This document shows, piece by piece, positions 1-64,000 of a stretch of 64,000 nt of DNA. Origin of the DNA: Hoeflea sp. IMCC20628 (GTDB lineage Bacteria; Pseudomonadota; Alphaproteobacteria; Rhizobiales; Rhizobiaceae); contig NZ_CP011479.1 in NCBI RefSeq assembly GCF_001011155.1, positions 3,924,501-3,988,500 on the forward strand, written 5' to 3'. Each line of letters opens with the position of its first letter. Positions within the stretch are counted from its first letter, which is position 1. The notes beneath the pieces were generated by a model that was not told the DNA's origin, made no database searches, and saw only the letters and a program-made list of their open reading frames with translations. Made by a program: the position numbers and the translations under genes.

Positions 1-1271
1 CCGGTGGTAAAGGCAATCAGATTGGCGCCGGAGGCAATTTGCCCGGTCACCGAACAGGGATCGTAGCCAGGCGAATCCATGAACACAAAACCGCGCTCGG
101 TTATGGGCTCGGCGAACTTGTAAACCTGCGTCAGCGGCGCCGTGCCGCCCTTGGCCACAGCACCGAGGGATTTTTCAAGGATGGTGGTCAACCCGCCCTT
201 CTTGTTGCCGGGCGAGGGATTGTTATCCATCTTGCCGCCGTTGCGGGCAGCGTAATCCTCCCACCAATGAATCCGCTCGACGATCTTGGCGCCAACTTCG
301 GGCGTCACCGCCCGGCGGGTCAGCAGGTGTTCGGCGCCATAGATTTCCGAGGTTTCGGACAGGATGGTGGTGCCGCCATGAGCGACCAGAAGATCCGACG
401 CAGCTCCCAGCGCCGGATTGGCAGTGATACCGGAATAGCCATCCGAGCCACCGCATTGCATGCCGATCATCAGATGCTCGAGACCCGCAGGCGCGCGGGG
501 GATCCTGTTGGCGACTTCCGCCATTTCCTTGAGTTGTTCGATGCCGCGCTCGATGGTCTTGCGGGTGCCGCCGGATTGCTGGATGGTCATGTAGCGAATA
601 TTGCCATCGGCGCGCATACGGCCGCGTCCGACCAGATCCGGCACCTGCATGACCTCGCAGCCGAGCCCCAGCAGCAGGATGCCGCCGAAATTGGGATTGC
701 GGGCATAGCCCTGCAAGGTGCGGAACAACGTGTCGTAGCCCTCGTCATTGCCTGACATGCCGCAGCCGGTGCCATGGACGATCGGCACGATACCGTCGAC
801 ATTCTCGAACGCATCGAGCCAACCCTGCTTCTCCACCGCCTCGGCAATGAAGCGGGCCACCGACCCGGAGCAGTTCACCGAGGTCAGAATGCCGAGATAG
901 TTGCGGGTCCCGACGCTGCCGTCAGTGCGGTGATAGCCCATGAAATGGCGTTGTTCAGAAGGCTCAGGAAGCGGCCGGACCTTGGTCGAAAATTCCTGCG
1001 CCTCGGCGTGGCCACCCATACCCAGATTGTGCACATGCACATGTTCTCCGGGCGCGATCGGGCGGGTCGCCACACCAATGGTCTGGCCGTAACGGAGAAC
1101 CTTTTCACCTTCGGCAATCGGCCGCGTGGCGATCTTGTGGCCGCGCGCCACAGCCTCTATTAACGGAACACCGAGGCCCGGCACTGTTGCGCCCGGCGCA
1201 AGGTCTTTCAAGGCAATGATGACATTGTCTTGCGGATTGAGGCGAATTGTCTGGTTCAGGTCGGTTGTCAT
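1..1271 (-). CDS. UxaA-family sugar-acid dehydratase (altronate/galactarate dehydratase-like), 3' end beyond left edge
   Basis: The reading frame starts at ATG 1271 and stays open to base 1, so the C-terminus lies outside the window. The first ~95 residues form a SAF-type domain, followed by the UxaA core with HRTDGSVGTRNY, HGTGCGM and the Cys/Gly-rich GMQCGGSDGYSG. Family members are metal-dependent dehydratases of altronate, galactarate or related hexonates. The ATG overlaps the stop of the upstream aldo/keto reductase (ATGA), so the two are translationally coupled. With that reductase and the divergent fucU, a role as an L-fuconate-type dehydratase is a reasonable inference, but substrate cannot be read from the sequence; altronate or galactarate remain possible. 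Confidence 0.85.
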   Translation of the reverse strand, partial: MTTDLNQTIRLNPQDNVIIALKDLAPGATVPGLGVPLIEAVARGHKIATRPIAEGEKVLRYGQTIGVATRPIAPGEHVHVHNLGMGGHAEAQEFSTKVRPLPEPSEQRHFMGYHRTDGSVGTRNYLGILTSVNCSGSVARFIAEAVEKQGWLDAFENVDGIVPIVHGTGCGMSGNDEGYDTLFRTLQGYARNPNFGGILLLGLGCEVMQVPDLVGRGRMRADGNIRYMTIQQSGGTRKTIERGIEQLKEMAEVANRIPRAPAGLEHLMIGMQCGGSDGYSGITANPALGAASDLLVAHGGTTILSETSEIYGAEHLLTRRAVTPEVGAKIVERIHWWEDYAARNGGKMDNNPSPGNKKGGLTTILEKSLGAVAKGGTAPLTQVYKFAEPITERGFVFMDSPGYDPCSVTGQIASGANLIAFTT

Positions 1272-2314
1272 AATTCGGACAGATCTCCAATTGGTGCGTC
1301 GTCGCGCATCAGGCCCTCGGCCTTCAACTCCACCCAGAGCTCTGGCGGAATCTCGACCATTGCGGCAACAGAATTGGCTTCCATCTCTACCACACCCTGC
1401 CCACCGGGAATAACCGACACGATAGCAGGATGCCGCAGTGGAAACTGGAAGGCCGCATCGACCATGCGCACGCCGTGGCGTTTGCAAATGGCTTCAATCT
1501 TCTTCACCTGATCAAGTATGTGCTGCGGCGCGGGATCGTAATTGTAAAACGCGCCCGGCTTCGGTCCGGTGGCCAGGATGCCCGAATTGTAGGGGCCGCC
1601 GATGACGATGCCGATGCCGCGTTGCTCGGCCATCGGCAGGAAACTATCGAGCGCCTCCTGTTCCAGCAGCGTGTAGCGACCGGCCAGCAGAAACAGGTCG
1701 AAATCACCGCGTTCGGTGAGCCACTGGCAGGCCTGCCATTCATTGAGACCGGCGCCAAAAGCCTTGATCACGCCCTGCTCGCGCAAGGACTGCAGTGCCT
1801 TGTATCCGCCCGCCATGAACTCCTCGAGTTTTGCATCACGCGCCGCTTCGCTGCCGTGGGTGAATATGTCGAGGTCATGGGCATACAGGATATCGATGCT
1901 GTCGACGCCGAGCCGCTCAAATGAAAATTCGAGTGATCGCATGACGCCGTCATAGCTGTAGTCGAAAACTTCCCGGCGCGCGGGCACATCGAAGAACTTG
2001 CCCTCACCAGTGCGTTCTTCGCCCGGTTCGCAGCGGCGCATCAGCCGTCCGATCTTGGTCGACAACACATAATCGTTGCGCGGCTTGCCACGCAGGAACC
2101 GGTTGAGACGGGTTTCAGCGAGCCCCAATCCATAAAGCGGCGCGGTATCGAAATAGCGCACGCCCAGATCCCATGCGTGGGTCAGAACCGCGTGCGCGTC
2201 ATCATCAGAGATCGCGCGGTAGAGATTGCCGAGCGGCGCTGTGCCAAATCCGAGTTCGGTGAAGGTCAGCCCGCCATTGCTGATCCGGTCCCAATGTCTT
2301 GTCTTCAATTGCAT
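1268..2314 (-). CDS. Aldo/keto reductase, probable L-fucose (aldose) 1-dehydrogenase
   Basis: A 348-residue aldo/keto reductase with the family signatures GVRYFDTAPLYGLGLAE (catalytic Asp-Tyr region near residues 55-70) and VDSIDILYAHDLD. The best characterised relatives of this type oxidise aldoses such as L-fucose or D-arabinose to the lactone (D-threo-aldose 1-dehydrogenase), and others act on pyridoxal. I chose ATG 2314 because GGAGG lies about 5 bases upstream; an in-frame ATG at 2326 has no such site. The stop overlaps the next gene's ATG. Placement between fucU and a sugar-acid dehydratase supports the L-fucose assignment, which is inferred from context. Confidence 0.82.
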   Translation of the reverse strand: MQLKTRHWDRISNGGLTFTELGFGTAPLGNLYRAISDDDAHAVLTHAWDLGVRYFDTAPLYGLGLAETRLNRFLRGKPRNDYVLSTKIGRLMRRCEPGEERTGEGKFFDVPARREVFDYSYDGVMRSLEFSFERLGVDSIDILYAHDLDIFTHGSEAARDAKLEEFMAGGYKALQSLREQGVIKAFGAGLNEWQACQWLTERGDFDLFLLAGRYTLLEQEALDSFLPMAEQRGIGIVIGGPYNSGILATGPKPGAFYNYDPAPQHILDQVKKIEAICKRHGVRMVDAAFQFPLRHPAIVSVIPGGQGVVEMEANSVAAMVEIPPELWVELKAEGLMRDDAPIGDLSEL

Positions 2315-2371
2315 CCGGGCCTCCATGCCTGGACGGCAAGCTAATCCATATTGACCTCAATCGCATCCCCC

Positions 2372-2385
2372 GATGCAGTTGCATC
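2372..2385. promoter_or_regulatory. Inverted repeat in the divergent fucU / aldo-keto reductase intergenic region, candidate operator
   Basis: GATGCA and TGCATC form a perfect dyad separated by GT, between the two divergent sugar genes. A second GCATC/GATGC dyad overlaps its left side. The size and position fit a LacI- or GntR-type operator, but no regulator gene is visible beside it and I could not place convincing -35/-10 boxes. Confidence 0.35.
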
Positions 2386-2511
2386 CGATCAAATTATCAC
2401 ACCCAGAACTGGCCGCTACGGATAGTGCTTGAAAGATCCTCCAGCCGGCTGCACGATAAACCGGTCACGGGATGCAAAGCTCACACATCAAGAGCGGGGA
2501 GGAAAGCCGGG

Positions 2512-2964
2512 ATGCTCAAGGGACTGGATCCACGATTGAATGCGGAGGTGCTTTATGCGCTTCGCGCCATGGGCCACGGCGATACGCTGATCATCGCCGA
2601 CAGCAATTTTCCCTCCGAGGCGATTGCACGGCAAACCGTGTTTGGCGAATTGCTGCGGATGGACAATCTGACGTCGGCCCAGGCAGCCGAAGCGGTTTTA
2701 TCGGTGCTGCCGCTCGACACATTCGTCGATGATTTCGCCGGACGCATGGAGATCGTCGGCAACGCAACCGAAATCGCACCAGTGCAATCGGAAGTGCAGA
2801 TGGTGATTGATGTGGCGGAAGGCAAATCACGGCCGATGATCAGCATTGAGCGCTTCGCCTTTTATGATCTGGCGAAACAGGCCTTTGCAGTCATCCAGAC
2901 CGGCGAACGGCGGTTCTATGGCTGCTTCATGCTGCGCAAGGGCGTTATTGCGCCGGAAGAATAG
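2512..2964 (+). CDS. fucU: L-fucose mutarotase (RbsD/FucU family)
   Basis: This 150-residue protein begins MLKGLDPRLNAEVLYALRAMGHGD, where the His of MGHGD is the family catalytic residue, and contains the typical SNFPSEA and C-terminal FYGCFMLRKG segments. FucU interconverts the alpha and beta anomers of L-fucose in the cytoplasm so that downstream enzymes receive the right form. ATG 2512 was chosen over upstream starts because GGGGAGG lies about 11 bases before it and homology begins there. The gene is divergent from the aldo/keto reductase and dehydratase and probably shares their regulation. RbsD-type ribose pyranase activity is the alternative; the sequence looks closer to FucU. Confidence 0.88.
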   Translation: MLKGLDPRLNAEVLYALRAMGHGDTLIIADSNFPSEAIARQTVFGELLRMDNLTSAQAAEAVLSVLPLDTFVDDFAGRMEIVGNATEIAPVQSEVQMVIDVAEGKSRPMISIERFAFYDLAKQAFAVIQTGERRFYGCFMLRKGVIAPEE

Positions 2965-3093
2965 CGCGCCCGTGCCGCCAAACCCGGCAAAGCGGCGGCT
3001 GCATCTTGAAAAAACGCGCAAAAACGCTCAGGAACTGCTGACATCGAAACAGCGGGTTTGTGTCCGCGCTTTGGAGCATGGGCAATCCGCGGC

Positions 3094-3999
3094 ATGACTG
3101 ACAGTTCTTTCCACAAGGATACCCCGGCGGTGGCGTTGCTGCCCTATGGTACGCGGATCACCCTGCGGCTTTCCAAAATGCCGCTGGATGCGCTGATCTG
3201 GCCGTTGGGGCGGCCTGCGCGCCTGTTGGCCGGCACCATTTCCGACCTCGGGCCTGACGACCATTTGCTGGCCTACCTCAATTCGCGGCTGCTTTACATG
3301 CCACGTCCCGGCGTCCGCGCGCGGGTTTCGGTCATGGTGGTCGAACCTCAGGCGGTGCATGGCCGCAAGATGGCCTGGCTGAAACTGCTGTGGCGCCGTT
3401 TCCATCTGGTTCTGAGTTCCAATGCCGGGCTTCTGGCTGCCGTGCCAAACAGCACGCGGTTTCTGTTCGGGTCCACATGGGTGCCGGACTGGCGCAATCT
3501 GACAATCGAGAAAACTCGTCTGGTCTCGTTGATCGCATCTGCGAAAGATTATTATCCCGGTCACAAATTGCGCCATCAGGTGGTTGCCCGGCTGCGCGAG
3601 CGCGGCACCGATGTGGACATTCTCGGGCGCGGCTATGCGCCATTTGACAAGAAATCCGACGGATTGGCGCCCTATTGCTATTCGATCATCATCGAGAACG
3701 TCCGCGAGCCGGGTTACTTCACCGAGAAACTGATCGATTGCCTGTTGTGCGAGACCATTCCCATCTACTGGGGCGCGCCGGATATCGGTGACGTTTTTGA
3801 CATGCGCGGCATGATCATCGCGAATGATCTTGCTGCGATCACCGCCGCCATCGGAGGTCTGTCCGATGAGGATTATCAGGCGAGGCTTGAATTTGTCCGG
3901 CTAAACAGGGACAAGGCCTCACGCTACGCTGATCAGGAAAAGGCTGCCGCCAGCATTGTCATGCGGGAAGGCACCGGAAGCAGAAAGACCACACCATGA
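3094..3999 (+). CDS. Glycosyltransferase family 10 (alpha-1,3/4-fucosyltransferase-like)
   Basis: The C-terminal half holds the GT10 donor-binding signature: [10 protein letters not shown] at about 194-203, then [20 protein letters not shown] (about 208-227). That is the bacterial and animal alpha-1,3-fucosyltransferase pattern for GDP-fucose. The N-terminal half is divergent, as is usual for the acceptor domain. At 301 residues it is shorter than Helicobacter FucT enzymes and lacks their heptad repeat tail. Start ATG 3094 is a best guess; no strong ribosome site precedes it. Its stop overlaps the gmd start (ATGA), so donor synthesis and transfer are co-translated. Acceptor and linkage are unknown. 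Confidence 0.82.
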
Positions 4000-5054
4000 C
4001 TGAGGTACACTCGCCAAAGAAAGCCCTGATCACCGGCGTGACCGGTCAGGATGGCGCCTATCTTTCCGAATTCCTGCTTGCCAAGGGATATGAGGTTCAT
4101 GGTGTCAAACGCCGGACTTCGCTGTTCAACACGGCGCGTATCGACCATCTGATGGAAGGCGAACCGGGGCGTTCCGGCCAGTTCGTGCTGCATCATGGCG
4201 ACATGACCGATTCCTCATCGCTGACCCATATCCTGCAGCAGACCAAGCCCGACGAGGTTTACAATCTCGCGGCCCAGAGCCATGTCGCAGTTTCGTTCGA
4301 GGAACCGGAATACACCGCGAACTCGGATGCGCTGGGCACGCTGCGCATGCTCGAGGCAATCCGGATTCTGGGCCTGAAGGACAAGAGCAGGTTCTACCAG
4401 GCCTCAACCTCCGAACTCTACGGTCTGGTTCAGGAAACCCCGCAGACCGAACGGACGCCGTTTTATCCGCGCTCACCCTATGCCGTCGCCAAGCTTTACG
4501 CCTACTGGATCACCATCAATTACCGCGAGGCCTATGGGCTTTATGCCTGCAACGGCATCCTGTTCAATCACGAAAGCCCGCTGCGCGGCGAGACCTTCGT
4601 CACCCGCAAGATCACCCGCGCGCTGGCGCGGATCAAGCTTGGTCAGCAGGACGAGCTTCGGCTCGGCAACCTCAATGCGCTGCGCGACTGGGGTCACGCG
4701 CGCGATTATGTCGAGATGCAATGGCTGATGCTGCAGCAGGACGCGCCGGATGATTTCGTCATCGCCACCGGGGTGCAGTATTCGGTGCGCGATTTCGTGT
4801 TGGCGGCGGCGGATGCGCTCGGCATGGTGATCCATTTCGAAGGCGAAGGCATCGACGAGATCGGCCGCGATCCGTCCGGCAAGGTGATAGTCAAAGTCGA
4901 TCCGCGCTACTTCCGCCCGACCGAAGTCGAGACCCTGCTCGGCGATGCCTCCAAGGCCAAGCAGAAGCTTGGCTGGACACCACAAACCTCGTTCGCAGAT
5001 CTCGTCGCCGAGATGGCCGAGAGCGATCTGGCGGAGGCCAAGCGCAATGGGTGA
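3996..5054 (+). CDS. gmd: GDP-mannose 4,6-dehydratase
   Basis: A full-length 352-residue short-chain dehydrogenase-type sugar dehydratase. The NADP-binding Rossmann motif is [16 protein letters not shown] near residue 14. The conserved [13 protein letters not shown] and YNLAAQSHV segments, the catalytic YAVAKLYAY (YxxxK) near residue 163 and [16 protein letters not shown] identify Gmd specifically. It converts GDP-D-mannose to GDP-4-keto-6-deoxy-D-mannose, the first step to GDP-L-fucose. The start overlaps the GT10 stop and its end overlaps fcl by 8 bases, so the genes form a tight operon. Confidence 0.97.
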
Positions 5055-5991
5055 CGTGCCTTACGCGCTTTCAGGCAAGCGGGTCTATGTCGCGGGACAT
5101 CGCGGCATGGTCGGCTCGGCCATCGTCCGCCGGATTGCGGCGGAAAACTGCACGGTGCTGCAAGCGACACGCCAGGAACTGGACCTGACCAACCAGCAGG
5201 CGGTAAATGCGTGGTTTGCACAAAACCGCCCGGAAGCGGTTTTCCTTGCCGCAGCCAAGGTCGGCGGCATTCTGGCCAATGACACCCAGCCCGCGGATTT
5301 TCTCTACGAGAACCTGATGATCGAGGCCAACATCATTCATGCGGCCTATCTCAACGGTGTCGAAAAGCTGGTCTTCCTTGGCTCCTCCTGCATCTACCCC
5401 AAATTCGCCGCGCAGCCGATTGCCGAGAGCGCGTTGCTGGAAGGCCAGCTTGAGCCGACCAATGAATGGTACGCGATTGCCAAGATCGCCGGCATCAAAC
5501 TGTGCCAGGCCTACCGCAAACAGCACGGCGCCGATTTCATCTCCGCAATGCCGACCAATCTGTACGGAACCGGCGACAATTATGCTCCCGCCAGCAGCCA
5601 TGTACTGCCGGCGCTGGTCCGCAAGGTGCATCAGGCCAAGGCGGAAAATGCGCCATCGATCACGTTGTGGGGCAGCGGAACGCCGTTGCGCGAATTCATG
5701 CATGCCGATGACTGCGCCGATGCACTGGTTTTCCTGATGCAGCACTATTCGGATCATGAGCACGTCAATGTCGGCAGCGGTCAGGAAGTGACCATCCGGG
5801 ATCTGGCGCTGATGATCGGCGCGGCGTCAGGCTATCAGGGCTCGATTGATCTCGATCCATCAAAGCCCGATGGTACGCCGCGAAAGCTGATGAATTCGGC
5901 AAAGCTCACGGCCATGGGCTGGCAGCCGACAATTGATCTCGAAGCGGGCATCGCCCGCACGGTGGCTGAATTCGGGGAGATCGCCGCATGA
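5047..5991 (+). CDS. fcl: GDP-L-fucose synthase (GDP-4-keto-6-deoxy-D-mannose 3,5-epimerase/4-reductase)
   Basis: A 314-residue NADPH-dependent epimerase/reductase with [17 protein letters not shown] (Rossmann loop), [19 protein letters not shown], and the catalytic [11 protein letters not shown] (YxxxK). This signature set is specific for GDP-fucose synthase (also called WcaG). It finishes GDP-L-fucose from the Gmd product and so supplies both fucosyltransferases in the window. Start ATG 5047 lies inside the end of gmd; an upstream frame extension to 4945 is only overlap. The stop overlaps the FkbM gene start (ATGA, 5988-5991). Confidence 0.96.
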
Positions 5992-6668
5992 ATATTCTGA
6001 GATATCTGCTGATGCGCGGGCGCACCTTGCGCAACAAAACAGTTGTGCATGTCGGCGCTCACTACGGTGAAGAAGCCGCGCGTTATCAGGACTGGGGCGC
6101 CAAAACGGTTGTGTGGTTCGAGGCCGCGCCGGACATTTTTCCGGCGCTTCAGAAGCACATCGAAACAATGGCCAGCCACCCGCCAAGCCTGTTTTGCCGA
6201 CTGACAGGCCAGAAGCGAACCCGACATATCGCTGTCCAGGCACTTGTCGGTGGCGAGGATGGCGGCTCGGCCGAATTCCATCTGTTTGACAATGACGGCG
6301 CGTCAAACTCGATGTTCAAGATGAAACGTGGCGAGGACGACAAATTCGCACAGGTGCGCGAGACCGGTGAAGTGCTCGAGCTGCCGATGCGAACGCTGGA
6401 TGCGGCACTGGACGATGTCGGCATACCGCCCGAGACCGTTGATGTGCTGGTGCTGGATGTGCAGGGCGCCGAGCTGATGTGTCTGCAGGGCGCCGCGCGC
6501 ACCCTGGCCGCTATCAAATATCTGGAAAGCGAAGTGTCGCGCGAACCGGTCTATGAGGGGGGCGTGCTGCTGTCCGAACTGGAACCGTGGCTCGCCGGCC
6601 ACGACTTCAAGCGCAAGACCATGATCCGCAAGAGCCACATGAACGCTATCTACAAGAAGGTGCGATAG
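5988..6668 (+). CDS. FkbM-family SAM-dependent methyltransferase
   Basis: A 226-residue FkbM-type methyltransferase: [15 protein letters not shown] is the SAM-binding motif I near residue 20, WFEAAP the acidic motif II, and [19 protein letters not shown] the characteristic D-x-QG-E/H motif near residue 147. Family members O-methylate sugars or polyketides. As the last gene of the GT10-gmd-fcl operon it most likely methylates a fucose or neighbouring sugar of a surface glycan, by context only. It ends 10 bases from the convergent FkbM gene, with no obvious terminator between. Confidence 0.85.
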
Positions 6669-6677
6669 GGCGAGGCC

Positions 6678-7490
6678 TCAGACGGGAAGCTCGACGCGGC
6701 CTTCGATATACCAGTCGTCAAACAGCGACACCTCTGGCAACACGCGCCGGTAACCGGCGGCAACGAGCAGATCATGTATGACCTTGCGGTTGGCGGTGTA
6801 GTTGTGCTCGACGGTGATCACCGCCGGACGCCAGCGGGTCATGTCAAAAGCCTTGAGGATGTCGAGCTCGCTGCCCTCCGTGTCAATTGACAGGTAATCG
6901 AACTGCTCGGGCGCGCCGTGCTGTTCCAGCATGTCGTTGAGCGAGATGGTTTCGACCTGATAATTCTTGGCGCCGCGACGCCTACGGGCATGGCTGTCGG
7001 AATCTTCGAACTGGGTCAGCGTCGACAATTCCCTTGATGCACTTTCAGAGAAAGTCAGCTTCTCGCCGCTGCGCGCCCAGACACATCGTGTTTCTATCTT
7101 GGCGTTGGGCCTGTTGCGGTGCAAATCCTCGTGCCAGCTCGTCGCCGGCTCGGCGCAGATTCCGCTCCAGCCAAAATGTGATTCCAGCGCATGGCTGTTG
7201 GACAGGAACTCGCCATTGGTCGCGCCAAAATCGCAAAAGAAGCCATCCCGCTTTCCGTTCAACGCCCATTGCACAAACGCGTCCTGAAAAATCTGCGACT
7301 TGGAGATTGCGCCAAAGGAAAAGGCAAAAAGAAGAAATGCCTTGATCTGCGGATCGGGTTCGGCGAGCACCTTGTTGCGGACCCGCGCCAGATCGAGCGC
7401 CAGTTCAAAATGGCCCGGCGACACCGGTCCATGACGTTTCTTGCCCCGCAAGCGGTTAAGGAAATCCTTGAAGGCGTATTTGAAATGCAT
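6678..7490 (-). CDS. FkbM-family methyltransferase
   Basis: A 270-residue member with SQIFQDAFVQWAL, then GFFCDFGATNGEFLSNSHALE (motif I), FGWSGICAEPA (motif II) and FDYLSIDTEGSELDIL (motif III). This is the longer subtype, common in O-antigen and exopolysaccharide loci. It is convergent with the shorter FkbM gene and 58 bases downstream of the GT11 fucosyltransferase on the same strand. The three FkbM proteins here share only motifs, so they are probably not recent duplicates and may methylate different positions. Substrate unknown. Confidence 0.85.
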   Translation of the reverse strand: MHFKYAFKDFLNRLRGKKRHGPVSPGHFELALDLARVRNKVLAEPDPQIKAFLLFAFSFGAISKSQIFQDAFVQWALNGKRDGFFCDFGATNGEFLSNSHALESHFGWSGICAEPATSWHEDLHRNRPNAKIETRCVWARSGEKLTFSESASRELSTLTQFEDSDSHARRRRGAKNYQVETISLNDMLEQHGAPEQFDYLSIDTEGSELDILKAFDMTRWRPAVITVEHNYTANRKVIHDLLVAAGYRRVLPEVSLFDDWYIEGRVELPV

Positions 7491-7548
7491 GACGGGGATG
7501 ACCCTGTTCTTCGGTTGCCGCGGTTCTATGCTTTAGTGAGGTCCGCGG

Positions 7549-8418
7549 TCAATCGCCAAGCCGCAGCCAGTTGTCCGGTGTGATGTCGGGATTTGACAGT
7601 TTCGGGCTGGCAAACCACTGAGCCGGCGCCGTGACGATCTTGTTATGCGACGGATTAAGCCATGCGCCCCACCAGGAGAAGGTGGAATTGGCAATGATAT
7701 TGTGGTCACACAGGCTCATCAACCGCAGATCCTCATGCGCTGTTTTGCCATCATTGATGGCGACCGGCACCAGCTCGGCATCGAGCTTGATATTGTCGCG
7801 TACCCAGTCGGGATCGTTGGAGAACAGATAGACCACCGGGTCCTGACCCGACCGCGATCTGACTTCCTTGAGCGCCCGCTGATAATAGGCAAGGTCCGCA
7901 GACCCGTGAACGGACATAGCCTTTGCATCGGTGATGTAATCACCCCGGCGAATGTGCATGGAAACCGATGGCCGGCTTTGTATGCGCTCACCCATTTGGG
8001 CGTTCTCGCCGCTTATGGCTTCCTTGAAAGCCAAATCGGTCCACAACGTCGGCGCGATGTCGGCAAAGTAGCGTTGAGACTGAAAATAGCCGTGCAGATA
8101 GCAATCAGCCTCAATGGTCGCGATCGTTTCATTGTAACCCAGTCCCTGCTCCCGAACGAAGCGCGGCGAGCGGCCAAACTTGCGCCACCAGGCATAGGCC
8201 AAGGGCCTGTTCTTTGCCGGAGGCAATTCAGCTTCCGTGGCGACCTTCGCCTGAATGGCAAAGTGTCCGAGATCATACTGAAACGGGTTTTTAGCCGTGT
8301 ATTGCCGGGTATCGAGCAGCAATTCGGCGCCGGTCCTCAGCGCCACTGCCCGTCCAACGGCATATTGAAACAGCTGGTTGCCCATGCCTCCGTGCAGGCG
8401 CGTGATCACACGTGTCAT
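7549..8418 (-). CDS. Glycosyltransferase family 11 (alpha-1,2-fucosyltransferase)
   Basis: A 289-residue GT11 enzyme. The N-terminus carries GGMGNQLFQYAVGRA. The donor-binding motif HIRRGDY is at about 155-161, and the C-terminal NSTFSWWGAWL is typical of the family (FutC, WbsJ, NodZ-related superfamily). It transfers L-fucose from GDP-fucose in alpha-1,2 linkage, usually to galactose. Six bases separate it from the FkbM gene upstream. Together with the GT10 gene it gives the strain two unrelated fucosyltransferases fed by one gmd/fcl pair. Confidence 0.92.
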   Translation of the reverse strand: MTRVITRLHGGMGNQLFQYAVGRAVALRTGAELLLDTRQYTAKNPFQYDLGHFAIQAKVATEAELPPAKNRPLAYAWWRKFGRSPRFVREQGLGYNETIATIEADCYLHGYFQSQRYFADIAPTLWTDLAFKEAISGENAQMGERIQSRPSVSMHIRRGDYITDAKAMSVHGSADLAYYQRALKEVRSRSGQDPVVYLFSNDPDWVRDNIKLDAELVPVAINDGKTAHEDLRLMSLCDHNIIANSTFSWWGAWLNPSHNKIVTAPAQWFASPKLSNPDITPDNWLRLGD

Positions 8419-8424
8419 ACCGAT

Positions 8425-9216
8425 CTACTTTCCGCGCCGGATGGCGATGTAATTCGTGGTTGAGAATTGTTCGTTGAACTCACGATAGCGCCGCACCGGG
8501 TTGAGCTGTCCGCCCGGTCCGATGATGAAGAGCGCATAGCCGCGATGATCAAAAAAATCAAAAAAGTCGCGGAAGAAGGTGCGGGTGTCGACGTTGCATC
8601 CGCCGAATTCGAACTGAACCGCGGCGATCTTGCGCTGGTCCAGCATCGTGACACCGCCCTTGAGAACGTCAAGCTCATGGCCTTCGACATCGATCTTCAG
8701 CATATCGATCGCCGCAATGCCGTGGCGGGCGCAATACTGGTCGAGCGTGTCGACCCGGATCGTCTCGCTCAGGTCCATCGACAGCCCGATATGGCCAAGA
8801 TCACGTTTGGTCATCGAGGCGAGCCCGGTGATCTCGGTATCCTTGTAGAGCGTCGCCTCGCCTGCTTCAGCGCCCAGGGCAACGGGATTGACGCTAATAT
8901 CATCAAGACCCGCAAACGCCGTTCCGAGTTTTTCAAGGTGGCTGGCGGAGGGCTCGAACAGGTGAATTTTGGAGTCAGGCCACATCTGCTTGGCCGCCAG
9001 GGTCCATTCGCCGATATTGCCGCCGACATCAAACAGCAAAGGTGTTTTGGTTTGCACTCCGGCACGGGAAAGGGCTGCAGCTGCGGCTTTCATTTCACCG
9101 GACTTGGCCACGATACCACCGTGGCCAAGCCCTGCCGATTTCATCAGGCGCCGGGCAAGCGAGAGCGCGAGACCGGACGGCAAAATGGCGGCGATGACTG
9201 TATCGAAAACTGACAT
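8425..9216 (-). CDS. FkbM-family methyltransferase
   Basis: A 263-residue FkbM enzyme with LLFDVGGNIGEWTLAA (motif I), IHLFEPS (motif II), and AIDMLKIDVEGHELDVLKG (motif III). ATG 9216 is preferred to a TTG at 9240 because it gives a normal N-terminus, although no strong ribosome site precedes either. It is first of a minus-strand run FkbM-GT11-FkbM with spacings of 6 and 58 bases, so probably co-transcribed. The N-terminal ~30 residues are hydrophobic (VIAAILPSGLALSLA) and could associate with the membrane. Confidence 0.85.
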   Translation of the reverse strand: MSVFDTVIAAILPSGLALSLARRLMKSAGLGHGGIVAKSGEMKAAAAALSRAGVQTKTPLLFDVGGNIGEWTLAAKQMWPDSKIHLFEPSASHLEKLGTAFAGLDDISVNPVALGAEAGEATLYKDTEITGLASMTKRDLGHIGLSMDLSETIRVDTLDQYCARHGIAAIDMLKIDVEGHELDVLKGGVTMLDQRKIAAVQFEFGGCNVDTRTFFRDFFDFFDHRGYALFIIGPGGQLNPVRRYREFNEQFSTTNYIAIRRGK

Positions 9217-9278
9217 GACCGGCTGGATAGCCCATTCCAATTGGCTGGTCCAGCCATCGGTTCGACAGATCAGACAGC

Positions 9279-10031
9279 TCAGCCAGACGGCTGATCATTG
9301 CCCCGGGACAGTGCAGCGATGCGGTAGCGGTAGATCGGGCGCAGCAGTTCACGGCGGATGCGCCGGAGCAAAGGCACATTGCGGGCCTGGATGGTGGTGC
9401 CGCCGATGGTGGCGCCCTTGTCGCGCACGCCAGAGGGGATGACGATCAGCGGCCGCAAACCGGTCACCCAATGCAGTTGCACATGGCCGTCGATCGGACG
9501 ATCAAACCGGGTGGTCTGGGCGAGCAGCAGTTCAAGCGCAGCTCTTGAATAGAGTGTGCAGGAGGCGCGCAGCGGGATGATCACGGGCCGGGTGAGGACT
9601 ATATCGCCCGCAGACGCGATCACCGGCCCCGGCTCAGCAATCTGGCGGACCTGGAACTGGACAATGCCATGGCTGGCGACATGGGCGCGGGCCAACTCCA
9701 ATGCGCGAGCGAACTCCGCAGCATCCATCTCGACATCATCCTCGATCACCAGGCCGACATCGAGACCTGCGTCCAGAATAGCCTGCCAGGCCTTGCGGTG
9801 GCTTAGAAAGCAGCCGACTTCACCCACCGTCATGTCGAAAGGATAGGACGGTGCATGAAGGCTTTTGCGCGTATAGACGGTGTCGATCTCCTGGACCGGC
9901 AACGCCCGGCCGTCCACTGCGTCGACAATGCGGGCCGGCACGGGGCATGCCGCGAGCAGGTGATCCACCTGTGGCCGCCGCGCCTCGGCACGCGCCAAAT
10001 GGATGATGAAGGCCTCGACCGGTGTGCTCAT
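9279..10031 (-). CDS. Glycosyltransferase family 25 (LPS-type galactosyltransferase-like)
   Basis: A 250-residue GT25 protein. It starts with AFIIHLARAEARR, followed by VGCFLSHRKAWQAIL and the DxD-like VIEDDVEMD near residue 107, the nucleotide-sugar/metal site of this family. GT25 members such as LgtB/LpsA transfer galactose or glucose to lipooligosaccharide. The gene lies 62 bases upstream of the minus-strand FkbM-GT11-FkbM run, so it belongs to the glycan block. Donor and acceptor are not deducible. Confidence 0.8.
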   Translation of the reverse strand: MSTPVEAFIIHLARAEARRPQVDHLLAACPVPARIVDAVDGRALPVQEIDTVYTRKSLHAPSYPFDMTVGEVGCFLSHRKAWQAILDAGLDVGLVIEDDVEMDAAEFARALELARAHVASHGIVQFQVRQIAEPGPVIASAGDIVLTRPVIIPLRASCTLYSRAALELLLAQTTRFDRPIDGHVQLHWVTGLRPLIVIPSGVRDKGATIGGTTIQARNVPLLRRIRRELLRPIYRYRIAALSRGNDQPSG

Positions 10032-10132
10032 ACTGCGCCTGCCTGTCTTTCACACCCGGTCGCGAACCATGGCGCCGGAGGGGTGCCCCGTTCTAGACGA
10101 GAGGCATCGCTGGCAGCAAGAGGCAGAAGGTC

Positions 10133-11680
10133 TCAGGCATCGAGCAGGGTCTTGTAGGCGTCACGGAGCACGTTCTTCTGGACCTTGCCCATGGTGTTGC
10201 GTGGCAGCTCGTCGAGTACGACGACCCGCTTGGGCTGCTTGAAGCGGGCGATCTTCGGCTTGATCGACTCAAGGATCGTCGCTTCATCAAGCTTCGCGCC
10301 CGGCTTGGGCACCAGAACAGCGACGACGCCTTCGCCGAAATCGGCATGCGGCACGCCGATGACGGCGGATTCGAGCACGCCGTCTTCCTCGTCGAGCAGC
10401 AATTCGAGCTCCTTGGGATAGATGTTGTAGCCGCCGGAGATGATCAGGTCCTTGGAGCGGCCGACGATCTGGACATAGCCGTCCGCATCGATGACGCCGA
10501 CATCGCCGGTGATGAAGAAGCCGTCATCGCGGAATTCTTCCTTTGTCTTTTCGGGCATCTGCCAGTAGCCGGCAAAGACGTTGGGGCCCTTGACCTCGAT
10601 GATGCCGATCTCGCCTTGCGGCAGGGTCTTGCCGGTCTCGGCATCGACAATGCGCAGATCGACGCCGGGCAGCGGGAAGCCGACGGTGCCGGCGCGGCGC
10701 TCGCCCTCATAGGGGTTGGAGGTGTTCATGTTGGTCTCGGTCATGCCGTAGCGCTCGAGAATGCGGTGGCCGGTGCGCTGTTCGAACAGCACATGGGTTT
10801 CGGCCAAGAGCGGCGCGCTGCCGGAGACGAACAACCGCATATCCTTGACCAGATCGCCGGTAAACGCCGGATCATCGAGCAGACGGGTGTAGAAGGTCGG
10901 CACGCCCATCAGGGCTGTGGCGCCGGGGATGTTTTCGATGATGGCTTCGGCGGAGAAGGCCGGAAGGAAGATCAGCGATGCGCCGGCGCTCAGCGTCACA
11001 TTGGTGGCGACGAACAGGCCGTGGGTGTGAAAGATTGGCAGCGCGTGCAAGAGCACATCGTCGGCGGTGAATTGCCAGACCTGCACCAGTGTTTCGGCAT
11101 TGGACAAGAGGTTGGCATGGGTGAGCATGGCGCCCTTCGAGCGCCCGGTAGTGCCCGACGTGTAGAGAATGGCGGCGAGTTCATCGGCTGCGCGGGCGAC
11201 TGTGTCGAACGCGGTGGGGGCTGCAAGTCCGGCGTCGTTGAGCGAGCCGGCGCTGGTGTCGTGGTTTTGCCAGACGCCCATGGTCTCAAGCCCGATACCG
11301 AGACTGGCTGTCAGCGCCTCGTAGTCGGCGCGTTTTTTCGGATCGCAGACAAAGATGCGCGGCGTCGCGTTGCCAAGGAAATATTCGATCTCCGCCGGGG
11401 TGTAGCCGGTGTTGAGCGGCAGGAAGACGGCGCCGGCGCGGACCACGGCGAGATAGAGCATGATGGCTTCGATGGATTTGGGCACCTGCACCGCCACCCG
11501 GTCGCCGGGCTGGACGCCGAGGTCCACGAGCACATTGGCGAAGCGACCGGAGACGTCTTCGACATCGCCGTAGCTGAAATGGCGCCCGTCCTCGGGCAGT
11601 GTGGCGAAAGTGGCCTTGCGGGCTTCATCCGTGGAGAGCTTGTCAGCGAGCAATCCGTCGAAGAGAAAATTACGAGCCAT
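10133..11680 (-). CDS. matB: Malonyl-CoA synthetase (acyl-CoA synthetase superfamily)
   Basis: A 515-residue adenylate-forming enzyme. The P-loop LYTSGTTGRSKGAMLTH lies near residue 155, with YGMTETNMNTSNPYEGERR, the ADP-binding GDVGVIDADGYVQIVGR and the C-terminal catalytic Lys region PRNTMGKVQKN. Arginines in the TNMNTSNP region are typical of malonate-specific MatB. It activates malonate to malonyl-CoA in the cytoplasm. ATG 11680 sits 11 bases inside the end of matA with AGGAAA about 10 bases upstream; longer frames from 11770 are overlap only. Context (matA, TRAP transporter, GntR regulator) strongly supports malonate as substrate. Confidence 0.93.
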   Translation of the reverse strand: MARNFLFDGLLADKLSTDEARKATFATLPEDGRHFSYGDVEDVSGRFANVLVDLGVQPGDRVAVQVPKSIEAIMLYLAVVRAGAVFLPLNTGYTPAEIEYFLGNATPRIFVCDPKKRADYEALTASLGIGLETMGVWQNHDTSAGSLNDAGLAAPTAFDTVARAADELAAILYTSGTTGRSKGAMLTHANLLSNAETLVQVWQFTADDVLLHALPIFHTHGLFVATNVTLSAGASLIFLPAFSAEAIIENIPGATALMGVPTFYTRLLDDPAFTGDLVKDMRLFVSGSAPLLAETHVLFEQRTGHRILERYGMTETNMNTSNPYEGERRAGTVGFPLPGVDLRIVDAETGKTLPQGEIGIIEVKGPNVFAGYWQMPEKTKEEFRDDGFFITGDVGVIDADGYVQIVGRSKDLIISGGYNIYPKELELLLDEEDGVLESAVIGVPHADFGEGVVAVLVPKPGAKLDEATILESIKPKIARFKQPKRVVVLDELPRNTMGKVQKNVLRDAYKTLLDA

Positions 11681-13007
11681 TTTTCGGTTTCCTGCCATTG
11701 CTGTTTGCGGCCGCTGCGTCGGCCAGTGTCTTGACGTCCTTGGAGGTGAACACCGTGTGGGCCTCGGCAAACCCCTCGTGGAACTGGCTGATCTTTTTCA
11801 GATCATAGAGATAGTTGACCATCAGGCCGCTGGACTGGCGCACGCCGTTGGGCGAGAGATCTGCGCTTGCGTGGATATCATGCAGCATGGCGCCGTTGCC
11901 AAGATGGAAACGGGCCACCGGATCGAGCGGCATGCCGCTGCTGTTCTTCTGGTGGACCAGGTAGTGTGCAGCCTGGCGGCGCAGCCATTGCGGCTGCTCT
12001 GCGAGCTTGCCCAGTTCGCCGGACTGGATGGCCAACTCGATGTCCTCGACGGCTACAAGGGTGTTGGGCTCGTCCGTGATGGACTGGCGCAGCCAGCGAT
12101 TGAAGCCTGGAAGCGGCGACAGCGTGACGAAACTGGTGATCGACTTCACCTCGGCCTGCAGATCCTCGACCACCTGCTTGATCAGCGAGTTGCCGAAGGA
12201 GACGCCGCGCAGGCCTGCCTGACAGTTGGAAATCGAATAGAACACCGCGGTGTCGGCGCTTTCGGGGCTGAGGATCTCGCGGTTTTCGGCAAGAATGGCC
12301 TGCACCGAGCCGGGGATCCCCTTGACCAGCGCCACCTCGACGAAGATCAGCGGATCATCGGGCATTGCGGGATGAAAAAAGGCGTAGCAGCGGCGGTCGG
12401 AGGGCTCGACGCGGCGGCGCAGATCATCCCAGTCATCGATGGCATGCACCGCTTCGTATTTGATGATCTTTTCGAGAATGTTGGCCGGGCTCTGCCAGTG
12501 GATGCGGCGTGGCAACAGAAAGCCACGGTTGAACCAGGAGGCAAACAGGTGCTGGAAGTCGACATCGGTGCGGCCGAAGGCGGGGTGCTCCTTGAGCAGC
12601 TTGAGCAGCCGCGCGCGCATCTTGACCAGATCGCCAGTGGCGCCGGGCACCCGGTTGATGCGGCGCAGCAGCTCCTGCCGCTCGGGCTCGGCAGCTTCGA
12701 GCAGATCGGCGAAATTCTCCGGCGAGCGGTCTATCTGGTAAGCGGTGGTGGCCGCCATCAGCCGCTCGGTATCGATGTCCATCTGTTCGGTGAGATATTC
12801 GAAGAACTCGATTTCCGCTTCCGGCGTCAGCTCGCTGAAACGTGACAGGATCTGCTGGCCCATATTGTGGCCGGAGACCTCGCCTTCACTGGCAATCAGA
12901 TCCTTGCAGAGCGCCGTGATCGAGCGCCCGTCACCCTTGATGCGGGCGAAGCCCGGCCGCTCGAACAGCGTCGACAGCAGATCATAGAAGAAGCCGGACC
13001 TGTTCAA
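11670..13007 (-). CDS. matA: Malonyl-CoA decarboxylase
   Basis: A 445-residue malonyl-CoA decarboxylase. The helical N-terminal domain ends near residue 150 and the acetyltransferase-fold C-terminal domain contains CYAFFHPAMPDDPLIFVEVAL, FYSISNCQAGLRGVSFGN and the His-containing PVARFHLGNGA. It converts malonyl-CoA to acetyl-CoA and CO2. The start appears to be TTG at 13007: no ATG or GTG is available before an in-frame stop at 13029-13031, and TTGA overlaps the dctM stop, implying coupling to the permease. It is about as long as the family average, so the TTG does not truncate a domain. Confidence 0.92.
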   Translation of the reverse strand: MNRSGFFYDLLSTLFERPGFARIKGDGRSITALCKDLIASEGEVSGHNMGQQILSRFSELTPEAEIEFFEYLTEQMDIDTERLMAATTAYQIDRSPENFADLLEAAEPERQELLRRINRVPGATGDLVKMRARLLKLLKEHPAFGRTDVDFQHLFASWFNRGFLLPRRIHWQSPANILEKIIKYEAVHAIDDWDDLRRRVEPSDRRCYAFFHPAMPDDPLIFVEVALVKGIPGSVQAILAENREILSPESADTAVFYSISNCQAGLRGVSFGNSLIKQVVEDLQAEVKSITSFVTLSPLPGFNRWLRQSITDEPNTLVAVEDIELAIQSGELGKLAEQPQWLRRQAAHYLVHQKNSSGMPLDPVARFHLGNGAMLHDIHASADLSPNGVRQSSGLMVNYLYDLKKISQFHEGFAEAHTVFTSKDVKTLADAAAANSNGRKPKNGS

Positions 13008-14320
13008 AGCGCGACCCCCATGACCAGTTCAGGCAGGAAGGTGACGATCGACGGAAAGATGCACAGGATCACGATGGCCAGAATCATGCACATCACATAG
13101 GGCAGCGAGCCGCGCAGGATGGTGCCGAGCGAAATGTCCGGCGCGATGGAGTTGATGACATACAGATTGAGGCCGACCGGCGGGGTGATCAGGCCGATCT
13201 CCATGTTGATGGTCAGGATGACGGCAAACCAGTAGGGATCAAACCCGGCGCTGGTGATGATCGGCAGCAGGATCGGCGCGGTCATCAGGATCACTGCCAC
13301 CGGCGGCAGGAAGAAGCCGGCGATCAGCAGGAAGACATTGATGATGCCCATCAGCACCCAGCGGTTGACTTCGAGATCGGAAATCCAGTTGGCGATGCTC
13401 TGGGTGACGAAGGTCGAGGACAGGGTGAAGGCGAAGAGTTCGGACGCCGCGATGATCATCATGATCATCACCGATTCCTTGGTCGAATCGCGGAACATCG
13501 AGATGAACGGCTTGGCCGAGAACATCTTGTAGACCACGACCACCAGCACCAGGCAGAACAGTGCGCCGACGCCGGCGGCTTCCGATGGTGTGGCGACGCC
13601 GCCATACAGCACGAACAGGATACCGGCGACGATGGCCAGGAACGGCAGCACGCGGGGCAGGATCTCGAGCTTCTGCTTCAATGAATAATGCTGCGTCACA
13701 TCCGACAATGTCAGGCCGCTGCGCCAGCAGGAAAACAACGTCCAGGCCATGAAGATAGTGGTCAGCATCATGCCTGGAAGCACGCCGGCCAGAAACAGCC
13801 GGCCGATCGAGGTTTCGGTGGCGATGCCGTAGACGATCATGGTGATCGACGGCGGAATGAGAATGCCGAGCGTGCCGCCGGCGGCTATTGATCCGGCGGA
13901 GATCTCATCGGGATAGCCGCGCTTGCGCATTTCCGGAATGCCCATCTTGCCGATGGCAGCACAGGTGGCGGGCGAGGAACCCGACAGCGCCGAAAAAAGC
14001 GAGCAGGCCCCGAGATTGGACAGCACCAATCCGCCGGGCACGCGGTTGAGCCAGCGGTCGAGCGCCTCGTAGAGATCCTTGCCTGCCGGGCTGTTGGAGA
14101 CCGCAGCCCCCATCAGGATAAACATCGGGATCGACACCAGCGTGAAGGAATTGAGCCCGGAGAAAAAGGTTTCGCCGAGAATATCGAGCGAGCGGAAGCC
14201 ATCAATCAGCAGCAGGGTGCCGATGGAGACGGCGCCGAGGGCGAATGCGATCGGCATGCCGATGGCAAACAGCGCGATCAGCACAACGAGGATGAGAAGG
14301 CCGATTTCCAGCGGGCTCAT
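13004..14320 (-). CDS. TRAP transporter large permease (DctM family), probable malonate uptake
   Basis: A 438-residue DctM protein with about 12-13 hydrophobic segments, and the family signatures SGSSPATCAAIGKMGIPEMRKRGY and LITPPVGLNLYV. TRAP large subunits form the Na+-coupled channel for dicarboxylates. The start ATG 14320 overlaps the small-subunit stop (ATGA), and the end overlaps matA's TTG start. Malonate specificity is inferred from the operon; comparable malonate TRAP systems (MatPQM type) are known in rhizobia, whereas others use a MatC carrier. Confidence 0.93.
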   Translation of the reverse strand: MSPLEIGLLILVVLIALFAIGMPIAFALGAVSIGTLLLIDGFRSLDILGETFFSGLNSFTLVSIPMFILMGAAVSNSPAGKDLYEALDRWLNRVPGGLVLSNLGACSLFSALSGSSPATCAAIGKMGIPEMRKRGYPDEISAGSIAAGGTLGILIPPSITMIVYGIATETSIGRLFLAGVLPGMMLTTIFMAWTLFSCWRSGLTLSDVTQHYSLKQKLEILPRVLPFLAIVAGILFVLYGGVATPSEAAGVGALFCLVLVVVVYKMFSAKPFISMFRDSTKESVMIMMIIAASELFAFTLSSTFVTQSIANWISDLEVNRWVLMGIINVFLLIAGFFLPPVAVILMTAPILLPIITSAGFDPYWFAVILTINMEIGLITPPVGLNLYVINSIAPDISLGTILRGSLPYVMCMILAIVILCIFPSIVTFLPELVMGVAL

Positions 14321-14814
14321 GCGGGGCTCTCCTCGGTGGCAGTCCAATTCTTGTAGATTTCGGCGATGTATTGCAGGCACAGGATGCCAACACCGAGCGG
14401 CAGCGGCAGCAGCGGGATCCACAGCGGCAGTGCCCAGACCGTGTCGGTGGTCCAGCCTTTCGACAGCGCCTCATAGAAAAAGTGCCAGCCCGACCAGCCG
14501 AGCAGCGCGCAAAACGCCAGGCTCAAAGTAGCGGCGAGCACATCAAGCAGACGCTTGCCATTGCCGCCGAGCAGAGTGGGCAGCAGATCGACCGAAACAT
14601 GACCCTTGAGCATCAGCACATAGGGTGCGCCGATGAAGGTGGAGGCGATCATGGCGTAGACGACAAACTCGGTCTGCCAGACGGTCGAGGCGCCCAGGAA
14701 ATAGCGTATGAACACCATCTGGGAGACCACAAGCGTGGAGGCGGCGATCAGCAGCATGGACGACAGTCCGCACAGCCGTGACAGCGTCTCGACGATCGAA
14801 ACAAAGCGTTTCAT
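14317..14814 (-). CDS. TRAP transporter small permease (DctQ family)
   Basis: A 165-residue protein with four hydrophobic segments (about 14-34, 44-65, 84-106, 125-145) and the DctQ-type VFIRYFLGASTVWQTEFVVYAM. It pairs with the large permease. I prefer ATG 14814, with GAGG about 12 bases upstream, over an in-frame TTG at 14823 that would be too close to the ribosome site. Overlaps dctM by four bases. Confidence 0.9.
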   Translation of the reverse strand: MKRFVSIVETLSRLCGLSSMLLIAASTLVVSQMVFIRYFLGASTVWQTEFVVYAMIASTFIGAPYVLMLKGHVSVDLLPTLLGGNGKRLLDVLAATLSLAFCALLGWSGWHFFYEALSKGWTTDTVWALPLWIPLLPLPLGVGILCLQYIAEIYKNWTATEESPA

Positions 14815-14889
14815 TTCAGGCAATCCTCGGATCGAAAAAGGGACAGGCCGGGCGGGAAAAGGGGAGGCGAACCTCCCCCGATCCGATGC

Positions 14890-15885
14890 TTATTCGACGG
14901 CGAGAGCCTGGTCGATCAGCTGCTGGCCACCAGGAACCTTTTCGGCAAATTCCTTGTAAGCAGTCTCCTTGGCGATCGCCAGCCAGGCGTCATAATCGTC
15001 CTTCGACATGGAGACGATTTCAACGCCGGCCTTCTTGAAGGTGTCGACCATCTTGTCGTCGAGACCGGCGGCTTCCTTGTCGAAATACTCCTCGGCCTTC
15101 TTGCCGGCTGCCATGACGGCGGCCTGCTGCTCGGGCGTCAGACGATCGTAGGTTTCCTTCGAGATCAGCATCGGCTCATACATGAACCAGAGCGAGTTTT
15201 CGCCCGGCTCTGTCAGGCAGGTGACCTGCTCGTAGATGCGGTAGGAAACGAATGATCCCGACGAGGTGTTGGTGGCATCAAGCACGCCTGTCTGCATGCC
15301 GGTGTAGATTTCCGATGACGCCATCGAGGAGATCGATGCGCCGGCGCCAACCAGCATCTGCTCGAATGCAGGGCCTGCGGCGCGGGTGACCTGACCCTTG
15401 ATGGTGTCCGGCGAGGTGATGCAGGTCTTTTTCGAGGCGAAGGCGCCGCCGAGCCAGGCGTCGGCAATGACGATGGCGCCGTTGTCTTCGACCAGTTTCT
15501 TGATCTCGGTCATGAACGGCGAGGCGTTGAGCCGCTTGGCGCGGTCATGGTTGCGCACCAGGCCGGGCATCAGGGTTGCCGAAAACTGCGGCACACGACC
15601 GGATGCATAGTCGAGCGGGAACGAGGTGATGTCGAGCTGACCCTTGGTCAGTGCGCCCCACTGTTCTTTCGCCTTGTAGAGCGACTGGCCCGGATAGACC
15701 TGAACATCGAGACCGACATCGGCGGCTGCCAGTTCCTTGGCGAAAAGCTGAACCATTTCGTCGCGCGCGTCGCCCTTTCCGCCCGGAAACTGGTGCGATG
15801 CTTTCAGGGTTTCGGCCTGCGCAAGGCCAGTCAAAGCGATGGATGCGGCGAGTACGCCTGCAAACGCTGATAATCCTAGTTTCAT
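14890..15885 (-). CDS. TRAP transporter periplasmic solute-binding protein (DctP family)
   Basis: A 331-residue exported binding protein. The signal peptide MKLGLSAFAGVLAASIALT ends around LAQA-ETLK (residue 23-24). Mature DctP features include ASHQFPGGKG, QWGALTKGQLDI and a conserved Arg region GQVTRAAGPAF. It captures the dicarboxylate in the periplasm and hands it to DctQM. ATG 15885 follows GGGAGGT by about 5 bases. It is the first gene of the five-gene malonate operon, directly behind the palindromic operator. A cysteine pair (TCITSP and VTCLTEP) could form a disulfide. Confidence 0.92.
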   Translation of the reverse strand: MKLGLSAFAGVLAASIALTGLAQAETLKASHQFPGGKGDARDEMVQLFAKELAAADVGLDVQVYPGQSLYKAKEQWGALTKGQLDITSFPLDYASGRVPQFSATLMPGLVRNHDRAKRLNASPFMTEIKKLVEDNGAIVIADAWLGGAFASKKTCITSPDTIKGQVTRAAGPAFEQMLVGAGASISSMASSEIYTGMQTGVLDATNTSSGSFVSYRIYEQVTCLTEPGENSLWFMYEPMLISKETYDRLTPEQQAAVMAAGKKAEEYFDKEAAGLDDKMVDTFKKAGVEIVSMSKDDYDAWLAIAKETAYKEFAEKVPGGQQLIDQALAVE

Positions 15886-15975
15886 ATCTACCTCCCAGAA
15901 GAATGTGCTCGCAGAACCTCCTCCGGTTCCGGCAACGTCCAAACGGACCATCTTTGGGATGCAATGTCAAACCGC

Positions 15976-15985
15976 TTGTATACAA
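15976..15985. promoter_or_regulatory. Palindromic operator TTGTATACAA for the divergent malonate regulator/operon
   Basis: TTGTATACAA is a perfect 10-base palindrome between dctP and the GntR/FCD gene. GTATAC-centred dyads are the usual operator type for FCD-subfamily GntR regulators. A TTGACA hexamer on the minus strand lies at 15965-15970, immediately beside it, so repressor binding would cover the operon promoter and probably autoregulate the regulator. Confidence 0.65.
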
Positions 15986-16024
15986 AAAGAATGAATTTGC
16001 ATTTTAACTTGGATCGGCGATGAT

Positions 16025-16699
16025 ATGTTCATGGGCACACGCATTGCAGATACCATTCGCGAACGCATCGAGCAGATGATTGTCACTGGTGAATTCGCCG
16101 ATGGCGAGCGTCTCGATGAAGTCAAGCTCGCCGAACAGTTCGGCGTGTCGAGGACGCCATTGCGCGAGGCTTTCCAATCGCTGGCAGCTTCCGGTCTGGT
16201 CACGCTCGAAGCCCGCCGCGGCGCCTTCATCCGGCATCCGGATTTTGCCGAACTGGTGGAGATGTTCGAAGTCATGGCCGAAATCGAGGCTATGTGCGGA
16301 TTTCGCGCCGCACGGCAGGTGACCGAGCAACAGATGGTTGCCATCGCCCTGACCATAGAGGCCTGCGAAGCGGCCATCACAGTCGGCGATTTCGACGAAT
16401 ATTACCGCGAGAACGAGAAATTCCACCATCTGGTTTACGAGGCCAGCGGCAACCGCTTCCTGGCCCGCGAGGCGGCAAGACTGCACAAGCGGCTCAAACC
16501 CTACCGGCGGCTGCAATTGCGCGCCAATGGCCGCATGCCGCAGTCAATGCGCGAGCACCGGGCGGTGTATGCGGCGCTGGGCCGCGCCGACCCCAAGGCC
16601 ACCGCCGCCGCCCTGCGCCAGCACGTCGCCATCCAGGGCGAACGTTTCAACGACCTGATGGCCAGTTACCGGCAATTGGCCTCGCTCAAAACCGGTTAA
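16025..16699 (+). CDS. GntR-family (FCD subfamily) transcriptional regulator of malonate genes
   Basis: A 224-residue regulator. The N-terminal winged helix-turn-helix (about 5-75) includes GERLDEVKLAEQFGVSRTPLREAFQSLAASGLV, with an all-helical FCD ligand-binding domain from about 85 to 215 (FDEYYRENEKFHHLVYEASGN supplies metal/ligand-binding Asp and His). It is divergent from the malonate operon with an operator in between, the arrangement of rhizobial MatR, a repressor released by malonate. The start could also be ATG 16031 (MGTRIAD). Function as MatR is inferred from neighbourhood. Confidence 0.82.
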   Translation: MFMGTRIADTIRERIEQMIVTGEFADGERLDEVKLAEQFGVSRTPLREAFQSLAASGLVTLEARRGAFIRHPDFAELVEMFEVMAEIEAMCGFRAARQVTEQQMVAIALTIEACEAAITVGDFDEYYRENEKFHHLVYEASGNRFLAREAARLHKRLKPYRRLQLRANGRMPQSMREHRAVYAALGRADPKATAAALRQHVAIQGERFNDLMASYRQLASLKTG

Positions 16700-16809
16700 G
16701 CAGCGCGCCCGGTGAGAGATTCACCTGCCCATGGCATGAATCAACGCATCCTGCGTTTTGGGCATTGCCGCCCTGCGCCGGGTGAATTCTGTCTTCTAAA
16801 GAAAGAGAA

Positions 16810-16886
16810 TGGCGCGCCCGAAAGGATTCGAACCTCTGACCCCCAGATTCGTAGTCTGGTGCTCTATCCAGCTGAGCTACGGGCGC
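16810..16886 (-). tRNA. tRNA-Arg (anticodon ACG)
   Basis: The minus strand from 16886 folds as a 77-base cloverleaf. The 7-bp acceptor GCGCCCG/CGGGCGC, D-arm AGCTCAGCTGGATAGAGC, anticodon stem CCAGA/TCTGG with loop CTACGAA (anticodon ACG), T-arm AGAGGTTCGAATCCTTT, discriminator G and encoded CCA at 16810-16812 are all present. ACG is read as ICG after deamination and decodes CGU/CGC/CGA. Confidence 0.97.
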
Positions 16887-16996
16887 GCGTTGCAGGCATC
16901 AATCTTGCCCGCGAGGCGTTCTCCTAAAACGGACAGCGGGGGATTGCAAGCGTATTTGACGAAAAAAGCGTTTGCCGCAGAATTCATCCGAAAGAG

Positions 16997-18466
16997 TCAG
17001 GCGCGTGCACGGAAAGTATCGAGCGGAACCGGCTGATCCGGCAGTTCAATGCGGAAGGTGGTACCCTGGGCAACGGTCTCGTCAAGTGTGATCGAGCCGC
17101 CATGGGCCGTGACCAGTTCACGGGCAATGGCGAGACCGAGGCCGGTTCCGCCCGAGCGGGCCGAACCGCGAAACGGCAGGAACAGGTTCTCGCGCGCCTT
17201 GGCGGGCAGTCCGGGTCCGGTGTCGGATACCAGAATCTCCACGACCGTGCCTGAACGCCGTGCCGATACGGTAATGCGTTGAATCAGCGCCGTGTCGTCC
17301 GCCGGGTCGGCATCGAACGCCTGCACGGCGTTGCGGACAAGATTGTAAATCACACGGAACATCTGTTCGCTGTCGGCCTCAACCTCCAGTGCCTCATCGA
17401 TATCGACCACATAATGGATGTCGGTCGCGGTTTCCTCGGAAACGATATCGCAGACTTCGCTCGCCAGCATCGCCAGGTTGATGAACCGGCGCCGTGGCAA
17501 GGCCTCAAGCGCTTTGCCATAGGCAAGCACTTCGCTCGAATAGCTGACGGCCCTGTCAATGCTGCGCAACAGTTTGGGGGCGAAGCGCTTGACCATCGGA
17601 TCGTCGCTCATCGCCAGCCTGTCGGACATCAATTGCGCCGAGGTGAGAATGTTGCGCATGTCGTGATTGATCTTGGACACAGCAAGACCGAGGTCGGCCA
17701 GATGGCGTTGCTCCTTCAGCGTCTGCTGCAGGCGCGTCTGCATGGCTGCAAGGTGGCCTTCGGCTGCGGTCAGCTCGTCAACGGCCGGAGTGGGCACAAT
17801 GATGTTGTTGGGGTTTTCCGGATCCTCGGAAAAGGCCTGCATGTTCGCAGTTACCCTTTGTACCGGCCGAAGCAACAGACGGTTGATGGTGAAGAACAGC
17901 AAACTTGCGGTGATGAAAGAGATCAGAACCGACAGCAGGAACACGTTGCGGCCGTAAATCAGCATATCGTGACGGAGTTGATTGTCCTCGAAGACAAGGT
18001 CGATCTGCATGTCCGGATCATCGCCGATCGGGCCATAGACTCGGATCACCCGGTCGCCGCCAAACAGGATGGTGTCGAAAGCATCGATGATAGCGCGGAC
18101 CGGTGTGGCGTCGGCAAGATTGTATTGATGCGTGACAAGCGGCGGCATGTTGGCGCTGGCAATGATGCGGGAGGTACCGTCCTTGCGCAGCACGATGGAT
18201 TTTGTACCGGTCGCCATCAGGGTATCATTCTGGATGTCTTGCGGAAGTTCCATGGCATTGACGCCGTCGACCACGATCGCCGCGGCGGCGGCCGTGTTGA
18301 GGCGGTTTTCGAGCAGCCGCAGCCGGGTGTTGGCTACAGAGGGCACGAAAATCAGCACTTCGGCAATCATCACGAACAGCACCGTCAGCCACAACAGCTT
18401 GGACGTAAGGCTTCTCGCCCTCGGCCTCCACCACGGTATTGCCGTCTTGGTATGTGTGTCCGCCAT
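16997..18466 (-). CDS. Membrane sensor histidine kinase, orphan
   Basis: A 489-residue kinase. One transmembrane helix at about 23-43, a periplasmic sensor of roughly 130 residues, a second helix at about 176-195, then a HAMP-like linker. The phosphorylation box SKINHDMRNILTSAQL has His at about 268, followed by N box LVRNAVQAF, G1 VSDTGPGL and G2 GGTGLGLAIARELV. All catalytic motifs look intact. No response regulator lies nearby, so its partner is elsewhere. It starts 24 bases downstream of the flavoprotein stop on the same strand and may be co-transcribed with it. Confidence 0.9.
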   Translation of the reverse strand: MADTHTKTAIPWWRPRARSLTSKLLWLTVLFVMIAEVLIFVPSVANTRLRLLENRLNTAAAAAIVVDGVNAMELPQDIQNDTLMATGTKSIVLRKDGTSRIIASANMPPLVTHQYNLADATPVRAIIDAFDTILFGGDRVIRVYGPIGDDPDMQIDLVFEDNQLRHDMLIYGRNVFLLSVLISFITASLLFFTINRLLLRPVQRVTANMQAFSEDPENPNNIIVPTPAVDELTAAEGHLAAMQTRLQQTLKEQRHLADLGLAVSKINHDMRNILTSAQLMSDRLAMSDDPMVKRFAPKLLRSIDRAVSYSSEVLAYGKALEALPRRRFINLAMLASEVCDIVSEETATDIHYVVDIDEALEVEADSEQMFRVIYNLVRNAVQAFDADPADDTALIQRITVSARRSGTVVEILVSDTGPGLPAKARENLFLPFRGSARSGGTGLGLAIARELVTAHGGSITLDETVAQGTTFRIELPDQPVPLDTFRARA

Positions 18467-18490
18467 GGTCCGCCCTCCCCCGCCCAGCCG

Positions 18491-19921
18491 TTACCCGAAC
18501 CGTCTCAGGAACCGGACAATCCAGCGCACGAACGGCTTGCGTGTCATAGGAGTATAATAGGAAACCGCAGCGCGTTTTCCAATCTCCGCCATGGTCGGAT
18601 AGGGCGGCACATAACCACGCACGTCCTTGAGCTTCATGCCATTGGTCACCGCCAGCGCCCATATGTTGATCATTTCGCCGGCACCTGCGCCGGCAATCGA
18701 CACACCCAGAATGCGTGCCTTGCGGTCGACCACCATCTTGATAAGGCCCGTGGTCTTGCGCTCCGTCTGGGCGCGGTCGTTCTCGGCATAGGGCCAGCGC
18801 AGAACCGAGATCCGCCCTCCATGGCGCTTGCCCGCCTCTTCTTCGGTCAGGCCGACATGGGCCAGTTCGGGATCGGTATAGGTGGCCCAGGGAATGATAT
18901 CGCGGTTTTCCTTGGCCGGAGCACGAAACAGGATCTGCTGCACCACCAGGCCGGCGTGATAGCCGGCGACATGGGTGAACTGCAGCCCGCCGGCGACATC
19001 GCCAATGGCGTAGACGCGTTTGTTGGATGACCTGAGATTGGCGCCGACCTTGATGCCGCGCCGGTCATGATCGACACCGGCCTCGCTTAGTCCGAGGCCT
19101 TCGACATTGGCGAGACGACCGACAGCGACAAGCACATCACTGCCATCGACAGAGCCCGCGCCAGTCTCGCCTTCGTAATTGACCCGCACTCCGGTCTTGC
19201 CGCGCTTCTCGACGGAGGTCACCTTGGATCCCTCGAGAATGCTCACGCCTTCGGCGCGAATGTTTTCGAGTACTATGGCCGCCAGTTCCGGATCGTCCTT
19301 GCCGAGCGCCTTGGCGCCCTCGATCACCGCGACCTCGGCGCCAAGCCTGCGGTGCGCCTGAGCCATCTCCATACCTATCGGGCCGCCGCCGATGACAATG
19401 AGATGCTTGGGCGCGCGGGTGCGTTCAAACAGCGTCTCATTGGTCAGGTAATCGACCGTATCGAGCCCCGGGATCGGCGGCACGAAGGCCGAGGATCCGG
19501 TGGCGACAACATAGCGTCTGGCACGAATTTCGGTATCACCGGCCATGACTGTGTTTTTGTCGATGAACCGTGCTTCGGCCTCAATCACATTGACGCCCAT
19601 GGCTCGGTAACGCTCGACCGAATCATTGGGTGCGATCGCAGCGATGACCGAATGGATATGGTCATGAACCTTGCGGAAATTGATCTTGACCTCGCCTGCG
19701 CTGACGCCAAAGTCCGGCGCCTCGGCAATGGCGTGGGCGTGCTTGCCTGCGGCGATCATCGCCTTGGAGGGCACGCAGCCATAATTGAGGCAATCGCCGC
19801 CCATCTTGCCTTTCTCGACAAGAACCACATCAACGCCAAATGCGGCGGCGGCGGCGGCGACCGAAAGACCGCCGGAGCCGCCGCCGATAACGCAGATGTC
19901 TGGTGTCAATCGGGTGGTCAT
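18491..19921 (-). CDS. MerA/dihydrolipoamide dehydrogenase-like FAD disulfide oxidoreductase
   Basis: A 476-residue pyridine nucleotide-disulfide oxidoreductase. FAD motif CVIGGGSGGLS; redox pair GGDCLNYGCVPSK (Cys 44 and 49); NAD(P) motif IVIGGGPIGMEMAQ; second FAD motif VYAIGDVAGG. The C-terminal active-site segment reads VPPYPTMAE: Tyr replaces the His of lipoamide dehydrogenase and Glu is kept, resembling mercuric reductase (PYLTMVE). However, it ends RRFG with no C-terminal Cys pair and has no N-terminal metal domain, so mercury reduction is unlikely. ATG 19921 has GGAGAG upstream. It lies 54 bases after the TVP38 gene; the natural substrate is unknown. Confidence 0.85.
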   Translation of the reverse strand: MTTRLTPDICVIGGGSGGLSVAAAAAAFGVDVVLVEKGKMGGDCLNYGCVPSKAMIAAGKHAHAIAEAPDFGVSAGEVKINFRKVHDHIHSVIAAIAPNDSVERYRAMGVNVIEAEARFIDKNTVMAGDTEIRARRYVVATGSSAFVPPIPGLDTVDYLTNETLFERTRAPKHLIVIGGGPIGMEMAQAHRRLGAEVAVIEGAKALGKDDPELAAIVLENIRAEGVSILEGSKVTSVEKRGKTGVRVNYEGETGAGSVDGSDVLVAVGRLANVEGLGLSEAGVDHDRRGIKVGANLRSSNKRVYAIGDVAGGLQFTHVAGYHAGLVVQQILFRAPAKENRDIIPWATYTDPELAHVGLTEEEAGKRHGGRISVLRWPYAENDRAQTERKTTGLIKMVVDRKARILGVSIAGAGAGEMINIWALAVTNGMKLKDVRGYVPPYPTMAEIGKRAAVSYYTPMTRKPFVRWIVRFLRRFG

Positions 19922-19975
19922 GGTCAAGTCTCTCCGTAGAATGGATCCGCTGGTGGATATCGTTTCTGGCCTGAA

Positions 19976-20755
19976 TTACGAGCGTTGGCGAAACTTGCCC
20001 ACTATGGTGGGGATAGCAGCGACGATTGCAAGCCCGAGAAAAGCAATGGTGATTTCCGGTGTCACCAGATCCGAGATCGAAATCTCGCGTCCGGCAGCGG
20101 CGGCAATGACACTGTCGAGCCCCTGCCCCAGCCAGGCATAGGCGAAGGTGCCGGGAATGATACCCAGGAATGTCGCGGCAACATAAGTGCGCAGCCTGAT
20201 GTCGAAGAAGGCAGGCGCGATGTTGATGATGAGGAACGGAAACACCGGCGCCAGGCGCAGCACCAGAAGATAACCGAATGCATCCTTGGCAAAGCCGTCG
20301 GCAAGCTTGGCCACAAACGGCCCGGCTCGCTTGCGCAGCACATCGCCAAATGCCGATCGGGCGGCCAGGAAGATCGCCGCGGCCCCGGTGGTGGCGGCAA
20401 AGACGGTCAACGTACCACCAATGAACCACCCGAACACGAAGCCGGCGAAAATCGTCAGGATCGAGGCCGCAGGAAAGGCAAATGCCACGGCAAGCGTGTA
20501 AAGCACAAAATAGCCGAGGATCGAGGCAATGCGGTGCTCGGCGACGAACTCCTTGAGCACTTCACGCTGCTCGGTGAGAACCGTGAGCGCAAGATATTCC
20601 TGAAGTCCGGCAGCGTATGCGGCAGCAATGCCGGCGGCGATAATGGCCAGCGGCAAGAACCGGCGCCATGGCGCGGCACGGCTCGGAGCTGGTGTGGTCT
20701 CGGGAGTTTTATCCACTGCTGTGTCCATCTGCCTTATCGGCGATTGCATGGTCAT
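19976..20755 (-). CDS. TVP38/TMEM64 family (DedA-like, VTT domain) inner-membrane protein
   Basis: A 259-residue membrane protein with a short polar N-terminus and five to six hydrophobic segments beginning at about residue 33. The VTT core is visible: FAFPAASILTIFAGFVFGWFIGG, then RSAFGDVLRKR, the LRLAPVFPFLIINI segment and FLGIIPGTFAYAWLGQGL. Family members are proposed lipid scramblases or transporters. ATG 20755 has GGAGACAG about 7 bases upstream. It precedes the MerA-like flavoprotein by 54 bases; pairing of these two families is common enough to suggest a functional link. Confidence 0.88.
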   Translation of the reverse strand: MTMQSPIRQMDTAVDKTPETTPAPSRAAPWRRFLPLAIIAAGIAAAYAAGLQEYLALTVLTEQREVLKEFVAEHRIASILGYFVLYTLAVAFAFPAASILTIFAGFVFGWFIGGTLTVFAATTGAAAIFLAARSAFGDVLRKRAGPFVAKLADGFAKDAFGYLLVLRLAPVFPFLIINIAPAFFDIRLRTYVAATFLGIIPGTFAYAWLGQGLDSVIAAAAGREISISDLVTPEITIAFLGLAIVAAIPTIVGKFRQRS

Positions 20756-20925
20756 GTGCTGTCTCCGCTGTCATTTCGGCCAGATACCGACCCTGTCTGA
20801 TTTCGAAGAAGCAATAGATGCTTGCGTCTTGCGGCGCCAATGACAATCCCTCGCATATTCCCAAACCCGCGTGAGCCACGGCTGCACCAAATTCACGGTG
20901 GCGTGAGAACGGCGTCATCAGAACC

Positions 20926-21735
20926 TTACTGAGAGTTGATGCTCCAGTCGTAATCATAACCGGAAATCGACGCTGCCTGGATCTCGGCGGCCTTTTGCGC
21001 ATTTGCCAAGGACTGCCAATGCGGCTTGAGCTTGCCCTTGCCGCCAAAGTCGCCTGCATACCAGGAATAGATTTTTGAGGCGGTGATACGATCGTTTTCA
21101 ACCGCCACGCCGCGTGGATGATTGACATAAGCCACGGCATTTTCGCGCAACAATGCATCCACATTGGCGCCGGTGTAGGTCCGGGCCGCCAGATTAGGGC
21201 AGGAATAGGAAGCGCAGTTAAGGCCGTAATGGGACATCTCGTCCTTGAACAGCGCACGGACGATTTCGTGCTCGATATCGTCGAGCGAAAGCGCCGTACC
21301 GTTGACAGTGATGAACTTGGCTTTCCATGGACCCGAGCCGAACAGGCCCGAACCGCCGAGATTGATCTTCTTGATCGATTTCACCGGAAAGGCATCGGCG
21401 ACAACCTCGAGCGTCTTGGCGTTGTAGAGGTTGATCCAGTAGGCATGGGCTTCGTTTCGCGACAGCGATACCGGATCAACCGATTCCAGTGCGGCAATAT
21501 AGTCTCTCAAAACAGGCAAATTGGCTTTCACGCCACCATAATCCACCCGATTGTAGGCGTTGGCGTCGGATCTGACATAGGACTTGAGCAGGGTGTCGTA
21601 TCGGGAGTGATCAACTTTCGCCTGGCCCTTGGGGCGGAAACCGGTCAATGCGGCCATTGCCGGTAGCGGGTTCAAGGCGGTGCTGGCGATCAGGGCTGAT
21701 AGTCCTGCGACAACAGCGCGGCGGTCCGGATGCAT
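20926..21735 (-). CDS. DUF547 domain protein with twin-arginine-type signal
   Basis: A 269-residue protein. The N-terminus MHPDRRAVVAGLSALIAST has consecutive arginines followed by a hydrophobic stretch and an AMA site near residue 28, so it is exported, possibly by Tat. DUF547 occupies about 60-240, with AYWINLYNAKTLEVV, GLFGSGPWKAKFI, DDIEHEIVRALF, and the Cys/His-containing HYGLNCASYSCPNLA. This last motif makes a cysteine-protease-like active site conceivable. ATG 21735 has AGGA about 7 bases upstream; earlier starts at 21762 and 21780 would mask the signal peptide. It is followed by TVP38 after 170 bases on the same strand. Confidence 0.82.
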   Translation of the reverse strand: MHPDRRAVVAGLSALIASTALNPLPAMAALTGFRPKGQAKVDHSRYDTLLKSYVRSDANAYNRVDYGGVKANLPVLRDYIAALESVDPVSLSRNEAHAYWINLYNAKTLEVVADAFPVKSIKKINLGGSGLFGSGPWKAKFITVNGTALSLDDIEHEIVRALFKDEMSHYGLNCASYSCPNLAARTYTGANVDALLRENAVAYVNHPRGVAVENDRITASKIYSWYAGDFGGKGKLKPHWQSLANAQKAAEIQAASISGYDYDWSINSQ

Positions 21736-21907
21736 AGCAATTCCTGTTCTGTTCTGAGACATTGTGGCGCGGCAGCTCAATTACTTGGCGCAGTCAATCG
21801 CAGGAGGCAACCCGCAGGCAGGCGGCCTCACCGGCTTGTGAAGGAACGTGACCTCGGAGTATGAGTAGCCACCAGCCTCGGCAGCGCCCAGACAGAGGCC
21901 CTGCTCA

Positions 21908-21937
21908 TTGACTTTTGGACGTGAACGCGCTTATAAG
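21908..21937 (+). promoter_or_regulatory. Sigma-70-type promoter for rpmH-rnpA-yidC-engB
   Basis: TTGACT at 21908-21913 and TTATAA/TATAAG at 21931-21937 are separated by 17-18 bases, close to the vegetative consensus, about 105 bases ahead of rpmH. The rest of the 305-base gap between the divergent DUF547 gene and rpmH shows no reading frame that looks real. Confidence 0.65.
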
Positions 21938-22040
21938 CCGCTCGTCCGTGGAGACTTCCGGTTTCCGGGAGGTGTCTTGACGGACTGAACACCCAAACCA
22001 AGTTGTTCCAAGAAGGGCCGCACACCGCGGTATTAAAATA

Positions 22041-22178
22041 ATGCCAAAGCGTACTTACCAACCATCCAAACTTGTTCGCAAGCGTCGCCACGGCTTTCGC
22101 TCGCGTATGGCCACCAAGGGCGGCCGCAAGGTCATCCAGGCTCGTCGCGCCCGCGGACGTGCAAGCCTGTCGGCCTGA
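22041..22178 (+). CDS. rpmH: 50S ribosomal protein L34
   Basis: A 45-codon gene encoding [18 protein letters not shown] at its start, with the invariant [20 protein letters not shown] further on. It is unmistakably L34, a structural protein of the large ribosomal subunit. Most L34 proteins begin MKRTYQPS, so this one has an additional proline after the start Met. It heads the classic rpmH-rnpA-yidC order and follows the TTGACT/TATAAG promoter. Confidence 0.97.
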
Positions 22179-22233
22179 TCGCTGACAACGGCCCGCGAAG
22201 AAAGATCGTCGCGTGGCACAAGACAAAACCATC

Positions 22234-22662
22234 ATGAAACCCGGACGGCTTAAAACCCGGCCGGAATTTCTTGCTGTGCAAAAAGGCAAGCGTCTGCGCG
22301 GACCCTATTTTTTGCTGGAGAGCCTCGACAGGGGCAAACCTGACCAAGCCCCCCGAATCGGCTTTACGGTTACCAAAAAACAGGGCAACTCGGTGGAGCG
22401 CAACAGAATGCGCCGCCGGCTAAGGGAGGCCGTCCGTCTCATGGCGGGGGTTCCATTCAAGCCTGGACATGACTATGTGGTGGTCGCACGCCGGGATACG
22501 CTGGCCGCGCCGTTTGACAAGCTCGTCGCCGCGCTGACCGAACGGGTCGGTGAAAGCGGCAGCCTGACACGGCCCCGACAAGCCCGCGCCGGGCAAAGTT
22601 CCGGCGCACAGGACAACATCAGAACGCCAGGCACTCCGAGCCCGGCCATCAGGAATGAGTGA
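22234..22662 (+). CDS. rnpA: Ribonuclease P protein component
   Basis: A 142-residue basic protein with [45 protein letters not shown] (the RNR RNA-binding motif) and [13 protein letters not shown]. It binds the 5' leader of pre-tRNAs in the RNase P holoenzyme. The final ~35 residues are polar and poorly conserved. ATG 22234 was chosen; an in-frame GTG at 22213 would add seven residues. The stop overlaps the yidC start (TGATG). Confidence 0.95.
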
Positions 22663-24470
22663 TGGAAACCAATCGCAACTATTTCGTCGCAATCCTCATG
22701 TCGGTGCTTGTCCTTGTCGGCTGGCAATTCCTCTATGTGAGCCCAAAAATCGAACGGGAACGCGTGGCTGCCGAAGCCGTGCAGGCCCAGCAGGCTGCCC
22801 AGGCGCCAGCAACCACAACTGACAGCGGAACCCCGGGCACAGTCAGCGGATCAGCGCCCGGTGGCGATGTCGCGGCGGCCGTAGCGCCTGCTGCCGGCTT
22901 GTCGCGCGAACAAACGATCGCACAGACGGCACGGATCAGTATCGATACACCGTCCCTACGAGGATCGATCAACCTCACCGGAGCGCGGATCGACGATCTG
23001 CTGCTCAATGAATATCGTGAGACGATCGATGATTCGAGCCCGAACATCACCTTGTTCAGCCCGGCAGCCCTCGCCAATGGCTATTTCGCCGAGGTCGGCT
23101 TCATCGCAGACGCGCAGTCGGGTCCCGCGCCCGGACCTGATACTGTTTGGACCGCGGCATCGGGCCAGGTTCTGACACCTTCCAGTCCGGTAACTCTGAC
23201 CTATGACAATGGCGCCGGCCTTCTGTTTACCCGCATCATCTCGGTCGATGAACATTATCTGTTCAGCTTCGAAGACACGATCGCCAACTCCGGCGATGCC
23301 ACTGCTTCGGTTGCCGGATACGGCAGGGTCACGCGGTTCTTCAAGCCCAAGACCCAAGGCATCTATGTGCTGCATGAGGGCCTGATCGGCGTCATCGGCG
23401 AAGAAGGCCTGCAGGAAGTCGATTATTCCGATGTCGAGGACACCCCGATCATCGCCCATGGCAAGGCAACCGCGGGCTGGATGGGAATCACCGACAAATA
23501 CTGGGCAGCAGCAGTTGTGCCGCCGCAGGATGCAGGATTTGAAACCCGTTTTGCCCATTTCACCGATGGCCGCGCCCGCTATCAGTCGGACTTCAAGACC
23601 GATGCCCAGGCGATCGCGCCCGGCAGCAGCGTGACCTCGAAGACGCTGGTATTTGCCGGCGCCAAGGAAGTGCCGGTCATCGCCGGCTACCAGGAAGAGC
23701 ACAACATTCTCAATTTCGATCTGATGATCGACTGGGGTTGGTTCTACTTCCTGACCAAGCCGATGTTCTGGCTGATCGATTCGCTGTTCAAGGTGTTCGG
23801 CAATTTCGGAGTCGCGATTCTGGTCACCACGGTGATCGTCAAGCTGATCTTCTTCCCGCTGGCCAACAAGTCCTATGTGTCGATGGCCAACATGAAGAAG
23901 GTTCAGCCCAAGCTCGAAGAGCTCAAGGCCAAGCATGCCGACGACAAGATGGCGCTGCAGCAGGGCATGATGGAGCTCTACAAGAAAGAGAAGATCAACC
24001 CGGTCGCCGGCTGCTGGCCGGTGCTGTTGCAGATCCCGGTGTTCTTCTCGCTCTACAAGGTGCTCTACGTCACCATCGAAATGCGGCATGCGCCGTTCTT
24101 CGGCTGGATCCAGGATCTGTCGGCACCCGACCCGACCTCGCTGTTCAACCTGTTCGGCCTGTTGCCCTATGATGTGCCGTCGTTCCTGATGATCGGCGTC
24201 TGGCCATTGATCATGGGCATCACAATGTTCCTGCAGATGCGCATGAACCCGACGCCTCCGGACCCGACCCAGGCGATGATCTTCACCTGGATGCCGGTGG
24301 TCTTCACCTTCATGCTGGCGACGTTCCCGGCCGGTCTGGTGATCTACTGGGCCTGGAACAACACGCTTTCTGTGACCCAGCAGGGTATCATCATGAAGCG
24401 CCAGGGCGCCAAGATCGAACTTTGGGACAATCTCGTCGCATTGTTCAAACCCAAGCCCACAAAGACCTGA
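22662..24470 (+). CDS. yidC: Membrane protein insertase YidC/OxaI
   Basis: A 602-residue, long Gram-negative YidC. N-terminal transmembrane helix at about 7-25, a large periplasmic beta-rich domain (about 60-350), and the conserved C-terminal bundle with [25 protein letters not shown] and [31 protein letters not shown], where the Arg/charged groove inserts substrates. The tail carries [19 protein letters not shown]. It inserts and folds inner-membrane proteins alone or with SecYEG. AGGA lies about 8 bases before ATG 22662, inside the end of rnpA. Confidence 0.97.
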
Positions 24471-24489
24471 GCGGCCGGAGGCCGGAGCG

Positions 24490-25167
24490 ATGAGCACACT
24501 GTCCGCAGACCCGGCAATGCAGGCCGCAAGAGAACTTTCGGCGACGCTGTTTACCAAGCCGTTCGTGTTCATCCGTGGCGTTCCGTCGCTCAAGTTCCTG
24601 CCGCCGGAAGGTCCGCCGGAGATCGCCTTTGCCGGCCGCTCCAATGTTGGCAAATCCTCGTTGATCAACGCGCTTGTCGGCGTCAATGGATTGGCGCGGA
24701 CATCGAATACACCTGGCCGAACCCAGGAACTGAACTATTTCGTGCCTGAAGGCTATGCCGGTGATGAAGCTGACATGCCGCCAATGGCGTTTGTCGACAT
24801 GCCCGGTTACGGCTACGCCAAGGCGCCCAAGGATCAGGTCGACCTGTGGACCGCGCTGGTGTTTGATTACATGCGCGGCCGGTCAACGCTGAAGCGGGTC
24901 TATCTGCTGATTGACAGCCGCCACGGCGTTAAAAAGAATGATGAAGCGGTGATGGATCTGCTCGACAAGGCAGCCATGTCCTACCAGTTGGTGCTGACCA
25001 AGACCGACAAGATCAAGGAAGCCGGCGTGCCCCGGCTGATCAGCGAAACGCTGGCAGCGATCAAAAAGCGGCCAGCGGCTTTCCCGGAAGTGCTGGCCAC
25101 TTCATCGGAAAAGCGCGAGGGCATTGCCGAACTCAGAATCGCGATCGCGCTGGCCATTACGCTGTAA
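24490..25167 (+). CDS. engB: Ribosome biogenesis GTP-binding protein EngB (YihA/YsxC)
   Basis: A 225-residue small GTPase. G1 [17 protein letters not shown] near residue 49, G2 [13 protein letters not shown]3 [13 protein letters not shown]4 LTKTDKI and G5-like ATSSEK are all present. EngB assists late 50S assembly. ATG 24490 is preceded by GGAG and lies 19 bases after yidC, so it is in the same operon. In many rhizobia argB follows directly; here a reverse-strand block of about 2.7 kb intervenes. Confidence 0.96.
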
Positions 25168-25182
25168 TGGCCCACTGTCTGC

Positions 25183-25689
25183 TCAGGCGTTTTCGGCGGG
25201 TTTGAAGTCGAGCGCCAGGCCGTTGAGACAATGGCGTTTTCCGGTCGGTGCCGGCCCATCATCGAAAATGTGACCAAAGTGACCGCCGCAGCGGCGGCAA
25301 TGGACTTCGGTGCGGGTCGAAAACAGCGATCTGTCTTCCTTGGTCCGCACAGCATCTTCTTCGGATTTCCAGAAGCTCGGCCAACCGGTACCGCTGTCAT
25401 ATTTGGCTTCGGACGAATAGGCGGGCAGATCGCAACCGGCACAGTGGAACATGCCCTTGCGCTTTTCCTCGTTGAGCGGGCTTGAGAACGCCCGTTCCGT
25501 GTCCTCTTCACGCAATACGTCAAACTGCCTTGGCGTCAGTTTCGCCTTCCATTCCGCATCACTCAGCGTGAATTCGAACGTGCCCTCAGAGGCCCTTGCC
25601 GGCGTGCGGCGTCCAAACACGGTCAGGGCGACACCGGCAACTCCGGCAGTCAAAAGCGCGCGGCGGCTGATTTCTGTTTTCGTTGACAT
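25183..25689 (-). CDS. msrB: Exported peptide-methionine (R)-S-oxide reductase
   Basis: A 168-residue MsrB with a twin-arginine signal peptide (ISRRALLTAGVAGVALTVFG) cleaved near ARA at about 32-34. The catalytic domain has zinc-binding CAGC and CRRC pairs, GTGWPSFW, and the reactive Cys in KRHCLNG near the C-terminus. It repairs oxidised methionines in periplasmic proteins. AAGGAGA precedes ATG 25689. It lies downstream of a secreted FAS1 protein and an ECF sigma/anti-sigma pair on the same strand, suggesting a shared oxidative envelope response. Confidence 0.93.
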   Translation of the reverse strand: MSTKTEISRRALLTAGVAGVALTVFGRRTPARASEGTFEFTLSDAEWKAKLTPRQFDVLREEDTERAFSSPLNEEKRKGMFHCAGCDLPAYSSEAKYDSGTGWPSFWKSEEDAVRTKEDRSLFSTRTEVHCRRCGGHFGHIFDDGPAPTGKRHCLNGLALDFKPAENA

Positions 25690-25713
25690 GACGTGTCTCC
25701 TTGCGTTGATTGA

Positions 25714-25743
25714 AATCTAGGCGGGCCAGCGTGAAAAGACCAA
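25714..25743 (-). promoter_or_regulatory. Possible sigma-70-like promoter for msrB
   Basis: On the minus strand TTGGTC (25743-25738) and TAGATT (25719-25714) are 18 bases apart, 25 bases upstream of the msrB start. It is a weak consensus match and the gene may also be read through from upstream. Confidence 0.35.
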
Positions 25744-25768
25744 GCACATGTTTTCAATTGCCCGTGAG

Positions 25769-25801
25769 CAGTCCCCCGCCAAAGAAGAGGGCGGGGGACT
25801 G
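25769..25801. terminator. Strong 12-bp hairpin between the FAS1 gene and msrB
   Basis: CAGTCCCCCGCC at 25769-25780 pairs perfectly with GGCGGGGGACTG at 25790-25801 around a 9-base loop. It lies 76 bases after the FAS1 stop and could end or stabilise that transcript. There is no U-run on either strand, so an intrinsic terminator is not certain. Confidence 0.5.
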
Positions 25802-25876
25802 TCAAGGCGCGCCGTGTATGGTGCTCTTGGAGGCATCGGCGCGACCGAACCCGGTTAAGGTTCAGATTTTTTCGGT

Positions 25877-26443
25877 TCAGCCCTTGGGCAGAAGAACCTT
25901 GTCGATGACGTGAATGACGCCGTTGGACTGATCGACATCGGCGATGGTGACATTGGCCACTGCGCCGGTTTCGTCGGTGACCATCACCTTGTCGCCTTCG
26001 TAGGAGATGTTGAGCATGCAGCCGCCAACGGTCTTGACCGGGTGGACGCCGCCGTCATCGTCAACCATCTTCATGATCGCATCCGACATGGCGTCAGCTG
26101 CGACAACATGGCAGGTCAGGATCTTGGTCAGCTGGCCCTTGTTTTCTGGCTTCAGCAGAGTGTCGACTGTGCCTTCCGGCAGAGCGGCAAAGGCATCGTT
26201 GGTCGGGGCGAAAACCGTGAACGGCCCTTCACCCGACAGTGTATCGACAAGGCCTGCTGCCTTGACGGCTGCAACCAGAGTGGTGTGATCAGCGGAATTC
26301 ACGGCGTTTTCGACGATGTTCTTGTCGGGGAACATTTCGGCGCCGCCGACCATCTTGTTTCCGCCGTGGCTTGCGGCATGGGACAGGCTGACGCCTGCAA
26401 GAAGAACAGCAGTGGCGGCGATGGAACGAAGAACGGTTTTCAT
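25877..26443 (-). CDS. Secreted fasciclin (FAS1) domain protein
   Basis: A 188-residue protein. A Sec signal peptide MKTVLRSIAATAVLLAGVSLSHA precedes a single FAS1 domain (about 40-187) with the family H1 box FTVFAPTNDAFAALP and the H2-like NGVIHVIDKVLLP. Two Cys (TCHVV and GGCML) could form a disulfide. FAS1 domains are adhesion or surface modules. AAGAGGTT precedes ATG 26443. It is 125 bases downstream of an RskA-like anti-sigma gene; in mycobacteria SigK/RskA controls FAS1 proteins, which makes this a likely target of the adjacent sigma factor. Confidence 0.9.
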   Translation of the reverse strand: MKTVLRSIAATAVLLAGVSLSHAASHGGNKMVGGAEMFPDKNIVENAVNSADHTTLVAAVKAAGLVDTLSGEGPFTVFAPTNDAFAALPEGTVDTLLKPENKGQLTKILTCHVVAADAMSDAIMKMVDDDGGVHPVKTVGGCMLNISYEGDKVMVTDETGAVANVTIADVDQSNGVIHVIDKVLLPKG

Positions 26444-26496
26444 GGGACAACCTCTTGTTTGTGGTTTCAGGCCGGATCATCCGGACCTTTGATCAC

Positions 26497-26519
26497 CCGC
26501 CGCAATTGTTTTGCGGCGG
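26497..26519. repeat. 9-bp inverted repeat upstream of the FAS1 gene
   Basis: CCGCCGCAA (26497-26505) and TTGCGGCGG (26511-26519) are perfect complements around a 5-base loop in the 124-base gap between the anti-sigma stop and FAS1 start. No U-tract follows on either strand. It could be an attenuator in the FAS1 leader, a weak terminator for the sigma operon or an operator. Confidence 0.45.
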
Positions 26520-26567
26520 TTAAAGAGGAAGACGAGAACTTTTCGGAATAAGTTTCAGACAATCGGA

Positions 26568-27269
26568 TTATTTTTTTGACAGTGCACCAGAGAGCACCAC
26601 AGGACCGGTTGCCACTCCGGTGGGTGACCCACCAAGCGGCTCAAGACTGACGGCGAGCAAGGCCCCGTCAGATATCTGCTGGACCAATCCCTGGTCGAGC
26701 ACCAGCCGTCCGCCATCAGCGGGAACCAGTCCGAGAGACACCGCAGCACCCTCGCCCGGCACAAGCCACAATTCAAGCGACTTGCCATCATCGGGAGAAA
26801 ATGCCGCCGGTGTGATGGTAAAGGCGCCATCGGATGGATCAAGCGCGGCGATCAGGCCGATGGCGCTGCCGGGGGCGCCAAGCTCGGCGACCAGCGCCGG
26901 CCCCGTGGCCGGGACAGTGCCGCCTGGAAGGTCCGTACCGAAGATTCCCACTGCCGCAGCCACGGCAACCGCCGCGAAGGCCAAGCCACGCCAGAACACA
27001 AGTGACCCCCAAAGACCGCTGCCCGGTTTGGCAGTGTCGGCAAACAGGCGGGCGTCGATTCGGGCCTTGACGCCCTGGGGCGCGGGTTCAGGTTGGTACG
27101 CATCATCAAGATGTGAAAGATCCGCCTGCCAGGAGGTCACAAGCGTGGCGAAATCGCTGTCGCGGGCCATACGCTCTTCGACCTTGCGACGCTCGGCAAG
27201 CGGCAGCACGCCAAGCACGTATTCGCCCGCCAGGGCAACGTCGTCAGAATGGTGAGGACCAGTGGTCAT
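26568..27269 (-). CDS. RskA-like membrane anti-sigma factor
   Basis: A 233-residue protein. A cytoplasmic helical N-terminus (LAGEYVLGVLPLAERRKVEERM) without the HxxxCxxC zinc motif precedes a single transmembrane helix at about 87-108. A C-terminal periplasmic RskA domain includes SLELWLVPGEGAAVSLGLV and LAVSLEPLGGSPTGVATGPVV. This is the RskA type that holds its ECF sigma factor at the membrane until proteolysis. The ATG at 27269 overlaps the sigma gene stop (ATGA), the normal order for such pairs; a start at 27281 is possible but would overlap more. Confidence 0.88.
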   Translation of the reverse strand: MTTGPHHSDDVALAGEYVLGVLPLAERRKVEERMARDSDFATLVTSWQADLSHLDDAYQPEPAPQGVKARIDARLFADTAKPGSGLWGSLVFWRGLAFAAVAVAAAVGIFGTDLPGGTVPATGPALVAELGAPGSAIGLIAALDPSDGAFTITPAAFSPDDGKSLELWLVPGEGAAVSLGLVPADGGRLVLDQGLVQQISDGALLAVSLEPLGGSPTGVATGPVVLSGALSKK

Positions 27270-27829
27270 CGGTTCAGGCACTCTCTCAGTTTCAACAGGC
27301 TGCGCCGCAGCCAGGTTCGCATGGTGTTGAGCGGGACGGCATTGTGCTCCGCCAGCTCCTGATAACTCAACCCTTCCATATAGGCCGCAACAACCGCAGC
27401 AGCCTTGTTCGCTTCAAGCTCCCCGAGGCAGCCCTCGATACGCCGGCTTTCGCCACCCAGCACCGCACTGGCCTCTGGATCCATCCCGGGATCGGCGACT
27501 TCAGGTGCGTCGTCATACTCCAGCGTCGCGGGCTGGCGGACGCGGATCATATCAATCGCCTGGTTGCGGGCAATCGTCACCAGCCACGCCATGGCGGAGG
27601 CCTGGCCTACCCGAAAACTGCCGGCACGGCGCCATATGCGGACATAAACCTCTTGAACCGCGTCTTCTGCCTGGGCCCTGTCTTTAAGGATACGTAGGGA
27701 AACGCCAAAAAGTTTCGCGCTTGTCTGCGAATAAAGCATCGAAAACGCGGCGCTGTCACCGAGCGCGGTGCGCGCGATCAGTCCGGGTAGATCATCTTGG
27801 CTCATGGCGGGGTCGGCTTCTCTGCTCAT
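27266..27829 (-). CDS. ECF sigma factor (SigK-like group, paired with RskA)
   Basis: A 187-residue ECF sigma factor. Region 2 spans about 25-95 (LRILKDRAQAEDAVQEVYVRIWRRAG and AWLVTIARNQAIDMIR), then a linker, and region 4 from about 130 (VVAAYMEGLSYQELAEHNAVPLNTMRTWLRRSLLKL) carries the -35-binding helix-turn-helix. It directs RNA polymerase to stress promoters, presumably including FAS1 and msrB downstream. The start could instead be ATG 27805 (MSQDDLPGL); neither has a strong ribosome site. It is divergent from argB. Confidence 0.92.
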   Translation of the reverse strand: MSREADPAMSQDDLPGLIARTALGDSAAFSMLYSQTSAKLFGVSLRILKDRAQAEDAVQEVYVRIWRRAGSFRVGQASAMAWLVTIARNQAIDMIRVRQPATLEYDDAPEVADPGMDPEASAVLGGESRRIEGCLGELEANKAAAVVAAYMEGLSYQELAEHNAVPLNTMRTWLRRSLLKLRECLNR

Positions 27830-27981
27830 CCGGTCTCGATATCAGTTTTTGCGCTGTTCAACCCCTATACGGCAAAATCCGCCAATTGGATGTCGTCGTC
27901 ATTGATGCCGGGACCGATTGCCGCTAAACAGCGCCGGACCTTTTGCTTCCAGCGCTTACGCCAAACCGGGACGCCACGCCA

Positions 27982-28878
27982 ATGCCTGATACCACAAGCA
28001 ACGACGCTGCAACACAGGCGCGCCTGCTCGCCGAGGCGCTGCCCTATATGCAGCGCTACGAGAACAAGACCGTGGTGGTCAAATACGGCGGCCACGCCAT
28101 GGGCGACGCGGCACTCGGCAAGGCGTTTGCCCAGGACATTGCGCTGCTCAAGCAATCGGGCGTCAACCCGATCGTGGTGCATGGCGGCGGCCCGCAGATT
28201 GGCGCCATGCTGGCCAAGATGGGCATTGAGTCCAAGTTCGAAGGCGGTTTGCGGGTTACCGACGAACAAACCGTCGAGATTGTCGAGATGGTTCTGGCCG
28301 GGTCGATCAACAAGGAAATCGTTGCGCTGATCAATGCCGAGGGCGAATGGGCCATCGGGTTGTGCGGCAAGGACGGCAACATGGTCTATGCCGAAAAGGC
28401 GCACAAGACCTTCACCGATCCGGATTCCAACATCGAACGCGTGCTCGATCTGGGCTTTGTCGGCGAACCGGTGGAGGTAGATCGCACGCTTCTCGATCTT
28501 CTTGCCAAATCCGAAATGATTCCGGTGCTGGCGCCGGTGGCGCCGGGGCGCGACGGCCACACCTACAACATCAATGCCGACACATTTGCCGGCGCCATTG
28601 CCGGCGCTGTGGAAGCCTCACGGCTGTTGTTCCTGACCGACGTGCCGGGAGTGCTCGACAAGGACAAGAAGCTGATTGATGAGCTCACCGTAAGCCAGGC
28701 GCGCGCGCTGATTGCCGACGGGACGATCTCGGGCGGCATGATCCCGAAAGTCGAAACCTGCATCGAAGCGATCGATCGCGGCGTCAAGGGCGTGGTCATC
28801 CTCAACGGCAAGACACCGCACGCGGTGCTTCTGGAGCTGTTCACGGCGCATGGCGCGGGAACCTTGCTGGTTCCCTGA
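27982..28878 (+). CDS. argB: Acetylglutamate kinase
   Basis: A 298-residue amino-acid kinase. [11 protein letters not shown] (phosphate loop Lys) near residue 31, [10 protein letters not shown], the NAG-binding [15 protein letters not shown], and [30 protein letters not shown] are diagnostic. It phosphorylates N-acetylglutamate in the second step of arginine synthesis. ATG 27982 was chosen because homology begins there; a frame extension to 27943 is not conserved in character. It is separated from engB by the reverse-strand stress block. Confidence 0.96.
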
Positions 28879-28905
28879 GGCGACCCGACGGCAAGCATTT
28901 CCGGC

Positions 28906-29418
28906 TCAGAGCGCGAACAGCCCCACCGGCCGCATCCGGCCCTCATGCCGCAAAAGCCATTTCTTGCGCCACAACCCACCGCCGAAGCCGGTCAACGATC
29001 CGTCAGAGCCGATGCAGCGGTGACAGGGAATGACCACCGGGATCGGATTGGTGCCGCAATATCTGGCAACCACGCGCACCGCATCAATGCTGCCAGTGTC
29101 GCGGGCGATATCACCATAGGAACAGGTTTCGCCGAGCGGCACCTGCATCAGCCGCGTCCAGACCTTGCGCTCGAGCTCATTGCCGCCTGTTCTCAACGGC
29201 GTGCGAAACTCAGCGCTGTCGCCGGCGAAATAAGCCTTCAGCTCGGCCTCGATCTGGACCAGCGGCGGGCTAAGACCGGTGTCGCCCGACTGTTCAGGGT
29301 CCGGACGCTGATCGTGAAATTCCAGGCCAAGCAGATGGGTCTCATCGGCGACCGCCCGCATCGGGCCTATCGGCGTGTCGAGCCACAGCACGGATTGTTG
29401 CGGGCACTGTTCGGACAC
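28906..29418 (-). CDS. ogt: Methylated-DNA--protein-cysteine methyltransferase
   Basis: A 170-residue O6-alkylguanine DNA repair protein with the suicide-cysteine motif PVVIPCHRCIGSDGSLTGFGGG, the helix-turn-helix ETCSYGDIARDTG and the Arg finger region VRVVARYCG. It transfers alkyl groups from guanine to its own Cys. I favour GTG 29418, which has GGGAGGG about 6 bases upstream, over ATG 29439 with no ribosome site (177 residues). Confidence 0.93.
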   Translation of the reverse strand: MSEQCPQQSVLWLDTPIGPMRAVADETHLLGLEFHDQRPDPEQSGDTGLSPPLVQIEAELKAYFAGDSAEFRTPLRTGGNELERKVWTRLMQVPLGETCSYGDIARDTGSIDAVRVVARYCGTNPIPVVIPCHRCIGSDGSLTGFGGGLWRKKWLLRHEGRMRPVGLFAL

Positions 29419-29448
29419 TGCTGACCCTCCCGAAGTCATGCGAATCCG

Positions 29449-30762
29449 TCAGCAGTCTTCGCGCGTCGGGTTGCACCGCCGCGGGCGTGTAGATATGCCG
29501 ACCAAACCAGGCGCAACACCCAGGATGCTGTCGCCAAGGCCCTTGCCAAACCGCCTGGACTGGGCATCAAATGTACCGCGTGCCTTGGGGTCAAGAATGG
29601 CGATCGGCGCGGAGATCGCCATGCCGGCGGCCGAGCCGACAGTGTTTGAAACCGACATCGCCGTGGCGCCCAGTTCAGCGCCAAGACCCAGGTCCTGATC
29701 GGTGACTTCCTGACCATCGATCAGCCGCTGGCCCAGCAGTTTCACGACTTCCGGACTTTCGGCGAATTTTGAATGGTTGAGGCGATCGCCAACCTGCAAC
29801 GCGGAAAGATCAAGGATGGTGATCCCGCCCCGCTCGAACTCGTCGCGATAGGCCGGATTGCTGATGTCGATCTGGCCGAGCCGGTCGACATTGCCGGAAA
29901 TCCGGCGCGACAGCGTCAGTGCGCGATCATCCTTGGACACAAACACGGTGAATTTCGGTCGCTTCGGCCCCATGTCGGCCAATTGCTGCCGGAAGACATC
30001 GATATCAAGATCTGGTGACGCCAGGATGACGTTGCTGATCTTGGAAGCTACGCCATCGTTGCGGATTGCCATCTGGCGCAGCGACTCCATTGTCAGCCAG
30101 GTGCCCATCGAATGTGCCAGTATGGTGACATCCTTGATTTCCGGGGCCGATGACGCGCCTGTCAACAGCGCCTCCAGTGCCGAGCGGGAATAGTTTGTGC
30201 TTTCCTTGTCATAGCCGTAGTCGAACACAGAGCCACGCGACGGCCAGGTGAACATCACCGGCGTGGCGTCGGTCTTGCTGTCGTGGGCAATCTGGGCAAA
30301 CCGGTAGACCGCACTTTCATAGCGCGTATTGAAACCATGCACGAAAATCAGCAACCGCCCGGTTGGCGACTTGTGCTGCAGATACCACGCCCTCACATCC
30401 TCGACGGAGGTAAACCGGTGTGCCGACAGCGTGGCGAACTCGCGGGTTGGATCGGGCGGCAGTTTCTTCGGCCATTGCACTTCGCCGATCTTGCGCCCGA
30501 CGTCCGGCGGAATGGAAACCACCAATTCGTTGAAGTCGATGACATCGCCGCGCTCACCACTATAGAGCAGACCCGGGTTATCCGCCGGCGCTCGCGTTGT
30601 CGCGACCATGATCGAAATCTCTGTCGCATTCGGTGCAGTCTGGGTGACCGGGGTGAGCACCCCTTCAGGCGCGCTGCCGAGGCAACCGGACAGCACCAGA
30701 CCAAGCGAAACCATTCCGGCATGCACCACGATCGGTCGCGTCCTATGCAGAAATCTGGTCAT
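29449..30762 (-). CDS. Alpha/beta-hydrolase lipoprotein (DUF900 family)
   Basis: A 437-residue protein. A lipoprotein signal with lipobox LVLSGC near residues 22-27 predicts anchoring in an envelope membrane. The hydrolase core shows LLIFVHGFNTRYESAVYRFAQ, then the nucleophile elbow LAHSMGTW (Ser), an Asp in ASPDLDIDVF, and a candidate His in RLNHSKFAE; this is the DUF900 pattern. The final ~110 residues are low-similarity and Gly/Ala-rich. ATG 30762 gives the cleanest signal peptide; in-frame ATGs at 30777 and 30783 are alternatives. Substrate unknown; esterase or lipase-like activity is plausible. Confidence 0.83.
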   Translation of the reverse strand: MTRFLHRTRPIVVHAGMVSLGLVLSGCLGSAPEGVLTPVTQTAPNATEISIMVATTRAPADNPGLLYSGERGDVIDFNELVVSIPPDVGRKIGEVQWPKKLPPDPTREFATLSAHRFTSVEDVRAWYLQHKSPTGRLLIFVHGFNTRYESAVYRFAQIAHDSKTDATPVMFTWPSRGSVFDYGYDKESTNYSRSALEALLTGASSAPEIKDVTILAHSMGTWLTMESLRQMAIRNDGVASKISNVILASPDLDIDVFRQQLADMGPKRPKFTVFVSKDDRALTLSRRISGNVDRLGQIDISNPAYRDEFERGGITILDLSALQVGDRLNHSKFAESPEVVKLLGQRLIDGQEVTDQDLGLGAELGATAMSVSNTVGSAAGMAISAPIAILDPKARGTFDAQSRRFGKGLGDSILGVAPGLVGISTRPRRCNPTREDC

Positions 30763-30845
30763 TGAGAGGGGCCAAACAGGCATAGGCATTCCGTTCGGGT
30801 TGGCGTTTCGGGAACGGCTTCGAGGCGCCGGCAAACTTGCCCGGG

Positions 30846-31748
30846 TCAGACCAACAATAGCACAATTATGCCCGCCACGATGAAGACACAGCCGAAAATT
30901 TCGAGCTTGTTGACGTGTTCGCGGAAAATCAGCACCGACGATGCGAAGGTGAATATCATTTCCACTTGCGCCAAAGCCTTGACCGCGGCCGCGGTTTGAA
31001 GCGTCATCGCCATGAACCAGCCGAATGAAGCGGTGGCGCCAACCAGCCCGACCAAAGCGGCAATTTTCCAGGCCGCGCGGATGCGGGCCAGTTCTCCCGG
31101 CGACCTGAACCACATCCAGATAAGCATGATCACGGTTTGCAGCAGGATCGCCGACAGCAGCGTGACAGCCGCCTGCATCATGAAATTCGGACCGTTCAGC
31201 GAAAGCGATGCAGCGCGATAACTCACCGCAGAGACACCGAAGATGGCGCCTGATGCCAGACCAAGCCCGGCTGTTCGGGAGAACACCGATCGCAGCAGTG
31301 CTGATGCGCCGGAGGCAGAGCGGGCGACAGATATCAGCACCACGCCGACGAGGCTGATGGCGATGGCTATCAGGGTGCCACCGCTGACCCGGTCACCAAG
31401 GAAAATCAGACCGAACAGGGCCGCCTGCGCCGGTTCGGTGCGCGAATAGGCGGTGCCGACGGTGAAATTGCGATGGCTGAACATCTGGATCAGCAATGCC
31501 TGGGCTGTAATCTGCGCCAGCGCCGCAAGCGTTACCCAACCGGCGAAATGCATGTTGAGCCGGGGCACAGGATAGTCCATGCCAAAGGCAAGCAGAGCCA
31601 CGAAAAGAAGCGCGAAAGGAACACCGAATCCGAAGCGCACGAAGGTGGCTCCGGTAGTCCCCATCACCCCCTTGAGGTGCTTTTGCAAAACTGAACGGAT
31701 GTTTTGCAAGAACGCCGCGGCAATGGTGATGAGGATCCAGGTTTCCAT
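30846..31748 (-). CDS. EamA/DMT-family transporter
   Basis: A 300-residue membrane protein with ten hydrophobic segments in two EamA repeats: the first includes FRFGFGVPFALLFV-like and YSRTEPAQAALFGLIFLGDRVSGG, the second ALAQVEMIFTFASSVLIFREHVNKLEIFG. DMT proteins export metabolites or amino acids across the inner membrane. METW at 31748 is preferred to a start at 31778. Divergent from the HAD gene with about 100 bases between. Substrate unknown. Confidence 0.88.
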   Translation of the reverse strand: METWILITIAAAFLQNIRSVLQKHLKGVMGTTGATFVRFGFGVPFALLFVALLAFGMDYPVPRLNMHFAGWVTLAALAQITAQALLIQMFSHRNFTVGTAYSRTEPAQAALFGLIFLGDRVSGGTLIAIAISLVGVVLISVARSASGASALLRSVFSRTAGLGLASGAIFGVSAVSYRAASLSLNGPNFMMQAAVTLLSAILLQTVIMLIWMWFRSPGELARIRAAWKIAALVGLVGATASFGWFMAMTLQTAAAVKALAQVEMIFTFASSVLIFREHVNKLEIFGCVFIVAGIIVLLLV

Positions 31749-31849
31749 GCTGGCCGGGTAGCATGCGGCAGGGTGCATTTGCCACAGATTATTCCGGGTT
31801 GAGTTATCAGCGCCCTTTTTTTCCTGCCCGCGCGTGCCATAACGTTGTC

Positions 31850-32557
31850 ATGACAGAAAAATCAAGATTGCCCGATCCAGCCGAATTCGCCCATGTCACC
31901 GAATGGGTGTTTGACCTCGACAACACGCTGTACCCGCGTCACACCGACCTGTTTTCGCAGATCGACAAGAAGATGACCGAGTATGTCCGCACCCTGCTGG
32001 CGCTCGACCATGACGCCGCGCGTGGCATCCAGAAAAAATATTACCGGGAGCACGGCACCACGCTGCAAGGCCTGATGTTGCATCATGGCGTTGACCCCAA
32101 CGATTTTCTCGAAAAGGTGCATGACATCGATTATTCCTGGGTGAAGCCCGATCTGGCGCTTGGCGAAGCGATCAGGGCTTTGCCGGGCCGCAAGTTCATT
32201 TTCACCAATGGAGATACGCCGCATGCCGAGCGGACAGCACGAGCACTCGGCATCCTCGATCATTTCGACGATATCTTTGACATTGTCGCGGCAGACCTAA
32301 TGCCTAAGCCGGCGGCCGAAACCTATGACCGGTTCTTGAGCAAACATGGCGTGCACAAGGACAAGGCGGCGATGTTTGAGGACCTGCCGCGCAATTTGCT
32401 GGCGCCGCATGCACTGGGTATGCGGACGGTGCTGATCGTGCCCAACAATCTCGATGTTGTTCTCGACGAGGTCTGGGAGCATGAGGGCAAGGACGGCGAT
32501 CATATCGACCACATCACCGATGATCTCACGGGGTTTCTGGCAAGGGCGGTGGCCTGA
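31850..32557 (+). CDS. HAD-family pyrimidine 5'-nucleotidase
   Basis: A 235-residue HAD hydrolase. Motif I VFDLDNTLYP (catalytic Asp pair), motif II FTNGD, motif III Lys in MPKPAAETYDRF, motif IV MFEDLPRNL. The LYPRHTDLFSQIDKKMTEYV segment is the signature of the SDT1/pyrimidine 5'-nucleotidase subgroup, common in rhizobia just upstream of dapD. It dephosphorylates nucleoside monophosphates. ATG 31850 fits homology; a frame extension to 31763 is unlikely. Confidence 0.9.
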   Translation: MTEKSRLPDPAEFAHVTEWVFDLDNTLYPRHTDLFSQIDKKMTEYVRTLLALDHDAARGIQKKYYREHGTTLQGLMLHHGVDPNDFLEKVHDIDYSWVKPDLALGEAIRALPGRKFIFTNGDTPHAERTARALGILDHFDDIFDIVAADLMPKPAAETYDRFLSKHGVHKDKAAMFEDLPRNLLAPHALGMRTVLIVPNNLDVVLDEVWEHEGKDGDHIDHITDDLTGFLARAVA

Positions 32558-32687
32558 CCAGGCTTTCGGGCAGGTTCGCAACCTTTCCAAATTTTAATCT
32601 ACATTACAGGGCTTTAAGTGGTGATCAGCAACCGGAGTGGCCACATTGGGGAGGAAGGCAACGCAACCCCAAGAAAAGGACTACCCC

Positions 32688-33326
32688 ATGAAAAAGACAA
32701 TTCTCGCCACACTCACTGCCGCCCTGATCGCCTCCGTCGCCTTTCCGGCCATGGCTGCCTCGCAGCGCGAAGGTCATGAACGCGGCCCGCGCATTGAGCG
32801 CCTGATGGAACGTTTTGACGCCAATCGTGACGGCGCCGTCGATCTCGAAGAGGTTTCCGCCCACCGCCAGGCAATGTTCGAAAGCGCCGACACCGACAGT
32901 TCCGGCTCGCTGAGCCAGGACGAGCTCAAGGCTTTTGGCGACATGCGCAAGGAAATGCGCGACCAGAACCGCGAAGAGCGCCGCGCCGAACGCAAGGACA
33001 TGAAAGACGGCGACCGTGACGGCAAGATGGCCAAGCATGGTGACCGCGACGGCAAGATGGGCAAGCATGGCGACCGTGATGGACGGATGGCCGGCAAGCA
33101 TGACGGAAAAGGCCACGGCAACAAGGACGGCAAGCGCCATGGCGAAGGCAAGGGCGACCACCGCGGCGGCATGAAGCTTGAGCGCCTCGACACCGACAAG
33201 AACGGCGAAATCAGCCTCGAGGAGTTCGCCTCCGTCGACAGCAAGATGTTCGAACGCTTTGACCGTAATGGCGACAAGAAGATCGACGTGACCGATTTTT
33301 ATCGCGCCGGCGCCGATAACAACTGA
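32688..33326 (+). CDS. Secreted EF-hand protein with Asp/His/Lys-rich central repeats
   Basis: A 212-residue exported protein. Signal peptide MKKTILATLTAALIASVAFPAMA. Four EF-hand-like loops: DANRDGAVDLEE and DTDSSGSLSQDE in the N-terminal half, DTDKNGEISLEE and DRNGDKKIDVTD at the C-terminus. Between them lies a charged spacer with three tandem decapeptides of the type K(H/D)GDRDGKM(A/G), then His/Gly/Lys-rich HDGKGHGNKDGKRHGEGKG. The GDRDG units themselves look like truncated calcium loops. AAGGA precedes ATG 32688. It probably binds calcium or other divalent metals in the periplasm; partner unknown. Confidence 0.85.
   Translation: MKKTILATLTAALIASVAFPAMAASQREGHERGPRIERLMERFDANRDGAVDLEEVSAHRQAMFESADTDSSGSLSQDELKAFGDMRKEMRDQNREERRAERKDMKDGDRDGKMAKHGDRDGKMGKHGDRDGRMAGKHDGKGHGNKDGKRHGEGKGDHRGGMKLERLDTDKNGEISLEEFASVDSKMFERFDRNGDKKIDVTDFYRAGADNN
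33003..33092 (+). repeat. Three tandem 30-bp in-frame repeats within the EF-hand gene
   Basis: Units at 33003-33032, 33033-33062 and 33063-33092 each encode KxGDRDG(K/R)M(A/G). They are nearly identical in protein but differ at several third positions, so selection rather than very recent slippage keeps the peptide. Copy number could vary between strains. Confidence 0.8.
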
Positions 33327-33350
33327 ACCTGCAGATGACTGTGTAAAGCA

Positions 33351-33383
33351 AACCAGGCCGTGATGTCCCCGGCCTGGTTTTTT
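33351..33383 (+). terminator. Intrinsic terminator after the EF-hand gene
   Basis: AACCAGGCCG (33351-33360) pairs with CGGCCTGGTT (33370-33379) around a 9-base loop, followed by a run of Ts to 33383. It abuts the stop codon (33382-33384) of the convergent LOG gene and may act partly on both strands. Confidence 0.85.
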
Positions 33384-34236
33384 ATGTCAAAGGGGTGATT
33401 TCGTAATGGTTGGCGATGATCGACCAGGCTTCATCGGCGGTGTCGACAAAATTGAGCAGCCCCAGATCATCCGGCGATATGGTGCCGAAATCGGCCAAGG
33501 CCTGAAAATCGACGATGGAGTTCCAGAACTCCGACCCGAACAGGATCAGCGGAACATGCTCCATGCGGCCGGTCTGGATCAAGGTCAGCGATTCGAACAG
33601 TTCATCCATGGTTCCGAAGCCGCCGGGAAAAATGGCGATGGCCTTGGCACGCATCAAAAAATGCATCTTGCGAATGGCAAAGTAGTGAAAATTCAGACTC
33701 AGTTCCGGCGTTACATAGGCGTTGGGCGCCTGTTCATGCGGCAGCACGACGTTGAGACCGATCGAGGCTGCGCCGACATCGTGGGCGCCACGGTTTCCGG
33801 CTTCCATCACTCCCGGTCCGCCGCCTGTGCAGACGACATATTCCTGCCCCTTGGTCGCCAGCGAGTGGGTTGAGCACAGCCGTGCAAACGCGCGCGCTTC
33901 CTCGTAGTAGCGGGCGGCGGCCGTCAGATTCTTGGCCTGGATCTCGTTCTTGGCAGCCCAGGGTTCCTTGCCCGGTTCGGGAATGCGGGCACCACCGAAC
34001 ATCACCACAGTCGACCGGATCCCCGCCTCCATCAGCAGCATTTCCGGCTTGAGCAATTCAAGCTGCAGACGAATCGGCCGCAGCTCTTCGCGGCACAGAA
34101 AATCCTCGTCGGCATAGGCTAACCGATAGGCTGGTGATGCGCTTTGCGGGGTCTTGGGTTGACGATCTGCGCGGAGCTTGTCCTGTCGGCTATCGGCCAG
34201 CGGATCCCATACCTGGTCGGTTCGTTTCGCATTCAT
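33382..34236 (-). CDS. TIGR00730/LOG-family protein (lysine decarboxylase-like Rossmann fold)
   Basis: A 284-residue LOG-family protein with VMFGGARIPEPG, VCTGGGPGVMEAGNRGA and the nucleotide-binding FPGGFGTMDELFE motif. Family members hydrolyse nucleoside monophosphates to base plus ribose phosphate (cytokinin-activating LOG enzymes) despite older lysine-decarboxylase labels. The N-terminal ~60 residues are polar and probably disordered. ATG 34236 is preferred over a frame extension to 34353 (GGGA about 10 bases upstream). Divergent from dapD. Confidence 0.88.
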   Translation of the reverse strand: MNAKRTDQVWDPLADSRQDKLRADRQPKTPQSASPAYRLAYADEDFLCREELRPIRLQLELLKPEMLLMEAGIRSTVVMFGGARIPEPGKEPWAAKNEIQAKNLTAAARYYEEARAFARLCSTHSLATKGQEYVVCTGGGPGVMEAGNRGAHDVGAASIGLNVVLPHEQAPNAYVTPELSLNFHYFAIRKMHFLMRAKAIAIFPGGFGTMDELFESLTLIQTGRMEHVPLILFGSEFWNSIVDFQALADFGTISPDDLGLLNFVDTADEAWSIIANHYEITPLT

Positions 34237-34384
34237 ATTCAAAGTCCCGTTCTGATGTTGGCTACCGCTGCGGAATTGACCCCGCGCCCCGCCTCGCTTA
34301 GGAGATGTGCAACGGCGCTGGCGGACCGGCTCCTTATGCTGATGTCCGCCCACACTAGACGTTGAACCTTAAGGAATCGCCACG

Positions 34385-35239
34385 ATGAACCATGACTTGG
34401 TAGCCCTCGCCAGCACGATCGAAGCCGCATTTGACGACCGTGACACCATCTCCACCGCAACCCGTGGCGCAGTTCGCGATGCGGTCAACGAGTCGCTCAA
34501 CCTGCTTGACCGCGGAACGGCACGGGTCGCGGAACGAAGCGAGGATGGCACATGGACCGTCAACCAGTGGCTCAAGAAAGCCGTGTTGTTGTCATTCCGG
34601 CTCAACCCGATGGAAGTGATCAAGGGCGGCCCCGGAGATGCGGTCTGGTGGGACAAGGTATCCTCAAAGTTCGACGGCTGGACAGCCAATGAATTCGAAC
34701 GCGCAGGCTTTCGCGCGGTTCCCGGTTCGATCGTGCGGCGCGGCGCGTTCATCGGCAAGAACGTCGTGCTGATGCCGTCCTTCGTCAATCTCGGCGCCTA
34801 TGTCGATGAAGGCACGATGGTTGACGGCTGGGCCACTGTCGGCTCCTGCGCCCAGATCGGCAAGAATGTGCATCTGTCGGGCGGCGTCGGTATCGGCGGC
34901 GTACTTGAGCCTTTGCAGGCCGGACCGACAATCATCGAGGATAATTGCTTCATCGGGGCGCGTTCGGAAGTGGTCGAAGGCTGCATCGTGCGCGAAGGCT
35001 CGGTTCTCGGCATGGGCGTCTACATCGGAAAGTCGACCCGCATCGTCAACCGGATGACCGGTGAGATCAGCTATGGCGAGATCCCGCCCTACTCCGTGGT
35101 CGTGGCCGGTTCGATGCCGACAGCGGGCACCATGGGCAATGGTGCAGCCGCGCCCAATCTCTATTGCGCAGTGATCGTCAAGACCGTGGATGCACAGACA
35201 CGCTCGAAGACCGGCATCAACGAACTGCTCAGGGACTAG
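34385..35239 (+). CDS. dapD: 2,3,4,5-tetrahydropyridine-2,6-dicarboxylate N-succinyltransferase
   Basis: A 284-residue DapD. An alpha-helical N-terminal domain (about 1-100) precedes a left-handed beta-helix of hexapeptide repeats ([32 protein letters not shown], then [28 protein letters not shown]). It succinylates tetrahydrodipicolinate in the DAP/lysine pathway. AAGGA sits 8 bases before ATG 34385. Followed by a DUF805 gene and dapE, which removes the succinyl group two steps later. Confidence 0.97.
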
Positions 35240-35270
35240 CTCAACCATGGCGCGGCGGCCAGGATCAGGC

Positions 35271-35627
35271 ATGCGCTGGCTTCTGTTCAGCGTTTCCGGA
35301 CGGCTGTCGCGCCGCACCTATGCCTGGGCCATGCTGTTCTGGGTCTTCGTACTGGCCATTCCGGTGACAGCAGCCGTTCGGGCCGTTCCCGACAGCGGCG
35401 CCATGACCATTGCCGGCTTCGGCATCATCTTCACTTTTTTGCCGGCGGCCTGGTCGATCGCGGTGATGAGCATCAAACGGCTGCACGACGCTGGCCTGCC
35501 GGCCATTCTGGTCGCAGTTCTGGTCATTCCTGCAGCGTCGTTCTTCATTCTGCTCGTGATCATGCTTTGGCCGTCCAACAAGGGACCGAACCGGCATGGA
35601 CCGGTACCTGATCGTCCGGGGTACTGA
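35271..35627 (+). CDS. DUF805 family inner-membrane protein
   Basis: A 118-residue membrane protein with GRLSRRTYAWAMLFW at the N-terminus, three to four hydrophobic segments, the conserved SIKRLHDAGLPA, and NKGPNRHGP near the end; this is the DUF805 pattern. Function unknown. ATG 35271 has AGGA about 9 bases upstream; 35247 is an alternative. It lies between dapD (31 bases) and dapE and is probably co-transcribed. Confidence 0.85.
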   Translation: MRWLLFSVSGRLSRRTYAWAMLFWVFVLAIPVTAAVRAVPDSGAMTIAGFGIIFTFLPAAWSIAVMSIKRLHDAGLPAILVAVLVIPAASFFILLVIMLWPSNKGPNRHGPVPDRPGY

Positions 35628-35690
35628 CCGGTGCGTTTTCGGCTGCCGTAGACAGTCGACAGTATCGGGCCAATCGTCTAATCACGAAGC

Positions 35691-36887
35691 ATGAAACTCA
35701 CTGATCCGACACACACACTTGCCGCCCTGATCCGATGTCCCTCGGTGACGCCCGAAGATGGCGGCGCCCTGGCAGCTCTCAGCACCATGCTGATCGAACT
35801 CGGTTTTTCCAATGAACGGGTGACATTCACCGACGCCGGCACGCCGGATGTGGACAATCTCTATTCCCGGCTGGGAACTCAAGGACCGCATCTGATGTTT
35901 GCCGGGCACACTGATGTTGTGCCGGTGGGTGACGCAGGAGCCTGGACGCAGGACCCGTTTGCAGCGCAGATCATTGATGGCGAAATGTATGGCCGCGGCG
36001 CGGTCGACATGAAAGGTGGCATTGCCTGCTTCGTCTCGGCCTTGGCGCGGCTGATCGAGCGAAAGGGCGTGCCGAATGGCTCCGTGTCATTGCTGATTAC
36101 CGGTGATGAAGAAGGCCCCTCGATCAATGGCACGGAAAAGCTTCTGGCCTATGCCAAAGCGAAGGGCGAGCAATGGGATGCGGCCATCGTCGGCGAGCCG
36201 ACCAATCCGGACCAGATGGGCGACATGATCAAGATCGGGCGACGGGGCTCGCTGTCGGGAACGCTGACCGTCGAGGGTGTGCAGGGCCATGTCGCCTATC
36301 CGCATCTGGCCGACAATCCTGTGCGCGGCATGCTGACGCTGGCGGGTGCACTGATGGCACCACCGCTTGATGCCGGCAATGAGCGGTTTCCCCCGTCCAA
36401 CCTGGAAATCACCAGCATCGACACAGGCAACAAGGCGACCAATGTCATTCCTTCACGGGCAAGCGCACGGTTCAACATCCGTTTCAATGACATGTGGAGT
36501 GCTGAAAGCCTGGCTGCCGAACTCGTCGGGCGACTGGAGCAGGCTTGCAAGGATGATGGATTGCGGCCCGGACGCGATCCGGTGCGCTACACAGTCGAGT
36601 TCGATGGCCGGTCCTCGCCCTCGTTCCTAACGCGCGACACTGCACTGATCGATGCGCTCTCGGCAGCGGTGACGGAGGCGACAGGCCGGACGCCCAGACT
36701 ATCGACCACCGGTGGCACCTCGGATGCCCGGTTCATCAAGAATTATTGCCCGGTCGTCGAGTTCGGGCTTGTCGGGAAAACCATGCATATGGTCGATGAA
36801 CGTGTCGCGCTTAACGATCTCGAGAGCCTGACCGGCATTTACGAGCTGTTCCTCGATCGCTGGTTCTCCAGGCCCGCGGAGCGCTGA
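35691..36887 (+). CDS. dapE: Succinyl-diaminopimelate desuccinylase
   Basis: A 398-residue M20 metallopeptidase-family enzyme. Metal ligands are visible in LMFAGHTDVVPVGD (His-x-Asp), GRGAVDMKGG (bridging Asp), TGDEEGPS (catalytic and ligand Glu), and the C-terminal VGKTMHMVDE (His). STGGTSDARFIK is specific for DapE. It produces LL-diaminopimelate for lysine and peptidoglycan. Same orientation as dapD. Confidence 0.96.
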   Translation: MKLTDPTHTLAALIRCPSVTPEDGGALAALSTMLIELGFSNERVTFTDAGTPDVDNLYSRLGTQGPHLMFAGHTDVVPVGDAGAWTQDPFAAQIIDGEMYGRGAVDMKGGIACFVSALARLIERKGVPNGSVSLLITGDEEGPSINGTEKLLAYAKAKGEQWDAAIVGEPTNPDQMGDMIKIGRRGSLSGTLTVEGVQGHVAYPHLADNPVRGMLTLAGALMAPPLDAGNERFPPSNLEITSIDTGNKATNVIPSRASARFNIRFNDMWSAESLAAELVGRLEQACKDDGLRPGRDPVRYTVEFDGRSSPSFLTRDTALIDALSAAVTEATGRTPRLSTTGGTSDARFIKNYCPVVEFGLVGKTMHMVDERVALNDLESLTGIYELFLDRWFSRPAER

Positions 36888-36889
36888 TC

Positions 36890-37492
36890 TTGGCCAGTGA
36901 CATCGTCCCCTCGCGTCAGGAAGCCGGCAGGTCGCTTGCCGGATTGTTCTACCTGATCCTCGGGCGTCCGGAAGGGTTGCGGCTGTTCGATGCGTCTCCG
37001 GACGGGTTCTGGCGGTCGTTCGGTGCTTTTTTCTGGACCTGGCCGGTCCAGTGCTTTTTGTGGACGGGCCTGTGGCGCGCAATGCCGGAAACCCGGCCCG
37101 AGGGTCTGGGCGAGATTCTCAGATTCTTTTTCATCTCGACAAGTTTCGACGTGTTTGCGTGGGTGCTTCCCGCTATTCTGCTGTTGGCAGTCTGCCAGGT
37201 CTTCGGACTTTCCGGCAAATTCTCCAGGCTGGTGGTGGTCAACAACTGGTTCGGGCTGATGTCTGCCTATATCGGTTTTTTCCCCGCAGCACTGCGCTAT
37301 CTGACCCCTGTGTCCGATACTGCCAACGCCTTTATTTCGCTGGCGGTCTATGTGGCGGTTATCTGGCTCTATTTCCGGGTGATCAGGATCAGTCTGGGTG
37401 GCGATTTGATGATCTCGATTTTCATTTCCCTGATGATGGTGATGACCGGACTGACCATTTCCGAACTGGCCTTCACCGCGCTCGAAAACTGA
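36890..37492 (+). CDS. Hypothetical inner-membrane protein downstream of dapE
   Basis: A 200-residue protein with five to six hydrophobic segments (about 44-62, 82-103, 112-132, 143-165, 172-195) and an N-terminal amphipathic SLAGLFYLILGRPEGLRLFD. I do not recognise a characterised family; similar proteins often follow dapE in rhizobia. The start is probably TTG 36890, two bases after the dapE stop, with GGAG about 10 bases upstream, implying translational coupling. Confidence 0.7.
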   Translation: MASDIVPSRQEAGRSLAGLFYLILGRPEGLRLFDASPDGFWRSFGAFFWTWPVQCFLWTGLWRAMPETRPEGLGEILRFFFISTSFDVFAWVLPAILLLAVCQVFGLSGKFSRLVVVNNWFGLMSAYIGFFPAALRYLTPVSDTANAFISLAVYVAVIWLYFRVIRISLGGDLMISIFISLMMVMTGLTISELAFTALEN

Positions 37493-37652
37493 TCCCGACG
37501 GCGTCATCTACATATGACAGCCTGAATATAGCCAGGCCGCTCGTTGTGTTTCGCCTGAGAGCAAAACGTCCAGATCGGGATAGCAGATCTGATTGTCGAC
37601 AGGAATGATCTCAAGCCGTTCCGAACCAGTTGCGCAGCCAGCACTATCTGGA

Positions 37653-39215
37653 TCAAAACTCCTCCCAATCGTCTTGTGACGCCACCTGTGCATTGGCGAA
37701 GCTGCCTGCGCCAAAGGCATGGGCAACAGTTTTGACCAAATGGCGGGCGGGCGAACCGGAAGGGGTTGATTGCACGGTTGAAGCCTCTGGACGCCACGTC
37801 GGTCTGCCGGCTGCAGTGACCGGGCCGGATCGTGTTGCCAGTGGGCTCTGTGCCGCAACGAAAGCTGGTGGTGCGCCGCGCTGCATAAATTGACGCACAA
37901 GCCCGTCGAGCGACGCCGCGCCGCTGGAAAGCCTGAGAGTGAGTGCGTTGGTTTGTTCCACCATCGCTGCATTTTGCTGGGTCATGCAGTCCATCTGGTT
38001 GACGGCGGAGTTGACCTCGGACAATCCACCCGACTGTTCGCGCGCGGCGGTGGCGATAGAATTGATCTGGTGGTTGATATCGCAGACATGATCTGCGATC
38101 GAGCCAAGTGCATTCCCGGCCTGACGGACCAGCGAGACGCCGGTCTTGACCTCATCTCCGGACTTCCGGATCAGCACCTTGATTTCCTTGGCAGACGAAG
38201 CCGCACGCTTGGCGAGTTCCCTCACCTCATGGGCGACTACCGCAAATCCGCGACCCGCATCTCCGGCCCGGGCAGCCTCAACTCCGGCGTTGAGCGCCAG
38301 CAAATTGGTCTGGAATGCAATCTCGTCAATGACATTGATGATCTGGGAGATCTCGTCAGAGGCATCTTCGATCCGCACCATGGCGTTGAGCGCTTCGGTC
38401 ACCACCTCGCCGGACTTGTCGGTGGACAGCTTGGCTTCGCTGGCCTTGTTTTTTGCTTCGTCCGCCCGCTCGGATGTATTCCTGACCGTGGCGGTGATCT
38501 CGTCGAGCGCGGCCGAAGCCTGTTCAAGCGTCGCAGCCTGTGAACTGGTGCGCTGCGACAGATCGTCGGCCGCTGCGCGCAGCTCGGCGGTATCTTCATT
38601 GATCGACACCACATTGGCGTTCACCTCGGACAGTGTACCGGCAAACCGATCCACCAATGCATTGAAATCCATCCGCAGGCTCTCAAGTTCCGGGGAAAAC
38701 GGCTTATCGAGACTGCAGGAAAAGTTGCCTTCGGTCACACGCCGCAAACCGAGGGCCAAGGCATCAACCGCCGCCAGCTTGCGCCGGGTTTCCTCGGCGG
38801 CGGCAGTGTCCTGCTGCTCCAGCATGCGCGCGCTCTGCGCCCGGCTCTCGTCGGCCTGAAGCTGCTGGTGATTGCTCTCAATGGCTGCATCGCGGCAGGC
38901 TGTAACCGAACGCGCCAGATCGCCGATCTCGTCAGTTCGGTTTTCACCGTCGGGATCGAAGCTTGTGTCGCCTTCAGCCAGTTGGCGCATGTTGGCGGCG
39001 AGCGCGGCCATCTTTCTGGTCATCGCGCGGGAAGCCCAGAACCCCGCCACCAGCACGGCCAGCAGCAGCATCCCCAGGCCCATAAATATGCCGCGCATGA
39101 TCTCACGACTTACATCAGTTCCGGCACCTATCTGACGGCTGGCAATGCCGGCTGCGCCAATCGATAGGATCGTCAGCAGGATTGCAGCAATTGGCCATCT
39201 TTTGAAAAGCAACAT
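37653..39215 (-). CDS. Methyl-accepting chemotaxis protein with C-terminal DWEEF tether
   Basis: A 520-residue chemoreceptor. Two closely spaced transmembrane helices near the N-terminus (about 8-26 and 44-62) leave a very small periplasmic loop. A HAMP-type region (about 63-115) is followed by a second HAMP-like segment and the signalling domain with hairpin tip [33 protein letters not shown]. The last five residues are DWEEF, the type of pentapeptide that recruits CheR/CheB. The minimal sensor loop suggests it senses membrane or cytoplasmic cues. Start ATG 39215; 39233 is also open. No che genes lie nearby. Confidence 0.9.
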
Positions 39216-39530
39216 GGAAGGTCCTGAACTCAAAACAATATCGTGCCGTCATGGCCCCGAAACACACGGGACTTCCGGAACCGGCTTCATGGAAGCCATG
39301 AAAAACCACGGTTTCTGGCAACCTGAGAAGTCGTATGTTTGAGTTGCATTTGAGTTAAAAACGGACGACCAGTTCTTGGGTAAAAACACTCACCCGGTGC
39401 ATTTAGCCAGCAACCTGAACTCATCTCCTCTGAGTTTTTCCGAGGGAACCGCCGATGTTGCTTTGCTTGAACCTGGACCGTTCACGACACAACCGATGTT
39501 CACCAGTCGTGCTGCCTCAGGCCTGTACAT
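39216..39530. other. 315-base intergenic region
   Basis: This gap holds the upstream region of the chemoreceptor and the downstream region of the GGDEF/EAL gene, both on the minus strand. Short frames here have atypical codon use and no ribosome sites. I see no convincing promoter, hairpin or RNA gene. Confidence 0.6.
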
Positions 39531-42500
39531 TCACGACAACAAAGGTTCCGGCTTGTGGAGATGGAACCCTTGGGCGTAGTCGACACCGATTTCCGCGAGC
39601 TTCGACAACACCGCGTCATTGCCGACATATTCGGCGACGGTCTTGATCCCCAGAACGCGGGCAACCTCCACAAAGCAACGCACCGTTGCGTCATTCAACG
39701 GGTCATCGATGAGATCCCGTATGAACTGGCCGTCGATCTTCAGATAGTCGACGGGAAAACGCTTGAGGTAACCAAAGGAAGAGGCTCCGGCGCCGAAATC
39801 ATCGAGAGCCACGCGCACCTTTATCTTTCTGACCTGGTCGATGAAGGACGTCGCATCGGCAAGATTGGTTATCGCGGCCGTCTCGGTTATTTCGAAACAA
39901 AGCCGGCTGCAGACCTCCTCCCCGGCCGCCTCGAGCATGGCAATCGCATTGACGTGAAACGATCTATCTCCGACCGATTGGCCCGAGAGATTTATGCTGA
40001 TCACCTCAAGTCCCGGCGCGTTCGCCCTGCTGGCGACCCAGTCGATCGCATGGGAAAGAACCCACCGGTCGATGCGGGATGCGAGGTTGAATCGCTCGGC
40101 CGCAGGAAGGAAAGCACCAGGCTGGATCAGACTTCCATCGTCATTTTTCATTCTGATCAGCAATTCAGCGTGGCGCCCGGCAACCGGACCGGAAACCGGC
40201 CGGATATCCTGCACGAAGAGCACGAATCCGTCCTCGTCCAACGCGCGCTCGATACGCGACGCCCAGCGCATTTGGCCCGATCTGGCAGCCATGGCCTTGT
40301 CGCTGTCGGCCCAAACCTGCACGCGATTGCGGCCTGCCTCCTTTGCCGCATAACAAGCGCTGTCGGCAGCCTGAAGGATGGAGGCAACACTCGGCATCGT
40401 CGCGTCCACGGGAACCAGGCCGATACTGGTGCCGACACGAAACCTCTTCCCGTCATGGACAAACCGGAAGTCGCTCATCCTGTCGCACATCTTCTGGGCG
40501 ATCCTGGTGGCGTTCTCGATCGAGCACTGCTCCAGGAGAACCGCGAATTCATCGCCCCCCAACCGGGCGAGCGTGTCGCCGGAGCGGACGGTTTCGGAAA
40601 TCAGTTTGCTGACCTGCTTGAGAAGGATATCGCCGACGGCATGTCCACAGGAATCATTGACGATCTTGAACTGGTCCAGATCGATATAGAGAAGCGCATT
40701 GGGGGCGTCCTCAAGCTGCGCTTTTTCAAACACGTTGGTCAGACGTCTGTCGAATTCGGCCCGGTTGATAAGGCCCGTCAGGGGATCATGGGTGGCGCGA
40801 TGCCGCATCTCGCGCGACATGCGGCGTTGCTCGCTGACATCATGGAAAACGAGAACCACACCAAGAATGCCGCCGTCGGAATTGCGGATCGGGGCAGCGG
40901 AATCCTCAATACTGAACTCCCGTCCGTCACGCGCGATCAGCATCGTATCGTGATCAAGGCCCACAACATCGGTCACTTGAAGGCAACCCTTGATCGGGTC
41001 CTGGGCGCTTTGGCCTGTTTCTTCGTGGACGATATTGAAAACGATGTGGCTTGGCCGCCCCTTCGCTTCAGCAGTGGTCCAGCCAGTCATCCTTTCTGCC
41101 ACGGGGTTAAGCCATTCCACGTTGCCGTCAGCGTCTGTCGTCATCACCGCGTCACCGATCGAATGCAGGGTCACACGCAACAACTCGTGCTGTTCCTGCA
41201 GCTCAAGCGCCATCTGGCGGGTGTGCGTGACATCCCAGACGGCGCCGATCAATCGGGTGGATTTGCCAGCCGGATCGACAACCACCTTGGCTGATATCCT
41301 GATGTGATGGACGGATTGATCAGGATGGATAATCCTGTGTTCTTCTTCCAGAGGCACGCCTTCCACAATCGCCTGTCGAAGCGCGCGCTCGACACGGTCT
41401 ATATCGTCGGGGTGAACGTGCTGGCGCCAGATTTCCGACGCCCTTTCGCCTTCGCGCTCAGGGACAGCATAAAGGCGATACATCCATTCATCCCAGATCA
41501 GCACGTCTTCGGCGAGATCATAATCCCAGATGCCGATACCGCCGCTGTCGGTTGCCACCTTGATCCTCTCGGCAAGCAGGAATTGCTGCTGTTCGGCCTG
41601 CTTCTGCTTGGTGATGTCGATATGGGTCCCGATCATGCGCGTCGGCTTGCCATCCTCATCTCTGGCAATCACCCTGCCGCGATCAAGGATCCATATCCAG
41701 CTTCCGTCCTTGTGAAGCATCCGGAACTGCTCCTCGAAAAACGGCGTCTTGTCTGCGATGTGATCGTGATCTGCGGTTCTCAATCTCTCCTTGTCGGTCG
41801 GATGGACAAATTCAAGCCAGATTTCCGGAGAATCGCCAACCTCCTCTCGGGTGTAGCCGAGAAGACCGCACCACATGTCCGAATAGTGCGTTGTCGCGGT
41901 TGTCAGATCAGCATCCCATATGCCGATCTGACCGTTTTCGGTCGCTGCTAGTTGCCGGTCCCTGAGGCGTTCGAGCGCTATGCGTTGCTCCACCTGATCG
42001 GATATATCCTGAAACGCGCCGCTGAGACGAACAGGCCTGTCACCTTCGAACTCGGCGGTCCCCACCGCACGAACCCAGATGCGCTCCCCCCCGGCCTTAA
42101 TGAACGGAAGTTCGAAATCCCAGCCTTCGCCGGTTTCCATGCTCTTTTGCACCGCCGCCTGAACGGATGGCCGGGCTTCCGGCGCATAGAAATTGATCGC
42201 TTCATCGAGGTGTGGAACATAGCTAGGCTCGACACCATGAATGCGGCAAGTCTCGTCAGAAAAGACGATCTTGCCGCTTGCCAGGTCAATCTGCCAACCG
42301 CCAACGCCGACGGCTCGCCCGGTCCGGTCGAGAAACGTCTCGCTCGCGCGCAGTTGATCTTGCTGCAGTTTGCGCTCGGTAATGTCCTGCTGGGTGCCGA
42401 ACATCCACTCGGGCTTGCCGTCATCGGTGCGGGTGAAGACCTTGCCACGATCAAGCAGCCACACCCAATGGCCATCCTTGTGGCGGGCGCGGACTTCGAT

Positions 42501-43619
42501 CTTGTAAACCCCGATCTTGCCGTCAAAGTGCTCATGAAGCATCCTGTTGGCCTTCTCGAGGTCATCAGGATGAACGAGATCCTTCCAGGTCTGCATCGAA
42601 ACCGGCGCCAGCTCTTCAAGCGTGTAACCCATGATCTCGGCCCAGCGTTCGTTGAAACGCGCTTCACCGGTCTGGAAATTCCACTCCCATGTGCCGGCCT
42701 CCGTCGCCTCGATTATATATTGAAACCGTTGACGCTCTTGGATCAGTTTGCGTTTGACTGACACGCTATCGCTGATGTCGCGTATGATCTCTGTCCTGCC
42801 AATGATCTCACCGGTTTCCGAAAAAACCGGGCCGGAGGAAACGGAAACAGGAAGGATCGTTCCGCGCCTGGTCTGCCTGCAGGTTTCGTGGGTGCCTCCT
42901 TGACGCCAGTCTTCGCCGGTTCCGGGGACCAGAACAAGACTGTGTGGCTGGCCTATCGCCTGCTCTGTCCGATAGCCAAACATCTCTTCCGCGGCTGCGT
43001 TCCACAGCTGGATGATGCCATCCAGACCAACGGTTACAATCGCATCAACGCTGTTGTTTATGATCGAGGCGGCTCTGGACTGGACCACGAGCAGATCATG
43101 TTCACGGGCCAGTGCTATCCGGGATTCAAGGGCACGTGTCGCCGCACAGGCCAGATGCGTCAGGATTTCACGTTGATGCGGCGTCAGTGTGCGCGGCTTG
43201 TCGTCAATGACACAGAGTGTGCCGACATTCTGGCCACTGGCAAGCGACAGGGGAACCCCCGCATAGAACCTGACCTCGGGACCTCCAGTTACCATCGGGT
43301 TGCCGGCAAATCGGGCGTCGAGGCTGGCGTCCTCGACTTCCATCAGCCCTTCAACATAGATCGCATGGGCGCAAAACGATATGTCTCTGGATGTCTCGGT
43401 AACGCCGGACAGGCCATAGTTCGCCTTGAACCATTGCCGGTCCTGTTCTACCAGGGTTATAAGCGAAATCGGTGTACCGCAGACCAGCGCCGCCGCGCGC
43501 ACCAGAGCATCAAACTCAACCTCCGGCGCGGTATCGAGAACGCCTAGGTTTCGAAGCGCCTTGAGCCGTTTATCCTCGGCGAGTGCCTTATCCGTCGGAG
43601 CCAATTCCAGTATATCCAC
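39531..43619 (-). CDS. Multi-sensor cyclic-di-GMP protein: GAF - six PAS - GGDEF - EAL
   Basis: About 1362 residues from GTG 43619. GAF domain first (ISLITLVEQDRQWFKANYGL, ISFCAHAIY), then six PAS/PAC units, most with WxWLLDRG/ITERK-type PAC ends. The GGDEF domain holds RLGGDEFAVLLE, with an upstream RSGD that matches the inhibitory I-site. The EAL domain keeps its key residues: ELLIRM, INLSGQS, FEITET, LDDFGAG, LKIDGQF, VAEYV and AQGFHLHKP. Both cyclase and phosphodiesterase activities are possible. No transmembrane helix is evident, so it is cytosolic. A TTG start at 43709 would add 30 residues; GTG 43619 has GAGGA upstream and leaves a normal pre-GAF segment. Confidence 0.9.
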   Translation of the reverse strand: MDILELAPTDKALAEDKRLKALRNLGVLDTAPEVEFDALVRAAALVCGTPISLITLVEQDRQWFKANYGLSGVTETSRDISFCAHAIYVEGLMEVEDASLDARFAGNPMVTGGPEVRFYAGVPLSLASGQNVGTLCVIDDKPRTLTPHQREILTHLACAATRALESRIALAREHDLLVVQSRAASIINNSVDAIVTVGLDGIIQLWNAAAEEMFGYRTEQAIGQPHSLVLVPGTGEDWRQGGTHETCRQTRRGTILPVSVSSGPVFSETGEIIGRTEIIRDISDSVSVKRKLIQERQRFQYIIEATEAGTWEWNFQTGEARFNERWAEIMGYTLEELAPVSMQTWKDLVHPDDLEKANRMLHEHFDGKIGVYKIEVRARHKDGHWVWLLDRGKVFTRTDDGKPEWMFGTQQDITERKLQQDQLRASETFLDRTGRAVGVGGWQIDLASGKIVFSDETCRIHGVEPSYVPHLDEAINFYAPEARPSVQAAVQKSMETGEGWDFELPFIKAGGERIWVRAVGTAEFEGDRPVRLSGAFQDISDQVEQRIALERLRDRQLAATENGQIGIWDADLTTATTHYSDMWCGLLGYTREEVGDSPEIWLEFVHPTDKERLRTADHDHIADKTPFFEEQFRMLHKDGSWIWILDRGRVIARDEDGKPTRMIGTHIDITKQKQAEQQQFLLAERIKVATDSGGIGIWDYDLAEDVLIWDEWMYRLYAVPEREGERASEIWRQHVHPDDIDRVERALRQAIVEGVPLEEEHRIIHPDQSVHHIRISAKVVVDPAGKSTRLIGAVWDVTHTRQMALELQEQHELLRVTLHSIGDAVMTTDADGNVEWLNPVAERMTGWTTAEAKGRPSHIVFNIVHEETGQSAQDPIKGCLQVTDVVGLDHDTMLIARDGREFSIEDSAAPIRNSDGGILGVVLVFHDVSEQRRMSREMRHRATHDPLTGLINRAEFDRRLTNVFEKAQLEDAPNALLYIDLDQFKIVNDSCGHAVGDILLKQVSKLISETVRSGDTLARLGGDEFAVLLEQCSIENATRIAQKMCDRMSDFRFVHDGKRFRVGTSIGLVPVDATMPSVASILQAADSACYAAKEAGRNRVQVWADSDKAMAARSGQMRWASRIERALDEDGFVLFVQDIRPVSGPVAGRHAELLIRMKNDDGSLIQPGAFLPAAERFNLASRIDRWVLSHAIDWVASRANAPGLEVISINLSGQSVGDRSFHVNAIAMLEAAGEEVCSRLCFEITETAAITNLADATSFIDQVRKIKVRVALDDFGAGASSFGYLKRFPVDYLKIDGQFIRDLIDDPLNDATVRCFVEVARVLGIKTVAEYVGNDAVLSKLAEIGVDYAQGFHLHKPEPLLS

Positions 43620-44004
43620 CAATTCCAACGTCCTCGAATTCAATTTGGGGAAAAGCCGCCGGGAGGGCGGCGCCGGGCCAGCGAGGCGTTCGTGCAAGGT
43701 TGCGGTCAAGTGTCCGTGCCGCGTCTATCCGGCACATCCGCAACAGTCCTCGCTAGACCATAGTGCGTTCATGCACCCTGGCATCGTGATGCCATCCTAG
43801 TGGACAGGGAAAACGAGAATAGTACTAAATCTACTAGAAATTGTCGGGTTACGACCCTGCAATACCCAATCACGGCAAACATCCCGCTTGCCATATCCTG
43901 CACTGGCTGCCTTTCATCTCGCTGGTAGACCGCTGAACTGTTGCAAATATGGCAGAGAAATTCGATTTCTAGGCTTACCGCTGGAATTCTGTCGGATCCG
44001 TGGA
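43620..44004. other. Intergenic region upstream of the GGDEF/EAL gene
   Basis: 385 bases between the GTG start and the truA stop. The first ~90 could code if the TTG at 43709 is used. The only structure seen is a 7-bp inverted repeat, TGGCATC/GATGCCA at 43779-43794. No promoter hexamers stood out. Confidence 0.5.
43779..43794. repeat. Inverted repeat upstream of the GGDEF/EAL gene
   Basis: TGGCATC (43779-43785) and GATGCCA (43788-43794) are perfect complements separated by GT. Position upstream of a c-di-GMP gene fits an operator, but one copy is weak evidence. Confidence 0.4.
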
Positions 44005-44769
44005 CTATGCGTCTGTCTCAGGGTAGTCGACCGCGCGAAAATACAATCCCTCCGGGGCCGCCACCGGGCCGCAGGCCTTGCGGTCCCTCGCCTCGAGCGC
44101 CGCCGCGACATCGGCGGTGGACCATTTGCCCGCTCCCACCAGTCGCAGGGTACCGGCGAAAGAGCGAATCTGGTTGTGCAGGAAACTGCGTGCCGAGGCA
44201 TGAATTTCGATCAGGCCTTCGGTCGCGCCGGTGACCACATCGAGACTGTCAAGATTGCGCACCGGCGAGTTCGCCTGGCAATTTGTTGACCGGAAGGTGG
44301 TGAAATCATGCCGCCCGACCAGGCATTGCGCCGCCTCATGCATGGCCGCGGCATCAAGGCTCTTGGACGACCACAGTGCCCGGTTCCGCTCGATCACCAG
44401 CGGCGTGCGGCGGCAGATGATGCGGTAGATATAATGCCGTTTGATGGCGGAGAACCGGGCATCGAAGCCATCATCTACCTTACGTGCGGCAAGGATCGCC
44501 ACCCGTTCCCCGGCCGCCAGCAAATAGGCGTTGACGGCATCGCGCACGGTGTCATCGGGCCAAAGCTTTTCGAGATCTACATGGCCGACCTGTCCCAGCG
44601 CATGCACGCCTGCATCGGTTCGTCCGGCGCCGCGCACGACGACGGTTTCACCGCAGAATTTCTTGAAGGCGGTTTCAAGTGCCTGCTGGATCGAGTGGTG
44701 ATTGTCCTGCCGCTGCCATCCGGCATAGCCGGTGCCGTCATATTCGATCTCGAGCCGGTAGCGTGGCAT
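44005..44769 (-). CDS. truA: tRNA pseudouridine(38-40) synthase
   Basis: A 254-residue TruA with [12 protein letters not shown] at the N-terminus and [17 protein letters not shown], in which the Asp is catalytic. It modifies U38-U40 in tRNA anticodon stems. RSFLHNQIR and the C-terminal PEGLYF are also family-typical. Its ATG overlaps the fmt stop by one base (TGATG), and def lies upstream, giving a def-fmt-truA operon common in alphaproteobacteria. Confidence 0.96.
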
Positions 44770-45707
44770 CAGCCGATCACCGTGCCGGAGGCAATTGCAG
44801 TTCCGCGCAAAAAGTCGTCGGCCTGAAGCAGCTTGCCACCGGCCTTCTGTAGGGTGAGAAGCCGCAACGTGCCCTTGCCACAGGCAATTTTCAGCTGGTC
44901 ATCGAGCACTGTTCCGGGGGAGGCGCCCGATGAGGCATCATCCAAATAGCCAGTCGCCAGCAGTTTGATGCGCTCAGCGCGATCATCGGTCTTCAACTCG
45001 AACCAGGCCCCCGGCGACGGCGCCAGTCCACGCACATGATTGTGAACCTTTTCCGCAGTTTGGGTAAAATCGACCCTGGTTTCCGCCTTGCTGATCATGG
45101 CCGCATAGGTCACGCCAACGTCTGCTTGCTGCGTGACCGGCAGGCCTTCGGTTTGCAGGCGCGCCATTGCCTCCACCATCATCTGTGCGGTCACATCGGC
45201 GAGGCAATCGTGCAGTTCGCCGGTGGTCATGGTGGGCGTGATCTTTACGGTTTGGGTCAGCGCCACCGCGCCGGTGTCGAGGCCTTCGTCCATTTTCATG
45301 ATCATCACGCCGGTCTCTGTGTCGCCGGCCATGATGGCGCGCTGGATCGGCGCCGCACCACGCCAGCGCGGCAACAGCGACGCATGGCCGTTCCAGGCGC
45401 CAAGCCGCGGCGCGTCAAGAATGGCTTTGGGCAGGATCAGACCATAGGCGACAACAACCGCCGCATCGGCATTGAGCGCCCGGAAAGCCAGTTGCTCTTC
45501 TTCACTCTTGAGGCTCTTGGGCGTGAACACCGGAATGCCCAGCCCGTCGGCGGTGCGATGCACCGGCGACGGCAACACTTCCAGCCCGCGCCGTCCGGCA
45601 GGTCGCGGCGGTTGCGAATAGACCGCGACGATCTCGTGCCCAGCCGCGTGCAGCGCCTCAAGTGTCGGCGCCGCATAATCCGGCGTTCCCATAAAGATAA
45701 TGCGCAT
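44769..45707 (-). CDS. fmt: Methionyl-tRNA formyltransferase
   Basis: A 312-residue enzyme. [19 protein letters not shown] begins the formyl-transferase N-domain. The catalytic region shows [35 protein letters not shown] (Asn-His) and [17 protein letters not shown] (Asp). A C-terminal OB-like domain binds tRNA. It formylates initiator Met-tRNA; def upstream removes the group later. The gap to def is 65 bases. Confidence 0.97.
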
Positions 45708-45772
45708 GACAGTTCCTCAAACACGTAGGCAGCGGGCGTACTGCAGCGTTGCGGTTACCTTACCGGATAAAC

Positions 45773-46291
45773 TCAGGCGGTGACGCGCGTTTTGGCGAGC
45801 TTGGTGAACTTGCGCACCACCATATCGCGTTTGAGCTTGGAGATATGGTCGATGAACAGCACGCCGTTGAGATGGTCGATCTCGTGCTGCAGGCAGGTGG
45901 CGAGCAGGCCATCGGCCTCGGTCACGCGCTGCTTGCCCTGGCGGTCGAGATGCTTGACCGTGACCTTCTCGGGCCGTTCGACCTCGGCGTAGAAATCCGG
46001 GATCGACAGGCAGCCCTCTTCATAGACGCTGATGCCATCGCCGCTTGCCACCAGTTCAGGGTTGATGAACACCTGCGGGTTGGGCTCTTCGTCCTTGCCG
46101 GCAACATCGATCACCAGCATGCGCCGCGGCACGCCGACCTGGATCGCGGCCAGGCCAATGCCCGGCGCGTCATACATGGTCTCGATCATGTCCTCGACAA
46201 AGTTTTCGAGCTCGGCGTCAAAGCGCTCCACCGCCAGGCTTTGCTGGCGCAGAATGGGATCGGGCAGATAAATGATAGGCTTGATGGTCAT
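45773..46291 (-). CDS. def: Peptide deformylase
   Basis: A 172-residue zinc/iron enzyme. Motif 1 [14 protein letters not shown], motif 2 [10 protein letters not shown] (Cys ligand), motif 3 [13 protein letters not shown] (two His and catalytic Glu) are intact. It removes N-formyl from nascent proteins. [12 protein letters not shown] matches the usual N-terminus, so ATG 46291 is used rather than a frame extension to 46375. Divergent from rmuC. Confidence 0.96.
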
Positions 46292-46403
46292 GGCGTTGAA
46301 ATAGTCATTGATACGCGCGGCGTCAATCAGTCCCGCGCAACAGCCGAGCACCATGTTCCCGTTTTGATCTGACAAATGACTGAGAATCAGCTAGGCGTTG
46401 GTC

Positions 46404-47702
46404 ATGCAGACAGGTGCCGCGCTCTTTTCGACCCCGTTTTTTGAGTTCAATGGCCAGATGGTCACGCTGGGCCAAACCCTGCTGGCGGCCCTTGTGCTGG
46501 TGCTGCTGCTTGGCATCTGGCTGGCTTTGGGACTTATGCGCGCCGGCCGCAGGCGCGCCCAGGCGGAAGCTGATGCCTCGGCGCGTGCGGTGCAGGCCGA
46601 GGCACGGCTGGCTGACATCCTCAAGGCGCAATCGGAAATGCAGGGCCGCATGGGCACGATGGCCGAGTTGTTCGGCGCCCGTCAGGCCGAGCTCAACCAG
46701 TCGATCGGCCAGCGTCTTGACGGCATGACCCAGCGGCTGGGCAGTTCGATCACCGAGCAGACCAAATCGACCCACGAAAACCTGACAAAATTGCAGGAAC
46801 GGCTGGCGGTGATCGACACGGCGCAAAACAATATCCAGTCGCTGGCCCGCGATGTCGTCGGGCTTCAGGCGATCCTGTCCAACAAGCAGACCCGCGGCGC
46901 CTTCGGGCAATCGCGGATGGAAACCATCATTCAGGACGGGCTGCCGTTCGGCGCCTTCAGCTTTCAGCCGACACTGTCAAACGGCATGCGGCCCGATTGC
47001 ACCATCGCCATGCCGAATGGTGCGCCGGATCTGGTCATCGACGCTAAATTTCCGCTGGAAGCCTGGAATGCCATCCGCGAGGCAGAGGCCAGTTCCGACG
47101 GCGACCCGGCCGCCCTGCAAAACGCGCAGCAGCGTTTCCGCCGCGATATCGAGGTGCATATCCGCGACATTTCGGAAAAATACCTGATCGTCGGGGAAAC
47201 CCAGGATACGGCGTTCCTGTTCGTGCCGTCGGAATCGATTTTCGCCGAAATCCACGAGAAATTCGAGGCCATCGTGCACAAGGCACAGCGGGCCCGCGTG
47301 GTGATCGTTTCGCCCTCGCTGCTGATGCTGTCGATCCAGGTGATCCAGGCGCTGCTCAAGGATGCCCGCATGCGCGAGCAGGCGCATCTGATCCAGGGCG
47401 AGGTGCTGCGGCTGATGGAAGACCTATCGCGACTGGATGACCGGACCCGCAAATTGCAGGCGCACTTCTCCATGGCGCAGAAGGATGTGGACCTGATCCT
47501 GACTTCGTCGGACAAGCTGACCCGGCGCGGCGCCAAGATCGAGGCGCTGGAATTCGCCCAGTTGGCCGATGATGCCAAACAGGCGGTCGCAGATCAGCCG
47601 TCCGGTGAAAAGGCCTCCACAGCGCAGCAGAACCCGAAATTTGAACCGCGATCCTCGACACTGAAGCTCAGGGTGGTCGACGACGATGCGCCCCAAGGCT
47701 GA
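46404..47702 (+). CDS. rmuC: DNA recombination protein RmuC family
   Basis: A 432-residue protein. N-terminal membrane helix at about 20-40, a coiled-coil segment of about 100 residues (AEADASARAVQAEARLADILKAQ onward), then the RmuC nuclease-like core with GAFGQSRMETIIQD, LVIDAKFPLEAW and KYLIVGETQDTAFLFVPSE. RmuC limits rearrangements between inverted repeats in E. coli. The final ~45 residues are polar. ATG 46404 is preferred to the upstream TTG at 46398. Confidence 0.9.
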   Translation: MQTGAALFSTPFFEFNGQMVTLGQTLLAALVLVLLLGIWLALGLMRAGRRRAQAEADASARAVQAEARLADILKAQSEMQGRMGTMAELFGARQAELNQSIGQRLDGMTQRLGSSITEQTKSTHENLTKLQERLAVIDTAQNNIQSLARDVVGLQAILSNKQTRGAFGQSRMETIIQDGLPFGAFSFQPTLSNGMRPDCTIAMPNGAPDLVIDAKFPLEAWNAIREAEASSDGDPAALQNAQQRFRRDIEVHIRDISEKYLIVGETQDTAFLFVPSESIFAEIHEKFEAIVHKAQRARVVIVSPSLLMLSIQVIQALLKDARMREQAHLIQGEVLRLMEDLSRLDDRTRKLQAHFSMAQKDVDLILTSSDKLTRRGAKIEALEFAQLADDAKQAVADQPSGEKASTAQQNPKFEPRSSTLKLRVVDDDAPQG

Positions 47703-47815
47703 TCGGTCCGATTGAAGGTAAACTCAATTTTTGCGTTGCGCTGCCTCCACTTGTCGTGTGACGTGAGTCCAGGAGAGCCGATCCACACGGTTGGTTCGCA
47801 GCGAGAGGAAACCTG

Positions 47816-48400
47816 ATGACCATTAAAGCCCGAATTGCATCCCTGCCGGTGATTTCCAAAGCGATCAACGGCGGTCTGATGCTCGCGGCCGTTTTTGGTC
47901 TCTCCCTGGCCATACCCGCCTCGGCCATTGCCCAGGATGATTGCGGGCTTTCCATACAGCGAACCTGGCTGAAGGGTCTTGTTGCCACAGCGACCGTCAG
48001 CGGTCCGTGCAACAGCGCTAAAATTGACCTGGCAGTGCGCAACAGTGCTGGCGACTTGATGTGGAGCACTTCGCACGCAGCAGAGGGCCTTTTCGGCTTT
48101 GACGGCATTGAAGATACCGATTCAATGGGCGTTGCCTTGGCTGACTGGCTTGGCGATTACGCCGACGATTCCACTTCCAGCCAACTGCCGGAATGGCCAA
48201 CAGGCGTTTCGATGCCGAACGGCGGCGAGTTTCCCTTCTACGTCGCTGACGGGATCGATCAGCCAACCTATGAAGCGATCCGCATCGGCAATTATCCCAT
48301 GCTCTGCTACATTCAGGGCCAGGAGAGCACCTTGTGTCTGATCAGGCAGCCGCGCCTCAAAACTCTCATCAATGTCGGCGCGCAATCCTTCCCGGGATAA
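47816..48400 (+). CDS. Secreted hypothetical protein
   Basis: A 194-residue protein with a signal peptide (hydrophobic about 18-38, cleavage near AIAQ at 38-40) and GAGAGG about 8 bases ahead of ATG 47816. The mature part has four Cys (DDCGLS, GPCNSA, MLCYIQ, TLCLIR) that could form two disulfides. It is acidic, with WxxGLVATATVSGPCNSAKIDLAVRN and LPEWPTGVSMPNGGEFPF. I do not recognise a family. It stands alone between rmuC and rbsK. Confidence 0.75.
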   Translation: MTIKARIASLPVISKAINGGLMLAAVFGLSLAIPASAIAQDDCGLSIQRTWLKGLVATATVSGPCNSAKIDLAVRNSAGDLMWSTSHAAEGLFGFDGIEDTDSMGVALADWLGDYADDSTSSQLPEWPTGVSMPNGGEFPFYVADGIDQPTYEAIRIGNYPMLCYIQGQESTLCLIRQPRLKTLINVGAQSFPG

Positions 48401-48541
48401 TGCCCCGGCGCGGACACTGGCACATTCACTCTCATAATTGCGACACTTCAATTGCGCGGCTCGTAATGCGATGACCTTTTCCCTGGCGTGTGAACCTGTC
48501 ACAAGGGCTTGGAGCCGGAATTCTGCAACAGGGAAAACGCC

Positions 48542-49441
48542 ATGATCACCGTCATCGGATCAGTCAACATGGACCTGATCGCCACCACGCCGCGATTGCC
48601 TGAACCGGGCGAAACCGTCCGCGGTGCGGATTTTGCTACAGCACAAGGCGGCAAGGGTGCCAATCAGGCACTGGCAGCGCAGCGTGCGGGCGCATCGGTG
48701 ACCATGTGCGGTGCGGTTGGCGATGACGCCTATGGCACCGAGGCGCTGGCCTTGCTTGACCGGGCTGGGGCGGATCTGAGCTCGGTTCGCCGCATGAAAG
48801 GCGCCACCGGCATTGCGGTGATCCTGGTGGGCGGCGACGGCGAAAACATGATCGTCGTCATTCCCGGCGCCAACGCACAGGTCAGCGAGCAAAACGCCCA
48901 GCAGGCGGTTGCCCGCATGGCCAGTGGCGACACGCTGCTGCTGCAACTGGAAATTCCGGAGGCGAGCATCGAAGCCGCGCTCAAGGTCGCACGCAGCAAG
49001 GGTGTCAGAAGCATTCTCAACATAGCACCGCTGACCGACGCCGTTGAACACCTGGCGCCACTTGCCGATATCGTGATTGCCAACGAGACCGAATTTGCCC
49101 GGCTGTCAGGCCGGTCAGCCGAAACGGTTGATGCCGCGAAGGCGGAACTCACAGCGCTGCACGCCAGAACCGGTCAGTGCATGATCGTGACGCTTGGTGG
49201 CGACGGCGTGCTCTGGGCCAGGGACGGCACGATCGAGCATGTCGCATCGCTCGAGATCAAGCCTGTCGACACCGTTGGCGCCGGCGATACATTCTGTGGC
49301 TACCTTGCACAGAGTCTCGACGCAGGAATGGATTTTGCGGCGGCAATTCGCCGTGCCGCGGCGGCGGGCGCGCTGGCCTGCCTGAAGCCCGGCGCCCAGC
49401 CCTCGATTCCGCTGTCAGCCGAGGTCGACGCCAGGCTCTGA
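48542..49441 (+). CDS. rbsK: Ribokinase (PfkB family)
   Basis: A 299-residue PfkB-family sugar kinase. VIGSVNMDLIATTPRLPEPGET and GGKGANQALAAQRAGA form the substrate-binding motif, and VDTVGAGDTFCGYLAQSL contains the anion hole and catalytic Asp. It phosphorylates ribose (or deoxyribose) to the 5-phosphate. ATG 48542 has AGGGAAAA upstream. It is convergent with a nucleoside hydrolase 8 bases away, whose ribose product it could use. Confidence 0.92.
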   Translation: MITVIGSVNMDLIATTPRLPEPGETVRGADFATAQGGKGANQALAAQRAGASVTMCGAVGDDAYGTEALALLDRAGADLSSVRRMKGATGIAVILVGGDGENMIVVIPGANAQVSEQNAQQAVARMASGDTLLLQLEIPEASIEAALKVARSKGVRSILNIAPLTDAVEHLAPLADIVIANETEFARLSGRSAETVDAAKAELTALHARTGQCMIVTLGGDGVLWARDGTIEHVASLEIKPVDTVGAGDTFCGYLAQSLDAGMDFAAAIRRAAAAGALACLKPGAQPSIPLSAEVDARL

Positions 49442-49449
49442 GACCTGCT

Positions 49450-50388
49450 CTATAGCCGGCCGACCCTTTCGATGAACAGACCGAAGAAGCGGTCCGCATC
49501 GACGTCGCGGACAACGAAGGCGTTCTCCGCCCGTCCAGTCACCTTCCACCAGTCAACCACGGTGGCGCCAAGGGTGAGCTCAGACCCGGTCTCGATCTCG
49601 ACATTGCATTGACGGCCTGAAAACATGTCGGGATCAATGAGCCAGGCAATGACTGTCGGGTCATGCAGCGGTCCGCCATCGGTGCCGTATTTTTCCTCAT
49701 CAAACCGCTCGAAGAATTCCAGCATATCAGCCATGGCCAGCGATGCCCGATTGCCGTTGGCGCGCAGACGCTCAACTCGTACTCTGGTGGTCAGCACCTT
49801 GTGGGTGACATCCAGCGGCATCATGGTGATCGGAACACCCGCCTTGAACACGATGTCGGCGGCTTCGGGATCGACATAGATGTTGAACTCGGCCGAGGGG
49901 GTGATGTTGCCGCCTTCAAAGAAACCGCCGCCCATCAGCACGATCTCCTTGATCCGGACCACGACATCGGGCGCGCGCTCGATCACGGTGGCGATATTGG
50001 TGAGCGGCCCCAGCGCGCACAGCGTGATCTCTCCCGCAGGCTGTCGGCGCAGCGTCTCGATAATGAAATCGACAGCGTGCACCGGCTCAAGTGGCCGCTC
50101 CGCCTCGAACGGCTCAACACCATCGAGACCGGTCTTGCCATGGACATGTTCGGCGGTGACAAGCTTGCGGGTCAGTGGTCTGTCCGCACCGGCATAGACA
50201 GGGACTTCGCTGCGGCCGCAGATCTCGGTGATCATCCGGGCATTGCGCGCCGTCAGCACCAGCGGCACGTTGCCGGCTACGGCGGTGATGCCCAGCACCT
50301 TGAGTTCCGGACTGGCCAGCGCCAGCATGATGGCGGCTGCGTCGTCCTGGCCAGGGTCGGTGTCGATGATGATCTTGCGCGGTGACAT
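49450..50388 (-). CDS. Inosine-uridine preferring nucleoside hydrolase
   Basis: A 312-residue enzyme with the N-terminal calcium-binding IIIDTDPGQDDAAAIMLAL, the family VPVYAGADRPL, and a catalytic-site GGGFFEGGNITPSAEFNIYVDPEAA. HDPTVIAWLIDP carries the active-site His. It cleaves the N-glycosidic bond of nucleosides to base plus ribose. AAGGA precedes ATG 50388. Convergent with rbsK, forming a ribonucleoside salvage pair; divergent from hsp20. Confidence 0.92.
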   Translation of the reverse strand: MSPRKIIIDTDPGQDDAAAIMLALASPELKVLGITAVAGNVPLVLTARNARMITEICGRSEVPVYAGADRPLTRKLVTAEHVHGKTGLDGVEPFEAERPLEPVHAVDFIIETLRRQPAGEITLCALGPLTNIATVIERAPDVVVRIKEIVLMGGGFFEGGNITPSAEFNIYVDPEAADIVFKAGVPITMMPLDVTHKVLTTRVRVERLRANGNRASLAMADMLEFFERFDEEKYGTDGGPLHDPTVIAWLIDPDMFSGRQCNVEIETGSELTLGATVVDWWKVTGRAENAFVVRDVDADRFFGLFIERVGRL

Positions 50389-50455
50389 GGCAGGTCCTTG
50401 GGAAGCGATTCGTTGGCGGCGACACTACGAGTCCACTGCGCCCTCGGGCAAGGTT

Positions 50456-50485
50456 CTTGCGAAGCCGCATGGAAGTTCCCATATT
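50456..50485 (+). promoter_or_regulatory. RpoH (sigma-32)-like heat-shock promoter of hsp20
   Basis: CTTGCG at 50456-50461 and CCCATATT at 50478-50485 are separated by 16 bases, close to the RpoH pattern of a CTTG -35 box and a CCCATnT -10 box. Transcription would start near 50492, giving a leader of about 55 bases before hsp20. Confidence 0.6.
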
Positions 50486-50492
50486 GGGTCCA

Positions 50493-50549
50493 TGCCGGAT
50501 GCCGATTGCGGGTCTGGCGCCTGTCGCTTGAGAACGAGGACAAGCCATG
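50493..50549 (+). ncRNA. ROSE-like RNA thermometer in the hsp20 5' leader
   Basis: Two hairpins fold between the predicted transcript start and the AUG. The first pairs 50494-50499 with 50513-50518. The second pairs UGUC (50522-50525) and CUUG (50527-50530) with CGAG (50535-50538) and GACA (50539-50542), with a bulged G at 50526 and an AGAA loop. This buries the whole GAGGA ribosome site (50536-50540). UCGCU at 50524-50528 matches the conserved UYGCU of ROSE elements, which open on heating to allow translation of rhizobial small heat-shock genes. Confidence 0.65.
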
Positions 50550-50978
50550 TCACGAATGACGCCCTTTTCGAGCCCGCTGCTGCTGGGCTTTGACACGATG
50601 GAAAAGACCCTGGAGCGGATCGCCAAGGGGTCCGAGGGCTATCCACCCTACAACATTGAACGGATTCGCGCCTCCGCCGACGGCTCCAATGCCGAGCGGC
50701 TCAGGATCACGCTGGCGGTTGCCGGATTCTGTGATGACGACCTTGAAGTCACCACGGAAGAAAACCAGTTGGTCATCCGCGGCCGGCAGGCTGACGCCGA
50801 TGGGCGGGAATATCTGCATCGCGGCATCGCGGCCCGGCAATTCCAGCGGATGTTCGTGCTGGCTGACGGGATGCAGGTGACCAGTGCGGAACTGAAAAAC
50901 GGATTGCTTTCGGTGGATCTAATTCGACCCGAACCGGAGCGTATGGTGCGGAAAATTAACATTTCCGTCAGAGACTGA
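50547..50978 (+). CDS. Small heat-shock protein (Hsp20/alpha-crystallin)
   Basis: A 143-residue IbpA-type chaperone. MTPFSSPLLLGFDTMEKTLERI and PPYNIERI are the usual N-terminal arm of alphaproteobacterial Hsp20, followed by an alpha-crystallin domain (about 35-130) with LRITLAVAGFCDDDLEVTTEENQLVIRGRQ and ELKNGLLSVDLIRPEPE. It binds unfolded proteins during heat stress. GAGGA lies just before ATG 50547 but is predicted to be paired in the leader hairpin. DUF1150 follows after 55 bases. Confidence 0.95.
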   Translation: MSRMTPFSSPLLLGFDTMEKTLERIAKGSEGYPPYNIERIRASADGSNAERLRITLAVAGFCDDDLEVTTEENQLVIRGRQADADGREYLHRGIAARQFQRMFVLADGMQVTSAELKNGLLSVDLIRPEPERMVRKINISVRD

Positions 50979-51033
50979 ACATCAAGGTTCATACCGCCAG
51001 GATGTTTCCTGCCACTCACCGGAGGAAATCTGC

Positions 51034-51291
51034 ATGATTGCCAAATCTGGAAAAAACCAACTGTCCGCCAACGATCTGGCGCTGCTCGGCGCAGGCAAGG
51101 TCGGCTACATCCGCAAGATGCGTTCGGAAGACGTCATTGCCCGGTTCCCCGATGCGCCGGAGCTCAATCCCGGCCTCGAACTCTGGGCCTTGTTTGGCGC
51201 CGATGGCACACCGATTCTTTTGACCGACAACCGCTCAAGCACGTTCTACCGTGCCGCTGAGGACGAACTGAAGACCGTCGCGCTGCACTAA
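51034..51291 (+). CDS. DUF1150 family protein
   Basis: An 85-residue protein with LALLGAGKVGYIRKM and a C-terminal ELWALFGADGTPILLTDNRSS, the DUF1150 signature of alphaproteobacteria. It nearly always follows Hsp20 and is probably co-induced. GGAGGAAAT precedes ATG 51034. Function unknown; a strong terminator follows. Confidence 0.9.
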   Translation: MIAKSGKNQLSANDLALLGAGKVGYIRKMRSEDVIARFPDAPELNPGLELWALFGADGTPILLTDNRSSTFYRAAEDELKTVALH

Positions 51292-51323
51292 CGGCAGAGC
51301 GCCATTTCGCCAGCGAATTTTGG

Positions 51324-51355
51324 AGACCGCATCAGGCCAGCCTGATGCGGTCTTT
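51324..51355 (+). terminator. Intrinsic terminator of the hsp20-DUF1150 unit
   Basis: AGACCGCATCAGGC (51324-51337) and GCCTGATGCGGTCT (51340-51353) are perfect complements, making a long stem followed by a short T run (TCTTT). It lies 33 bases after the DUF1150 stop and ahead of the convergent ptsN gene. Confidence 0.85.
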
Positions 51356-51493
51356 CGCGTTCAAGGCTGTATCATTTGCGCAGGTTCGAGAACATCACCG
51401 CAAGCGGGTTGGCTTCACAACCATATCCAGCAGATTGAAGCGCGGCGCGATGCGGGCGGCAAAGTTGGTGCCGCCACTGCATTTGCGCCAGGC

Positions 51494-51958
51494 TCAGGCC
51501 GCGTTGGAGGTGGGTTCCTGGGTCAGAAAGGCGTAAAGCGAAGCGGCGCTGTCAGTGGCGCGCAACTTGGCCACCATCTCGCTGTCACGCATGACCCGGG
51601 CAATCCGCGACAGGGCCTTGAGATGATCAGCGCCAGCGCCTTCGGGAGCCAGCAGCAGAAACACCAGATCAACCGGCTGATCGTCCAGAGCTTCGAACTC
51701 AACCGGATGATCAAGGCGTGCGAACACGCCGACGATGTGATCCAGCGTCGACAGTTTGCCATGCGGGATGGCGATACCATTGCCCACGCCGGTAGAGCCA
51801 AGCCGTTCGCGCTGGAGAATGACGTCAAACACCTCACGCTCGGAAAGTCCGGTGACTTCCGAGGCCTTGGCCGCCAATTCCTGCAACAACTGCTTCTTGG
51901 AGTTTGCCTTGAGCGCAGGCAGAACAGAGTTCTGCGCAATCAGATCAGCAAGCGCCAT
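51494..51958 (-). CDS. ptsN: PTS IIA-like nitrogen regulatory protein
   Basis: A 154-residue EIIA-Ntr. LGSTGVGNGIAIPHGKL holds the phosphorylatable His, and DLVFLLLAPEGAGADHLKALSRIAR is family-typical. It is the last acceptor of the nitrogen PTS (PtsP-NPr) and modulates potassium transport and nitrogen or carbon regulation. ATG 51958 has AAGGAG about 7 bases upstream. It follows rpoN and hpf in the classic order. Confidence 0.95.
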   Translation of the reverse strand: MALADLIAQNSVLPALKANSKKQLLQELAAKASEVTGLSEREVFDVILQRERLGSTGVGNGIAIPHGKLSTLDHIVGVFARLDHPVEFEALDDQPVDLVFLLLAPEGAGADHLKALSRIARVMRDSEMVAKLRATDSAASLYAFLTQEPTSNAA

Positions 51959-52092
51959 GTTACGCTCCTTGTTTCGGGTCCGCGTCGCGGGCCGCATAGT
52001 TCGCGTCTTGTCGAAGGCTGCAGACCGTGGCGGCCTGGATCGTCCCGGCCGTTACGGCCTGCGAGCCCTTTAGTCTATATAAGTCAAAGCTG

Positions 52093-52665
52093 TCAGGATT
52101 TGTTCCCGCCAGCATCGATCCAGCCGATGTTGCCATCGTCACGGCGATACACGACGTTGAGCGCATCATTGCCCGCATTGCGGAACATCAGGATCCGCTC
52201 ATCAGTCATGTCCAGCGCCATCACGGCATTGGCCACGCTCATGGTGACCAGTTGTTTGGTGCTTTCGGCAATAATCGCCGGAGCGTAATCATCCGGTACT
52301 TCACCAGCATCGTCGCCTTCTGAATCCACCACTGCATAGGACAGTTCAGCCTGCGCCTGCTGGCTATTGGCATGGTGATCCTTGAGGCGGCGTTTGTAAC
52401 GGCGCAGCCGTTTTTCCACACGTTCGGCTGAGGCATCAAAGGCTGGCTGCGGATCCTGGGCTTCCCCGGTCGCATGCAGAATGACACCGGTATCCAGGTG
52501 AATCTTGCAATCAGCCTTGAAGCGGGATCCGGATTTCTCGACGACGACCTGACTTGTGAAGCCGCCATCGTAATATTTGCGGACTGCTCCCGTGATTTGG
52601 TCTTCAATGCGGGTCCGGAAAGACTCGCCGATTTCCATATGTTTTCCCGACACTCGAACGCTCAT
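52093..52665 (-). CDS. hpf: Ribosome hibernation-promoting factor, long form
   Basis: A 190-residue long HPF. The N-terminal RNA-binding domain (about 1-105; MSVRVSGKHMEIGESFRTRI) is joined by a linker to the C-terminal dimerisation domain (about 130-188; STKQLVTMSVANAVMALDMTDERILMFRNAGNDALNVVYRRDDGNIGWID). It pairs ribosomes into inactive 100S particles in starvation. AAGGGACG precedes ATG 52665. Its own TTGACA/TAGAAG promoter lies in the gap after rpoN. Confidence 0.95.
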   Translation of the reverse strand: MSVRVSGKHMEIGESFRTRIEDQITGAVRKYYDGGFTSQVVVEKSGSRFKADCKIHLDTGVILHATGEAQDPQPAFDASAERVEKRLRRYKRRLKDHHANSQQAQAELSYAVVDSEGDDAGEVPDDYAPAIIAESTKQLVTMSVANAVMALDMTDERILMFRNAGNDALNVVYRRDDGNIGWIDAGGNKS

Positions 52666-52825
52666 GGATCGTCCCTTCTTTTTATGACTTGGGGATTTAG
52701 TCTATGCCATGCGGCACGCTCATCCAAGCGTCCGGTGCTGGTCATTTGTCCCGGTCCAAGCAATTTTTCACTTGACAGAACCGCCTTCTCGGGCCCGCAT
52801 TTCTTTCTTGCCCGATGCGGGGCGG

Positions 52826-52854
52826 CTTCTACGCCGATGAACCCATGCTGTCAA
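52826..52854 (-). promoter_or_regulatory. Sigma-70-type promoter for hpf-ptsN
   Basis: On the minus strand a consensus TTGACA (52854-52849) and TAGAAG (52831-52826) are 17 bases apart, about 160 bases upstream of hpf. The long leader suggests hpf can be expressed independently of rpoN. Confidence 0.6.
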
Positions 52855-52911
52855 GTTTGACCCGGGTCTTGTCTGAATCCAATGTGATTTCAAATGTTTG
52901 CCTGGTGGCGC

Positions 52912-54471
52912 CTAAAGCGCCGCGGCACGGGCCCGCGCGCGCTTTTCCCTGCGGCGCTGAACCGAAGACGGAATGGCCATCGCCTCGCGGTACTTCGCCA
53001 CTGTGCGCCGGGCAATCTCAATGCCTGATTGTTTGAGCAGGCCAACCAGATCATCGTCGGAAAGGACCGCCCCGGGCTCCTCCTGATCGACCAGTACACG
53101 GATGCGGTGACGCACCGATTCGGCCGAATGGGCATCACCGCCGGCCTCCGCCGAGGCAATGGAAACGGTGAAGAAGTATTTCAGCTCAAAGACTCCGCGC
53201 GGCGTGATCATGTATTTATTCGAGGTGACGCGGCTGACGGTTGATTCATGCATGCCGATCGCTTCGGCCACCGCCTTGAGGTTGAGCGGACGCAAATGAT
53301 CGACGCCATGCAGCAAGAAGGCATCCTGCTGGCGGACGATTTCGCTCGCCACTTTCATGATGGTGCGGGCACGCTGATCGAGCGAGCGCGCCAGCCAGTT
53401 TGCGGTCTGTAGGCACTCGCTGAGGAAATCCTGGCCTGCGACGTTCTTGGGCATTTTGCCGGACACCGTGGCAAAGTAAGTCTGGTTGACCAGCACCCGC
53501 GGCAAGGTGTCGGGGTTGAGCTCGACATTCCACCCCCCATCAGACGACGGCCGCACAGAGACATCGGGCACCACCATTTCGCTCGACCCGGTTTCAAACC
53601 GTGTTCCCGGCTTGGGATCCAGCGCACGGATTTCCGCCATCATGTCGAGCAGATCTTCCTCATCAACGCCGCATAGCCGTGTCAGCGAAGCGAAATCGCG
53701 ACGGGCGAGCAATTCGAGATTGTCGAGCAGTGCTGCCATTGCCGGGTCCAGCCTGTTCTTGCGCGCCAGTTGCAATCCCAGGCATTCGGCAAGCGAACGG
53801 GCAAAAAGCCCGGCGGGTTCGGACTCCTGAAGACGGGCCAGAACCGCCTCGACCTGAACCGGGTCGGCGCCAAGCCGTTCAACGGTTTCGGTGAGATCGC
53901 CAACCATGTAACCGGCAGCATCGAGCAGATCGGCAAGCTCGGTGGCGATCAACCGCTCTGCCGGGTCGGCGAATGTAAAGGCGATTTGTTCGGTGACATG
54001 GTCTCGCAAGGTTGGCGCCCGGGCGGCGAAGTCATCAAGATCGTAGCCTTCGCTGGCGTGTCCGCCATCACTGCCCGGCATCGATTTCCAGTTGTCGATG
54101 AACTCGGGCGCGTCGACCCGCTCGACCCCGTGATCATCCGGAAACACATTCTCATAACGGGAATCTATCTCGGACATGCGCTCAGCCTGGCTTTCGGCAG
54201 ATCCTTCCCAGGTCGCTTCCTCACCGGTTGCTGCTACCGCTCCGGCTGATGCCTGCTCTGCCGGCTGCTCGTGCAAGGAATCGGAAGCTGCCTCGGCCCT
54301 GTCGGTTTCCTCGGTGACGAGTTCGAGCAGCGGATTGCGCTCCACCTCCTGTTCGATGAAGCGGGTCAGCTCGACGTGACTGAATTGCAGCAGCCGGATC
54401 GACTGCATCAACTGAGGCGTCATCACCAGAGACTGGTTTTGACGCATTTGAAGACCGGCGGACAAGGCCAT
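52912..54471 (-). CDS. rpoN: RNA polymerase sigma-54 factor
   Basis: A 519-residue sigma-54. Region I is Gln/Leu-rich (LQMRQNQSLVMTPQLMQSIRLLQFSHVELTRF). An acidic region II (about 55-150) precedes the core-binding domain. The helix-turn-helix LKAVAEAIGMHESTVSRVTSNKYM recognises the -12 box, and the RpoN box ARRTVAKYREAM recognises -24. It serves enhancer-dependent promoters for nitrogen and related functions. ATG 54471 gives the standard N-terminus; longer frames to 54549 are not conserved in style. Confidence 0.97.
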   Translation of the reverse strand: MALSAGLQMRQNQSLVMTPQLMQSIRLLQFSHVELTRFIEQEVERNPLLELVTEETDRAEAASDSLHEQPAEQASAGAVAATGEEATWEGSAESQAERMSEIDSRYENVFPDDHGVERVDAPEFIDNWKSMPGSDGGHASEGYDLDDFAARAPTLRDHVTEQIAFTFADPAERLIATELADLLDAAGYMVGDLTETVERLGADPVQVEAVLARLQESEPAGLFARSLAECLGLQLARKNRLDPAMAALLDNLELLARRDFASLTRLCGVDEEDLLDMMAEIRALDPKPGTRFETGSSEMVVPDVSVRPSSDGGWNVELNPDTLPRVLVNQTYFATVSGKMPKNVAGQDFLSECLQTANWLARSLDQRARTIMKVASEIVRQQDAFLLHGVDHLRPLNLKAVAEAIGMHESTVSRVTSNKYMITPRGVFELKYFFTVSIASAEAGGDAHSAESVRHRIRVLVDQEEPGAVLSDDDLVGLLKQSGIEIARRTVAKYREAMAIPSSVQRRREKRARARAAAL

Positions 54472-54791
54472 GGCTACGCACAACTCCCCGCTACGGTGCG
54501 CGCCGCGTCCAATGTGACGCGCCATGGCTGCCGTAACAACTTGAAACACGGCATGACTTTCACCCTGGCGCGATTGCGGCCGAGGAAATCATGTATCATG
54601 CCACCTCAAAATTCGGTTGACGACAAAGCCGCTTCACGTCTCTTGAGTAACCAGGGCGCGCACAAAGACATTCATCCGGCCCAACTGGCCCGAAAATTGC
54701 TTTTTTCTTCCTTCGGGTCAAGTGCGAGCTGATGACAGGGTAAAAATGCCCGCTCGGCGAACTGGTCTGCTGTTCGGGCTCGGCTACCGAT
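54472..54791. other. Intergenic region between lptB and rpoN
   Basis: 320 bases that should contain the rpoN promoter. On the minus strand TTGACC is followed 17 bases later by a poor AATTTT, so assignment is not firm. No terminator hairpin with a U-run and no plausible small gene were seen. Confidence 0.5.
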
Positions 54792-55598
54792 TCAGAGCGA
54801 GAATTGCTCGCCAAGATAGAGCCGCCGCACTTCAGGGTGGGCCACAATCTCGGAGGGTCGTCCATGGGTCAGCAACACCCCGGCATTCATGATGTAGGCG
54901 CGATCGATCAGGCCGAGGGTTTCGCGCACATTGTGATCGGTGATCAGCACGCCGATGCCGCGGCGGGTAAGATGCCGGACAAGGTCCTGAATATCGGAGA
55001 CTGCAATCGGGTCAACACCGGCGAAAGGCTCATCGAGCAGCATGAAGGTCGGATCAGAGGCCAGCGCCCGGGCGATTTCCAACCTGCGTCGCTCGCCGCC
55101 GGACAAGGAAATCGACGGCGCCTTGCGCAAATGCGAAATGTGGAATTCCTCAAGCAGACTGTCGAGTTTTTCTTCACGCTTGGTCCGGTTTTTTTCAACC
55201 ACTTCCAGAACAGCGCGAATATTGGCCTCGACGCTGAGGCCGCGAAAAATCGAGGCTTCCTGCGGCAGGTAGCCAACGCCGAGCCGGGCACGGCGATACA
55301 TCGGAAGATCCGAAACATCGTGACCATCGATTTCAATCGAGCCGGCATCCACCGGCACCAGTCCGGTAATCATGTAAAAACAGGTGGTTTTGCCAGCACC
55401 GTTGGGGCCCAGAAGCCCGACAGCCTCGCCACGGCGAACACCCAGCGAGACGCCATCGACCACCCGGCGCGACTTGTAGGACTTGGTCAGATTGCGGGCG
55501 ATCAGAGTTCCGTCATAGCGCGATTCTACGGCCTGAGGCGGCATGTTGGCATCGTCCCCGGTCTTGCCACCGAGAAATGTAAAGGGAGAGCGGGTCAC
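54792..55598 (-). CDS. lptB: LPS export ABC transporter ATP-binding protein
   Basis: A 268-residue ATPase. Walker A GLLGPNGAGKTTCFYMITG, Q-loop LPQEASIFRGLSVEANI, signature LSGGERRRLEIARAL, Walker B FMLLDEPFAGVDP and H-loop ITDHNVRE are intact; these match LptB specifically. It powers LPS extraction by LptFG. The start is probably GTG 55598, which overlaps the lptA stop (GTGA), giving a ~38-residue N-terminal extension of the kind common in rhizobial LptB. Confidence 0.95.
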   Translation of the reverse strand: MTRSPFTFLGGKTGDDANMPPQAVESRYDGTLIARNLTKSYKSRRVVDGVSLGVRRGEAVGLLGPNGAGKTTCFYMITGLVPVDAGSIEIDGHDVSDLPMYRRARLGVGYLPQEASIFRGLSVEANIRAVLEVVEKNRTKREEKLDSLLEEFHISHLRKAPSISLSGGERRRLEIARALASDPTFMLLDEPFAGVDPIAVSDIQDLVRHLTRRGIGVLITDHNVRETLGLIDRAYIMNAGVLLTHGRPSEIVAHPEVRRLYLGEQFSL

Positions 55599-56149
55599 TG
55601 CTTGGGTCGCGACTTTGGATCCAGCTGGATCATCACGCGGCCGCCACAACTGTCGAGCTTGGCCTGGCCATTTTTCATCTGTACCGTCAGCTTGCAGCCG
55701 ATGAAGACGTTCTCCCCATCGGTGAGAACAACCTTGTCGCCGGTCAGCACCAGTATCTCGTCAGCCATGTTGAAATTGCCAGTGTCGGCCGTGGCTGTCT
55801 GCGTGCCCGATACGATCAGCACCTTGCGATACAATTCAATCTCGCGGATTTCAGCGGCGCCTGAGGACACCGAGCCGCCGTTCTTGGCGTAGTTGACGAT
55901 CATTTCGCCAGCCTGAAGGGTCATCTCACCCTGCACCACCTTGACGTTACCGGTGAAGGTGGCCTTGCTGGTTTCCTCGTCGATCATCAGCGCGTCACTT
56001 TCGATCTGGATTGGCTCGTCATTGGACAGGGCCAGTCCGGACATCTTGCTTTCGGTGGTTTGAGCCGAAGCGCCGGACAACGGAACAAGCAGCCCGGCGG
56101 CGAGAACAAGCCAGGCAATGGTCATGAAACAAATCGGGCTTTTCGCCAT
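55595..56149 (-). CDS. lptA: LPS transport periplasmic protein LptA (OstA domain)
   Basis: A 184-residue periplasmic protein. Signal peptide at about 9-30, then the OstA/LptA fold: EPIQIESDALMIDEETSKATFTGNVKVVQGEMTLQA at the N-terminus and LTGDKVVLTDGENVFIGCKLTVQM near the end. It bridges LPS across the periplasm. ATG 56149 begins one base after the lptC stop; an upstream ATG at 56167 would overlap lptC. Two Cys (IGCKL, LDSCGG) may pair. Confidence 0.92.
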   Translation of the reverse strand: MAKSPICFMTIAWLVLAAGLLVPLSGASAQTTESKMSGLALSNDEPIQIESDALMIDEETSKATFTGNVKVVQGEMTLQAGEMIVNYAKNGGSVSSGAAEIREIELYRKVLIVSGTQTATADTGNFNMADEILVLTGDKVVLTDGENVFIGCKLTVQMKNGQAKLDSCGGRVMIQLDPKSRPKQ

Positions 56150-56150
56150 G

Positions 56151-56831
56151 TCAGTTCGCTGCTCCATCCCTCGACTTCAACGCCGAGGGTTTTATTGTCA
56201 TGCGGACCTTGTCCTGAAAAATGATGACGCGGCCCTTATCCTGCATCTCCATGGATTGCGCAACCACAGAGGCCTCTGGCGAACTGATAGAAACCCGCTC
56301 CTTGGTGACCAAGCCACCACTGGCCAAATCAATGTCCGCCGACTGCATTTCCGCCGACATGCCTTCTTCGCTGGTGATCGTGAAAGCCTTGTCGAATTTG
56401 AGCGTCTGCGCCGTCCGGTTGTAGATGCCGCTGGCGGCATTGAGTACAGCCGTGTCGCCGTTGGTGATGGGCAGATCGGCAACGATTTCCTCAAGCACGA
56501 TGACATCGGTGGTGGTCAGATCCTGGACCGCCCGCAAGGCGCGCATCGTATAGGGCCGGGCGTCCGAACTCTGGCCGCTCATCACCGGATTTTGCATGAT
56601 CAGCTTGCCATCCTTGAAGGCGACGGATTCGATCCCTACGCCCTCAATGGAAAACGAGTCGATCCAGGAGACCGCGACAAACGCCACCACCACAAGCGCT
56701 GCGGAAAGCGGCAGCAGGATCTTGAGCAGCCTGACGTTCCGCGAATGCACCAAGGCGCGCCGATACTCGGCATGCGACCGGCCGGTGTAACTGCGGTCAA
56801 CTGGCAATTCTGACATCGTCGAAGTTGTCAT
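56151..56831 (-). CDS. lptC: LPS export protein LptC
   Basis: A 226-residue bitopic protein. A cytoplasmic N-terminus is followed by one membrane helix at about 36-57 and a periplasmic LptC domain (SFSIEGVGIESVAFKDGKLIMQNPVMSGQ and AQTLKFDKAFTITSEEGMSAEMQSADID). It docks LptA to LptBFG. AGGAGCGA directly precedes ATG 56831, an unusually tight but strong ribosome site. It heads lptC-lptA-lptB, followed by rpoN-hpf-ptsN. Confidence 0.88.
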   Translation of the reverse strand: MTTSTMSELPVDRSYTGRSHAEYRRALVHSRNVRLLKILLPLSAALVVVAFVAVSWIDSFSIEGVGIESVAFKDGKLIMQNPVMSGQSSDARPYTMRALRAVQDLTTTDVIVLEEIVADLPITNGDTAVLNAASGIYNRTAQTLKFDKAFTITSEEGMSAEMQSADIDLASGGLVTKERVSISSPEASVVAQSMEMQDKGRVIIFQDKVRMTIKPSALKSRDGAAN

Positions 56832-57052
56832 TCGCTCCTGCTATTCCAAAGGGCTTGAGCCCCGCGTCGGCTGTGGCCTGGTTGGCAAGCCGCGTGACTG
56901 TTGCGGTCGGCTTCGCATGCCAATATGGTGATTTTGCGAAGCAGGCGCTATGTTTGCCATGCCTCAGCCTCAAAGGCAAAACAAGACTTGATCCGGATCA
57001 CCCGCGGGTTCACTGCCAAAGACATGCGACATATCGAATTGGAGACTGCTTC

Positions 57053-58018
57053 GTGACTGACCCGGAAACCCTTGCCGACCGCCGCCGGATCCGGCGCAAA
57101 CTTCGTTTCTGGCGAATCACTGCCGTTATCGTCGCAATCGCGCTGGTGGCTGGCCTGGCATTGCGCTTTGACGGCGTCAGCCGGCGCGCCGATCATATCG
57201 CACGCATCGACATCAGTGGCGTCATTACCGATGATCAAAAGATGCTCGACCTGATTGACGAGGCTGCGGACAATGACTCGGCAAAAGCGCTGGTAATCCG
57301 CATCTCCTCACCCGGCGGCACGACCTATGGCGGCGAGCGCATCCACAAGGCGCTTTTGCGGGCCGGCAAGTCAAAACCGGTGGTCGCCGACATTCACACA
57401 CTGGCGGCTTCGGCCGGCTACATGATCGCCGTCTCCACCGACCATATTGTCGCGGGCGAAAGTTCGATCGTCGGTTCCATCGGCGTGATCTTCCAATATC
57501 CCCAGCTGCGTGAATTGCTCGACAAGATCGGCGTCCGGATGGAGGAAATCAAATCCTCTCCGATGAAGGCCGAGCCCTCGCCGTTCCACGATACCAGCGA
57601 GGAAGCCAAGGCAATGATCCGCTCCATGGTGCTCGACAGCTATGACTGGTTTGTCGATTTGGTCGCCACCCAGCGCCAGATGGACCGGGCGCAAGTGCTC
57701 GCCCTTGCCGACGGCTCGATCTTCACCGGACGTCAGGGCCTGAAGAACGGGCTTGTCGACGCGCTGGGCGGTGACGCGGAAATCCGCGCTTACCTGAAGA
57801 CCCGTGACATTGATGAAAAACTGGAAATTGTTGACTGGGAACCGGAAACAAACTCGCCCGGCCTGCTGTTGGGCAGCGGTGCCACGAGCTTGCTGCAACA
57901 GTTTCTGGGCATACCGACAACGATCTCAACCGAGATCGACCGGCTTTCTGGCGGCAAGTTGTTCCTTGACGGTCTTGTGTCGGTTTGGCAGGTTGGAGGG
58001 CAACCCAGGCGTGACTGA
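57053..58018 (+). CDS. sppA: Signal peptide peptidase SppA (short form)
   Basis: A 321-residue S49 serine protease. N-terminal membrane helix at about 20-39, then VIRISSPGGTTYGGERIHKAL, the catalytic Ser in TLAASAGYMIA, and catalytic Lys in SSPMKAEPSPF. It degrades cleaved signal peptides in the inner membrane. GTG 57053 is chosen because GGAG lies about 10 bases upstream and homology begins there; the open frame upstream to 56825 has no coding character. ihfB follows after 114 bases. Confidence 0.93.
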   Translation: MTDPETLADRRRIRRKLRFWRITAVIVAIALVAGLALRFDGVSRRADHIARIDISGVITDDQKMLDLIDEAADNDSAKALVIRISSPGGTTYGGERIHKALLRAGKSKPVVADIHTLAASAGYMIAVSTDHIVAGESSIVGSIGVIFQYPQLRELLDKIGVRMEEIKSSPMKAEPSPFHDTSEEAKAMIRSMVLDSYDWFVDLVATQRQMDRAQVLALADGSIFTGRQGLKNGLVDALGGDAEIRAYLKTRDIDEKLEIVDWEPETNSPGLLLGSGATSLLQQFLGIPTTISTEIDRLSGGKLFLDGLVSVWQVGGQPRRD

Positions 58019-58132
58019 GAGAGGCGCGCCCAGGTGGAACTTATTGGGCAGAACAGGCATTTAGCATCCAAGAAATATCAGCGGCCTTTGCGTGTTCAGT
58101 TGAGCTCGCGGCGCGACTGGAGGGGAACTCGA

Positions 58133-58432
58133 ATGATAAAATCAGAACTGGTTCAGGCGATTGCCGCACGCAACCCGCATCTCTATCACCGGGATGTCGA
58201 AAATATCGTCAACGCCGTGCTTGACGAGATCACCGAAGCGCTGTCTGAAGGCAACCGGGTCGAATTGCGCGGATTTGGGGCATTTTCGGTGAAGAACCGT
58301 CCACCGCGCTCGGGCCGCAATCCGCGCACCGGCGAGCCGGTGTTCGTTGAAGAGAAATGGGTGCCGTTCTTCAAGACCGGCAAGGAATTGCGCGAGCGCC
58401 TCAATCCGGATAACCCCGGCGGCGATGACTGA
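58133..58432 (+). CDS. ihfB: Integration host factor subunit beta
   Basis: A 99-residue HU/IHF family protein. [30 protein letters not shown] and the DNA-bending arm [19 protein letters not shown] with the intercalating Pro are diagnostic, and the ending NPDNPGGDD is typical of IHF-beta. It bends DNA in transcription, replication and recombination. GGAGGGGAAC precedes ATG 58133. Confidence 0.95.
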
Positions 58433-58518
58433 CATCGCCGTGGTTGCGGAGCAGAATCGGGGCTGAACCGGCCTGAACGGGTTTGAGACCGCATCGCCAC
58501 ATCAGAAAGAATGGAAAC

Positions 58519-58869
58519 ATGATCAAGCGCATCATCGCACTGGCAATCCTTGTCCCCCTGGGCATCATCCTCATCATGCTGTCGGTGGCTAACCGCACAG
58601 CGGTGACGCTGGCGCTCAATCCGTTTGATCCGGCGGATACGGTGCTGTCGCTGACGCTGCCATTTTTTGTGTTTTTGTTTGCCGCCCTGATCATCGGCAT
58701 GATCATCGGATCTCTGGCGACCTGGTTCAAGCAAGGCAAGTACCGCCAGACGGCGCGCATCAATGCCAATGAAGCAGTCAAATGGCATTCGGAAGCAGAC
58801 AAACAGAAAGCCAAGGCCCAGGAAATCGCGGCAGCCCTGCCCGCACCGAACAAACGCAACGCTGCCTGA
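58519..58869 (+). CDS. LapA-domain (DUF1049) membrane protein
   Basis: A 116-residue protein with two membrane helices (about 4-22 and 46-68) and a cytoplasmic C-terminal segment rich in Lys/Ala (about 70-116). The helix pair with SVANRTAVTLALNPFDP and LFAALIIGMIIGSLATWF is the LapA/YciS pattern, linked to LPS assembly control in E. coli. It follows ihfB, as in many alphaproteobacteria, but the trpF gene that often comes next is absent here. Confidence 0.88.
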   Translation: MIKRIIALAILVPLGIILIMLSVANRTAVTLALNPFDPADTVLSLTLPFFVFLFAALIIGMIIGSLATWFKQGKYRQTARINANEAVKWHSEADKQKAKAQEIAAALPAPNKRNAA

Positions 58870-59018
58870 GCGCGGGCCAAATGGCGCAGCAGAGACTTTC
58901 TGCGCCCCGGCTCCGGACATGTCCTGCTGCCCCACCCCATCATTGCTGGCGCCCATGACTGCTGACAGGTCCTGACCTGGCACCATGCTGTGGGGACGGT
59001 CTGGACAATGAGGCCGGC

Positions 59019-59252
59019 ATGAGAACGTCACTGCAGCAGAAAGCCATTGCGGTCTGCGATGAAAAGATCGCTCGAAAAGGCGACAGCGTCGGCCTGTCCT
59101 TCTATGCGTTCTTCTCCAACAAAAACGACACTCCGGACCTGCTGATGGAAGCAGCGACATGGTGGATCGCGACCCACAAGTTCGACCATTTCGAAAAAGC
59201 TGCCAAGGTCAGGAAAATCATTGAGGCCGAACTCAACAGCGGAACGCCTTGA
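59019..59252 (+). CDS. Small conserved protein, probably DUF6500
   Basis: A 77-residue protein with KAIAVCDEKIARKGDSVGLSFYAFFSNKND and LLMEAATWWIATHKFDHFEKAAKVRKI. The pattern recalls the DUF6500 family, but the match is from memory. GAGG lies 6 bases before ATG 59019. Single Cys, no signal peptide; function unknown. Confidence 0.68.
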   Translation: MRTSLQQKAIAVCDEKIARKGDSVGLSFYAFFSNKNDTPDLLMEAATWWIATHKFDHFEKAAKVRKIIEAELNSGTP

Positions 59253-59383
59253 AGGCATGGGTGCACAGTGCCGTTCAGAGAAATCCATTTGACCGCGACA
59301 TGCGTCCGTTTTTTTGACCTGCCAGCACATCACTCCCCGTCACCACAATGTCCGATCCGGCATGAGCTTGGCTCCTTTCCAAG

Positions 59384-60088
59384 TCAGCGAGCATGGTCAT
59401 GACCGTGGCTTCCCAGAGCTCCCAGATCATCGCCGGAGCGATATTCCTTCCAGGCCTGAACGAGAATGAGTTGGGCCGAGCGCAGGAACAGGCCGGCCAT
59501 GAGAATTGCGACGATCAAGTCAGGCCATGCCGATGCGGTGAGCCAGACTGCAGCGCTTGCGATCATGACGGCGACGTTGCCGATGGCGTCATTGCGCGAG
59601 CAGAGCCACACGGAGCGCACATTCGCATCGCCGTCCTTGTAGCGCATCAGCAGAAACACGCTGGCCAGATTTGCCATTAGCGCGAGCAGGCCGATAGATC
59701 CCATGATCTCGGCGCTGGGGACGCCGAGAATGAGGATCTGATAGACGGTAGACCCGAAAACCCAGAGCCCCATTGCCAGCAGACTGAAGCCTTTCAGCAA
59801 GGCCGCCGTGGAGCGAATTTTGAGGCTCATGCCGATCACCGCGAGGCTCAGACCGTAGGTCAACGCATCGCCGAGAAAGTCGAGCGCATCGGCTTGCAAG
59901 GCTTGCGAGCCCGCCAAGCGGCCTGCCGACATTTCGACAAAGAACATTGCGGCGTTGATGAAGATCACCGTCCACAAGACGCGTTTGTAGGAGGCGTCCA
60001 TACCGTCAAACCTCGGATTGCCGGAGCAGCCGCAGGCTTGCGTTTCAGCGCCACATGCGGGGATCTCCAATGAAGGTCTGTCTGTCAT
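59384..60088 (-). CDS. Cation diffusion facilitator-type metal efflux protein lacking the C-terminal domain
   Basis: A 234-residue membrane transporter with six hydrophobic segments starting at about residue 38. Metal-site helices carry ADALDFLGDALTYG (TM2) and SRNDAIGNVAV (TM5). The N-terminus has a Cys cluster, ACGAETQACGCSG, possibly a metal-capture site; the tail ends HGHDHAR. The cytoplasmic dimerisation domain of most CDF proteins is missing (family usually near 300 residues). The gene has a MerR-type promoter and is divergent from the MerR regulator. Metal is likely Cd, Zn, Pb or Co; not resolved. Confidence 0.88.
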   Translation of the reverse strand: MTDRPSLEIPACGAETQACGCSGNPRFDGMDASYKRVLWTVIFINAAMFFVEMSAGRLAGSQALQADALDFLGDALTYGLSLAVIGMSLKIRSTAALLKGFSLLAMGLWVFGSTVYQILILGVPSAEIMGSIGLLALMANLASVFLLMRYKDGDANVRSVWLCSRNDAIGNVAVMIASAAVWLTASAWPDLIVAILMAGLFLRSAQLILVQAWKEYRSGDDLGALGSHGHDHAR

Positions 60089-60118
60089 GTCATAGTCCTT
60101 GCCTAATCAGTGGCACGA

Positions 60119-60149
60119 CATATAACCCCTCTAGTCGCTATAGGTTCAA
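60119..60149 (-). promoter_or_regulatory. MerR-type promoter/operator of the CDF gene
   Basis: On the minus strand TTGAAC (60149-60144) and TATATG (60124-60119) are 19 bases apart, the over-long spacer diagnostic of MerR-regulated promoters. The spacer contains an imperfect dyad, CCTATAG/CTAGAGG, similar to known mer, zntA and pbr operators. The CDF gene starts about 30 bases beyond the -10. Confidence 0.8.
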
Positions 60150-60161
60150 GAGGTAAATTCA

Positions 60162-60572
60162 ATGTTTTCCATCGGAGAACTTTCCAAGCGCACCGGCGTG
60201 AAAATTCCCACCATTCGCTATTATGAGCAGATGGGGTTGATCGAAGCCCCGGAACGCTCTGAGGGCAATCAGCGGCGATATTCGAAAGACGGGCTGAAAC
60301 GCCTGTCCTTCATCCGCCACTCGCGCGAACTGGGCTTTTCCATCGAGAACATCAAAGGCTTGCTGGAGCTCAGCCAGCATCCGGAGAAGCCATGCCACGA
60401 TGCGCACAACATGGCTGCCCGGCGGCTCGAGGATGTTCGGGCAAGAATAGCAAAACTGCGGCGGCTGGAACGGGAATTGAAACGCATTTCAGCCTGTGAC
60501 GCGAATACCATCGCGCATTGCGCGGTGATCGAAACGCTCGCGGATCACAGCTTATGCGAGGCGGACCACTGA
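60162..60572 (+). CDS. MerR-family heavy-metal regulator (CadR/PbrR-like)
   Basis: A 136-residue MerR protein. N-terminal winged helix FSIGELSKRTGVKIPTIRYYEQMGLI, a dimerisation helix (about 85-110), and cysteines at 78, 112, 120 and 132. The first three match the Cd/Pb-sensing cysteines of CadR/PbrR in spacing. It twists the 19-bp-spacer promoter on metal binding to activate the divergent CDF gene. The start is 12 bases beyond the -35 box of that promoter, so it is probably autorepressed. Confidence 0.92.
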   Translation: MFSIGELSKRTGVKIPTIRYYEQMGLIEAPERSEGNQRRYSKDGLKRLSFIRHSRELGFSIENIKGLLELSQHPEKPCHDAHNMAARRLEDVRARIAKLRRLERELKRISACDANTIAHCAVIETLADHSLCEADH

Positions 60573-60651
60573 GCGGGAAGTCGCACAACGGGCTTTGTGA
60601 TGAAGCCGGATCCCTACGATGGTTTTCAGCCTTAGCCAATCTCCGCCGGGC

Positions 60652-61107
60652 CTAAACTCCCGCGGCCTTGGCGCTAACCACCTCGTTGAATTTGGTAAAG
60701 AACTGGCCTGCGAGTTTTTTGGATGTTGAATCAATCAACCGCGACCCGAGCTGAGCGACCTTGCCCCCGACCTGGGCATTGACGGCATAGGAGAGCACGG
60801 TTTCAACGCCATCCTCGACAAGCTTCACATCGGCGCCACCCTTGGCGAAGCCGGCGATACCGCCCTTGCCTTCACCGGCGATGGTGTAGCTTTCCGGCGC
60901 GTTGATATTTTCCAGCGTCACTTCTCCGGCAAATTTGGCCGATACCGGGCCGATCTTGACCTTGACGGTGGCTGACATCTCGGTATCGGAGCTTTTTTCC
61001 AGCGACTGACACCCCGGAATGCATTCACGCAATACATCGGGATCATTGAGCGCCTCCCAGACCAGCTGACGCGGCGCGGCAATGCGTTCTTCGCCGTTCA
61101 TTTCCAT
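60652..61107 (-). CDS. CoxG-like SRPBCC family protein
   Basis: A 151-residue protein, MEMNGEERIAAPRQLVWEALNDPDVLRECIPGC at the start, with VKIGPVSAKFAGEVTL and SYAVNAQVGGKVAQLGSRLID: the CO dehydrogenase subunit G (CoxG) family of START-like lipid/quinone-binding proteins. GAGGAGAC precedes ATG 61107. No molybdenum hydroxylase genes are adjacent, so its partner is not local. Confidence 0.88.
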   Translation of the reverse strand: MEMNGEERIAAPRQLVWEALNDPDVLRECIPGCQSLEKSSDTEMSATVKVKIGPVSAKFAGEVTLENINAPESYTIAGEGKGGIAGFAKGGADVKLVEDGVETVLSYAVNAQVGGKVAQLGSRLIDSTSKKLAGQFFTKFNEVVSAKAAGV

Positions 61108-61264
61108 GGATATGTCTCCTCGTTTGTGCTTCACCTATGTATGCAAAGCGAAAACGGCTTTGCCAAGTGGATATCGGGTTGCTATGTCCAGATCACAGTG
61201 AAACCGCAGGCTCCAGTGCCCGTTTAGGCCCGGCCTCATCCAGATCGATCAGGATTCTTCCACT

Positions 61265-62524
61265 TTGGCGGACAAGCGCTCCCAACAGTCCCGACGCGGC
61301 AGTTCCCCCAGATCCGGGGATGGCAAACCCAAGGACAGCAGGCAGAGAGACGGTAGACCCGAGCAGGCAGGCAATGCGACGCGCCCGCAGGCCGCGCCGG
61401 CAGGCAAACCGTCTGCCAAATCACGGCCGAAATCGAGCCGCGCAAAAGCGCCGCATGAGGCGGCTGCAGCACCGCACAAACCGGTATCGAGCAAACAGTC
61501 CCCGTCCAAGCCGATCTACAATGCACCGGTGTTTGACAAACGCGAACCGGCCCAGCCACAGGCGCCGATCCGGCCGCTCAACACACGCACCGGAGCATTG
61601 CCCAAGCAATCCACGCCGGTGATCCTCGAGACCGGCGATGAAGACGGCTACAAACTTCTCGACACCGGCGTCAACGCCACGGGACAGGGCGAAAAGCTCG
61701 AGCAATATGGCGATCTGCGCATTGTCCGCCCCGAAGCCCAGGCGCTGTGGGCGCGCGGCTTGCCGGACGGGGTCTGGGACAGGGCCGACGCGCTGTTTAC
61801 CGGCGACACCGACGAGGACGGCATCGGCCGCTGGGCGTTTCCCAATGTGCCGCTGGGGGAGACCTGGCCGATGCAATTGCTCGGCGTCGATTTCTACGGC
61901 CGGCTGACCTCGTTCCGCCATGTTGGGGTGTTTCCCGAACAGATCGCCCACTGGCGCTGGATGGCGGAGCAGATCGAGGCGGCCCAACGGCCGCTGAAAG
62001 TGCTCAACCTGTTTGGCTATACCGGCGTTGCCTCGCTGGTGGCAGCCAAGGCGGGAGCCGAAGTCACCCATGTCGATGCCTCGAAGAAGGCGATCGGCTG
62101 GGCCCGGGAAAACCAGGCACTGGCCGGGCTGGACAAGAAGCCGATCCGCTGGATTTGCGAGGATGCGATGAAATTCATTGCCCGCGAGGAGCGCCGCGGC
62201 AACCGCTACGACATCATCTTGACCGACCCGCCCAAATTCGGACGCGGTCCGAATGGCGAAGTCTGGCAATTGTTCGAGCACCTGCCGCTGATGCTAGATA
62301 TCTGTCGCGAGCTTTTGAGCCCTAAACCGGTCGGACTGGTGCTGACCGCCTATTCGATCCGGGCCTCGTTCTACGCCATCCACGAATTGATGCGCGAGAC
62401 CATGCGCGGCGCCGGCGGCCGGGTCGAATCCGGTGAACTGATCATCCGCGAGAGCGGCAAGGCCGATCCGGACGACTGCCGGGCGCTGTCGACCTCCCTG
62501 TTTGCAAGGTGGCTGCCGCAATGA
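61265..62524 (+). CDS. Class I SAM-dependent rRNA methyltransferase (RlmI-like) with disordered N-terminus
   Basis: A 419-residue protein. Residues 1 to about 110 are Lys/Arg/Pro/Ser-rich and probably unstructured RNA-binding. The methyltransferase core follows, with LNLFGYTGVASLVAAKAGAEVTHVDASKKAI (motif I), ICEDAMKF and the catalytic DPPKFGRG. It resembles 23S rRNA m5C methyltransferases of the RlmI/RlmK type. The start appears to be TTG 61265; no in-frame ATG occurs until residue ~200, inside the domain, and ribosome-site support is weak. Overlaps the next gene by ATGA. Confidence 0.85.
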   Translation: MADKRSQQSRRGSSPRSGDGKPKDSRQRDGRPEQAGNATRPQAAPAGKPSAKSRPKSSRAKAPHEAAAAPHKPVSSKQSPSKPIYNAPVFDKREPAQPQAPIRPLNTRTGALPKQSTPVILETGDEDGYKLLDTGVNATGQGEKLEQYGDLRIVRPEAQALWARGLPDGVWDRADALFTGDTDEDGIGRWAFPNVPLGETWPMQLLGVDFYGRLTSFRHVGVFPEQIAHWRWMAEQIEAAQRPLKVLNLFGYTGVASLVAAKAGAEVTHVDASKKAIGWARENQALAGLDKKPIRWICEDAMKFIAREERRGNRYDIILTDPPKFGRGPNGEVWQLFEHLPLMLDICRELLSPKPVGLVLTAYSIRASFYAIHELMRETMRGAGGRVESGELIIRESGKADPDDCRALSTSLFARWLPQ

Positions 62525-63375
62525 GTGATCACGAAAACACCACGCGGGTTGGCCAGGTCAAGGACATCACCAGCCTGTCCAATCCGATCATCAAGGACAT
62601 CCGCGCACTTTCGATGAAGAAGCATCGCGACGAGACCGGGACGTTTTTGGCCGAAGGGCTGAAGCTGGTCATCGACGCGATTGATCTGGGCTGGAGCATC
62701 CGTACGCTGATCTATGCCAAGGCGCAGCGCGGCAAGGACCAGGTCGAAAAGATCGCCGCGCTGACGATTGCGCGCGGCGGGCTGGTGCTGGAAGTCAGCG
62801 AGAAAGTGCTGACTGCAATCACAAGGCGCGACAATCCGCAGGCCGTCATTGCCGTGTTCGAGCAACAGGTTATGGCGCTCTGTGCAGTCAAGATCAAACC
62901 CGACGACACCTGGGTGGCGCTCGACAGAGTTCGCGATCCGGGCAATCTTGGCACCATCATCCGCACAGCAGATGCAGCCGGCGCGTCTGGCGTCATGTTG
63001 ATCGGCGACACTGTCGATCCGTTTTCGACCGAAACCGTGCGCGCCACAATGGGATCGATTTTCGCCGTGCCGCTGGTCCGAATCTCGGAGAAGGATTTTC
63101 TGGCCTGGTCGGGCAAGACGAAGCCGCTGGTGGTAGGCAGCCATCTCAAGGGCAGCGTCGATTACCGCACCATCGGTTATCAAAACCAGCCGGTGGTGCT
63201 GTTGATGGGCAATGAGCAACAAGGTTTGCCGGATACATTGGCTGAGGCCTGCGGCAAGCTCGCCCGTATCCCACAGAGCGGTCGGGCGGATTCGCTCAAT
63301 CTGGCGATTGCCACCGGGGTCATGCTGTTTGAGGCGCGCCGGCATCTTCTCGATCTGGGAGACGCGACGCCGTGA
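62521..63375 (+). CDS. TrmH/SpoU-family RNA 2'-O-methyltransferase
   Basis: A 284-residue SPOUT enzyme. An N-terminal substrate-binding domain (SLSNPIIKDIRALSMKKHRDETGTFLAEG) is followed by the knotted catalytic domain with ALDRVRDPGNLGTIIRTADAAG (motif 1), LLMGNEQQGLP (motif 2) and SLNLAIATGVMLFE (motif 3). It methylates ribose 2'-OH in rRNA or tRNA; exact site unknown. ATG 62521 overlaps the preceding stop and lspA's GTG overlaps its end. Confidence 0.93.
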   Translation: MSDHENTTRVGQVKDITSLSNPIIKDIRALSMKKHRDETGTFLAEGLKLVIDAIDLGWSIRTLIYAKAQRGKDQVEKIAALTIARGGLVLEVSEKVLTAITRRDNPQAVIAVFEQQVMALCAVKIKPDDTWVALDRVRDPGNLGTIIRTADAAGASGVMLIGDTVDPFSTETVRATMGSIFAVPLVRISEKDFLAWSGKTKPLVVGSHLKGSVDYRTIGYQNQPVVLLMGNEQQGLPDTLAEACGKLARIPQSGRADSLNLAIATGVMLFEARRHLLDLGDATP

Positions 63376-63866
63376 CGATTTCACCACTGAGCCGGGTTGG
63401 CCCGATGTTGACACTGGTCGCAGTCACAGTTGGTCTCGACCAGGTGATCAAATGGCTGGTGGAAACCCGGCTTCCGTTGCACGAGTCGGTGCCGGTGATT
63501 CCGATGTTCGCACTCTACCGCACTTGGAACGAGGGCATCGCCTTCTCGTTTCTGCGCGGAATGCCCGATACCGCACTGATTGCGCTGACCGCGCTGGTGA
63601 TTGTCTTCGTCACATATCTCTGGCGCAAAACCCCGCCCGAGCGCACCATTTCCCATCTCGGCTATGCCCTGATCATCGGCGGCGCGGTGGGCAATCTTAT
63701 CGATCGGGCGGTTTACGGCCATGTTGTCGACTATATCCAGTTTCACACCGCAACCTGGTCCTTTGCCATCTTCAATCTCGCCGACAGCTTCATCAGCGTC
63801 GGCGCGGGCCTGATCGTACTTGATGAGCTGATCGCCACGGTAAGAGACCGCAAATCCCAGAAATGA
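63372..63866 (+). CDS. lspA: Lipoprotein signal peptidase (signal peptidase II)
   Basis: A 164-residue aspartyl protease with four membrane helices. NEGIAFSFL, GGAVGNLIDRAVYGHVVDYIQF and FNLADSFISVGA hold the two catalytic Asp residues and conserved Asn/Arg. It cleaves signal peptides of lipidated prolipoproteins in the inner membrane. The start is GTG 63372, overlapping the previous stop (GTGA). It would process the DUF900 lipoprotein in this window among others. Confidence 0.96.
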   Translation: MTISPLSRVGPMLTLVAVTVGLDQVIKWLVETRLPLHESVPVIPMFALYRTWNEGIAFSFLRGMPDTALIALTALVIVFVTYLWRKTPPERTISHLGYALIIGGAVGNLIDRAVYGHVVDYIQFHTATWSFAIFNLADSFISVGAGLIVLDELIATVRDRKSQK

Positions 63867-63945
63867 AACCGCACCGGTCCTGCATCACCCTTGATCTTCC
63901 GGGGCAGCAGGGCCAGTCTGAGCCAACATAGAATGAGGAATTTCC

Positions 63946-64000
63946 ATGCAAGACCGTTTCAAGGGCATTTTGCTCACGCGCGATGAAAACAAGGTCATGT
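63946..64000 (+). CDS. N-terminus of a probable MDR-family (AcuI/YhdH-like) oxidoreductase, partial
   Basis: Only 18 codons are present before the right edge, MQDRFKGILLTRDENKVM, with GAGGAA about 7 bases before the ATG at 63946. The opening resembles acryloyl-CoA reductase/YhdH-type quinone oxidoreductases, but so short a piece cannot settle the family. Confidence 0.4.
   Translation, partial: MQDRFKGILLTRDENKVM

Follow-up and report, generated by a model that had tools for sequence, protein, structure and literature searches.

How the hsp20 gene of Hoeflea sp. IMCC20628 might be kept silent during growth and released by heat is the question raised by the short leader in front of it. The gene was studied within a window of 64,000 nucleotides, to which all coordinates refer unless another locus is named. 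It lies at 50547..50978 on the + strand (ATG at 50547), encodes a protein of 143 aa recognised by Pfam as HSP20 (E 7e-18) and has its closest named orthologues in Hoeflea. A nucleoside hydrolase gene lies upstream in divergent orientation. Directly 3' of hsp20 stands a DUF1150 gene (51034..51291, + strand; Pfam DUF1150, E 5e-27), which is probably the next gene of the hsp20 transcript, so that the two would be co-transcribed.

An RpoH-type promoter precedes the hsp20 leader

An RpoH-type promoter was located at 50456..50485 on the + strand. It consists of CTTGCG (50456-50461), a 16-nt spacer (50462-50477) and CCCATATT (50478-50485); the letters and coordinates of the element CTTGCG-N16-CCCATATT, as given in a preliminary description of this DNA, proved correct on reading the sequence. 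The pattern occurs once in the window, where 0.03 occurrences are expected. The RpoH1 consensus is reported as CTTGAA-N15-16-CCTATAT and the RpoH2 consensus as CTTGCC-N15-16-CCTATCT (PMC4843759). With CTTG in the -35 element, a spacer within N15-16 and a -10 box CCCATATT that has one mismatch to CCTATAT, the window element has the features of an RpoH (sigma-32) promoter. The RpoH-like reading of the preliminary description fits these consensus sequences (PMC4843759), and the promoter is conserved in named orthologues of the Rhizobiaceae type. A CATAT box was found at -96 to -58 in 77 of the 80 named orthologue leaders, and CTTG precedes it by 20 nt (65 leaders) or 14 nt (11 leaders) in 76 of these 77. 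The 80 named loci rank highest among at least 581 relatives and were selected by protein alone. The predicted 5' leader of about 55 nt extends over 50492..50546 on the + strand; its start was placed by the spacing from the -10 box, and the match to the Rfam family ROSE_3 discussed below begins at 50493.

The leader is predicted to fold into two hairpins

In the MFE fold, hairpin 1 (50494..50518, + strand) has 10 bp, a bulged G50501 and the core AU(G)CC/GGGU. Hairpin 2, the predicted thermosensor (50519..50545, + strand), has 8 bp at 50522-50542 plus two outer pairs formed by 50519-50520 with 50544-50545. The preliminary description had drawn a hairpin of 8 bp at 50522-50542 with one bulged G and with GAGGA fully paired, which is exactly what the MFE fold reproduces. 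UCGCU (50524-50528) is predicted to pair with the Shine-Dalgarno (SD) sequence GAGGA (50536-50540), and the bulged base opposite the SD is G50526. A conserved bulged G facing the SD is already known (PMC9450479).

The single-sequence evidence for this structure is modest: the leader fold reached z = -2.26, and 3 of 200 shuffles were equally good. The energy of hairpin 2 was computed as -6.0 kcal/mol, which lies inside the range of -4.1 to -7.6 kcal/mol given for Pseudomonas thermosensing hairpins (PMC3669281), and as -8.7 kcal/mol with its two outer pairs, which lies outside that range. At 25 C the median accessibility of the SD was 0.18 in the 80 named leaders vs 0.35 at 62 further gene starts in these loci (p 0.0003). 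Computed folding between 20 and 50 C showed no melting, the SD being still paired at 50 C (unpaired <=0.03), and warming from 25 to 42 C barely raised the median SD accessibility of the 80 named leaders (0.18 vs 0.23). The lack of computed melting and this small rise go against a thermometer reading; we attribute them, tentatively, to what the energy model cannot capture.

Conservation carries the case for the SD hairpin

The motif GTYGCT-N3-12-RAGGA was tried as stand-alone evidence and rejected, as it occurs in the genome at chance level (95 matches vs 102 in the reversed control). The case therefore rests on position and conservation. UCGCU had been equated with the UYGCU motif of ROSE elements, and this motif was kept opposite the ribosome site in all 80 named orthologue leaders examined. 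Among 61 genomes searched, the own genome included, 59 gave an Hsp20 match, 4 of them with a distant paralogue only; one of the remaining 55 orthologue loci is cut by the contig, and 54 leaders were scored. TYGCT lies opposite the SD near the start in 46 of these 54, the own leader included, and the 8 leaders in which the regular expression failed include L050, whose start was wrongly assigned. The orthologue module scans covered 126 distinct leaders (of 134), of which 119 form hairpin 2; its bulge base is G in 119/119, and a bulge-free pairing of the SD hairpin is also possible in 10/126. One of the loci collected, from a record titled Bacillus subtilis SK6B4 (L179), is a rhizobial/Brucella-like hsp20 locus and probably stems from a mislabelled or contaminated assembly.

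An alignment was made of 21 leaders, 18 from the genus and 3 from the family, from which L028 and more distant leaders were excluded for bad alignment. In this set 95.4% of the pair cells of the two-hairpin structure were formed, and changes on both sides of a pair numbered 7 vs 1.7 in shuffles, six in hairpin 1 and one in hairpin 2. Because covariation concerns just 1 of the 10 pairs of hairpin 2, the support for this hairpin is conservation rather than covariation. It is the conservation among the compared leaders that makes the predicted SD hairpin a solid observation. An ordinary unregulated leader with an accidental hairpin would agree with the chance level of the motif in the genome and with the modest z-score, but it sits badly with a motif present in all 80 named orthologue leaders examined, with the covariation of hairpin 1 and with the ROSE_3 match, and we regard it as very improbable.

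Relation to the ROSE families

ROSE thermometers are the most common class (PMC3669281). The preliminary description had called the leader ROSE-like, and an Rfam covariance search supported this. ROSE_3 (RF02523) matched at 50493..50552 on the + strand over its full length, model positions 1-69 being aligned entirely and with them the two-hairpin architecture. The score of 27.5 bits (E 0.0047 in 2 kb) is under the gathering cut-off of 43 bits, so that by the Rfam rule the window leader is not a member of ROSE_3. At E <=10, no Rfam family other than ROSE_3 matched across the leader. RF00435 and RF01832 gave no match in the 2 kb around it at E <=10, and other Rfam matches near the leader in these 2 kb lay far under their cut-offs and were discarded. 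In the own genome the window leader is the best of 8 ROSE_3 matches at E <=10; the runner-up scored 20.9 bits, and that of model R1, built here, 19.1 bits. Weak matches are meaningless, since ROSE_3 at E 10 matches in all 14 control genomes. Five weak matches (L002, L003 and L110-L112) were rejected as further thermometers, as their regions show no thermometer-like gene start.

When 151 genomes of the family were searched with ROSE_3 at E <=0.001, under filters so strict that the window's own match is lost, two matches were obtained, both at the same hsp20 leader, and 149 genomes gave none. At orthologue loci, ROSE_3 matched in 3 of 16 at E 0.3 and in 3 of 20 at E 0.5. Orthologue leaders with a match scored 27.5-42.0 bits, none over the cut-off, and three Pseudomonas-like leaders (L285, L289, L293) scored 64-77 bits. 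ROSE_3 is best explained as a short Pseudomonas-type leader resembling the two-hairpin element described in PMC3669281. Across 240 genomes of the class, RF00435 had sub-threshold matches in 5 and none above its cut-off. Near the hsp20 locus of a relative (L026:2311-2462), a Brucella sRNA family matched below threshold (30.2 of 59.8 bits, E 0.01).

The preliminary description had also called the leader shorter than classical ROSE elements. This is correct, and two-hairpin ibpA thermometers of 61-62 nt from Pseudomonas provide a precedent (PMC3669281). The window leader and this short ROSE have in common two hairpins, a leader of about 55-62 nt, a small heat-shock protein (sHsp) gene and a sigma-32-type promoter (PMC3669281), and also a nearly identical hairpin 1 core (GGAUGCCGA...CGGGUC) and a UYGCU/SD hairpin 2. 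They differ in that the window leader comes from another class of Proteobacteria, scores 27.5 bits vs 64-77 for the three Pseudomonas-like leaders, and folds without a linker between the hairpins. With classical rhizobial ROSE (RF00435) it shares UYGCU opposite the SD, the bulged G and the sHsp gene. Classical elements have 3-4 hairpins, the first of which also has an unpaired G in the Rfam consensus, whereas the window leader has two hairpins and no RF00435 match up to E 10. ROSE-G resembles it in the bulged G of the SD hairpin and differs in CUGCU, two opposed bulged Gs and ABC transporter genes (PMC12857270). As the leader of a small heat-shock gene (Pfam HSP20), and judged by its modelled SD hairpin, the window leader is ROSE-type in the wide sense. 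It is very probably a short ROSE-type thermometer of a kind already known.

A model for heat control of hsp20

We consider it highly probable that an RpoH-type promoter acts together with a two-hairpin leader, of which hairpin 2 would hide the SD until heat. The promoter would start the mRNA at about 50492, and the 55-nt leader would form two hairpins. The imperfect helix of hairpin 2, with UCGCU opposite AGGA and a bulged G, would sequester the SD and leave hsp20 untranslated at growth temperature. Heat would open hairpin 2, so that on this proposal transcription and translation would rise jointly. Hairpin 1 would assist as a stable element that stays closed. This analysis itself supplies the sequences, the predicted fold, the conservation and the covariation of hairpin 1. 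That hairpin 2 melts, that hairpin 1 is stable, that the message is repressed and which sigma factor acts are all carried over from studied ROSE elements.

Hairpin 1 carries the same bulged-G module

The preliminary description missed that the bulged-G module of hairpin 2 is found in hairpin 1 as well. The core of hairpin 1, RY(G)CY/RGGY, has the geometry of the SD module UY(G)CU/AGGA, and in both a lone G bulges out of the 5' strand, flanked by pyrimidine pairs. The bulge of hairpin 1 is already drawn in Rfam consensus structures. A prior statement that non-SD ROSE hairpins share the bulged G was not found in the titles, abstract openings and few full papers searched.

The core of hairpin 1 was present in 107 of the 126 orthologue leaders vs a mean of 12.5 (maximum 18) in dinucleotide shuffles. 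Anchored on this core, the four outer pairs were formed in 375 of 423 cells (89%), and in 25-69% when slid by 1-3. By these comparisons the outer stem of hairpin 1 covaries. A sequence-only alignment of hairpin 1 brought its 3' arm out of register. When the bulge base was left free and at least 3 of 4 outer pairs were required, the module was found in 91 of 126 leaders, with G at the best site in 91/91, and was absent from 35. When 4/4 outer pairs were demanded, it was found in 81 of 126, the bulge being T in one of these and G in the other 80. Bulges of length 0 occurred in 1/126 leaders and bulges of length 2, mostly GC, in 19/126. That hairpin 1 shares the conserved kink of the thermosensor may account for its retention.

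The module beyond the orthologues

The own genome holds a second, ibpA-type hsp20 (L064, C1:382790-383570), whose longer leader contains two bulged-G modules upstream and has GTTGCTCTTAAGGAGGA at its SD. By these elements its leader is another predicted ROSE-type element, and Rfam gave no detection at E 0.3 or 0.1. In leaders of ibpA-type paralogues, a set lacking a shuffle control, the module lay upstream of the SD hairpin in 15 of 15 fetched, often twice. It is present in both the ibpA and the ibpB leader of E. coli (ROSE_2, RF01832), which resemble the window leader in the bulged-G hairpin ahead of the SD hairpin and in that R93 of the protein is kept. The predicted E. coli ibpA leader differs from it in having three hairpins with one bulged G apiece. 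In the ibpA leader of E. coli K-12 (L201) the model omits the first bulged-G hairpin, as the ROSE_2 match begins at the 3' end of that hairpin. In four of five distant alphaproteobacterial ROSE matches the module forms the first hairpin and an sHsp gene follows; it is also present in the fifth, for which no gene start was found.

A set of 90 IbpA-type leaders from Pseudomonadota was composed of the 30 top-ranking loci of a single search and 60 loci hand-chosen from its list. It includes three ibpB-like second matches and some wrong starts (at least L225 and L229), which were retained. With 4/4 outer pairs, the upstream module was found in 58 of the 90 leaders (65 modules, bulge G in 65/65) vs a mean of 2.8 and a maximum of 6 in shuffles, in which, as in all these module statistics, the leaders are related to one another and the shuffles ignore phylogeny. 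At other gene starts it was found in 2 of 176, with G in neither. It occurred in 22 of 39 IbpA leaders outside the class and in 36 of 51 inside. Two-base bulges were found in 19/90 leaders vs 2.0 in shuffles. When scans were anchored on the core, 67/90 leaders carried it vs 11.8 (maximum 21) in shuffles, and 89% of outer pairs were formed vs 34-49% when slid. When the region 5' of the SD hairpin was folded by MFE without a template, G made up 99 of the 118 single-base bulges on the 5' strand; the shuffles gave 7 of 50 and the 176 control starts 19 of 113. Bulges on the 3' strand showed no G bias (4/23), and the fold of 11 of the 90 IbpA leaders had no G bulge. The G module is no signature of the genome at large, since sequence outside leaders holds it about once in 9,000 strand-bases (22 in 198,260). 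Six ibpA leaders of one genus (L214-L219), which appears to be Vibrio-like, keep the SD module and lack the upstream bulged-G module, which makes them a natural comparison for the role of hairpin 1.

Possible roles of hairpin 1

What the 5' hairpins of ROSE-like elements do is described as not fully understood (PMC3669281). In Pseudomonas, hairpin I stays closed up to 50 C; its deletion kept the heat response, with induction rising from 4.3 to 9.8 fold and from 6.4 to 8.7 fold (PMC3669281). As hairpin I is closed and dispensable, a labile bulge is not required there for sensing, and as it does not melt, lability is no explanation for the conserved G. Disruption of the hairpin I stem led to derepression at 25 C through misfolding (PMC3669281), which makes the deletion data hard to interpret. 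Hairpin 1 could be a mere stabiliser of the 5' end or a folding guide, its bulged G being inherited or tuning stability or coaxial stacking, and we give this slightly less than an even chance. Such a role was suggested for Pseudomonas hairpin I, and the derepression at 25 C caused by stem disruption speaks for it (PMC3669281), but stability alone demands no G in the bulge while loop and outer stem vary freely.

Another role is suggested by the sHsp itself. In E. coli, IbpA binds to the 5' UTR of its own message and represses the translation of ibpA and ibpB; its R93 is irreplaceable, the R97 position needs a positive charge, R93 and Y34 are conserved in alphaproteobacteria according to the authors, and V. 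harveyi IbpA self-represses (PMC10474464). In the alignment, the window Hsp20 keeps the equivalents of R93, a residue expected of self-repressing sHsps of the IbpA type, and of R97 and Y34, and has M at the K98 position. R93 was present in 125/125 orthologue and 29/29 IbpA-type proteins aligned. Since it is invariant, its presence cannot be compared with that of hairpin 1, and it was abandoned as a discriminator.

The bulged-G hairpins 1 and 2 could then be putative sites for Hsp20/IbpA oligomers, with self-repression lasting until unfolded clients titrate the protein; hairpin 1 would be retained for protein recognition rather than for heat sensing. We consider this unlikely, with several observations in its favour. 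The bulged G of hairpin 1 is constant while the stem varies (91/91, 80/81 and 65/65), the 176 control starts hold no G module, and the template-free G bias is 99/118 vs 7/50. Both self-repressed E. coli leaders, ibpA and ibpB, carry the module, and the window protein has the R93 and R97 equivalents. Removing hairpin I in Pseudomonas, which stays closed up to 50 C, increases induction (PMC3669281). On the other side, K98 is not conserved (M in the window protein), and 47 of 154 leaders have no module at 3 outer pairs although their proteins have R93. E. coli rpoH is also an IbpA target; it was examined as a second carrier, and no module was found from -240 to +400. The Vibrio-like leaders L214-L219 lack the upstream module, yet V. 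harveyi IbpA self-represses (PMC10474464). No mapped IbpA site on RNA was found in the titles, abstract openings and text parts of the literature searched. A plain structural or stability role of hairpin 1 is more likely than an sHsp site.

Implications

The bulged G of hairpin 1 ties the 5' hairpins of ROSE leaders to the separately discovered self-repression by IbpA, and its conservation in a hairpin that would not melt makes the question of 5'-hairpin function directly testable. ROSE leaders in general might be arrays of one bulged-G hairpin module, of which the last copy alone is a thermometer and the others are candidate sites for sHsp oligomers; we hold this to be rather improbable. If it were true, the sHsp would sense its own free level, and one leader would read both temperature and aggregation.
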